Source: Beijerinckiaceae bacterium (GTDB lineage Bacteria > Pseudomonadota > Alphaproteobacteria > Rhizobiales > Beijerinckiaceae). From it: 34,102 nt of DNA. Location: assembly GCA_947456505.1 (NCBI GenBank), contig CANGTC010000021.1, positions 1-34,102 on the forward strand. The letters are read 5' to 3'. The position numbers and the translations under genes were made by a program. Below are positions 1-34,102 of the stretch, in pieces (position 1 is the first letter of the stretch; each line of letters opens with the position of its first letter). The notes under the pieces are model-generated. The model was not told the origin of the DNA and searched no databases. It saw only the letters and a program-made list of their open reading frames with translations.

Positions 1-35
1 AGAGCCCAACGCCGAATGACACTCAATAAGTCCAT
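1..35 (-). CDS. istA: IS21-family transposase IstA, N-terminal fragment (cut by window edge)
   Basis: The ATG is at 35-33 on the minus strand, preceded by a GGGAG ribosome binding site nine bases upstream. Eleven codons are visible (MDLLSVIRRWA) before the window ends. IstA is the DDE recombinase of IS21-type elements and commonly begins with a short segment of this kind ahead of an N-terminal helix-turn-helix. The call rests on this short N-terminus plus the terminal repeats just upstream (88-139). The catalytic domain is not visible. Confidence 0.6.
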   Translation of the reverse strand, partial: MDLLSVIRRWA

Positions 36-147
36 GTCTATCACTCCCAATACCCCCGCCGCAGCCAGCCAGGGGGAAGTTCAACATGGGTCAAATCTCA
101 GTGAAAATTACCGACCCTTAAGGGTCAGTTCTCAGTGCAACTCTACA
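1..147 (-). mobile_element. End of an IS21-family insertion sequence (partial, runs off left edge)
   Basis: Read on the minus strand, the element starts at 147 with TGTAGAGTTGCAC, the 5'-TG expected of IS21-family ends. Two copies of an 18-bp terminal repeat follow, at 122-139 and 88-105, sharing the core CACTGAGA and ending TGACCC. Multiple terminal repeats of this kind are typical of IS21 ends. Between them lies a perfect 14-bp palindrome (113-126, GACCCTTAAGGGTC). An ATG at 35 then opens a frame reading MDLLSVIRRWA, which matches how many IS21 IstA transposases start. The rest of istA and all of istB lie outside the window. The element sits inside a Rieske oxygenase gene and in the same orientation. 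The exact boundary (about 147) is inferred from where oxygenase homology stops. Confidence 0.72.
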
Positions 148-1018
148 CCGTACGCTCATCCGGGGTGAGAGCGCGCGTGGGGTGATAGTCATAACTCCAG
201 GCCCAGCAATTTTCGTCGTCAATGGGAACCCAGAAATGGCCGTGCATGGGATGATCGCCGCGCGGCGGAACTGCGGTGAAGCAGGGCATGACCCATGGCG
301 TGATGCGCCAATAATATTGATCATCCTCCGCCTTGCGGCGCGCGCCGATGAAAAGCCCGCCTGGCGCCTCGACAACTTCGAAGACAGGAGCCAGGTCGCC
401 GAAATTATATTTATTGCCGCCAGCACCCTTGAACAGTGGGTCAGAATTCACGTTGCCGCTGTGCAGCCAGGAAACATGGCTTGAGTCGATGCCGCCCTCC
501 ATGGATTGCAACCAGTTGGATTCCTGATAGCGTTTTGACACGAAACTCTGTTCGCGAGGCACGATCGCAAACTCCCATTCGGGGTCCGGTGGTTTGCGTT
601 CTGGTGGCCCCATATAGGTCCACAAAACGCCGCCCCGCTCGATGACCGGATAGGATTTCAGTTTGATCTTCTTCGCATAGCCCGATTCTGCGGGTTCAGA
701 AGGCACGTCGACGCATTGACCCGTGTAATCGAATTTCCAGCCGTGGTAAGGGCACCGCAGTCCACATTCCTCATTGCGCCCAAACCATAGGGATGGGCCG
801 CGATGGGGACAGAATTCATCAATCAGCCCATAACGGCCTTTGGTGTCGCGGAAGGCGATGAGGCGTTCTGAAAGGATTTTGACCCGTACGGGCGGACAAT
901 CATTTTCCGGAAGTTCCTCGCTGAGCAGAACCGGCAGCCAATAGCACCGGAACAAATCGCCCATCGGCGTTCCTGGCCCCGTCTGCGTGACTAGTGCGTT
1001 CTGCTCCTTGCTCAGCAT
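143..1018 (-). CDS. Rieske 2Fe-2S aromatic ring-hydroxylating oxygenase, C-terminally truncated by an IS
   Basis: Oxygenase (alpha) subunit resembling the phthalate 4,5-dioxygenase group. It would hydroxylate an aromatic ring using electrons from a separate reductase. The N-terminus (LSKEQNALVTQTGPGTPMG) is typical of the group. The Rieske cluster ligands are clear: CPHRG, then CPYHGWKF about 17 residues later. The mononuclear-iron region follows (EGGIDSSHVSWLHSG: D, H and H in the expected pattern). The start at 1018 is preferred over an upstream ATG at 1066 because AGGAGA lies six bases ahead of it. The protein is about 291 residues, whereas relatives are about 430. Homology stops at LTPDER and the stop codon at 143-145 belongs to the inserted element, so the last third, including the usual third iron ligand region, is missing. 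Probably non-functional. No reductase gene is visible. Confidence 0.82.
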   Translation of the reverse strand: MLSKEQNALVTQTGPGTPMGDLFRCYWLPVLLSEELPENDCPPVRVKILSERLIAFRDTKGRYGLIDEFCPHRGPSLWFGRNEECGLRCPYHGWKFDYTGQCVDVPSEPAESGYAKKIKLKSYPVIERGGVLWTYMGPPERKPPDPEWEFAIVPREQSFVSKRYQESNWLQSMEGGIDSSHVSWLHSGNVNSDPLFKGAGGNKYNFGDLAPVFEVVEAPGGLFIGARRKAEDDQYYWRITPWVMPCFTAVPPRGDHPMHGHFWVPIDDENCWAWSYDYHPTRALTPDERTV

Positions 1019-1054
1019 CTCTGTCTCCTGCTCCGACCCGCTTTGATGTTCCTT

Positions 1055-1077
1055 TATGCGGAACATTGTTCGGCATA
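1055..1077. promoter_or_regulatory. Near-perfect 23-bp dyad operator upstream of the Rieske gene
   Basis: Half-sites TATGCGGAACA (1055-1065) and TGTTCGGCATA (1067-1077) are inverted around a central T at 1066. All arm positions are complementary except one pair. A third TGTTCC half-site lies at 1047-1052. It lies 37-59 bases upstream of the Rieske start and in the divergent region shared with the TctC-like gene. Palindrome plus an extra repeat recalls operators of IclR-family catabolic regulators (PcaU/PobR type), but no such regulator gene is in the window. Confidence 0.5.
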
Positions 1078-1341
1078 GGGAAACGTGAGCCGAAAATGAC
1101 TGATTGAGCAGTTCTCGCCTTGAGCCAGATCAATTGAATGCCAGTGAGCGTGGATCGATGTGTTCCCTGCAGTCCTTTAGGGGCGCTAACAGCAACGCGC
1201 GCACCACCGTAAATGGCCGTTCTGGACAAGGTCCGCGCATGCCTGCTAGCCTGATTCATCCGACGCAGAAAACTGCGCGGTGTGATGGCGCAGGCCTTTG
1301 CCATGAGCAATCGCCAGCCATCGAAACTGGGGGAGGCATTC
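1078..1341. other. Divergent intergenic region between Rieske and TctC-like genes
   Basis: About 260 bases separate the operator-like dyad from the TctC-like start. They must contain the promoter for the plus-strand TctC-like gene. Short open frames here overlap both neighbours and lack ribosome binding sites. I see no clear -35/-10 pair, RNA gene or repeat. Confidence 0.4.
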
Positions 1342-2358
1342 ATGCAGCGCACCGGCGCCACATCTCATTTTGAAATCGATCATACGGTCACCCGCCGTTC
1401 TGTTCTGGCGGGCGTCGCCGCCGTCTCGCTTGCAGGCCCTGCGGGCGCGCAAAACGCCTGGCCTGAACGCACGGTGAGGATCATCGTCCCGCTTGGCGCC
1501 GGGTCAGGCGCGGATATCGGCGCCAGACTCATCGGCGAACGACTGCAACAGTTCTGGGGCAAGCCAGTCGTCATCGAGAACAGGCCCGGAGGCAACGGTC
1601 TGGCCGCAATCAATGCCTTTCTGACGGCCAACGACAGCCATACGCTGTTTTACGGCGCCGCCGCGACATTCACGGTACACCCCTATCAAATGGAGACGGT
1701 GCCCTACAATTTCACCCGCGACATCTTGCCGATAGCGCAGGCCACCGTCACCATCGCAGTGGTCGCGGCGCCTGCGTCGAGCCCCATCAAGACCATGCCG
1801 GAATTCGTCAAATGGGCGAGGGAAAACCCGGGCAAACTGAATGCTGCGCTCGTCCCGGGCATTTCCGAGATAACCTTCGACAGATTTGCGAAGGCCGAAA
1901 AGCTGGACATCACGAAGGTGCCCTACCGCAATATCGTTGAAGCGGTGGCGGACGCGTCGGTGGGGCGCATCCACTTTCTGTCAGCAGCCTATGCGGTCGT
2001 TCAACCGGCTGTCGAAGGGGGATCAATCCGCGTGATTGCAGTCACCAATTCGCAACGCTTCCCTGTCCTGTCCGACGTGATGACCTGCGATGAACAAGGC
2101 GTTTCCTCCATGTCCTACGAAGGACTCGCAGGTCTCTTCGGCACGGAGCTTCTATCGCCTGACTTGCGGGCGAGGATCGGCGAAGACGTGGTGCGCGCGG
2201 CCCATGATCCCGTCATCAAGCAGCGCATCGAGGCGACGGGCCAGATGGTGGTGCCGGGCGGCGCCGCTTTCTTCCAGAAATCTATCGCCGCCCAGATGGA
2301 CGAGATTCGGCGAACAGCAGAATTCCTCGGTTTGACTGCGGCGAAGATCGCACCCTGA
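1342..2358 (+). CDS. Bug/TctC-family tripartite tricarboxylate transporter receptor protein
   Basis: Periplasmic solute-binding protein of the TTT (Bug) family, which captures organic acids for a TctAB membrane unit. It has 338 residues, the usual size. The N-terminus carries a twin-arginine-like signal (TRRSVLAG at 17-24, then a hydrophobic stretch ending AGPAGAQ). The mature protein opens with WPERTVRIIVPLGAGSGADI and has the family's VIENRPGGNG loop. The start at 1342 is chosen over 1282 because GGGGGAGG lies just ahead and it places the twin arginines near the N-terminus. No tctA or tctB is adjacent, and the TctAB-like gene at the right edge is over 30 kb away. It precedes the amidohydrolase by 68 bases and probably shares its transcript, so an aromatic or hydroxy acid ligand is a reasonable guess. 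Confidence 0.88.
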   Translation: MQRTGATSHFEIDHTVTRRSVLAGVAAVSLAGPAGAQNAWPERTVRIIVPLGAGSGADIGARLIGERLQQFWGKPVVIENRPGGNGLAAINAFLTANDSHTLFYGAAATFTVHPYQMETVPYNFTRDILPIAQATVTIAVVAAPASSPIKTMPEFVKWARENPGKLNAALVPGISEITFDRFAKAEKLDITKVPYRNIVEAVADASVGRIHFLSAAYAVVQPAVEGGSIRVIAVTNSQRFPVLSDVMTCDEQGVSSMSYEGLAGLFGTELLSPDLRARIGEDVVRAAHDPVIKQRIEATGQMVVPGGAAFFQKSIAAQMDEIRRTAEFLGLTAAKIAP

Positions 2359-2426
2359 TTTGCAACGAGGCGATGCTGACATGGTCGCCTTTCACCCAAC
2401 CCGATCATCCACGGAGACGAGAGCAT

Positions 2427-3401
2427 ATGCGCACGATCACCCTTGAAGAACATTTCGCCACACCTGAATTTTTTGATGGACCCGCGCGTTTCGTCAGGGA
2501 TCGCGCCGAACAGATGGGTGGGCGCTATCTTTCGGTGATGGAAAGGCTTTGCGATGTCGATGCTTTCCGCATTTCCGAAATGGATGCGGCGGGCATCGAC
2601 ATGCAGATGTTGTCTTTGTCAGCCCCAGGCGTCGAGCAGATGGAGCCAGACGCAGCCGTGAGAATGGCGAGCCTGACCAATGACTATCTGGCCGAAGCGA
2701 TCAACAAGCACCCGACCCGTTTTACAGGCTTTGCAGCCCTGCCGACGAGCGCGCCGAAACAGGCCGTCGAAGAGCTGGAACGGCGGATGAAGCATCCTGG
2801 TTTCAAAGGTATCGTCATCAACGGGCATAACCGGGGCGGCTATCTCGACAACAAGTTTTACTGGCCGATTCTGGAGGCGGCGGAAGCGCTGAACGCGCCG
2901 ATCTATCTGCATCCGACTCCGCCGCCGCAACAGGTGATCGACGTTTCCTATGGCGGCTTCGCGCCAATGGTGACCGACATGCTTTCCGGCGGCGCCTGGG
3001 GCTGGCATATTGAAACCGCCGTTCACATGATCCGCGTCATCTGCGGCGGCGTCTTCGATCAGTTTCCGAAGTTGCAATTCGTCATCGGCCACATGGGCGA
3101 GGGCCTTCCATTCTTCTTCCAACGCCTGGACATCCTGCCCCAGCATGTGACGAAGCTGAAGCATCCAATCCAGTGGTATCTTCGCAACAACGTGCACTAC
3201 ACCTTCTCCGGCATGAACTTTCAGCCGACCTTCCTGAACCTCCTGCTGGAACTGGGCGGCGTGGACCGGATGATGTTCTCTGCAGACTACCCCTATCAAT
3301 CCATGCCCGAGGCGCGGGCCTTTCTTGACCATATCCCTGTCTGCCAGGCGGACAAGGAACGCATCGCCCATGGCAACGCCGAGAAGCTTTTTGGTCTGTA
3401 G
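2427..3401 (+). CDS. Amidohydrolase-family protein, probable metal-dependent decarboxylase (ACMSD / gamma-resorcylate decarboxylase type)
   Basis: TIM-barrel enzyme of 324 residues in the ACMSD branch of the amidohydrolase superfamily, whose members decarboxylate aromatic or muconate-semialdehyde acids or hydrolyse related compounds. The N-terminal LEEHF gives candidate metal ligands E7 and H9. Further candidates are H162 (IYLHPTPP), H222 (IGHMGEG) and D287 (FSADYPY), at nearly the same positions as in gamma-resorcylate decarboxylase. The start at 2427 has GGAGACGAGAG upstream. It lies behind the TctC-like gene and opposite the Rieske gene, consistent with a small aromatic-acid catabolic island. 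Substrate cannot be read from sequence; lactone hydrolase or hydratase activity is also possible. Confidence 0.85.
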   Translation: MRTITLEEHFATPEFFDGPARFVRDRAEQMGGRYLSVMERLCDVDAFRISEMDAAGIDMQMLSLSAPGVEQMEPDAAVRMASLTNDYLAEAINKHPTRFTGFAALPTSAPKQAVEELERRMKHPGFKGIVINGHNRGGYLDNKFYWPILEAAEALNAPIYLHPTPPPQQVIDVSYGGFAPMVTDMLSGGAWGWHIETAVHMIRVICGGVFDQFPKLQFVIGHMGEGLPFFFQRLDILPQHVTKLKHPIQWYLRNNVHYTFSGMNFQPTFLNLLLELGGVDRMMFSADYPYQSMPEARAFLDHIPVCQADKERIAHGNAEKLFGL

Positions 3402-3443
3402 AAAGTTCGGATTTGCACGCAGCGATGCGTGTTGAGATGTCCG

Positions 3444-3472
3444 GTCGGCGCTCGAAAGCGCCGACTGGTTTT
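3444..3472 (+). terminator. Rho-independent terminator after the amidohydrolase gene
   Basis: Nine-base perfect stem GTCGGCGCT / AGCGCCGAC (3444-3452 and 3457-3465) with a CGAA tetraloop, extendable by CC/GG, followed by GGTTTT. It lies 42 bases past the stop codon and separates this gene from the convergent TetR gene. Confidence 0.8.
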
Positions 3473-3546
3473 CATGGAACATGAAGCAAGCGCAGTCGGC
3501 GTCCGTTCGATCTCAACCCGCGCAACCATCGCCTAAGAGGTCTGGG

Positions 3547-4164
3547 TCACCGCCCCTGCTCCAGCGACGCGAACAGACTATCCGCCGCCTCCGCTGCAAG
3601 GCGCGCGGCGCCGGGGTCGCGGCTGATCATGGCCACAACGATGGCGCCGTCCATCAACAACCCAAGCTGATGCGCCAGACGGGTAGGATCGGGCGCGCCA
3701 GCCTCCGAGGCCAGGCTTTCCATCCGGCCCAGCACGGCCTTCTTGTGGGCGATGGTGATGGCGCGCAGGCGATCCTCCGCCTTGTCATGTTCGCCAATCG
3801 CGTTGATGAAGGGGCAGCCATAGAAACGGTCCTGGGCGAACCACTCCTCCAGCAAGGGGAAGATGCGACGCAAACGCTCCACGGCGCCGCCCTCGCCCGC
3901 ATCGAGCCCCGCCAGGAACCAGTCGCGCCACTGACGACCCTCGCGCTCCAGCACCGCCTCGACCAGTTTCTCCTTGGAGCCGAAGGCCTTGTAGAGGGTC
4001 GCCTTGGCGGTCCCGGCCTCGGCCACAACCGTATCGACACCCACAGCGTTGATGCCGTAGCGACAGAAAAGCCGCGAGGCAGCCTCGATCAGCCGATCCC
4101 GCGCGGGCGCCTCGCCCGCAGCAGGCGCTCCGGCCAGGGGGGGCGACACAGCAATCGCGTCCAT
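3547..4164 (-). CDS. TetR/AcrR-family transcriptional regulator
   Basis: A 205-residue repressor-type protein. The N-terminal helix-turn-helix spans roughly residues 22-70 (RLIEAASRLFCRYG, then GVDTVVAEAGTAKATLYKAF), the classical TetR pattern. The C-terminal half is an all-helical ligand-binding domain with a YGCPFINA segment. The start at 4164 is fixed by a strong GGAGG six bases upstream; longer forms from 4263 lack one. It is divergent from the OsmC-to-cyanase operon, and two matching dyad sites lie in the shared promoter region (4207-4222 and 4337-4352). It very probably represses itself and that operon and is released by a pathway metabolite. Confidence 0.92.
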   Translation of the reverse strand: MDAIAVSPPLAGAPAAGEAPARDRLIEAASRLFCRYGINAVGVDTVVAEAGTAKATLYKAFGSKEKLVEAVLEREGRQWRDWFLAGLDAGEGGAVERLRRIFPLLEEWFAQDRFYGCPFINAIGEHDKAEDRLRAITIAHKKAVLGRMESLASEAGAPDPTRLAHQLGLLMDGAIVVAMISRDPGAARLAAEAADSLFASLEQGR

Positions 4165-4206
4165 AAATCCTCCTTCCATCCAGGCTGGAGCGTGCCGTCC
4201 CGCGAC

Positions 4207-4222
4207 TAGACAGACCTGTCTA
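4207..4222. promoter_or_regulatory. TetR-type operator, site 1
   Basis: TAGACAGACCTGTCTA: seven-base arms TAGACAG / CTGTCTA around AC. Its reverse complement matches site 2 (4337-4352) at 13 of 16 positions. It is 43 bases upstream of the TetR start, so it fits autoregulation. Confidence 0.65.
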
Positions 4223-4336
4223 CCTCTTCGGCGTCTTGCCTCGTAATGAGGCGCCTTGCCCACTCCAACGCAGCGGTGCGCCCTCCAAGCCCCCGAGAAT
4301 CAAGGCCGCCAACGCTGGCACACCACCTGCATACTA

Positions 4337-4352
4337 CAGACCGGTCTGTCTG
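4337..4352. promoter_or_regulatory. TetR-type operator, site 2
   Basis: CAGACCGGTCTGTCTG, overlapping a perfect 14-bp palindrome at 4336-4349. Relative to the reverse complement of site 1 the consensus is YAGACMGGTCTGTCTR, and the outer base pair changes in a compensating way (T-A to C-G). It lies 37 bases ahead of the OsmC start, immediately downstream of a CATACT -10-like hexamer (4330-4335), a position suited to blocking transcription. Confidence 0.62.
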
Positions 4353-4388
4353 CGAAGAGTGGACATGGCAGTCAGCGGAGCAAAACCC

Positions 4389-4928
4389 ATGAACGCACCT
4401 ACCAACATCGTCCTGACCGGCTGCCTGGCGCCGATCGACAAGGGCGGGCTCGAAAAGCTCATCGAATCCGGCAAGGCTAATCCCAAGGTCATCAAGACCC
4501 TCAAGTGCAAGACCGTAGCGGAGGGGCGTTTCCGCCATCTCAACTACGTGCGCAACCTCGAGCCCTATATCGTCGACGAGCCCCCGGGCCTGCTCGGCGA
4601 CGACACCGCCCCCAACCCCTCAGAAGCCTCCCTCGCGGCTCTCGGCTCCTGCCTGGCCGTTGGGCTGCACGCCAATGCGGTGCATCGGGGCTGGACCGTG
4701 CGCAAGCTGGAACTGGAGTTGGAAGGCGACCTCAACATCACCGCCGTCTGGGGCACAGGCGATGTGAGCGAGAAGCCCGTCGGCTTCACCGATGTGCGCG
4801 TGAAGGTGGACATGGTCTGCGACGGCGTCGAGCAGGCCGAGATCGACGCGCTCATCGCCCATGTGAAGAAATGGTCGCCAGTCGCCAACACCTTCACCCG
4901 GCCCGTGAACCTCGAAATCTCCCTGTGA
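4389..4928 (+). CDS. OsmC-family protein
   Basis: A 179-residue OsmC/Ohr-superfamily protein; members act as thiol peroxidases on organic peroxides or handle reactive sulfur species. The family core is visible as PNPSEASLAALGSCLAVGLHANA, giving candidate reactive cysteine C88 on the central helix. The second family cysteine (usual CPV motif) is replaced by serine in KKWSPVANTF (S163), so a classical two-cysteine peroxidase cycle is unlikely. Some OsmC subfamilies share this loss. The start at 4389 has GGAG eight bases upstream; an in-frame ATG at 4365 is the alternative. First gene of the cyanase operon. Its role there, perhaps binding a thiol or sulfane-sulfur intermediate, is inference. Confidence 0.88.
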   Translation: MNAPTNIVLTGCLAPIDKGGLEKLIESGKANPKVIKTLKCKTVAEGRFRHLNYVRNLEPYIVDEPPGLLGDDTAPNPSEASLAALGSCLAVGLHANAVHRGWTVRKLELELEGDLNITAVWGTGDVSEKPVGFTDVRVKVDMVCDGVEQAEIDALIAHVKKWSPVANTFTRPVNLEISL

Positions 4929-4981
4929 TCAAACCGACCGCCCGGCGCGAGCCGGGCTGGTCGCCATCTGGAGCGCTGCCC

Positions 4982-6082
4982 GTGTCCCTAGCCCTCGCGC
5001 AAGTCATCGACGAGACGAGCCTCACAGATCAGGTCCGCCAATTGGTGCAGGCGGAACTTCCGCCCATTGTCGACGCCATCGACACTGGAACGCTCTACCC
5101 AAGCGCCTTCATGCGCAAGCTGGGGGCGCTCGGCGCCTTCGCCGCCCATGCGGATGTAAGAGGCGTCGACCTAAATCCTGCCATAGACGCCATGAGCGAA
5201 GTGGCGGAGATCTGCGGCTCCACAGGCTTCATGACCTGGTGTCAGGATGCGCTGGTCTGGTACGTCGCCAATTCAGATAATGTGGCGTTGAAAGAGAAGC
5301 TGCTGGCGCGGGTGGCCGATGGCGCCATGTTAGGGGGCACGGGCCTCTCTAATCCCATGAAGAGCTTCTTCGGCATCGAGAAGCTGAAGCTCAAGGGCAC
5401 GCGCGTTGACGGCGGCTACGTGGTCAATGGCGCCCTGCCGTGGGTCTCGAACCTTGGGCCGGACCATGTCTTCGGCACCATTTTCGAGACGCCCGATGGC
5501 GAGAAGGTTATGTTCATCGCCAATTGCGCCGACCCCGCCGTCGAGCTTCTGCCCTGCGATCCCTTTCTGGCCATGGATGGCACAGGCACCTATGGGGTGC
5601 AGTTTCGCAAGGCCTTCATCCCCGACGATATGGTGCTCGCCCATGCGGCCATGCCCTTTGTGACGAAAATTCGCGCGGGCTTCGTTCTTCTGCAAGCTGG
5701 CATGGGAACTGGCATTATTCGTGATTGCATCGAAATCATGCAACGGATGAAGACACCCCTCGGCCATGTGAACAAATATCTCACGGCCCAACAGCCTGAG
5801 GATTTCACCAGCGCGCTCTCCGCGCTGGAGAATGAAGTACAGATTCTCGCCTCCACACCCTATGAAACAAGCGATTTCTACTGGCGCCGGGTGGTGGAGG
5901 CGCGACTGCAAATTGGCGATCTGGCCATGGCGGCTGCCCATGCGACCATGCTCCACACGGGAGCGCGCGGTTACATGAAAAGCCACCGCGCCCAGCGGCG
6001 CATGCGCGAAGCCTATTTCGTGGGCATCGTGACGCCAGCCACCAAGCAGTTGCGCAAGATGTTGGCGGAAATGGCCACATAA
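4982..6082 (+). CDS. Acyl-CoA dehydrogenase-fold flavoprotein, possible flavin monooxygenase
   Basis: A 366-residue protein with ACAD architecture: N-terminal helices, a middle beta domain with GGTGLSNP and VNGALPWVSN, and a C-terminal helical domain (ARGYMKSHRAQRRMREAYF). By eye, the segment matching the ACAD catalytic-glutamate loop (YEGT) reads VTPATKQ, so the usual base seems absent. ACAD-fold monooxygenases such as the DszC group also lack it, so oxygenation or desulfurisation is as likely as acyl-CoA dehydrogenation. The start is chosen as GTG 4982 with GGAG eight bases ahead. An upstream GTG at 4925 overlaps the osmC stop (GTGA) and could allow translational coupling. Second gene of the operon. 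No flavin reductase gene is adjacent. Confidence 0.82.
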   Translation: MSLALAQVIDETSLTDQVRQLVQAELPPIVDAIDTGTLYPSAFMRKLGALGAFAAHADVRGVDLNPAIDAMSEVAEICGSTGFMTWCQDALVWYVANSDNVALKEKLLARVADGAMLGGTGLSNPMKSFFGIEKLKLKGTRVDGGYVVNGALPWVSNLGPDHVFGTIFETPDGEKVMFIANCADPAVELLPCDPFLAMDGTGTYGVQFRKAFIPDDMVLAHAAMPFVTKIRAGFVLLQAGMGTGIIRDCIEIMQRMKTPLGHVNKYLTAQQPEDFTSALSALENEVQILASTPYETSDFYWRRVVEARLQIGDLAMAAAHATMLHTGARGYMKSHRAQRRMREAYFVGIVTPATKQLRKMLAEMAT

Positions 6083-6124
6083 CCGAACGCCCCGGATGAG
6101 GCGCATTCACCATGGAGCACGAGC

Positions 6125-6988
6125 ATGAGCGAAGTATTGATTAGCGCCAAAGAGCTTGCAGCCGTGGGCGCAAGCGACCCAACAGTCATCATAGATACAC
6201 GCAACCCTGCAGCCTATGCGGCAGGCCATATTCCCGGCGCCGTGAACATCCACGAGATCTTCACCTATCTGGCGACGTCAACGCCTGAAGGCATCGCCGA
6301 GTTGAAATCCACCTTCGCCGCCGCCTTTGGCGCCGCAGGCCTATCGGGCGAAGAAACAGCCGTGGTTTATGAGCAGTCCATGAACAGCGGTTTTGGTCAA
6401 TCATGCAGGGGATACTACCTCCTGAGTCTGTTCGGCTATCCCAAGATCAAGGTACTGCATGGAGGCTTCGACGCCTGGTGCGCTGCCGAGTTGCCGGTGT
6501 CGACGGAACTTCCCACTCCAAAGCCAGCCACTTTCCCCATCGACCCATCTGCCTCCTCGATTCTGATTGACGCGCAAGCCATGCTTGATGCGCTGGCCAA
6601 TCCCGACATCGCCATCGTCGATGTTCGCGATGTAGATGAATGGATCGCAGATAGCTCCTCGCCCTATGGCAAGGAATTTTGCCCGCGCAAGGGTCGCATC
6701 CCCGGCGCGCGCTGGCTGGAATGGTATCGCATGATGAAGCCCACCGGCGAAGGCCAGCGCTTCAAGGCCAAGGACGAAGTCCTCGCCGAATGCGCCACAG
6801 TCGGCGTGACGCCGGAGACGCCGGTCTATCTCTACTGCTTCAAGGGCGCGCGCGCCTCCAACACCTTCCTCGCCTTGAAAAACGCGGGCGTGAAGGATGT
6901 GCGCATGTATTTCGGCTCCTGGAACGAATGGTCCCGCGACCCCGCGCTGCCCATCGAGTCAGGTTCGCCCTTCACCAAAGCAGCCTGA
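6125..6988 (+). CDS. Sulfurtransferase with two rhodanese domains
   Basis: A 287-residue two-domain rhodanese (thiosulfate or mercaptopyruvate sulfurtransferase type). The N-terminal domain has IIDTRNPAAYAAGHIPGA but no cysteine at the active position (VYEQSMNSG). The C-terminal domain has VDVRDVDEW, GRIPGA and the active loop CFKGARA with C238 as the persulfide-forming residue. That loop differs from the common CRKGVT of thiosulfate and CGSGVTA of mercaptopyruvate enzymes, so donor preference is uncertain. GGAGCACGAGC precedes the ATG at 6125. Rhodaneses move sulfane sulfur and link cyanide, thiosulfate and thiocyanate. Location in an operon ending in cyanase makes a role with a C-N-S compound plausible. 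Confidence 0.9.
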   Translation: MSEVLISAKELAAVGASDPTVIIDTRNPAAYAAGHIPGAVNIHEIFTYLATSTPEGIAELKSTFAAAFGAAGLSGEETAVVYEQSMNSGFGQSCRGYYLLSLFGYPKIKVLHGGFDAWCAAELPVSTELPTPKPATFPIDPSASSILIDAQAMLDALANPDIAIVDVRDVDEWIADSSSPYGKEFCPRKGRIPGARWLEWYRMMKPTGEGQRFKAKDEVLAECATVGVTPETPVYLYCFKGARASNTFLALKNAGVKDVRMYFGSWNEWSRDPALPIESGSPFTKAA

Positions 6989-6996
6989 GCAACGGC

Positions 6997-7599
6997 ATGC
7001 GCGTGATCCACTATTTCTCGCCCATGTCCGGCTTCGCCTATCTGGGCTTTGCTGAACTCTGCGCCGTGGCGAAACGCCATGGCGCGGAATTGGACCATCG
7101 GCCCGTGGATATCTCGCGCGTCTTCGCCGCCGTCGACACCATAGCGCCCGCCAGGCAAGCGCCCGCACGCCTCGCCTGGCGTCGTCAGGATATGATGCGC
7201 TGGGCGCAGCGTCGCGCCCTGCCGCTGAACGCTATCCCCAAACACTGGCCGGTGGATGCAACGCTCGCCTCCTGCGCCGTCCTCACTGCGCAATCATTGT
7301 GCGGGGATGCCGAGCCTTTCATCAATGCGCTCCTGAGCGCGGTCTGGGCGCGTGATGAAGACATCGCGAATGAAGACACGCTCGCCACTCTGGCGAAGGC
7401 CTGCGGTCTTGATGCGGCGAAGCTTCTTGCTGACGCAAGATCAGACACCGTCCGCGCGGCTTATGAAGCCAACACACAGGAAGCCATCGCTCATGGCGTC
7501 ATCGGATCGCCGACCATGCGTATGGGCGAGGAAAATTTCTTTGGTCAGGATCGTCTCGATTTCGTCGAGGCGGAGCTGGCGCGCATCAATCTTGCATGA
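6997..7599 (+). CDS. DsbA-family / 2-hydroxychromene-2-carboxylate isomerase-like protein (GST kappa type)
   Basis: A 200-residue thioredoxin-fold protein with the HCCA-isomerase/DsbA pattern: VIHYFSPMSGFAYLGF at the N-terminus (candidate Ser8 in place of a CxxC), a helical insertion, and the C-terminal GVIGSPTM followed by FFGQDRLDFVE. The family uses glutathione, either as isomerase cofactor (NahD type) or as a kappa-class glutathione transferase. It starts eight bases after the rhodanese stop, and its own stop overlaps a possible ATG of the next frame, so it is tightly in the operon. No naphthalene-type genes are nearby, so a glutathione-dependent step on the operon's substrate is more likely than chromene isomerisation. 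Confidence 0.8.
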   Translation: MRVIHYFSPMSGFAYLGFAELCAVAKRHGAELDHRPVDISRVFAAVDTIAPARQAPARLAWRRQDMMRWAQRRALPLNAIPKHWPVDATLASCAVLTAQSLCGDAEPFINALLSAVWARDEDIANEDTLATLAKACGLDAAKLLADARSDTVRAAYEANTQEAIAHGVIGSPTMRMGEENFFGQDRLDFVEAELARINLA

Positions 7600-7631
7600 G
7601 CCCGCACAGACCTCGCTCAGGAGACGCTGAT

Positions 7632-8996
7632 ATGAAAAAATCCTCCAGCCCCTACACGATGAAGCCCGGCTGCTCCTGCGGCGCCCATGCCTCGCAGATC
7701 GAACACGCGCGCGCCTGTACGGTAATTTCAGACACAGCCGCCGATGACGCCAAGCTCTATGGGCGCACGGTGGAACAAGCCGTTCTGCGCGCCATAGCGC
7801 CCAACCCGTTACACAGGCGTGCTCTGCTCCAAGGCGTCGGCGCCTCGACGCTCGCCTCCGCCATCGCCTCCTTCTTCCCGCTGGCCGCCGCGACAGAGGC
7901 ATTCGCGCAAGCGGGCAAGCCCGAGAAGACCGATCTGAAGGTCGGCTTCATTCCGATCTCCTGCGCCACGCCGATCATCATGGCCGAGCCCATGGGCTTT
8001 TATAAAAAGCAGGGGCTGAATGTGGAAGTGGTCAAGACCGCTGGCTGGGCGGTCATTCGCGACAAGACCATCAACAAGGAATATGACGCGGCCCATATGC
8101 TGGCCGCCATGCCCATCGCCATTTCCTTGGGCCTTGGCTCCACGCCCATTCCCTTCGCCGTGCCAGCCATCGAGAACATCAATGGTCAGGCCATTGCGCT
8201 GGCCATGAAGCACAAGGACAAGCGCAACCCGAAGGACTGGAAAGGCTTCCGCCTCGCCATTCCCTTCGACTATTCCATGCACAATTATCTGCTGCGCTAC
8301 TATCTCGCCGAAAATGGCGTCGATCCCGACACCGATGTGCAGCTGCGCTCCGTGCCGCCTCCGGAGATGGTCGCCAATCTGCGCGCCGACAATATCGATG
8401 GCTTCCTCGCGCCCGACAATGTTGCGCAACGCGCTGTCTTTGATGGTGTGGGCTTCATCCACATGCTCTCGAAGGAGATCTGGGATGGCCACCCCTGCTG
8501 CTCCTTCTCGGCGAGCCGGGCTTTCATCGCGGACTCCCCGAATTCCTACGCGGCGCTGCTGCGCGCCATTCTCGACGCGACCGCCTATGCTTCCAAGGCC
8601 GAGAACCGAAAGGAAATCGCCGAAGCCATCGCGCCCGCCAACTATCTCAACGCCCCCGTCACCGTTCTGGAACAGGTGCTCACGGGCACCTATGCGGATG
8701 GGCTGGGCGGCGTGAAGAAGGATGCGGCGCGCATCACCTTCGATGCCTTCCCCTACGAGAGCTTCGCGGTGTGGATGATGACGCAGATGAAGCGTTGGGG
8801 ACAGATCAAGGGCGATGTTGATTATGTCGGCGTCGCGAAACAGATCTTCCTCGCAACGGACGCCGCCAAAGCCATGAAGGAGGCGGGGCTCACGTCGCCC
8901 ACGGCGCCCTCAAAGAGCTTTGTGGTCATGGGCAAGACCTTCGATCCGACAAAGCCGGACGACTACCTCAACAGCTTCGCCATGAAGCGAGGCTGA
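7632..8996 (+). CDS. NrtA/CynA-like ABC transporter substrate-binding protein with Cys-rich leader
   Basis: A 454-residue periplasmic receptor of the nitrate/cyanate/bicarbonate (NrtA/CmpA/CynA) family. The body carries LKVGFIPISCATPIIMAEPMGFY, the strongly conserved VVKTAGWAVIRDKTINKEYDAAHML, and FDYSMHNYLLRYYL. The N-terminus is unusual: a polar region of about 60 residues with C14-x-C16-G-A-H19 and further H25 and C29 precedes a Tat-like signal (LHRRALLQGVGAS and a hydrophobic stretch ending AFAQA). The start at 7632 has AGGAGA eight bases ahead; ATG 7596 overlapping the previous stop is the alternative. Followed by the permease with a one-base gap. With cyanase in the same operon, cyanate or a related anion is the likely ligand, as in cyanobacterial cynABDS. 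Confidence 0.9.
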   Translation: MKKSSSPYTMKPGCSCGAHASQIEHARACTVISDTAADDAKLYGRTVEQAVLRAIAPNPLHRRALLQGVGASTLASAIASFFPLAAATEAFAQAGKPEKTDLKVGFIPISCATPIIMAEPMGFYKKQGLNVEVVKTAGWAVIRDKTINKEYDAAHMLAAMPIAISLGLGSTPIPFAVPAIENINGQAIALAMKHKDKRNPKDWKGFRLAIPFDYSMHNYLLRYYLAENGVDPDTDVQLRSVPPPEMVANLRADNIDGFLAPDNVAQRAVFDGVGFIHMLSKEIWDGHPCCSFSASRAFIADSPNSYAALLRAILDATAYASKAENRKEIAEAIAPANYLNAPVTVLEQVLTGTYADGLGGVKKDAARITFDAFPYESFAVWMMTQMKRWGQIKGDVDYVGVAKQIFLATDAAKAMKEAGLTSPTAPSKSFVVMGKTFDPTKPDDYLNSFAMKRG

Positions 8997-8997
8997 C

Positions 8998-9843
8998 ATG
9001 ACAAGCGCCGCTCCCCTGTCGCTTCGCGCGGGCGTGCTCTCGCTCCTGATTTTCGTAATCTTCGCGCTAGCCTGGCATGTGGGCACGCGCGGCGGTCCTG
9101 CGGGCCCCGCCATGGATCCCGAATATGCGAAGCTGATGGGCGCCACAGCCACTCAGGGCAAGTCGGCCATGCCTGGACCTCTGGATGTCGGGGTCAAGCT
9201 CATTGAGCATCTTCGCGATCCCTTTTATGATCGGGGCCCCAATGACAAGGGCCTCGGCATTCAACTCGCCTTCTCCATGATGCGCGTGGCTGCAGGTTAT
9301 GGCCTTGCCGTGCTGGTGGCCATTCCACTCGGTTTTCTCATCGGCATGTCGCCGTTGATGAACAAGGCGCTCGATCCCTTCATTCAAATCATGAAACCCG
9401 TGTCGCCGCTCGCCTGGATGCCGCTGGCCCTTTACACAATCAAGGATTCCGGACTTTCCGCCATCTTCGTCATCTTCATCTGTTCGCTCTGGCCCATGCT
9501 GGTGAATACCGCCTTTGGCGTCTCTGGCGTGCGCAAGGAATGGCTCAACGTGGCGCGCACGCTTGAGGTCGGCCCGTGGCGGCGCGCCTTCACCGTGATC
9601 CTGCCTGCGGCAGCGCCCACCATCTTCACGGGCATGCGCATTTCCATCGGCATCGCCTGGCTGGTGATTGTCGCTGCGGAGATGCTCGTGGGGGGCACAG
9701 GCATCGGCTATTTCGTCTGGAACGAATGGAACAACCTCTCCATCACAAATGTCATCATCGCCATCCTGCTGATCGGCATGGTCGGCATGTTGCTTGATCA
9801 ATTGCTCGCGCGCGCAGCACGCGCCGTCACCTTCCCGGAGTGA
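8998..9843 (+). CDS. NrtB/CynB-like ABC transporter permease
   Basis: Inner-membrane permease of 281 residues in the nitrate/sulfonate/cyanate group. An N-terminal membrane segment (LSLLIFVIFALAWHVG) is followed by a periplasmic stretch of about 60 residues, then five or so helices. The cytoplasmic EAA-type loop is seen around GVRKEWLNVARTLEVGPWRRAF, just before ILPAAAPTIFTGMRI. The late motif IVAAEMLVGGTGIGYFVW is typical of NrtB/SsuC permeases. It pairs with the receptor before it and the ATPase four bases after it. Confidence 0.9.
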   Translation: MTSAAPLSLRAGVLSLLIFVIFALAWHVGTRGGPAGPAMDPEYAKLMGATATQGKSAMPGPLDVGVKLIEHLRDPFYDRGPNDKGLGIQLAFSMMRVAAGYGLAVLVAIPLGFLIGMSPLMNKALDPFIQIMKPVSPLAWMPLALYTIKDSGLSAIFVIFICSLWPMLVNTAFGVSGVRKEWLNVARTLEVGPWRRAFTVILPAAAPTIFTGMRISIGIAWLVIVAAEMLVGGTGIGYFVWNEWNNLSITNVIIAILLIGMVGMLLDQLLARAARAVTFPE

Positions 9844-9847
9844 GCGC

Positions 9848-10714
9848 ATGAGCAATCGTTTCATCTCCATTGAGGGAATTGCGCGGCGCTTTCCCTCGCG
9901 CAGCGGCGAGCCCGTGACGATTTTCAAGGATCTGTCGCTCTCCATCGCGCGCGGCGAATTCGTCTGCATCATCGGCCATTCCGGCTGCGGCAAATCCACC
10001 GTGCTGAATGTACTCGCCGGGCTCGACCGGCCCGATGAGGGCTTCGTCTTCATCGACGAGAAACAAATCACCGCCCCTGGCCTTGACCGCGCCGTGATTT
10101 TCCAAAGCCATGCGCTGCTGCCGTGGAAAACGGCCCTGGGCAATGTAGCCTATGCAGTATCCTCACGCTGGCCGTCTCTGAAGCGTGCAGAGGTGCTGGA
10201 ACGTGCCCAGCGCTCCATTGATCTGGTGGGCCTGCATGGCGCCGAGATGAAGCGTCCTGCGGAACTCTCGGGCGGCATGCGCCAGCGCGTAGGCATCGCG
10301 CGCGCGCTCTCGATCGAGCCAAAGATCCTGCTCATGGACGAGCCCTTCTCGGCGCTCGACGCCCTCACGCGCGGCGCCCTGCAGGACGAAGTGCGCCGCA
10401 TCTGCCGCGACACAGGCCAGACCCTTTTCATGATCACCCACGATGTTGACGAAGCCATGTATCTCGCCGACAAGATCGTGCTGATGACCAATGGCCCCGG
10501 CGCCATGATCGCTGAAATCGTCGAAAACCCCTTGCCGCAGGACCGCAAGCGCGACGAGATCCATCGCCATCCCGATTATTACGCGCTGCGCAATCACCTG
10601 ATCGACTTTCTGGTGACCCGCAGCGTCACCTTCAAGAACGAAATTCCCGCCGGCTATGACTGCAAGAAACCGCCCGTGGTCAGGCCAAGCGCGAAGCAAC
10701 CCGCCCTCGCGTGA
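9848..10714 (+). CDS. NrtD/CynD-like ABC transporter ATP-binding protein
   Basis: A 288-residue ATPase. Walker A is GHSGCGKST, the Q-loop lies in IFQSHALLPWKT, the signature is LSGGMRQR, Walker B is ILLMDEPFSALD and the switch histidine is in MITHDVDEA. It is a single ATPase domain without the NrtA-like C-terminal extension found in NrtC, so it matches NrtD/CynD. GGAG lies seven bases before the ATG at 9848. About 35 C-terminal residues after the conserved domain contain a lone cysteine (YDCKK). It drives the importer formed with the two upstream genes and is followed directly by cyanase. Confidence 0.9.
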   Translation: MSNRFISIEGIARRFPSRSGEPVTIFKDLSLSIARGEFVCIIGHSGCGKSTVLNVLAGLDRPDEGFVFIDEKQITAPGLDRAVIFQSHALLPWKTALGNVAYAVSSRWPSLKRAEVLERAQRSIDLVGLHGAEMKRPAELSGGMRQRVGIARALSIEPKILLMDEPFSALDALTRGALQDEVRRICRDTGQTLFMITHDVDEAMYLADKIVLMTNGPGAMIAEIVENPLPQDRKRDEIHRHPDYYALRNHLIDFLVTRSVTFKNEIPAGYDCKKPPVVRPSAKQPALA

Positions 10715-10746
10715 ACGCATTCCATCCAGAAGAAAAGGACAAGACC

Positions 10747-11229
10747 ATGAAAAGAGCTGACCTCACTGAAAAAATTCTCGACATCAAGCGCGAGAAGGGC
10801 TGGACCTGGAAATATATCGTGGGCGAGATCGGCGGGATGTCGCCGGTGCTGATCGTCGGCGCCCTGCTGGGCCAGATGAAGCTGGTGAAGCCGCTGGCCG
10901 CCAAGGCCGCCGCCCTCTTCGGCCTCATCGAAATGGAAGAGCGCATGCTGAACGAGGTTCCACATCGCGGAACCCAGATGCCCCCGACCGATCCCCTGAT
11001 CTATCGCTTCTTCGAGCTGGTCATGGTCAATGGCCCCGCCTGGAAGGCGCTGATCGAAGAGGAATATGGCGACGGCATCATGTCCGCCATCGACTTCGAC
11101 ATGGAGATGGAGCGCCTGCCCCACGAGAAGGGCGACCGCGTCAAGATCACCATGAGCGGCAAGTTCCTCCCCTACAAATACTACCACAACGAGCAGGGCA
11201 TCCCCGCCTATGGCTTCAAGGAAGAATAG
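10747..11229 (+). CDS. cynS: Cyanate hydratase (cyanase)
   Basis: Cyanase converts cyanate plus bicarbonate to carbamate and CO2; carbamate then breaks down to ammonia and CO2, which detoxifies cyanate and yields nitrogen. The 160-residue protein has the N-terminal helical DNA-binding-like fold (KREKGWTWKYIVGEIGG, ALLGQ) and the catalytic domain with R87 and E90 (YRFFE) and S113 (DGIMSAIDF), matching E. coli R96, E99 and S122. The C-terminus GKFLPYKYYHNEQGIPAYGF runs slightly past the E. coli end. The start at 10747 is chosen because it gives a normal N-terminus and has AAAAGGA upstream. It is last in the operon and followed by a terminator at 11253-11280. Confidence 0.96.
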   Translation: MKRADLTEKILDIKREKGWTWKYIVGEIGGMSPVLIVGALLGQMKLVKPLAAKAAALFGLIEMEERMLNEVPHRGTQMPPTDPLIYRFFELVMVNGPAWKALIEEEYGDGIMSAIDFDMEMERLPHEKGDRVKITMSGKFLPYKYYHNEQGIPAYGFKEE

Positions 11230-11252
11230 GCGCCAACCGCCTGACACCAAGG

Positions 11253-11280
11253 AAGGGCCGCCCATGAGGCGGTCCTTTTT
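11253..11280 (+). terminator. Rho-independent terminator of the cyanase operon
   Basis: Arms GGGCCGCC (11255-11262) and GGCGGTCC (11268-11275, one G-T pair) close a five-base loop and are followed by TTTTT. Flanking AA/TT pairs extend the stem. It lies 25 bases after the cynS stop. Confidence 0.85.
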
Positions 11281-11473
11281 GATTCAGAAAAGCATGTGGT
11301 GGCATGGGATCACATCGCCAATGGAAAGACTCGATCATCCGCACCGAGCAAGTTATAGTTCAACCAACTCGCGTCCATGGCCCGTCGCATCACAGATGGC
11401 GCATCCCTCTTTGTGACGGGATGGATAAAAGAGAATAAGACTAGAATTACAAAAACCAACAGGGGAGGCGCAT

Positions 11474-11983
11474 ATGAGACAGTCATTTATCGTCGCTGGT
11501 TTCGCCACGCTCGCTCATTCCGCGGCGGCGCAGGGCCTTCCGCAGGAGCGATATCTGCCTTTGGATGTCGCCATCGAGGCCGCCTCGGCGGCGCTGGCGC
11601 AATGCAAGACCGATGGCCACGCCGTATCCGTGGAAGTCATGAACCATCACGCCCGCGTGCTGGTGACCTTCCATGATCCATTCACAACCATCCATTCAGC
11701 CTATTCCGCACATGCGAAAGCCTATACGGTCCTGAGCTATTCTCGCGCGAGCGGCGACACGACTTCGGCCCAGATCGCAGCGCGCATCACGAAAAATCCC
11801 GTCGATGTCGCGCGCATCCAAGGCATTCCCGGCCTTATCCTCGCCCCCGGCGCCGTTTTGATCAAAGCCAATGGACAAACTGTTGGCGCCATAGGCGTGG
11901 GAGGCTCCATGGGGCCGACCCAGGACGAGAAATGCGCCTATGCCGGAATAGCAAAGATCCAGTCGATTCTGGACGCGAAATAA
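11474..11983 (+). CDS. Secreted GlcG/HbpS-family (heme-binding-like) protein
   Basis: A 169-residue protein with a signal peptide (RQSFIVAGFATLAHSAAAQ, cleavage after AAA or AAQ) and a GlcG/HbpS domain (formerly DUF336). Visible features are LDVAIEAASAALAQCK, VEVMNHHARVLVTFHD, HAKAYTVLSYSR and the glycine-rich GLILAPGAVLI...VGAIGVGGSMGPTQDEKCA. HbpS-type members bind heme or small cofactors; others accompany oxidation enzymes without known activity. GGGGAGG lies six bases before the ATG. It stands alone between the cyanase terminator and a convergent gene. Confidence 0.85.
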   Translation: MRQSFIVAGFATLAHSAAAQGLPQERYLPLDVAIEAASAALAQCKTDGHAVSVEVMNHHARVLVTFHDPFTTIHSAYSAHAKAYTVLSYSRASGDTTSAQIAARITKNPVDVARIQGIPGLILAPGAVLIKANGQTVGAIGVGGSMGPTQDEKCAYAGIAKIQSILDAK

Positions 11984-12064
11984 GAACGCATCAGTGAGAG
12001 ATGGGCGAAGCGGGAGGATCAGGGATCGAAATAGCCCAGAATTCCAGAGCGCGGGCCCCTCACC

Positions 12065-12841
12065 TCAACGACTGAACAATTCCCCCAACACCCGGGTCGA
12101 CGTTGCAATCACCTGCGCCATGGCGCGCTCTTCGTCCAGATTTTTGGGCGATGAAAAGCCGTGCTCCGTGCCGCTATAAACCTCGAGCATGAATTCCTTT
12201 TTATGTGACCGTAACTCGTCAATCACTTTCATGACCGTTGGCAGCGGATAGCCGCGATCCTCCGCGCCATGCAGCACCAAAAACCGGGCCTTAACGTGCT
12301 TCCCCCAACCGGGCTCCCGATCGCGGAAGGACCCATGAATCGTGACATTCGCAAGCAAAGGGGCGCCAGAAGCGACGAATTCCGTGCTGATATCGCCGCC
12401 AAAACAAAAGCCCAGAATGGCGATCTTGTTCTCATCCACCTGTGGCTGTTTCTTCATGGCCTCATAGGCTGCAGCCACACGGGCGCGGCTTAACTCGCGG
12501 TTGTTTGTATATAATGAGGTCTGGGCCGACATCTCTGGAATGGTCTTGGGCAAGATCCCCTGCCCAAATCCAAAGATATCTGCGGCGAAAATGACGTAAC
12601 CAAGCTTCGCCCATGTTTCCGCATGGCGTAAAGTGGTCTCGCTCATGCCTTCGCGAGCATGGATCATCAGGATTGCCGGCCGTCTGCCGCTATTTGCATC
12701 ATCAAAGACCATGTAGCCTTTGAGCGCCGCCGCGCCATGGGTGTAATCAACCCATTGTTTCTTGATCTCGGCCTGCGCTGCGCCCGCCAAAAGGCAAATC
12801 ATGCCGCCCATATAAATCATCAGTTTACAAAAACGTCCCAT
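12065..12841 (-). CDS. Secreted dienelactone hydrolase-family protein
   Basis: A 258-residue alpha/beta hydrolase with an N-terminal signal peptide (LMIYMGGMICLLAGAAQAE). The triad is visible as cysteine in GFCFGGD, aspartate in HGAEDRGYP and histidine in GTEHGFSSP, the DLH arrangement with cysteine nucleophile. Export is unusual for true dienelactone hydrolases of chlorocatechol pathways, so a periplasmic esterase or lactonase is more likely. The start at 12841 is set by GAGGGGGA six bases upstream. Its stop is 82 bases from the convergent GlcG-like gene. Confidence 0.88.
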   Translation of the reverse strand: MGRFCKLMIYMGGMICLLAGAAQAEIKKQWVDYTHGAAALKGYMVFDDANSGRRPAILMIHAREGMSETTLRHAETWAKLGYVIFAADIFGFGQGILPKTIPEMSAQTSLYTNNRELSRARVAAAYEAMKKQPQVDENKIAILGFCFGGDISTEFVASGAPLLANVTIHGSFRDREPGWGKHVKARFLVLHGAEDRGYPLPTVMKVIDELRSHKKEFMLEVYSGTEHGFSSPKNLDEERAMAQVIATSTRVLGELFSR

Positions 12842-13260
12842 AGCATTCCCCCTCAGCGCGGCAGATTGTTGGCGCCAAGGGCGCATCAGCCATCCTCTTA
12901 TCGGCAGGAAGTATTTCCGCTCCCGGAGCGTCCGTCAACGAGGGATATCCTGGCATGAACGGATCCTGGTTATGATCCCGGAGGAGGTTTACGACCCTGA
13001 ATGCATGAGCTATGTTCTTAGAAAGAACTAATATCGAGGGGAGCGGCCATAGATTGCCCGTCAGGGACCAGCGATCATCCATCGGTCTTGATTGTATTGG
13101 CGAAGAAGCACATCCCGCGCCGCCTGCGCGCAGGGATAAAATTCCTGGTTGGAAAATCCGTGGGGTTTGGAAGCGATGAGAACGTACATGTCCGCATTGC
13201 GCGCTGCCGCGTGACGCACTTTATCAATGTCAATGCAGCAGACCCAACTCAGAAAGAAGC
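12842..13260. other. Divergent intergenic region before the ferric-type ABC operon
   Basis: About 420 bases separate the DLH-like gene from the permease. Short open frames here have no family features and no ribosome binding sites. The visible structure is an inverted repeat at 13014-13028. No RNA gene or repeat array is seen. Confidence 0.4.
13014..13028. promoter_or_regulatory. 15-bp inverted repeat, possible operator
   Basis: GTTCTT (13014-13019) and AAGAAC (13023-13028) form perfect six-base arms around AGA. It is 233 bases ahead of the permease start and 173 bases from the divergent DLH start. Position and symmetry suit an operator, but no cognate regulator is nearby. Confidence 0.35.
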
Positions 13261-15084
13261 ATGAAAATCCAGATGACTGAAAAACAGGCGCAGCTTTTGA
13301 ACCCACCTGTCCAGTCCTCGGCGTCGCCGGGCCCCCTCGCGCCAAAGCTCATCTTTTCGTTGGTTACGGCGGCGCTGGCCTGGGTGGCGGCGGCCCCCTT
13401 CATGATGCTCGTCTATTCAAGTTTTACCGCCGACAGAGACAAGCTGCCCTTCGAGACAACCCAAGTCTCGCTCGCTAATTATGTTCAAATAGTCAATGAT
13501 TCCAAGACTTGGGAAGTCATCGGCACAACCGCGCTGTTCACGCTCGGCGCCACATCCATTGGCATTGGACTGGCGATGTTTCTTGCCTGGGTGATTGAGC
13601 GAACTGATATTCCGCTGCGACGTTTTTTCTTTGTCGCCACCCTCATACCCATGGCGATCCCCAGCATGATCTATGCGATGGCCTGGATTCAACTGGGTGG
13701 TCCTAACAATGGCCTGATCAACGTCACCCTCGATAATCTGGGCCTGGGGTTTCTGCAGTTCAACGTCTTCTCACTCTGGAGCATGATCGTCATTCAGGGC
13801 CTTTCACTCGCGTCCCACGCCTATCTTCTGATCGCTGTGGCGTTCCGAACCTTCGATACAAGCTGGGAAGAGCAAAGCTTCATCTGCGGGCGGGGACGCC
13901 TGGCGACCCTGACGCAAATCACCCTGCCCATGTTGAAGCCTGCATTGCTGGCCACAGCGCTTTTTTTCACGGTCGTATCGATGGAGACCTTCGACATTCC
14001 GGTGACCCTGGGTCTCACGTCTCATGTGCAGGTTGTCAGCACCCAGATCTACTGGACGACGCATCCCGAAAGCGGACGTTTGCCAGACTATGGCATGGCG
14101 AGCGCGCTCGCGATTTTTCTCGTCGCGATCGCATTCGTCATGATCCATCTATATCAACGCGCAACGCGTCACGCCAAACAGTTCGTCACCATCACGGCGC
14201 GCGGGTACCGGCCGCGGCGCATGCCCCTCGGCGCGTGGCGCTGGCCCCTGTTTGCGCTCGTCATGGGTTTCATCCTCGCAGCTGTCGCCATGCCCCTGTT
14301 CATTCTCGTATGGCGGAGCCTGTTGAGGTTCTACCAATATCCCTCGCTGAACGCACTCAACCTTCTCAATTTGAATTCCTACCGCAACATCTTTGGCGAC
14401 CCCGACATTCCCAAGGTTCTCGCCAACACTACACAGATGGCGCTGCTGGCTGCTGGCGCAACCACCATCCTGGCGGCGGCGACAGCCTGGCAAGTGGTGC
14501 GCGGTTCGGTCCATGCGCGATGGAGAAGACAGCTTAACACCCTAGCCTTTTTTCCCCAGTCCCTGCCAAGCATCGTCGTCGGCCTCGCGTTGATTTTTAT
14601 CTATCTCTGGTTGCCTGTTCCGATTTACGGAACTCTATGGATCATTGGCCTCGCCATGATCACGCGTTTTCTCGCCTATAGCGCAGGCACGCTTATCGCC
14701 GCGCAGATGCAGATATCAACAGAGTTGGAGGAGGCCTCACAGATCGCCGGCGCCGGGCGAATGCGCACCTATATGCAAATCGTCCTTCCGCTGATTTTTC
14801 CCGCAATGGTCGCGGCGTTCCTGTGGGTGCTTATTCACATCATCCGAGAACTCGGCCTCTCGCTGATGCTTTACACGCTCCAATCGCAGGTGCTGTCCAC
14901 GAAGATATGGTTGCTATGGGAAAACGGCCGCGTCGCCGACGCCTGTGCGACGGGAGTGCTGACGGTCATCGCCCTACTCGCGCTTCTGGCGCTGCCAGTC
15001 ATCATCGGCAAGGTGCGGGAACTATACCTGAGCCTTCGCCTGCGTCGCTTTGAATCCCTTGAAAAGTCAAAGATCGCCACATGA
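13261..15084 (+). CDS. Ferric-type ABC transporter permease, two fused permease domains (FbpB/SfuB-like)
   Basis: A 607-residue inner-membrane protein with about 12 membrane helices built from two permease domains. Each has a cytoplasmic EAA loop: EEQSFICGRGRLATLTQI (first half) and EEASQIAGAGRMRTYMQI (second half), each followed by a proline-bearing helix. This double arrangement is normal for iron(III), thiamine and 2-aminoethylphosphonate importers. A weak AGAAAG precedes ATG 13261; ATG 13273 is an alternative start. The stop overlaps the ATPase start by four bases (ATGA), showing coupling. The matching receptor is probably the gene at 17583. The ligand is not evident; iron(III) is only one option for this family. 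Confidence 0.9.
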   Translation: MKIQMTEKQAQLLNPPVQSSASPGPLAPKLIFSLVTAALAWVAAAPFMMLVYSSFTADRDKLPFETTQVSLANYVQIVNDSKTWEVIGTTALFTLGATSIGIGLAMFLAWVIERTDIPLRRFFFVATLIPMAIPSMIYAMAWIQLGGPNNGLINVTLDNLGLGFLQFNVFSLWSMIVIQGLSLASHAYLLIAVAFRTFDTSWEEQSFICGRGRLATLTQITLPMLKPALLATALFFTVVSMETFDIPVTLGLTSHVQVVSTQIYWTTHPESGRLPDYGMASALAIFLVAIAFVMIHLYQRATRHAKQFVTITARGYRPRRMPLGAWRWPLFALVMGFILAAVAMPLFILVWRSLLRFYQYPSLNALNLLNLNSYRNIFGDPDIPKVLANTTQMALLAAGATTILAAATAWQVVRGSVHARWRRQLNTLAFFPQSLPSIVVGLALIFIYLWLPVPIYGTLWIIGLAMITRFLAYSAGTLIAAQMQISTELEEASQIAGAGRMRTYMQIVLPLIFPAMVAAFLWVLIHIIRELGLSLMLYTLQSQVLSTKIWLLWENGRVADACATGVLTVIALLALLALPVIIGKVRELYLSLRLRRFESLEKSKIAT

Positions 15085-16166
15085 TTGTCGCTGAAAACCT
15101 GGTCAAAACCTATGAAGGCGCGAAATCTCCCGTTTTGAAGGGTGTCTCCTTCAAGATTGAACGTAGTGAAGTCTATACGATGCTGGGCCCAAGCGGCTGT
15201 GGCAAGACGACGTCGCTGCGGTCGATCGCCGGTCTCGAGACGCCCGATAACGGGAGGATCCTGCTTGACGAGCGCATCGTTTTTTCTGGCAAGGAGCGCA
15301 TCAATACGCCCCCCGACAGGAGAAATATCGGCATGGTCTTTCAATCCTACGCCATCTGGCCGCATATGACCGTTGCGGGCAATGTGGCCTATCCCCTGAA
15401 TGGACGCGGCCTCCCTGCGGATCAAATTCGCAAACGGGTATCTCAAGCGCTTGAAGTGGTGGGGCTGCTGGAACTCGCAGATCGCCCGTCTCCCAATCTC
15501 AGCGGGGGGCAACAGCAAAGAGTGGCGCTGGCCAGAGCCATCGTGGCCGAACCATCCGTCCTGCTGCTAGATGAGCCGCTTTCAAATCTGGACGCCAAAT
15601 TGCGCGAACAGATGCGCCGGGATCTCGTCTCGCTGCAACGGCGCCTCGGCCATTCCACCATATACGTCACCCATGATCAGGAAGAGGCCTTGGCCTTGTC
15701 CCATCGCATCGCGCTCATGCGCAATGGCGAGATTGTCGAAGAGGGAAAGCCGGTCGATATGTACCAGCACCCTCAACACCCCTTCACAGCGGCATTTCTC
15801 GGCGCCGCGAATTTCGTCACTGGCAGGACAAATGGCGCGCCCCAACAAGGGGAGATGATCGAGATCGAAACCCCTTTCGGACGTTTTTCCGGCATGGCGC
15901 GTCAAGGCGAAGATCACGAGGCCAAATTGTTTTTCCGCCCCCATGTGGCGCGGCTGGAGAACATGGCAGGCTCCTGCGATGTGAACCTGGGAACGGGCGT
16001 GGTCTCGGAGGTTCTGTTTCTTGGCGAGGTTCTGGAAGTCACCCTGCGAAGGGGCGAGGCCTCGGTGCGCATTCGCACCGCGCCAGGCCCTCAGGTTGAG
16101 GTGGGCGCGCAGATCGCCTTTCGCGTCGATCCGGCGCAAAGCGCCATTTTTCTTCCGCGCCGGTAA
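15081..16166 (+). CDS. ABC transporter ATP-binding protein, FbpC/PotA type
   Basis: A 361-residue ATPase with Walker A GPSGCGKTT, Q-loop VFQSYAIWPHMT, signature LSGGQQQRVALARAI, Walker B VLLLDEPLSNLDAKLR and switch ITHDQEEA-type region (VTHDQEEALAL). The last third forms a TOBE-like regulatory domain (VTGRTNG through FRVDPAQSAIFLP), the usual architecture of iron, polyamine and phosphonate importer ATPases. It starts inside the permease stop codon. The convergent esterase stop follows 33 bases after its end. Confidence 0.92.
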   Translation: MIVAENLVKTYEGAKSPVLKGVSFKIERSEVYTMLGPSGCGKTTSLRSIAGLETPDNGRILLDERIVFSGKERINTPPDRRNIGMVFQSYAIWPHMTVAGNVAYPLNGRGLPADQIRKRVSQALEVVGLLELADRPSPNLSGGQQQRVALARAIVAEPSVLLLDEPLSNLDAKLREQMRRDLVSLQRRLGHSTIYVTHDQEEALALSHRIALMRNGEIVEEGKPVDMYQHPQHPFTAAFLGAANFVTGRTNGAPQQGEMIEIETPFGRFSGMARQGEDHEAKLFFRPHVARLENMAGSCDVNLGTGVVSEVLFLGEVLEVTLRRGEASVRIRTAPGPQVEVGAQIAFRVDPAQSAIFLPRR

Positions 16167-16198
16167 CTGGCAAACCGGAAAGAGACAAGCCACAATGC

Positions 16199-17044
16199 TC
16201 AGAGACGCTCATTCAGAAAGCGTAGAAGCCTTGGGGCGAAAAATCCTGAAAAGCTTCCCGCCTCATCCAGCGGATCGCTGAGCCAGAAATGCGGGGCTTC
16301 TACGACACATGTGCGGACAAAGAATTCCGCGCGTTTGAGCGCATTGAGAAGACGATGCGACTGAGTAGCCGGGTTGACCACATCGTCAATAGCGCCCCAT
16401 GACACGAAGAATGAGGTCTGGTTATTGGCGCGCGTCACATAATTCAGCGGCGATGCGCGTTGAAAAAGGAAGGGATCTTCCAATGGGCTCGCGCCGAGAA
16501 AGACCTCGGAGGCGCTTTTGGCTGGCGAAAAGGCTTGATCGGCTTCCCACTGGCCCAGCACATCATAGACGCCATAGACCGGCACGCATGCCTTCACCTG
16601 CGTCGAGACACCGGGATATGCGTCGTCCAGCTTGCCTGCGAAATCCGAGTGATCGCCCGCGAGAGCGATCAAGGCCGCAAGGTGGCCACCCGCAGAGTCG
16701 CCGATCAGCGCAAGCCTTTGTGGATCAACTCCATTTTCAGCCGCGTGACTTCGCATAAATTGTATGGCGGCGCGCAGGTCTTGGACAGCGGCAGGATATT
16801 TATGCTTCGGCGCGAAACGATAGGAGATCGCGAAAAGGCCAATCCCATGTTGAGCGAGATATTTTGCAAGATGCCTGTAATTTTTTCTCGACCCCCGCTG
16901 CCAACCGCCTCCATGCGCGGCGATCAGGCAGGGGGCGTTTTGCGCGTCGCCCGGCAGATAAAGGTCGCCACTGAGGCCCTCTTCGCCACGTTTCACATAC
17001 TCCAGATTTTCGACGATTTTAACGGTGGCGGGAACGTCGCGCAT
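16199..17044 (-). CDS. Alpha/beta hydrolase (carboxylesterase / kynurenine-formamidase-like)
   Basis: A 281-residue esterase of the HSL/BD-FAE type. The oxyanion motif is HGGGWQRGSR, the nucleophile lies in GDSAGGHLAAL, the acid is in WGAIDDVVNP and the base in EAPHFWLSDP. The start at 17044 is chosen because GAGG lies ahead and the family N-terminus follows (VENLEYVKRG); the longer frame from 17170 would overlap the divergent fragment. It lies on the opposite strand between the ABC ATPase and receptor genes. No signal peptide, so it acts in the cytoplasm, possibly on the imported compound. Confidence 0.88.
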   Translation of the reverse strand: MRDVPATVKIVENLEYVKRGEEGLSGDLYLPGDAQNAPCLIAAHGGGWQRGSRKNYRHLAKYLAQHGIGLFAISYRFAPKHKYPAAVQDLRAAIQFMRSHAAENGVDPQRLALIGDSAGGHLAALIALAGDHSDFAGKLDDAYPGVSTQVKACVPVYGVYDVLGQWEADQAFSPAKSASEVFLGASPLEDPFLFQRASPLNYVTRANNQTSFFVSWGAIDDVVNPATQSHRLLNALKRAEFFVRTCVVEAPHFWLSDPLDEAGSFSGFFAPRLLRFLNERL

Positions 17045-17168
17045 TTTGACCTCAGCTTCTTTTTCTCCGCGAGGCTGCGGTGAGCGGGGAATTGTTGCAA
17101 AGCCTGATGTCGTTGACAAGAAGGGCGAGGCGTTTACTCTTTGGGTAAGCGATCGGAAGGGACCCGCC

Positions 17169-17534
17169 ATGCGTTACGGTCTTTGGTCTATGACGGGGGC
17201 CACTCCGGGCCTTTCGCATGTCGATATCTATGAACCGCACCGGCAGGAGGCAGAGGCGCCTGGTCGTCTGGGCATTTCCCATTTCTGGTTCTTTGAGCAC
17301 CATGTCTCTCTCTCAAGTCAGGCGCCCTCGTCTAATCTTCTGGTCGCCGCTGCAGCGCAACGCATCAAGCGTATGAGACTTGGCGCCATGGTGAACATTT
17401 TACCTTATATCAGCCCCCTGATGCCAGCCGAGGAAGCGGCTATGCCGGACACTCCGACGCGTGGACGCCTCGATATTGGCGTAGACAGGGACTTGGAACT
17501 CTTTGCTGAAAAGGTACGATCGCAATTGTGCTGA
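17169..17534 (+). pseudogene. Truncated LLM-class (luciferase-like) flavin monooxygenase fragment
   Basis: The 121-residue frame begins like a bacterial-luciferase-family enzyme (MRYGLW) and keeps the conserved core FFEHHVSLSSQAPSSNLLVAA, RMRLGAMVNILPYISPL, EEAAMPDTPTRGRLDIGVDRD. It then stops at about one third of the normal length (340-380 residues). The downstream receptor gene starts 48 bases later, so no room remains for the rest. The LD(x)(x)(S/T)xGRL signature reads PDTPTRGRL, suggesting decay (leucine to proline). It most likely is the remnant of a deletion. It is not a close copy of the intact LLM gene at 18707-19870. Confidence 0.75.
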
Positions 17535-17582
17535 ATCCAGCAAAATCAACTGTAAGAAAACGACCATGTAACAGGGGATAAA

Positions 17583-18614
17583 ATGGCTCACCAACTTTCA
17601 CGTCGTCTCGTTGTTTCTGGTCTCGCGGCGCTGGGCGCTTACCCAGCTTGCGACGGCTATGCGCAAGAGACCATTCAATCCATCTACGAAGCTGCAAAGA
17701 AAGAGGGAAAAGTCACCTTTTTTTCCTCCAATGACGTGAAGCCTAATCAAGAAAGCGCGAAGCGCTTCGCCAAGAGGTTTCCGGGTATTGAGGTTGAGGC
17801 CTTCAAAATTGAACCGGGTCCGGCCATCGAACGTATCATCAGCGAGTCTTCATCAGGACGGCAATCGGCGGACGTCGTCGATTCGCCCATTTCCTATACG
17901 CCTTTGCTGATGAACCGCGACCTGGTCGTCGCCTTTCCCTTTGACAAGGTGTTTGGCGTTCCGTCTGACGATTTGCTGTTCGGCAATCGCGCCATACATT
18001 CCTATAACCTCGACGTGCCCATCGCGTTCAATACCAGCATGGCCAAGGCGAGCGATTTCGCCGGAGGATGGGAGTCCATCGCGGACCCGAAATGGCGTGG
18101 AAAGGTTCTCCTTGAGGCGCGTGGCATCCTGTTTCCCCTGCTGGCTCAGGCCTGGGGTGAAGAGCGCACTTACGGCCTCTTGCAGAAAATCATCGCCAAC
18201 AAGCCGATCATCATCAAAGGCGGCACGCCAACCATTGAGGCGCTCGCCGGTGGGCAAGGCGCCGTGGCTGTTGGCACCTATGGTGGCCGTGTGCTGCAAT
18301 ACCAGAAGGACGGCGCTCCCGTCGACTGGGCTCGGGTCGGGCCCATCCCAGCCATGATCTATGTGCAAATGGTGGTGAAGGGCGCTCCACATCCAAACGC
18401 CGCCCTGCTGTGGGCCTATTGGACCGCTTCTCAGGAGCACCTCGAAGAGCTCTTCAAACATCATTACTTCGGTCGCTTGCGAGGGCCCAATATTTCACCG
18501 TTGGGCAAGGAGATGCAGGCGGCTGGCGCAGAAATTGTCTTCGAGACGACTGACGCAAACGAAATGCAGCGCCTGCTCGCCAAAGCAGGCGCCATGATTG
18601 GTGGGCTCAAATAA
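17583..18614 (+). CDS. Ferric-type ABC transporter substrate-binding protein (family 1)
   Basis: A 343-residue periplasmic receptor. The N-terminus has a Tat-like signal (SRRLVVSGLAALGAYP, ending DGYAQ). The mature part begins with the typical IYEAAKKEGKVTFFSSND and continues with ESAKRFAKRFPGIEVEAF and SADVVDSP, as in iron(III), thiamine and phosphonate receptors. AGGGGA precedes the ATG. It probably serves the permease and ATPase at 13261-16166, from which it is separated by a minus-strand esterase and an LLM remnant. The 48-base leader is short, so its promoter may lie within or before the remnant. Confidence 0.88.
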   Translation: MAHQLSRRLVVSGLAALGAYPACDGYAQETIQSIYEAAKKEGKVTFFSSNDVKPNQESAKRFAKRFPGIEVEAFKIEPGPAIERIISESSSGRQSADVVDSPISYTPLLMNRDLVVAFPFDKVFGVPSDDLLFGNRAIHSYNLDVPIAFNTSMAKASDFAGGWESIADPKWRGKVLLEARGILFPLLAQAWGEERTYGLLQKIIANKPIIIKGGTPTIEALAGGQGAVAVGTYGGRVLQYQKDGAPVDWARVGPIPAMIYVQMVVKGAPHPNAALLWAYWTASQEHLEELFKHHYFGRLRGPNISPLGKEMQAAGAEIVFETTDANEMQRLLAKAGAMIGGLK

Positions 18615-18631
18615 GGGGCCATCCATTTGAA

Positions 18632-18660
18632 TGGACGGGAGAGGTTCCTTCTCCCGTCCA
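18632..18660. terminator. Strong hairpin after the receptor gene, possible bidirectional terminator
   Basis: Perfect 11-base arms TGGACGGGAGA (18632-18642) and TCTCCCGTCCA (18650-18660) with a seven-base loop. It lies 18 bases past the stop and before the convergent LLM gene stop. There is no long T run on either side, so termination is likely but could need other factors. Confidence 0.6.
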
Positions 18661-18706
18661 GTCATGGGCCTCAATGGCGCGTAGGGGGACCCATTTGAAG
18701 CAGCGG

Positions 18707-19870
18707 TTACTCCGCCGCCTGCGCGGTCACCTTCAAGTCCGCCAAGCGGGGCGCGAGTTCTTTGGCCTGTAGCTTCAGACTTTTCACGGTTTCGTCGTGT
18801 TCGAGGAACCCTGCCTGACCCATCGACAGCAGATGACCGAAACCGCCGACGTGATCGTAAAACGTTTTGATCTGCTTGAAGACCGTATCCGGATTACCGC
18901 AGAACACCGTACCATTCGCAATCTCGTGATCGAGATCCGGCACAAAGCCCTGTTCGCGCGTGCCGACCTTGCCGGTGCGCAAGGCCTTCACGTTGGCGTC
19001 TAGCGAATTATAGCCCGGCGGGTTCTTGAAATAGATCGGGAGTTTGTTGTGGGAGAGATACCACAGCAACTTTTGCGCGCCGGCGCGGCCCTCGGCGTCA
19101 GTGTCCCCCACATACATCAGCGCTGAATAGCCCAACCTGTCTTCCGGCACCGGCCCGGGACGGCCCGCCTTGGCCCAGCCTTCGCGATAATAGTTAAAGA
19201 CCTGTCGCGTCCCATCGAAACCCGTATGAAAACAACCAATCGTGTAGCCCCCTTCTCCGACCCGTTTGGCGCCCTCCGGGGAGGTTGAGGAGATCCAGAT
19301 TGGCGGATGCGGCTGCTGCCACGGACGTGGCCATATGTTCACCATACGATGATGATGAAACCGTCCCTCGAAGGAGAAAGGCCCATCGTGATGAGTCCAG
19401 GCCGCCTTGATGAGATCGAGCGCTTCATACATCCGCTCATTCATTCGGTTTGGATTGCTGTTCGCAGCAGGCACTTCATAAGGAACCGAACGAACAAAGC
19501 CGCATTCCAACCGTCCGCGCGAAATCACATCGATCATCGCCATCTCTTCGGCGACACGAACCGGTTGATTGCGATTGGCGATCGGGTTGCCGAGGATCAG
19601 AAGACGAGCTTTCTTTGTTTGCCGCGCGAGAATGGATAACAGCAGCGGTGCAGCCGGATCCACGCAGGTTGGGGTCTGGTGGTGCTCATTGATCATGACA
19701 TCGAGCCCCAAATCGTCAGCGATCAGCCACTCATCGAGATAGCGATGGTAGAGATCGGCGCCGATCTTGGGATCATAATAGCGGTTCGGGAGGCTTACTC
19801 GGACGGAGGTATAGTCCTCTTCGTCCGGGAGATGATGAAACGCGCCTTCGCTGAAATGAAAGATTCTCAT
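18707..19870 (-). CDS. LLM-class flavin-dependent monooxygenase
   Basis: A 387-residue luciferase-like TIM-barrel enzyme that would use reduced FMN from a separate reductase. Family features: ADDLGLDVMINEHHQTP near residue 60, LLILGNPIANRNQPVRVAEEMAMIDVISRGRL around 100-125, PPIWISSTSPEGAKRVGEGGY mid-protein and the C-terminal FCGNPDTVFKQI. The start at 19870 is followed by the typical MRIFHFSE. It begins ten bases after the stop of the upstream hydrolase and so forms a two-gene transcript with it. The pair hydrolase + LLM enzyme suggests hydrolysis and oxidation of one substrate. No reductase is present. Confidence 0.92.
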   Translation of the reverse strand: MRIFHFSEGAFHHLPDEEDYTSVRVSLPNRYYDPKIGADLYHRYLDEWLIADDLGLDVMINEHHQTPTCVDPAAPLLLSILARQTKKARLLILGNPIANRNQPVRVAEEMAMIDVISRGRLECGFVRSVPYEVPAANSNPNRMNERMYEALDLIKAAWTHHDGPFSFEGRFHHHRMVNIWPRPWQQPHPPIWISSTSPEGAKRVGEGGYTIGCFHTGFDGTRQVFNYYREGWAKAGRPGPVPEDRLGYSALMYVGDTDAEGRAGAQKLLWYLSHNKLPIYFKNPPGYNSLDANVKALRTGKVGTREQGFVPDLDHEIANGTVFCGNPDTVFKQIKTFYDHVGGFGHLLSMGQAGFLEHDETVKSLKLQAKELAPRLADLKVTAQAAE

Positions 19871-19880
19871 CGCAGGGCCC

Positions 19881-20657
19881 TCAGTTCAAAGCAAAGCGCG
19901 TCACGCGCGCGACAAAAGCTTCCGGAGTTTCGTTTTGCGGCGAATGTCCGGCATTTGGCATGGTCTCCAGAAGGGAGCCGGGAATAAGTCGGGCATAGGC
20001 TTCACAATATTCTGCGCTGACGAGGCGATCATGCGCGCCATGCAGCATCAAGGTCGGACGATCGACGCCATGCAGGCGATGCTTCAACTTTGGGTTGTGC
20101 ATATAGGGCTCCCACGCAACCAGAGCCATGGTTTCCTTGTTGCGGGCGAGAATGCGCAATTCCTCGTCGCTCTTCCCCTCCGCCGTAAACCTGCCCTTCT
20201 CAGGATTGGCCATGGTCAAGGCGTCGAGTTCGGCCTGAGGGGTGAAAAAGATATCAGGTATGTCCAGCTTGTCGCGTGGTCCAACCTTGATGCCGACCGG
20301 GGACACCAGAACAATGCGCGCGATGCGGCTGGTATTTTTAGTTGCCAGATCCGCCGCCACCCATCCACCCAGCGAGGCGCCGACGAGGGTTACATCCCTG
20401 AGGTCGAGTTTTTGCAGGACATTCAGATGAATGTGAACGAAGTCATCAACAGAATCCATCCAGAAAGGCAGGCTCGACGTGCCGAAACCCGGGTGCAGGA
20501 CCATGGTGACGCTGAAGTTTTTCGCCAACATGTCGAGAAAGGGCGCCTTGGCGTTGGCCCCGGCCCCATGCACGAAATAGAGGGGTGGCCCCTCACCGCC
20601 ACGGTGAACTTCCAGATCCACGTCGCCGATTTGCAGTCGGCTCTGGGTTAATGGCAT
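19881..20657 (-). CDS. Alpha/beta-fold hydrolase
   Basis: A 258-residue cytoplasmic hydrolase similar to meta-cleavage-product or lipase-type hydrolases. Motifs are YFVHGAGANAKAP (oxyanion region), GASLGGWVA (serine nucleophile), MLHGAHDRLVSAE (acid) and MPNAGHSPQNETPE (histidine). GGGAGGA lies eight bases before the start at 20657. It is first of the pair with the LLM monooxygenase. Substrate is not predictable; ester, lactone or C-C bond hydrolysis all fit. Confidence 0.9.
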   Translation of the reverse strand: MPLTQSRLQIGDVDLEVHRGGEGPPLYFVHGAGANAKAPFLDMLAKNFSVTMVLHPGFGTSSLPFWMDSVDDFVHIHLNVLQKLDLRDVTLVGASLGGWVAADLATKNTSRIARIVLVSPVGIKVGPRDKLDIPDIFFTPQAELDALTMANPEKGRFTAEGKSDEELRILARNKETMALVAWEPYMHNPKLKHRLHGVDRPTLMLHGAHDRLVSAEYCEAYARLIPGSLLETMPNAGHSPQNETPEAFVARVTRFALN

Positions 20658-20891
20658 CGAATCCTCCCTGCGCGGGCTTTACTCGCCGCTTTGATAGGGA
20701 GGATAAACGTCCAGCCGCCCAGTGAGCAAGCGGCGCTTGCGCGTCAAATTGACCTTTCCAAGATGGGGCTATCGTTCGGCCCTGCCCTACCCCAAGACAT
20801 GGCGGCGCAACGCGGGGTCAGCACTCATCGCATCCTTGCCATCAGGAACTTACCTTCCCGGCGGCGCAAGGGTGGGAAACGCTTTTGCGCC

Positions 20892-21284
20892 TCAAGCAAC
20901 CCGCGAAGGCTTTGCTCGCGCCAGAGCCTCTTCAATCGCGCGCGCCACCGCCTTCTTGTCGACAGGCTTTTGCAGCACGGGCGCATGGGCATATCGACCG
21001 AAGGCGACATCGGCGTAAGCGGTGCAGAAAACAAAGGGAATGCCCCTGGCCAACAATACATCCGCAACGCGATAAGATAGCTCACCACCTAAATTGACAT
21101 CCAGAATCGCCAGATCAAAGTTGGCTGTTTCAGCTTTCGCCAAAGCGTCGCGCAAATGGCTCGCGACGAAAGGCACCTCATATCCTAGCCTTGGCAAGAG
21201 TTGCTCCAGCCCCATAGCGATGAAGGGCTCGTCTTCAACGATCAGAATGCGTCGAAGAGCCTTTGGTTCATTCTGTCGGTCCAT
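20892..21284 (-). CDS. Single-domain response regulator (receiver only)
   Basis: A 130-residue CheY-like receiver domain without output domain. The acidic pocket is E17/D18/E19, the phospho-acceptor D62 (LAILDVNLGG), the switch T88 (VFCTAYAD) and the lysine K106 (LQKPVD). The FVFCTAYAD version is common in alphaproteobacterial lone receivers paired with HWE/HisKA2 kinases. No kinase lies in the window, so it must take phosphate from an unlinked partner. GGGAG precedes the start. It is separated from the downstream hydrolase by 234 bases. Confidence 0.92.
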   Translation of the reverse strand: MDRQNEPKALRRILIVEDEPFIAMGLEQLLPRLGYEVPFVASHLRDALAKAETANFDLAILDVNLGGELSYRVADVLLARGIPFVFCTAYADVAFGRYAHAPVLQKPVDKKAVARAIEEALARAKPSRVA

Positions 21285-21935
21285 GTGCCTGGGCTCCCAG
21301 CGTTCGAGGGGCGCGATGATGCCGATGCGTCAAGGCCTTGGGTGCCTAACTAGTGCAGCGAGACCTTGCGAACAGGCGGCGGGCGCATCCAGACGCAGTA
21401 TTTACTTGAGCAACTGCAAAGCTGACCCATGGTCGATCTGGTTTATGAGCCACCGATAACTTCGCCAAAATTATTAATCCCTTCGATGAGTTAACTTTTC
21501 AAGTTCATTCGAAGGCGCTGCGGAAATAGCTGCGCTCTGAAGATGCTCAATAAATCATTTATCAATCCACACGTTTAACGACGAAACCAAAGTGAGTACG
21601 GCAAATGTAAAGCAAACCATAAAATGCTACGCCTTGTTCTATATTGCTATTATGACATGCAGCCACGCCATTGAAAGCAATAGCTACATAGATCAAGCCG
21701 TTGCGGCAGAGTGTCGAATGGATGCATGAGATTTCAAAAAATTGATCGCGCGCATTCAATTTTTAAAAATAATGCTGGATTTTGATTCCGTTTGATGTTT
21801 ATAAGATCGCCCGTTGTTTCTAATAAAAGGAAACAATCAGTTGTTTAAAATGACGTCGGCTTGACCTGACGAACCATTAGCAACTTATTTACGCGGACTC
21901 GTTAGACCCCGAAGAAACTAAAACGGAAGAGATAA
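21285..21935. other. AT-richer intergenic stretch of 650 bases without a convincing gene
   Basis: From about 21450 the sequence is visibly richer in A and T than its surroundings, with runs such as ATTTTTAAAAATAAT near 21760. A 65-codon minus-strand frame (21562-21759) lacks a ribosome binding site and any family feature. An imperfect hairpin spans 21480-21515 (CCTTCGA / TCGAAGG outer arms). The end contains the promoter of the small gene at 21936. A small RNA is possible but not shown. Confidence 0.4.
21861..21890 (+). promoter_or_regulatory. Candidate sigma-70-type promoter of the small winged-helix gene
   Basis: TTGACC at 21861-21866 and TTATTT at 21885-21890 with an 18-base spacer, 46 bases before the start codon at 21936. 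The -35 matches the consensus at five of six positions; the -10 is weaker. Confidence 0.4.
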
Positions 21936-22136
21936 ATGGCACGTCCCTCCCTCGATCAAGATGCAAAGACTTTTGTTGCGACCCTGCGTGAGCTGGGCTC
22001 TGCTGCTGGCAATGGCGCGCTGAGAACGGCTCTTGGCTGGAGCGAATCCCGCTACTGGAAAGTCCATTCCAGCCTCATTGAGGCCGCCAAGATCATCAAG
22101 GGTCGCGGTCGCGGCGGTTCCGTCTCGCTCGCCTGA
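21936..22136 (+). CDS. Small winged-helix-like DNA-binding protein, 66 residues
   Basis: I do not recognise a named family member. The protein is a single compact domain: an N-terminal helix (DAKTFVATLRELGSAAGN), a helix-turn-helix (LRTALGWSESRYWKVHSSLIEA) and a hairpin 'wing' rich in glycine and arginine (GRGRGGSVSLA). It is highly basic at the C-terminus. Similar winged domains occur alone or attached to larger proteins in bacteria. GGAAGAG precedes the ATG. With its own promoter-like sequence upstream and a strong terminator downstream (22174-22200) it is a monocistronic gene, probably well expressed. A DNA-binding role is inference. Confidence 0.75.
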   Translation: MARPSLDQDAKTFVATLRELGSAAGNGALRTALGWSESRYWKVHSSLIEAAKIIKGRGRGGSVSLA

Positions 22137-22173
22137 CGTCTTTTTCGACATCCAAGACGGATTTCGCTCATGT

Positions 22174-22200
22174 GCGTCCAGACTTTTAAAGTCTGGGCGC
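22174..22200 (+). terminator. Rho-independent terminator of the small winged-helix gene
   Basis: Arms run from GCGTCCAGACTT to AAGTCTGGGCGC (one G-T pair) around a three-base TTA loop, followed by CGTTTTGCGTTT. It lies 37 bases past the stop codon. Confidence 0.78.
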
Positions 22201-22501
22201 CGTTTTGCGTTTGATAGGCAATCGCTTTCCTAAAACGTGAGTTCAATCGGCATAGATCACATTTATCCTGATAGTGAAGAACATTTATGAGAAAAGGCAG
22301 ACGTTTTCTATTTTGTTCCTCATTTGTACGCAGATCAATGATCGCGAATGTCCTGCGTAAGCCTGTTCAGATCGCCGTCGGCTGATCTGAAGCGTCAGCA
22401 ATAGTTAGCGACAAGGGATACAACGCATTGTATTCACGAATAATTGAACGCATTACTGCTCTTTCAACGAGGCGGCTTGTTCGTGAGGGACAAAAACTGC
22501 C
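22201..22501. other. Intergenic region upstream of the ABC-2 exporter genes
   Basis: About 300 bases with no plausible gene. The one clear structure is the inverted repeat at 22418-22433. The promoter for the exporter pair should lie here. Confidence 0.4.
22418..22433. promoter_or_regulatory. 16-bp inverted repeat, possible operator of the exporter pair
   Basis: ATACAA and TTGTAT are perfect six-base arms around CGCA, 69 bases upstream of the ATPase start codon. No adjacent regulator gene suggests a partner. Confidence 0.35.
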
Positions 22502-23311
22502 TTGCTTGAAAATCGCCACTCGCAGAGCGACGGCTCAGGATTGAAGCCCTTGATACAGCCCAATACATCTCAGCCAGCGCTGGTCGTCGAGCATCTCAGC
22601 AAGGCTTTCAATGGCCGTACCGTGGTCGACGGTCTATCCTTTTCCATCGCGCCGGGCGAAATCGTCGGGCTTGTAGGCCTCAATGGCGCAGGCAAGACAA
22701 CGACCATCAATATGATCCTGGGCCTCCTGACACCCAGTTCCGGCACAGTTTCCATCGCCGGCGTCAATCTCGCCCTCGCCAGAGAAGAGGCAATCGCGCG
22801 CACAAATTTTTCAGCGGTCTACGCGCCTCTGCCTGGGAATCTGACAGTAGCGCAAAACCTGCGTATCTTCGGCATGATCTATGATGTGCCAGATCTGATG
22901 GACCGCATTGACGATATGATCGAGATGTTTGATCTAACGCGCTATCGCAACACGCGCTGTGGTCTTTTATCATCTGGCGAACAAACGCGGGTGTCGCTGG
23001 CGAAGGCGCTGCTGAACAGGCCAAGGCTCCTCTTGCTCGATGAGCCCACCGCTTCCATCGATCCATCAACCGCAGACACGATCCGCAAGAATATCAGCGC
23101 CTATGCGGAACAGGAGCATGGCGCTGTTTTATGGACAAGTCATAACATGTATGAGGTCGCGGCCGTCTGCCATCGCATGATGCTGTTGTCGCGCGGGCGT
23201 ATTCTTATAGAGGGCGATCCCAAATCGCTGCCTGCCGAACATGGCGCCGCCTCTCTTGAGGATCTCTTCATTGATCTCGCCCGCGAACCTGGCGAAGGAA
23301 CAAACTCATGA
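22502..23311 (+). CDS. ABC-2 type exporter ATP-binding protein (NodI-like)
   Basis: A 269-residue ATPase of the drug/polysaccharide exporter type. Walker A is GLNGAGKTT, the signature is the variant LLSSGEQTRVSLAKAL, Walker B is LLLLDEPTASIDPS and the switch histidine is in WTSHNMYEV. There is no ATG before the conserved domain. An in-frame stop at 22484 limits the start, so TTG 22502 is used, with GAGGGA 11 bases ahead; TTG 22541 is an alternative. The stop overlaps the permease ATG (ATGA). The exported substrate is unknown. Confidence 0.85.
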   Translation: MLENRHSQSDGSGLKPLIQPNTSQPALVVEHLSKAFNGRTVVDGLSFSIAPGEIVGLVGLNGAGKTTTINMILGLLTPSSGTVSIAGVNLALAREEAIARTNFSAVYAPLPGNLTVAQNLRIFGMIYDVPDLMDRIDDMIEMFDLTRYRNTRCGLLSSGEQTRVSLAKALLNRPRLLLLDEPTASIDPSTADTIRKNISAYAEQEHGAVLWTSHNMYEVAAVCHRMMLLSRGRILIEGDPKSLPAEHGAASLEDLFIDLAREPGEGTNS

Positions 23312-24111
23312 AGGCGCGACATATAGCGGCGATTGTTCTGCGTCAGATCTATCTTTTGCGTGGCAGCCCCACGCGCGTGCTGCCGCTTTTCGCCTGGATC
23401 GCCATCGACGTGATGCTCTGGGGTTTTATCACCCGCTATCTGAACGCCATAGCATCCCCCGGCTTTGATTTTGTTCCCGCCATGCTTGGCGCTGTTTTAC
23501 TGTGGGATTTCCTGTCCCGCGTCATGCAGGGCGTCACCATGGCCTTTTTTGAGGATGTGTGGTCCCGAAATCTTCTGGCTATCTTCGCCTCGCCCCTGTC
23601 GCGAGCGGAATATGTCATCGGCCTGGTGCTCACGGGCATTTGCACCAGCTTGCTGGGCCTTGTGGTGATGATCGCTTTGGCGAGCCTGGCCTTCGGGCTC
23701 TCATTCATTGCGTATGGACTTGCGATCATCCCCGGGCTGATTGTGCTTTTTTTGTTCGGCATCGCCCTTGGGATCGCGGGTAGCGCCATGGTGCTGCGGC
23801 TTGGCCCTGCGGCCGAATGGCTGATCTGGCCGCTTCCAGCTGTGCTCTCGCCCTTCGCCAGCGTGTTCTACCCTGTCTCCACCCTGCCAAGCTGGATGCA
23901 ACCCCTCTCGCTCGCCTTGCCGCCCTCATATGTCTTCGAGTCCCTGCGGGCGATCACCCAGGGCGGGCAGGCTGACTATATGGCCCTGCTTTGGGCGCTG
24001 GGGCTCTCGCTCCTGTATCTTGCGGCGGCCGCGACATTCTTCGCCCATGTGCATGGGCTCTGCGTGCGGAATGGCCTGATCGCCCGCTACAGCGCCGAAT
24101 CTGTCACCTGA
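23308..24111 (+). CDS. ABC-2 type transporter permease (NodJ-like)
   Basis: A 267-residue membrane protein with about six helices. The layout is that of the ABC-2 family: a cytoplasmic start (IVLRQIYLLRGSP), a first helix pair, SRNLLAIFASPLSRAEYVIG before the third helix, and the late FYPVSTLPSWMQPLSLALPPSYVFE segment, which matches the family's conserved region near the fifth and sixth helices. Its ATG overlaps the ATPase stop by four bases, so the two form one exporter. A terminator-like hairpin follows at 24139-24163. Confidence 0.88.
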   Translation: MKARHIAAIVLRQIYLLRGSPTRVLPLFAWIAIDVMLWGFITRYLNAIASPGFDFVPAMLGAVLLWDFLSRVMQGVTMAFFEDVWSRNLLAIFASPLSRAEYVIGLVLTGICTSLLGLVVMIALASLAFGLSFIAYGLAIIPGLIVLFLFGIALGIAGSAMVLRLGPAAEWLIWPLPAVLSPFASVFYPVSTLPSWMQPLSLALPPSYVFESLRAITQGGQADYMALLWALGLSLLYLAAAATFFAHVHGLCVRNGLIARYSAESVT

Positions 24112-24138
24112 CCGGGCTGAAGCTGTTCTAATTTACAT

Positions 24139-24163
24139 CAGGGTCACCTGACGCCTGTTTTTT
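24139..24163 (+). terminator. Probable terminator after the ABC-2 exporter genes
   Basis: CAGGGTC pairs with GACGCCTG (one bulged G) over an ACCT loop and is followed by TTTTTT at 24158-24163. The stem is short, so confidence is moderate. It lies 27 bases past the permease stop. Confidence 0.5.
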
Positions 24164-24342
24164 GAGCAAAAGAGCATAAGGCGAAATGATCGCGACAGGG
24201 CTTTCAGCCTTGTCCGGAGCCCGGCAATCCATGTGTAACCCGCTGCAGGCTGGCCATAAACGGCGGTGGAGCCGTTGCGGCGAGCCAATCGCTCGGTCAT
24301 GGGCTCGCTGGCACAGAGTCTGCTTTGACGTCTTCAGTTCCG

Positions 24343-24355
24343 CCGGTTCAACCGG
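24343..24355. promoter_or_regulatory. 13-bp perfect dyad just upstream of the SsuB-like ATPase gene
   Basis: CCGGTT and AACCGG around a central C, ending 21 bases before the ATG at 24377. It could be an operator or a leader-RNA hairpin near the ribosome binding site. The operon's own LysR regulator is a candidate partner, but LysR sites usually have the T-N11-A form, which this does not clearly show. Confidence 0.3.
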
Positions 24356-24376
24356 ACCGGCCTGATGGAGGCGACC

Positions 24377-25165
24377 ATGTCTGCTCCTGAGCCAAAGCTC
24401 GTACTCGAAAACCTCTCCATGGTGTTTCAAACCGGCGGAAAGGAGTTCGTGGCGCTGGAACCCGCGGATCTGGTGGTGCCCGCCGGCAAATTCATTTCGC
24501 TCATCGGCCCATCTGGTTGCGGCAAGAGCACTCTGTTCAACATCATCGCCGGCCTGCAGGCGCCCACCACCGGGCGCGTGTTGATCGATGGTCAGGACTT
24601 CACCGGATATATCGGGCAGGTCGGTTATATGTTGCAGAAAGACCTGCTGCTGCCCTGGCGCACCGTTCTCGACAATGTGGCGTTGGGTATGGAGATCAGC
24701 GGCGTTCCCCTGAAGGAGGCGCGGGCGCGCGCCTTGCCGCTCATCATCAAATACGGTCTTTCGGGCTTCGAGCATCAATATCCCTCCTCGCTCTCCGGCG
24801 GCATGCGCCAGCGGGCCGCGCTGCTGCGCACCCTGCTCGTAGAGCGTGACGTGGTGCTGCTCGACGAGCCCTTCGGCGCCCTTGATGCGCAGACCAAATC
24901 CCAGATGCAGGAATGGCTTCTGCAGATCTTCGCAGACTTCGGGCGCACTGTCGTTTTCGTCACCCATGACGTTGAGGAAGCCGTGTTCCTCTCCGATGAA
25001 ATCCACGTCATGGCGAGCAGGCCAGGCCGCGTGATCGAGACGCTGCCCATCGATCTGCCGCGCCCGCGTGATCGCGCCGTCGTTTCCACGCCGCGCTTTG
25101 TCGCCATGAAAAAATACTGTCTCGACTTGCTGCATCTGGGCGAGCAGGAAGCTGCTGCAGCCTGA
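24377..25165 (+). CDS. ABC transporter ATP-binding protein (SsuB/TauB/NrtD family)
   Basis: A 262-residue ATPase: Walker A GPSGCGKST, Q-loop YMLQKDLLLPWRT, signature LSGGMRQRAALLRTL, Walker B VVLLDEPFGALDAQT, switch VTHDVEEAVFL. The LPWRT segment after the Q-loop is typical of nitrate/sulfonate/pyrimidine-precursor importers. GGAGG lies five bases ahead of the ATG at 24377. First gene of the importer-amidase operon, with 43 bases to the permease. Confidence 0.92.
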   Translation: MSAPEPKLVLENLSMVFQTGGKEFVALEPADLVVPAGKFISLIGPSGCGKSTLFNIIAGLQAPTTGRVLIDGQDFTGYIGQVGYMLQKDLLLPWRTVLDNVALGMEISGVPLKEARARALPLIIKYGLSGFEHQYPSSLSGGMRQRAALLRTLLVERDVVLLDEPFGALDAQTKSQMQEWLLQIFADFGRTVVFVTHDVEEAVFLSDEIHVMASRPGRVIETLPIDLPRPRDRAVVSTPRFVAMKKYCLDLLHLGEQEAAAA

Positions 25166-25208
25166 TGTTTAACGCCTGACGCTCCACGCCTGATCGGGAG
25201 ACGCTTTC

Positions 25209-26078
25209 ATGAACGCAAAAACATCCGCCTTACAAACATCGACATCCTTTCCAGGGGTCAAGACCGCCACAGGGCCCATGTCCCCCCGACGCGTCGCTCG
25301 TCGATTGCCCGTACGGCGCATCTGGCCCACATGGGCCCTGCTCAGCGTTCAGTTCGGTATTCTTGTGGCCTTCATCGCCTTCTGGGAATTCGCGGCGTTC
25401 ACCGGACTCATCGACGTGTTTTTCTGGTCAAAGCCCTCCACCATCGCCTCGACCATGGTGATTTTCTTCACCGAAGGGAACGCCTTCACCGATATCATCT
25501 ACACGTTCCGCTCCACGATCCTGGGCTTTATTCTGGGAACGACGCTGGGCGCAGTTCTTGGCATGTCCTTCTGGTGGTCACGCAACTATGCGCTGATCAT
25601 GCAGCCCTATATCATATGTCTTGAATCGATCCCCAAACTCGCGCTGGCGCCGCTGATCATTCTGGTCTTTGGCATGGGGCTCGCGTCAAAGGTGGCCATT
25701 GCGACAGCGCTCACGCTGGTGGTCTCCACGCTTACGGCCTATTCGGGCGTTCAGGCGGTGGATCGCGATCAGGAGAAGCTCTTCTATTCGCTTGGCGCCA
25801 ACCGCTGGCAGGTTTTCACCAAGCTCGTCGCGCCCTCGTGCATTCCCTGGATCATCTCGATCCTGCGCGTGAATATCGGCCTCGCGCTCACGGGCTCCAT
25901 CGTCGGCGAATTCGTAGCCTCTCAATATGGCCTTGGCCGCACCATCCTCTACGCTGGCCAGACCTACGAGATCGCCCTTGTTTGGGTCGCTGTCCTCGTA
26001 CTCTCCGCGCTATCCATGGTCATGTATGTCGCTGTGTCATGGCTTGAGCGCTATCTGCAAAAAGGCGTCATTCGCTGA
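25209..26078 (+). CDS. ABC transporter permease (SsuC/TauC family)
   Basis: A 289-residue inner-membrane protein with an arginine-rich cytoplasmic N-terminus of about 45 residues and six helices. The EAA-type loop is YSGVQAVDRDQEKLFYSLGANRWQVF followed by KLVAPSCIPWIISILRVN. IVGEFVASQYGLGRTI near the C-terminus is a hallmark of this permease group. GGGAGA lies upstream. It works with the ATPase before it and the receptor after it. Confidence 0.92.
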   Translation: MNAKTSALQTSTSFPGVKTATGPMSPRRVARRLPVRRIWPTWALLSVQFGILVAFIAFWEFAAFTGLIDVFFWSKPSTIASTMVIFFTEGNAFTDIIYTFRSTILGFILGTTLGAVLGMSFWWSRNYALIMQPYIICLESIPKLALAPLIILVFGMGLASKVAIATALTLVVSTLTAYSGVQAVDRDQEKLFYSLGANRWQVFTKLVAPSCIPWIISILRVNIGLALTGSIVGEFVASQYGLGRTILYAGQTYEIALVWVAVLVLSALSMVMYVAVSWLERYLQKGVIR

Positions 26079-26124
26079 CCCTCCCGCACGCTTGTCTTCG
26101 TCAACGCCTCCAAAGGAGTACGCC

Positions 26125-27120
26125 ATGAACAAAGCTTTCAAGAGCCTCCTCGTCTCGACAGTTTTTGCGGTCTCGCTCGGCGGTCTCGCCCATGCGCAGG
26201 AAAGGAAAACGCTGATCGTCGCAGAACCCGTTCATGGCACCGGCTATCTGCCGCTTTATGTCGGCATCGCCAAGGGTTACTTCGCCGATGCAGGGATCGA
26301 TGTGAAGATCATGACCGTAGAGAGCGGGTCAGGCCATACCAATGCTGTGTTAAGCGGCCAGGCCTTCGCCTTCATCGGCGGCCCCGAGCATAACGCTTTC
26401 GCCAAGCTGAAAGGCGCAGAACTGCGCGGCGTCGTCAATGTGGTGGATCGCGGCAATGTCTATATCAACGCGGCCAAGGGCAAAGAGCCGGCTGCGGGCG
26501 AGAGCATGGCGACTTTTTTCAAGGGCAAGGCCATCGCAACTGGTCCCTTCGGCGGCACGCCCAATTCCATCACCCGTTACCTGCTGAAAAAATACAATCT
26601 CGACGACAAGAAAGACGTAGCGCTCCAGGAAATGCCAAACTCTGCGGTGCTGGCGGCTGTGAAGACCGGCTCAGCCCAGATCGGCGTCACGACCGAGCCA
26701 TTCCTCACCCAGGGCATCAAGCAAAATCTCTGGGGCGAACCGATCATCAATATTCCCAAGGATCTCGGTCCCTATGCCTATTCGACTCTCAATGTTCGGC
26801 TGGATTCGATCCAGAAGGACCCCGATTCAGTCCGGAAATTCGTCGAAGGCGTTATAAAAGGTCTCAAATTTACCTATACAGAGCAGGAAGAAGCGGTCAA
26901 AATCGCCAAAAAGGAGTTCCCGACCATGGCTCCGGAGGACCTGAAGGCGACGTTGGACCGCTCGTTCGCAGATGAGATCTGGAGCAAGGATGGCCTGATC
27001 TCGGAAAAATCCTGGGAGACGGGAGGCTCGGTCGTGCTGGCCGCAGGCATTCTCAAGCAGCCGGTCGCCTACGCCGAGATCATCGACATGCAATTCGTGA
27101 ATAACGCCAAAACACACTGA
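26125..27120 (+). CDS. ABC transporter substrate-binding protein (SsuA/NMT1-like)
   Basis: A 331-residue periplasmic receptor with a standard signal peptide (FKSLLVSTVFAVSLGGLAHAQ). The mature part has the family pattern VHGTGYLPLYVGIAKGYFADAGIDVKIMT, GGPEHNAFAKLKGAELRGVVNVVDRGN and TGPFGGTPNSITRYLLKKYNL. AAAGGAG precedes ATG 26125. Receptors of this group bind sulfonates, taurine, pyrimidine precursors, hydantoins or aromatic acids. The two amidases that follow suggest a carbamoyl- or amide-bearing ligand. Confidence 0.9.
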   Translation: MNKAFKSLLVSTVFAVSLGGLAHAQERKTLIVAEPVHGTGYLPLYVGIAKGYFADAGIDVKIMTVESGSGHTNAVLSGQAFAFIGGPEHNAFAKLKGAELRGVVNVVDRGNVYINAAKGKEPAAGESMATFFKGKAIATGPFGGTPNSITRYLLKKYNLDDKKDVALQEMPNSAVLAAVKTGSAQIGVTTEPFLTQGIKQNLWGEPIINIPKDLGPYAYSTLNVRLDSIQKDPDSVRKFVEGVIKGLKFTYTEQEEAVKIAKKEFPTMAPEDLKATLDRSFADEIWSKDGLISEKSWETGGSVVLAAGILKQPVAYAEIIDMQFVNNAKTH

Positions 27121-27146
27121 GCGACCGAGACCCACAGGAGCATCCC

Positions 27147-27911
27147 ATGTCAGAGCCCATCTGGAACCAGTTCCTCACTGAACGCGACAAGGCTGTCTTC
27201 GCGGCCTCGGGCTACGGCGCCCGTGGCGGTTTTGGCAAGCGTCCCGCCCTGCTCGTCATCGACGTCAACTACGCTTTCTGCGGCGACAAGCCCGAGCCAA
27301 TCCTTGAGTCTATCAAGCGTTGGCGCAATTCTTGCGGCGAGGAGAGTTGGCCTGCTGTGGCGGCTATCCGCTCGCTGATCGACAAGTGCCACGAGAAGGG
27401 TCTACCCGTCATCTACACGACCGGCGTGCGCCGCGATGACAACTGGGATTCAGGGTCCTGGAGCTGGAAGAACGCCCGCGGCGCCGAGCGTCCCGTGGCG
27501 CCCGCCACCAATGTGGACGGCAACGAAATCGTCGCCGAAATCGCGCCCGCGCCCCAGGACATCGTGGTCTTGAAGCAGAAGCCCTCCGGATTCTTCGGCA
27601 CCAATCTGGCGTCCTATCTCACGCTGCTCGGCGCCGACAGCGTGATCGTCACGGGCACCACAACATCGGGCTGCGTGCGCGCAACGGTGCTCGACGCCTT
27701 CAGCATGAACTATCATGTGGCGATCGCCGAAGAAGGCTGCTTCGACCGCTCGCAAGCCAGCCACGCGATCAATCTGTGCGACATGAACGCCAAATACGCC
27801 GACGTGATGAAAACCGCCGAGGTGCTCGACTTCATTGACACCCTGCCAGAAAACCTTTTCGATCTGCCCAAAGGAAGCACGTCAAAAATGGCCAAAGCTT
27901 CAGGTTTTTGA
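27147..27911 (+). CDS. Isochorismatase-fold cysteine amidohydrolase (N-carbamoylsarcosine amidase-like), copy 1
   Basis: A 254-residue hydrolase. The catalytic triad of cysteine-type members is present: D39 (LLVIDVNYAF), K143 (VVLKQKPSGFFGTNL) and C176 (TGTTTSGCVRATVLDA). The spacing between K and C (33) equals that of Arthrobacter N-carbamoylsarcosine amidase, and the VIYTTG and SHAINLCDMNAKYADV segments resemble it. Such enzymes release ammonia from carbamoyl or amide groups; biuret and triuret hydrolases belong to the same superfamily. It lies 26 bases after the receptor gene and directly before a close paralogue, so it likely acts on the imported compound. The exact substrate is not determinable here. 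Confidence 0.88.
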   Translation: MSEPIWNQFLTERDKAVFAASGYGARGGFGKRPALLVIDVNYAFCGDKPEPILESIKRWRNSCGEESWPAVAAIRSLIDKCHEKGLPVIYTTGVRRDDNWDSGSWSWKNARGAERPVAPATNVDGNEIVAEIAPAPQDIVVLKQKPSGFFGTNLASYLTLLGADSVIVTGTTTSGCVRATVLDAFSMNYHVAIAEEGCFDRSQASHAINLCDMNAKYADVMKTAEVLDFIDTLPENLFDLPKGSTSKMAKASGF

Positions 27912-27921
27912 GGAGGGTGGC

Positions 27922-28716
27922 ATGAACGACGGCAAAGCGGGCGCCCGCGTCTGGGACGCCTTTCTGACCGAAAGAGACAAAAAGGTCTTCCAGGCCTCTG
28001 GTTTCGGCGCCAAGGCCGGCTTTGGCAAACGCCCCGCCCTGCTCGTCATCGATGTGAGCTATGGCTTTGCTGGCGACAAGCGCGAGCCTATCCTCGAGTC
28101 TATCAAGCGCTGGAGCAACTCCTGCGGCGCTGAAAGCTGGGACGCCATTGAGGCCATCGACAAGCTTGCCCAAGGCTTCCGCGCCAAAAAGATGCCGGTC
28201 ATCTACACCACCGGGCAGAACCGGCCAGATGGATGGGATGTGGGCAGCTGGGCGTGGAAGAATACACGGACGGACGAATCCCTTCCTCGGCCTGCCCAGA
28301 ACCTGGACGCCAACCAGATCGTCGCGGAAATCGCGCCGCAACCGCAGGACATCGTGGTCTACAAACAAAAGCCCTCGGGCTTCTTCGGCTCGAACCTGGC
28401 CGCCTATCTGACCCTGCTTGGGGCCGATAGCGTCGTCGTGACGGGAACGACGACATCTGGCTGCGTGCGCGCCAGCGTGATCGACGCCTTTAGCATGAAC
28501 TACCGAGTGGCGGTCGCCGAGGACGGTTGTTTTGATCGATCGCAGGCAAGCCATGCGATCAATCTGTGCGACATGCACGCAAAATATGCAGATGTTGTGC
28601 CCTCCTCCGAGATCCTGGCCTATATAGCCACGCTTCCTGATGACCTGTTCCCCAATTTGCCAAAGGGCAAAGACACGCCGGAGTCCGCGCATCTGAAACT
28701 TGTGGGCTCGGCATAG
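27922..28716 (+). CDS. Isochorismatase-fold cysteine amidohydrolase, copy 2 (tandem paralogue)
   Basis: A 264-residue protein, collinear with copy 1 and highly similar, with no internal gaps visible in the core. Triad residues are D44 (LLVIDVSYGF), K148 (VVYKQKPSGFFGSNL) and C181 (TGTTTSGCVRASVIDA). Differences cluster in the segment after VIYTTG (QNRPDGWD versus VRRDDNWD) and in DESLPRPAQNLDA versus AERPVAPATNVDG, which border the active site in this fold, so substrate may differ. It has a longer C-terminal tail. GAGGAGGGTGG gives a strong ribosome binding site. Start at 27922, ten bases after copy 1. Confidence 0.88.
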   Translation: MNDGKAGARVWDAFLTERDKKVFQASGFGAKAGFGKRPALLVIDVSYGFAGDKREPILESIKRWSNSCGAESWDAIEAIDKLAQGFRAKKMPVIYTTGQNRPDGWDVGSWAWKNTRTDESLPRPAQNLDANQIVAEIAPQPQDIVVYKQKPSGFFGSNLAAYLTLLGADSVVVTGTTTSGCVRASVIDAFSMNYRVAVAEDGCFDRSQASHAINLCDMHAKYADVVPSSEILAYIATLPDDLFPNLPKGKDTPESAHLKLVGSA

Positions 28717-28770
28717 GTTTTGCCTTGCTGTTCAGCGCGGGCATCCCGCCCGCGCTTCGGCGTCCATCCC

Positions 28771-29727
28771 ATGAATCCCATCGATTTGCGTGGTCTTGAA
28801 ATCTTTCTCGCGGTTTGCGAGACCGGCGGTCTTACTTCTGCAGCGCGCAGCCTCGACCTGACCCAGGCGGCCGTCTCGCAGCATCTCGCCAAGATCGAGC
28901 GGGAACTGGGCGTGCAATTGGTGGATCGCTCCATTCGCCCCCAACAGGTTACCTCCGCAGGACACTACTTGCGCCAGCGCGCGCGCAAACTCTTCGCCGA
29001 ATTCGATGACATCCGGGCTGGCGTGGCGCGCTACAAAGAGCGCGACATACCCGAACTGCACATCGGTCTGGTCGAGTCCATCGCCGTCGCGCTTCTGCCC
29101 CATCTCGTGGCAGGCCTCAAAGGACGTGTAGGTTCGCTTTCCATCACCAGCGGCACGACCCATCCGCTGATGCCGGAATTGCGAGACGGGGCCTTCGACA
29201 TGATCGTGACCACCGAGCGCCCGGACGGAATCGATGGCGCCGAGATGATGCCGCTGCTCACCGAACCATTGCTTCTCGTGCTGCCCAATACGGAAGAGGC
29301 GCCGAAAGATTGGGAAGGCGTCGCGGAGTTGGCTTCACGTCTGGAATTCGTTCGGTTCGGGCGCAAGCGGCGCCTGTCCAAGATTATCGATCACCAGTTC
29401 GCGCGCTTCGAAATAGAGCCGCATGGCACGCTCGAATTCGATTCCTCCTTCGCCATCATCGACCGCGTGCGCAAAGGGCTGGGCTGGGCTGTCTCCACGC
29501 CGCTGTGCGTCTTTGCTGCAGGCGCCACGAACAAGGATGTCACGCTCGTTCCCTTTCCCTCTTCCACGCCGGTGCGCTGCGTCAATCTGGTCTGGATGTC
29601 GGACCGCGGCAGTGGCCCGGCGCAGCTTGTCGGCAACGCCTGCCGGTCCATTTTCGAGACCCTGATCATCCCGGAATTGCAGGCGCGCGCGCCGGGCCTC
29701 GAAGAAAGGGTGGCCATCGCTCTGTAG
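28771..29727 (+). CDS. LysR-family transcriptional regulator
   Basis: A 318-residue protein. The N-terminal helix-turn-helix is clear (LRGLEIFLAVCETGGLTSAARSL, then QAAVSQHLAKIERELGVQLVDR), followed by a periplasmic-binding-like effector domain starting near LHIGLVESIAVALLP. The start at 28771 gives the usual short lead before the helix-turn-helix; an upstream ATG at 28720 would add 17 residues. It lies 54 bases after the second amidase in the same direction, so it may be co-transcribed and probably controls the importer-amidase operon in response to its substrate. Confidence 0.93.
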   Translation: MNPIDLRGLEIFLAVCETGGLTSAARSLDLTQAAVSQHLAKIERELGVQLVDRSIRPQQVTSAGHYLRQRARKLFAEFDDIRAGVARYKERDIPELHIGLVESIAVALLPHLVAGLKGRVGSLSITSGTTHPLMPELRDGAFDMIVTTERPDGIDGAEMMPLLTEPLLLVLPNTEEAPKDWEGVAELASRLEFVRFGRKRRLSKIIDHQFARFEIEPHGTLEFDSSFAIIDRVRKGLGWAVSTPLCVFAAGATNKDVTLVPFPSSTPVRCVNLVWMSDRGSGPAQLVGNACRSIFETLIIPELQARAPGLEERVAIAL

Positions 29728-29753
29728 GAGAGCGGCTGTCCGTGGAGGGAACG

Positions 29754-31286
29754 TTAGGGCTTGCGCATCCATAGGGTTATCTCGCCGACCGTTTCGCGTG
29801 GCGCATAATCTGCGAGCGCCGCTACAATGTCTGGATGCCCTATTGCCCTGACGGTGCGCTCGTCATCATCAACAAGGATCACATCAGGTCGCCCAGTGCG
29901 AACATCTTCGCGGAAGATGCGCGCATCCTGGTCGATATAGCCTGACAGACGTTCCCGATAGGCGTCATCACCGACACCCGCCTTGATGAGCGTCAACGAG
30001 GCGATGGTGAGCCACAGACTATGGGAACTCCCCAGCCAAACGCCATGAGCACGACGCACCACCGGAAAGCCGACGTCCAACTGGCCGGAGACGGAAATGA
30101 TGCGCGGCCGGGCGGGCGCAAGTCGCTGGACCGCTGGAAGCAAACCCCTGTGTTCCTCCCAGTCAACAAATTGCAGCATCGCGCCGAACAGGATTGGCGC
30201 GCCGACGAACATGGGCAAAAGACCAAAGAGGACGAATCTGCGCATGGAGCGCCATAGAAGCGTGTCGCCGCCGCTAAGGCGCAAGTCCACAAGGGCGGGC
30301 GCCGCGAGCGCGCCGGCCGCCAACAACGCCATGGAGACCCCAGGAAGCCCGTGGTTCACGAAGCCTTTCATCTGAATGAGATATGCGCCCATGAAACCCA
30401 GGGAGGCGCAGAGCGGCAGCGCGATCATGACCTGCAGGCAGGCCTTTCGGCCCACAGCCAACACGCTGCCAATAATGAGGATATTGAGCAGGAACCAGGC
30501 CTCCCCGGCAACATCCATCAAGGGCCTCTTGATGGCGACATAGGCGTCAATCAGCATCGGCATGATGGTGAAGAAGGCGGGATAGCGCCACCCCACCAGC
30601 GCCACATAGGCGAGGCAGAGACCGATGATCGCCCAGTTCTCCAGACAAAAGGCTGGCCGCAGCGAGCCTCTCAACGGGAGGACTGCAAGGAGCGGACATA
30701 GGGCTGCGAGAGCGAAATGTGGCTTGATGACGATGACTAGCCCACCAATAAGACCGGCTGCGAGCGCATCACGAGGCCTGATGGGAGCGCCATGTGCGCG
30801 CGCGGCGTAAACCGCCAGCAAGGGCAGGACGCCTAGGGCGGCGAGATGCTCACGTTCGGCGAAAGACAACCCCGCCATGAAGATCAGGCCGACGCAGGCG
30901 AGATTAAGCAACAGGCCCGCTTGCTCTGGCTTCAAAAGATCAGCGCGGCGCAAAATCATCCCCGCAAAAAGAATGACCAACAGGCCGAAGACAAAGACGC
31001 TGGCGCTAACCACAAATTCAACCGGGAGCCCCAAAAATCGCGCGAGCGCAACTCCCGGCAGATAGATCAGGAAGGATGCAGGCGGGTTGGTTTCTATAAT
31101 ATCGACATAGGGTTTGCCGCCATCGAGCAAACGCTCCGCCACCGTGAAAAGCCAACTGTTGTCGCAATTCTGGTGCCCAAGCATCTGCTGCGCCATGGTG
31201 ACGGCGATGATGAGCGGCGCCACCCGCCAGTCCATGACGACGCGGCTGATGAGTGGCGCCTGGACCGCCTTCCGTGAGTTGCTCAT
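29754..31286 (-). CDS. Polytopic membrane protein, GT-C-like glycosyltransferase candidate
   Basis: A 510-residue protein with about ten hydrophobic helices and a soluble C-terminal domain of about 130 residues. An early loop (CDNSWLFTVAERLLDGGKPYVDIIETNPP) has acidic residues and resembles the first external loop of GT39/ArnT-type glycosyltransferases. FAEREHLAALGVLPLL is another recognisable segment of this uncharacterised group. Its ATG overlaps the stop of the upstream GtrB-like gene (ATGA), so the two are translated together. A role in transferring a sugar from a polyprenyl carrier to a surface glycan is inference. It converges on the LysR gene with 26 bases between stops. Confidence 0.75.
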   Translation of the reverse strand: MSNSRKAVQAPLISRVVMDWRVAPLIIAVTMAQQMLGHQNCDNSWLFTVAERLLDGGKPYVDIIETNPPASFLIYLPGVALARFLGLPVEFVVSASVFVFGLLVILFAGMILRRADLLKPEQAGLLLNLACVGLIFMAGLSFAEREHLAALGVLPLLAVYAARAHGAPIRPRDALAAGLIGGLVIVIKPHFALAALCPLLAVLPLRGSLRPAFCLENWAIIGLCLAYVALVGWRYPAFFTIMPMLIDAYVAIKRPLMDVAGEAWFLLNILIIGSVLAVGRKACLQVMIALPLCASLGFMGAYLIQMKGFVNHGLPGVSMALLAAGALAAPALVDLRLSGGDTLLWRSMRRFVLFGLLPMFVGAPILFGAMLQFVDWEEHRGLLPAVQRLAPARPRIISVSGQLDVGFPVVRRAHGVWLGSSHSLWLTIASLTLIKAGVGDDAYRERLSGYIDQDARIFREDVRTGRPDVILVDDDERTVRAIGHPDIVAALADYAPRETVGEITLWMRKP

Positions 31287-32281
31287 AGAGCGCCGCTCAG
31301 GGGACCGACATGGGATGGCGCGCGCGCCTCATCAGCTATGGGACGCGCCCTTTCAAAACCTCGCGAACGAGCGACGATATAGAGCGGGCGCCGCTTCACC
31401 TCGCTGTAAATGCGACCAACATAGAGGCCCATGATCCCCGTCAGCATCATATTGGCGCCGCCGAGAAACGCGACGACGAACATGGTCGAGGCCCAGCCGG
31501 CGACATATTGTTGCGCCAGAAGACGATCGATAAAAACATAAATGCCATAGATAATCGCAGTGGTGGAGACAAACAGGCCAAGCCAAAGCGCCAGCCGCAA
31601 GGGCGCGTCTGAAAAGCTGACAAGCCCGCTGACGGCGAGCCGCACCAACTTCCCGACCGGCCATTTCGTCTCACCAGCCGCCCTTTCCGCGCGCTCGAAT
31701 TCAATCGCTGTCTGACGAAAGCCAACCCAGGTGAACATGCCTCGCACGAAGCGATCTTGCTCGCGCATGCTGCGAAAGGCTTCCAAGGCCTTGCGGTCAA
31801 TGAGTCGGAAATCGCCGACATTGCGAGGTAGATCGATGGCCGCGAGTTTGCTCATCATTTTATAGAAGAGGCTTGCGGTCATCAGTTTGAATTGGCTCTC
31901 TCCCGCACGGGATTTGCGCTGGGCGTAGACCACATCGAAGCCTTCGCGCCACTTGTCCACCATCTGGAAAATGAGCTCCGGGGGATCCTGCAGATCTCCA
32001 TCCATCAATATGATGGCCTGTCCACTGGCGGCATCCAGCCCGGCGGTCATGGCGATCTGTTGACCGAAATTGCGGGAGAGGCCAATGTAACGGAAACGGG
32101 AGTCTTTGGTCGCGCGCTGCATCAGCAGTGCGGCCGAACCGTCAGCGCTTCCATCATCGACGAAAATCACCTCGCTCGGCCCATCGAGGGCGTCAATAGC
32201 AGCTTCAAGGCGTTCGAAAAGGAAGGGCAGAACGGCTTCTTCATTGAAAATAGGCAGCACAAATGAATAAACAGGATCCAT
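31283..32281 (-). CDS. Family 2 glycosyltransferase, GtrB/DPM1-like (polyprenyl-phosphate sugar transferase)
   Basis: A 332-residue enzyme with a GT2 domain at the N-terminus: FVLPIFNEEAVLPF, VIFVDDGSADGS (DDGS) and MDGDLQDPPELI (DxD with QDPPE), followed by the FRLIDRKAL motif. Two C-terminal membrane helices (LALWLGLFVSTTAIIYGIYVF and the stretch through ANMMLTGIMGLYVGRIYSE) complete the GtrB plan. Such enzymes load a sugar on undecaprenyl phosphate at the inner membrane. The start at 32281 is preferred because AGGGGG lies ahead; an ATG at 32317 lacks a binding site. It is coupled to the downstream polytopic protein. Confidence 0.92.
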   Translation of the reverse strand: MDPVYSFVLPIFNEEAVLPFLFERLEAAIDALDGPSEVIFVDDGSADGSAALLMQRATKDSRFRYIGLSRNFGQQIAMTAGLDAASGQAIILMDGDLQDPPELIFQMVDKWREGFDVVYAQRKSRAGESQFKLMTASLFYKMMSKLAAIDLPRNVGDFRLIDRKALEAFRSMREQDRFVRGMFTWVGFRQTAIEFERAERAAGETKWPVGKLVRLAVSGLVSFSDAPLRLALWLGLFVSTTAIIYGIYVFIDRLLAQQYVAGWASTMFVVAFLGGANMMLTGIMGLYVGRIYSEVKRRPLYIVARSRGFERARPIADEARAPSHVGPLSGAL

Positions 32282-32419
32282 GGGATAAGGCCCCCTGGCT
32301 TCGACAAAAAAAGACATTCAACATAATCTTGAGAAGAAGATAGAGCATAATCCGTGCATTGGCAAGCAGCGCCGTCTCGGCTAGAAGGCCCTCACTTCAA
32401 ATGAAGGCGAAGGCGTTCG

Positions 32420-32454
32420 GTTTTGGCCTCCAAGACCTTTTTCTGGGCCAAAAC
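32420..32454. promoter_or_regulatory. Spaced 9-bp inverted repeat upstream of the NTF2-like gene
   Basis: GTTTTGGCC (32420-32428) and GGCCAAAAC (32446-32454) are perfect complements 17 bases apart, 57 bases before the ATG at 32512. It could be a regulator site or an RNA hairpin in the leader. It also lies in the divergent region shared with the GtrB-like gene. Confidence 0.35.
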
Positions 32455-32511
32455 TGCTATCCACCTTGCTTGAAACTGCGATAAAGCCATCCGACAGACA
32501 GGGAGTCCCAC

Positions 32512-33111
32512 ATGGATCAAGAGCTTCTCGACCGCCTCACCATCAAGCAATTGGTGGATAACTGGGTCGTCTGGCGTGACGCCGGCCATTGGGATCGCTT
32601 CCGCACGGTCTGGCACGACGACGGGGTCATGCAGGCGACCTGGACCCAGGGCACTGCGGATGAATTCATCGCCATGAGCAAGGAAGGCTGGGCCAAGGGC
32701 GTTTCCATCCTCCATTTTCTTGGCGGCAATTCCATAGATCTGGCCGGGGATCGCGCGGTTTCCCAGACCAAGATGACCATCAGCCAGCGCGCCCGCGTGC
32801 ATGATGTGTTGGTGGACGTGGTCTGCACCGGGCGTTTCTATGACTTCATCGAACGCCGGAACGGCAAATGGGGCTTCGTGCTCCGCCAGCCCATTTATGA
32901 AAAGGATCGCATGGACCCCGTGGATCCCGCAGGCAAGGTGGAGCTCGATCAGACCCTGCTCATGAGCTTCCCTGAAGGCTATCGCCATCTCGCCTATCTC
33001 CAGTCCCAGATCGGCTACAAGATCAAGATGGACATGCCGGGCCTCAAGGGCGCTGCTGTGGAGGCGCTCTATAAGCGCGGAGCAAACTGGTTGGCTGGCG
33101 GCGCCCTCTGA
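32512..33111 (+). CDS. NTF2/SnoaL-like domain protein
   Basis: A 199-residue protein with a SnoaL-like alpha+beta barrel: the opening ELLDRLTIKQLVDNWVVWRDAGHWDRFRTVWHDDGVMQATW is the classic helical start with a WHDDG strand turn, followed by ILHFLGGNSIDLAGDRAVSQTKMTI and a final strand region GRFYDFIERRNGKWGFVLRQ. Members of this fold include polyketide cyclases, dehydratases, isomerases and the small subunits of aromatic oxygenases. The C-terminal 60 residues extend past the usual domain. AGGGAG precedes the ATG, and a terminator follows at 33143-33174, so it is monocistronic. Function is unknown. Confidence 0.85.
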   Translation: MDQELLDRLTIKQLVDNWVVWRDAGHWDRFRTVWHDDGVMQATWTQGTADEFIAMSKEGWAKGVSILHFLGGNSIDLAGDRAVSQTKMTISQRARVHDVLVDVVCTGRFYDFIERRNGKWGFVLRQPIYEKDRMDPVDPAGKVELDQTLLMSFPEGYRHLAYLQSQIGYKIKMDMPGLKGAAVEALYKRGANWLAGGAL

Positions 33112-33142
33112 GCGCCTGCGATCCAACTGGATCATTTTACGG

Positions 33143-33174
33143 AGGCCGGACGCCAAGGGCGATCCGGCCTTTTT
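33143..33174 (+). terminator. Rho-independent terminator after the NTF2-like gene
   Basis: Arms AGGCCGGA (33143-33150) and TCCGGCCT (33163-33170) with an inner CGCC/GGCG pair of the loop, followed by TTTTTG. It starts 31 bases past the stop codon. Confidence 0.85.
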
Positions 33175-33205
33175 GTTGACTGAGCCGGCACAGGGCAGCC
33201 CAAAG

Positions 33206-33245
33206 AAAAAGGGCCGCCGCATTGCTGCGACGGCCCTCTTTTTCC
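33206..33245 (-). terminator. Terminator of the TctAB-like gene (likely works both ways)
   Basis: Stem GGGCCG (33211-33216) / CGGCCC (33231-33236), extended inward by CGCA/TGCG. It is flanked by AAAAA on the left and TCTTTTT on the right, so both strands show a U tract. On the minus strand it follows the stop at 33252. Confidence 0.8.
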
Positions 33246-33251
33246 CTGCCC

Positions 33252-34102
33252 TCAGGCGCTCGGCATATGTTCTTTCCAGAACGGCCAGACGTCGCCGAGG
33301 AAAGAGCCCGGCCACGGGATGGCCAGCAGCCAGTCGAAAAGGAAGTAGATGAAGATGGTCATGAAGATGGCCATGGGCAGCGTGATGGTCCACGGCTCCT
33401 TCGCCTCGACGCGCATGAAAGCGATGACGAAGATCGGAACCGTAGGAATGAGGCCGATCAAAGCCATCGAGATCAGGAACAACACCATCCAACCGAAGAA
33501 GATGACGCCGCGCAGAACGATGGTGGAGGTCGGCAGATGGGTGATGTTGCTGCCGATATCCATATGCATCTTTTCTTCGGTCTCACCCTTGCGGGCCATC
33601 TCGGCCGAACGCGCCTTGTGCACGTCGCCCTTGAGAAGGTCGTTCAGCAGCGAGAGGGTGCAGAACAGGATCGCACCGCCGCCCACGATCATCGGAATGA
33701 TCCTGGCGTAGAAGTTCCAGGTCAGCGCCTCAGCCAGCATGACCGTGAAGATCACGAGCATGAAAGCGGGGAACAACTGGGACCAGGAGAACTTCGGCGC
33801 GTGGAAGTCCGAGAGCATGCCCTTCAAGCCGCCATGGGCCTTCACGTCCTGCAGGAAGGGACGCAGAAGCGATAGCAGGGCCATCACGAACATCACCACC
33901 ACGAGCGGACGCCACATCCACGAGACGCCGTAGCGCTGAATGGAGATGAACATGTAACGCTCGAGAATGCCGCCCAGGATGAAGCCCAGGACCAGCGGAG
34001 GACGCGGCCATTTGAAGTGCTTCATGGTCCAGGCGAAGACGCCGAAGAACAGCAGCGAATAGAGATCGCCCCACTGACGCTTGCCCTCGAAGGCGCCGAT
34101 AT
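33252..34102 (-). CDS. Tripartite tricarboxylate transporter permease: TctA C-terminus fused to a TctB-like domain (partial, runs off right edge)
   Basis: The frame stays open to the window end, giving 282 residues of a longer protein. The first visible part is the TctA C-terminus (IGAFEGKRQWGDLYSLLFFGVFAW, then FKWPRPPLVLGFILGGILERYMFIS), the conserved end of the large TTT membrane subunit. A further 200 residues follow with about four helices and an ARIIPMIVGGGAILF segment plus a C-terminal pair ending in FDWLLAIPWPG. This resembles TctB, the small subunit, joined through a charged linker (near KARSAEMARKGETEEK). TctA moves organic acids with sodium or proton coupling. The matching receptor is not visible next to it. 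Confidence 0.85.
   Translation of the reverse strand, partial: IGAFEGKRQWGDLYSLLFFGVFAWTMKHFKWPRPPLVLGFILGGILERYMFISIQRYGVSWMWRPLVVVMFVMALLSLLRPFLQDVKAHGGLKGMLSDFHAPKFSWSQLFPAFMLVIFTVMLAEALTWNFYARIIPMIVGGGAILFCTLSLLNDLLKGDVHKARSAEMARKGETEEKMHMDIGSNITHLPTSTIVLRGVIFFGWMVLFLISMALIGLIPTVPIFVIAFMRVEAKEPWTITLPMAIFMTIFIYFLFDWLLAIPWPGSFLGDVWPFWKEHMPSA

Follow-up and report, generated by a model that had tools for sequence, protein, structure and literature searches.

A cyanase operon with upstream sulfur and redox genes in a Beijerinckiaceae genome, and a possible flavoprotein route from thiocyanate to cyanate

Gene content and regulatory elements

The window analysed here, a 34,102-nucleotide stretch of contig CANGTC010000021.1, comes from a metagenome-assembled genome (GCA_947456505.1; 325 contigs, 88% complete, 6% contaminated); among named assemblies, its closest relatives belong to Beijerinckiaceae and to other Rhizobiales. 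Pfam and NCBIfam profile scans of ten window proteins identified one tight plus-strand operon (4365-11229), in which genes for an OsmC-family protein, an acyl-CoA dehydrogenase (ACAD)-fold flavoprotein, a two-domain rhodanese and a 2-hydroxychromene-2-carboxylate (HCCA) isomerase-like protein precede an NrtABD-type importer and cynS (Table 1). This confirms the observation, made in the original prediction, of a cyanase operon with sulfur and redox genes: every gene that it named is there, reads in frame and stands in the order given, together with a divergent TetR gene and a closing terminator-like hairpin. Successive genes of the eight are separated by -4, 42, 8, 32, 1, 4 and 32 bases, the last three joining importer and cynS in one unit; the ACAD gene can begin at GTG 4925, which overlaps the OsmC stop.

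Table 1 Features of the cyanase operon (window positions)
Feature	Position	Strand	Evidence
TetR-family regulator	3547..4164	-	Divergent from operon; PF00440 E 1.8e-14
Palindrome TAGACAGACCTGTCTA, possible TetR operator	4207..4222	.	Position only
Palindrome ACAGACCGGTCTGT, probable TetR operator	4336..4349	.	Matches to motif ACAGANNNNTCTGT in relatives
OsmC-family thiol protein	4365..4928	+	PF02566 E 5.7e-20
ACAD-fold flavoprotein, GTG start	4925..6082	+	PF02771 E 1.7e-9
Two-domain rhodanese	6125..6988	+	PF00581 in two stretches, E 1.4e-35
DsbA-fold protein, HCCA isomerase / GST kappa-like; optional	6997..7599	+	PF01323 E 1.2e-31; PDB 2imd E 6.1e-18
NrtA/CmpA-type substrate-binding protein	7632..8996	+	PF13379 E 1.3e-80; NrtA 2g29 E 1.3e-46
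NrtB-type permease	8998..9843	+	TIGR01183 233.2 vs cut-off 209.05
NrtCD-type ATPase	9848..10714	+	TIGR01184 303.7 vs cut-off 291.8
cynS, cyanase	10747..11229	+	TIGR00673 126.3 vs 113.3 bits; NF002773 198 vs 150; PF02560 over cut-off
Terminator-like hairpin	11250..11280	+	Folding energy vs shuffles

Two palindromes lie between the TetR and OsmC genes, of which ACAGACCGGTCTGT is probably a TetR operator and TAGACAGACCTGTCTA a possible one. With at most one mismatch, the motif ACAGANNNNTCTGT, which was picked from palindromes found in part of the same gap data, occurs in 79 of 80 TetR-OsmC gaps (two genomes being counted twice, L122 as L018 and L128 as L019), in 2 of 5 TetR-importer gaps and in 0.6% of shuffles. 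It replaced a first operator guess, AGACNNNNGTCT, which matched 0 of 99 regions. At the other end of the operon, the hairpin has a folding energy of -26.2 kcal/mol (z -3.98), and none of 200 shuffles was equally stable. A simple terminator pattern scanner did not call it, perhaps because its stem extends into the U-tract.

The second half of the operon resembles cynFABDS of Pseudomonas pseudoalcaligenes CECT5344, in which, according to the available excerpts of PMC6627978, an NrtABD-type importer is likewise followed by cynS. Compared with that system, the window operon has no CynF-type sigma-54 regulator; its divergent regulator is TetR, and OsmC, ACAD, rhodanese and the HCCA-isomerase-like gene come first. 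In many Bradyrhizobium relatives the importer faces a divergent PAS-sigma-54 regulator gene, of the class to which these excerpts assign CynF.

Association of the upstream genes with cynS

Whether the upstream genes are conserved together with cynS was assessed in the 80 best loci out of at least 559 relatives; 63 of the 80 are titled Bradyrhizobium, and the 66 that were fully flanked were counted. One of the loci, L128, is from B. diazoefficiens SZCCT0449. OsmC and rhodanese adjoin ACAD in all 66, mostly Bradyrhizobium, and TetR is divergent in 64. In 60 of them cynS lies downstream on the same strand within 9 kb, five times with no transporter in between; it is not nearby in the other 6, nor in L023, L025 and Methylocystis. 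The HCCA-isomerase gene was found in only 4 of the 66 loci, plus L021 and one Rhodobacteraceae plasmid, and is an optional member. Co-conservation with cynS, on which the original prediction had staked its case, is thus borne out for OsmC, ACAD and rhodanese and fails for the HCCA isomerase.

The association extends to wider samples. In an order-level survey of 249 genomes, cynS was present in 12 of 13 genomes with the ACAD against 45 of 236 without it (p 8e-8), and at the phylum level in 13 of 16 against 42 of 333 (p 4e-9); the two surveys overlap in genomes and the p values ignore relatedness. All but one of the 57 order-level cynS matches pass the cut-off, three being short or weak, and the phylum-level ACAD core set ends at about E 1e-100, in the break between one group at or below 1e-114 and the next at or above 1e-57. 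ACAD was adjoined by OsmC in 13 of 13 order-survey genomes and by rhodanese in 9 of 13. Three genomes (G238, G340 and G556) carry the ACAD with no cynS match in the genome. The accompanying tree has 43 rows, with L144 on a very long branch and L058 left out (19 residues only). The grouping of the upstream enzymes with cynS is not due to chance.

Properties of the enzymes and importers

The flavoprotein has the fold of acyl-CoA dehydrogenases. Its AlphaFold model (pLDDT 87.9) matched the short-chain enzyme 2vig best in Foldseek (E 2.3e-17, TM 0.78-0.80). In alignments at about 20% identity, no glutamate stands at the Glu positions of short-chain or isovaleryl-CoA dehydrogenase, which we take to be the catalytic residues; by these alignments, the predicted fold is present but its usual catalytic glutamate is missing. 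The ACAD has no characterised homologue and matches known families weakly. No electron donor for the flavoprotein is obvious in the window or the Bradyrhizobium clusters; in relatives, genes for FAD reductases or rubredoxin-FAD reductases are repeatedly found next to that of the ACAD.

The OsmC protein had been described as having a single cysteine. It contains four, of which one, in a GSC motif, is invariant in an alignment of 13 sequences (in which the L025 start was set too far upstream), so the description is true only of the conserved residue. More distant OsmC matches on plasmids of Rhizobium AB2/73, Microvirga and Azospirillum TSH58 have no ACAD annotated alongside, and this form of OsmC is not specific to the module. 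PADLOC gave no match for OsmC, ACAD or rhodanese, and a role in anti-phage defence was set aside.

The importers led us to refine the proposed import route. In several relatives the enzymes are accompanied not by CynABD but by a second importer, whose binding protein is related to NrtA and scores best, below cut-off, with the SsuA family of NCBIfam. Among plasmid records with this second importer, the ACAD is also present in all 40 listed (46 found). In L022, L175 and a Marinobacter plasmid, the enzymes and cynS have the second importer beside them and lack an adjacent CynABD; there, cyanate would need to be made intracellularly or to enter via the second importer. The window importer is itself of the cyanate/nitrate type, so direct import of cyanate is also possible. 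Because of the importer family, an anion would be a more likely substrate than uncharged isothiocyanates or organic thiocyanates. A Cys-Cys pair is found in all 21 rows covering the site (of 23 rows) and in 3un6, and therefore does not discriminate between substrates; HPCC as a mark of the OsmC-clade binding proteins was an artefact of the search pattern, outgroup proteins having HACC. Related versions of the module, with partners swapped, are found on plasmids in Acetobacter and Marinobacter.

A possible thiocyanate-to-cyanate route and its alternatives

We tentatively favour, at rather less than even confidence, a TetR-controlled uptake of a C-N-S anion, most likely thiocyanate, from which sulfur would be removed and cyanate delivered to cyanase. 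The interpretation with the best support is that thiocyanate would be converted to cyanate by a flavoprotein instead of the copper thiocyanate dehydrogenase; the substrate, the direction, each chemical step and the roles of the partners are what we infer from gene content and fold. The importer would take in the anion, and the ACAD-fold flavoprotein and its thiol partner OsmC would be the likely desulfurating pair. Reduced flavin would activate O2 and SCN- would be oxidised at sulfur; the invariant OsmC cysteine would accept the sulfur as a persulfide as cyanate leaves. Rhodanese, in some relatives with a persulfide-dioxygenase-like protein, would be the next sulfur carrier, the HCCA-isomerase-like protein may use glutathione, and cyanase would turn cyanate into ammonia and CO2. 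That ACAD and OsmC constitute, in this manner, a third way of thiocyanate breakdown is a possibility to which we give about one chance in three. The thiocyanate-to-cyanate interpretation of the original prediction is partly supported.

Two primary enzyme pathways are named in the available part of PMC5328954, which also reports several heterotrophs growing on thiocyanate as nitrogen source. As excerpted from PMC5744179 and PMC8061750, the thiocyanate dehydrogenase (cyanate) pathway occurs in Thioalkalivibrio, with a desulfurase predicted in Afipia, and has the overall outcome proposed here, cyanate plus sulfane-level sulfur. Its enzyme, in the same excerpts, is a periplasmic copper protein, whereas the window candidate is a flavoprotein; the Pfam and NCBIfam scans found no copper thiocyanate dehydrogenase-like protein among the ten window proteins. 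The thiocyanate hydrolase (COS) pathway shares with the window an importer superfamily and a neighbouring cyanase: the excerpted text of PMC5328954 places NitT/TauT importers and cynS beside the hydrolase genes, and its authors caution against deducing a cyanate pathway from cyanase. Since the hydrolase pathway makes no cyanate, cynS linkage alone is no proof. The same scans detected no scnABC in the operon. An NHase-alpha-type gene of the genome scores 249.2 with nitrile hydratase (cut-off 249.85) and 183.9 with thiocyanate hydrolase (cut-off 291.45); an scnC survey of 349 genomes gave no match with controls equally silent, and shows no absence. Of six papers found to mention both OsmC and thiocyanate, in a collection without most subscription journals, none appears from its listing entry to deal with these genes.

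In many soil and water bacteria, the cyanate cluster is accompanied by one shared set of uncharacterised enzymes of sulfur and redox type, pointing to a hitherto undescribed conversion of a compound such as thiocyanate into nitrogen that the cell can use. OsmC, the ACAD-fold flavoprotein and rhodanese, which track cyanase in genomes of Bradyrhizobium, Beijerinckiaceae and others, make a testable candidate with a likely operator and transporter. If the thiocyanate reading is true, heterotrophic Alphaproteobacteria would use thiocyanate for nitrogen, with a wider AhpD/CMD-ACAD-importer family serving for sulfur, and this would be relevant to soil nitrogen and sulfur scavenging and to the treatment of cyanide and thiocyanate waste water. 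Even with another substrate, the combination of an ACAD-fold enzyme with a small redox protein and an importer of small-anion type would still be widespread and uncharacterised.

A rather unlikely but serious alternative is a sulfur-scavenging module for another organosulfur anion, such as a sulfonate or sulfinate, from which the ACAD-fold enzyme would remove sulfur, with cyanase and CynABD as co-regulated neighbours for separate cyanate use. The wider ACAD family travels with its own NrtA-like importer, and the outgroup ACADs, whose companions are the second importer plus an AhpD/CMD or DUF4242 protein and which seldom show cynS adjacent, may represent a general sulfur-scavenging system. These proteins match SfnB, DszC and 3-sulfinopropanoyl-CoA desulfinase weakly, far below cut-off, and in Pseudonocardia the second binding protein gene is followed by genes for an LLM flavin oxidoreductase and a rhodanese-like protein; the SsuA resemblance of that binding protein also agrees with an organosulfur substrate. 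In Bartonella HY038 an ACAD and importer occur with neither OsmC nor AhpD/CMD annotated alongside. SfnB, DszC and the desulfinase are also ACAD-fold flavoproteins of sulfur metabolism; the window ACAD, unlike these, is paired with OsmC and matched none of their NCBIfam models at E 0.001. The predicted tie to reduced sulfur finds some support: one relative cluster encodes a protein that matches the dioxygenase part of Blh at 383 bits (cut-off 625, for the two-domain protein) and one outgroup ACAD has cysK nearby on Synechococcus plasmid pANL, while acryloyl-CoA reductase is the top-scoring model for one outgroup ACAD. Organosulfur scavenging alone leaves unexplained the clusters with cynS directly after rhodanese without a transporter, and the cynS association across orders and classes.

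Rhodanese and cyanase are textbook cyanide and cyanate enzymes. The operon might accordingly serve detoxification under cyanide, cyanate and thiocyanate stress, with OsmC, ACAD and the GSH-type protein acting on oxidised or carbamoylated products; OsmC and AhpD are families of peroxide and thiol stress. We consider this improbable: importers in the operon and its relatives fit uptake for use better than defence, and some clusters without rhodanese and cynS keep importer, OsmC and ACAD. Less probable again is a cyanide monooxygenase activity of the ACAD-fold protein, supplying cyanate to cyanase while rhodanese provides a side route. Flavoprotein, electron donor and O2 would likewise yield cyanate, but HCN is membrane-permeant and needs none of the importers found with the ACAD, and the sulfur-type partners remain unexplained. 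A chance or regional neighbourhood of separate units, which the divergent sigma-54 regulator gene and others between the two groups in many Bradyrhizobium might suggest, is hardly credible given the surveys: the association recurs in further genera and on plasmids, and some loci have rhodanese directly followed by cynS.

The cyanase operon and its conservation

Contig 21 of a metagenome-assembled genome of 4.39 Mb constitutes the window, and its nearest named relatives, by relatives scan and tree, are Beijerinckiaceae and other Rhizobiales assemblies. The operon proved to be as the original prediction described it: all eight genes, the divergent TetR gene and the terminator-like hairpin were confirmed, with intergenic gaps of -4 to 42 bases. 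The HbpS-like gene just past its terminator is not generally kept, with weak matches among relatives' loci in L071 and L090 only.

Features of the window and of two loci in relatives (L-numbers denote loci in relatives' genomes or plasmids)
Feature	Position	Strand	Remarks
TetR gene	window 3547-4164		divergent from operon
Eight operon genes	between TetR gene and hairpin	plus	in order: OsmC, ACAD-fold flavoprotein, two-domain rhodanese, DsbA/HCCA-isomerase-like (HCCAI), NrtA-type binding protein, NrtB-type permease, NrtCD-type ATPase (importer: CynABD), cynS
Terminator-like hairpin	window, about 11250-11280		closes operon
HbpS-like protein (PF03928)	window 11474-11983		directly 3' of operon terminator
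Further NitT/TauT-like ABC importer	window 24365-28716		ATPase, permease, binding protein; span given includes the tandem ORFs of the next row; function read by eye from ORF list
Two similar tandem hydrolase-like ORFs	window 27147-27911, 27835-28716		follow NitT/TauT-like importer; read by eye
LysR-type ORF	window		also follows NitT/TauT-like importer; read by eye
Most complete set seen	L026 859-12571		inside 12 kb: CynABD, cynS, PAS-sigma-54 regulator, Blh-type dioxygenase-like protein, rubredoxin-FAD reductase fusion, ACAD, OsmC, GAF-sigma-54 regulator
OsmC, and ACAD at 28% identity	L144 6965-8643		plasmid of Corynebacterium occultum, an actinobacterium; adjoin divergent NrtABD-like importer

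Named genomes yielded at least 559 relatives on scanning; the best 80 were retained, and the 66 loci with full flanks were counted. OsmC and rhodanese adjoin the ACAD-fold flavoprotein gene (ACAD) in 66/66 of these, a divergent TetR is found in 64 and a window-like binding protein in 56. Of the gene order originally predicted to be conserved, OsmC-ACAD-rhodanese with cynS held, cynS lying at most 9 kb downstream of ACAD on the same strand in 60 loci, but the HCCA isomerase did not, being present in only four; at L064, L067, L076, L081, L082 and L103 cynS was not within reach. The grouping is thus real and strongly conserved, and no description of this operon or module was found in the literature searched.

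Evenly drawn genomes of the order gave an ACAD-like gene in 13 of 249 and cynS in 57. OsmC adjoins ACAD in all 13 and rhodanese in nine; ACAD and cynS lie within about 9 kb in nine, on the same strand in eight. The order and phylum sets overlap and their statistics ignore relatedness: cynS occurs in 12/13 ACAD genomes versus 45/236 others in the order (Fisher p 8e-8, kinship uncorrected), and in 13/16 genomes with the core ACAD family (16 of 349) versus 42/333 others in the phylum (p 4e-9, kinship uncorrected).

Cluster variants, regulation and importers

Alongside the window type, OsmC-ACAD-rhodanese-HCCAI-CynABD-cynS (variant a), relatives carry OsmC-ACAD-rhodanese-cynS (variant b); rhodanese is followed by cynS with no transporter between in five Bradyrhizobium loci (L069, L071, L073, L077, L078). 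Variant c joins a second, different ABC importer to OsmC, ACAD and rhodanese, with or without HCCAI, a ferredoxin-type FAD reductase and cynS (L021, L022, L175, two Rhodobacteraceae-type plasmids). In variant d OsmC-ACAD precedes a rubredoxin-FAD reductase fusion. Acetobacter adds CynABD and cynS to this set, Marinobacter adds the second importer and cynS, and L026 adds CynABDS and a protein that matches the two-domain Blh over its dioxygenase part; a further cynS lies on a different contig of the L026 genome. Variant e comprises the second importer, OsmC and ACAD, with no adjoining rhodanese or cynS (L023, L025, Methylocystis), and L174 combines rhodanese, OsmC, ACAD and the rubredoxin fusion.

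The motif ACAGANNNNTCTGT, picked after palindromes had been viewed in part of the same regions, occurs with at most one mismatch in 79/80 TetR-OsmC gaps (two genomes counted twice) and 2/5 TetR-importer gaps, with 0.6% matching in a shuffled control; it appears to tie TetR to the enzyme genes.

The second importer's binding protein best matches 3un6 and NrtA in the PDB, and SsuA, below cut-off, in NCBIfam. Since ACAD is also present on all 40 listed plasmid records carrying this protein (40 of 46 found), the ACAD family probably acts on the substrate that this importer delivers. For the binding protein in the window, the nearest matches are NrtA- and CmpA-type domains. The two kinds of binding protein have in common a tryptophan and the motifs SxHN and H(P/A)CC, and the Cys-Cys aligns with a lysine of NrtA that has a role at nitrate. 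A small anion would be the natural guess for the substrate.

The flavoprotein family

The AlphaFold model of the window protein (13-row alignment as input; mean pLDDT 87.9) has the ACAD fold. It shares about 20% identity with short-chain and isovaleryl-CoA dehydrogenases, and in the alignments it has no Glu at either of the two positions known for their catalytic glutamate, which makes an ordinary acyl-CoA dehydrogenase unlikely.

In a 43-row tree, a long branch with full support sets a core of 31 rows apart from an outgroup of 12. An AhpD/CMD protein replaces OsmC in 3/31 core rows and lies nearby in 9/12 outgroup rows; the other outgroup rows are one from Synechococcus pANL with a DUF4242 partner, L164 with no labelled partner, and L144, with an OsmC partner and a very long branch. 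From these neighbours, pairing of this flavoprotein with a small redox-type protein is the usual theme, Bartonella HY038 being an exception by annotation.

A wider uncharacterised family was also observed, in which an AhpD/CMD protein and an ACAD-fold flavoprotein form a tight unit with an NrtA/SsuA-like ABC importer of their own (L165-L173; named plasmid loci L181, L183, L185); DUF4242 replaces AhpD/CMD as first gene in Synechococcus pANL and Pseudonocardia. The pANL outgroup member lies near cysK, on a plasmid that carries sulfur-regulated genes, and with such an outgroup a general role in scavenging sulfur is also conceivable.

A candidate route to cyanate

The predicted route from a C-N-S compound to cyanate is plausible and has partial support; its substrate and mechanism are candidates. 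We interpret thiocyanate as the simplest such compound: a small anion requiring import and a possible source of cyanate, leaving sulfane sulfur for the rhodanese. ACAD and OsmC would carry out the conversion.

The main caution comes from PMC5328954, where cyanase genes adjoin thiocyanate hydrolase, whose pathway yields COS and ammonia, and where the authors warn against deducing a cyanate pathway from cyanase presence; a NitT/TauT importer occurs in those loci too. No sign of thiocyanate hydrolase was seen in the operon, nor, among the window's proteins, of the copper thiocyanate dehydrogenase pathway as outlined in PMC5744179 and PMC8061750.

The operon shares two defining features with cynABDS, namely cynS and an NrtABD-type importer in one unit with it, but lacks CynF. 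A divergent PAS-sigma-54 regulator adjoins the importer and cynS in many Bradyrhizobium; it is of the same class as CynF of Pseudomonas pseudoalcaligenes described in PMC6627978 (domains checked for one regulator). Elsewhere in the window's genome, nitrile-hydratase-alpha-type genes lie on contigs 261 and 189, one scoring just below the nitrile hydratase cut-off.
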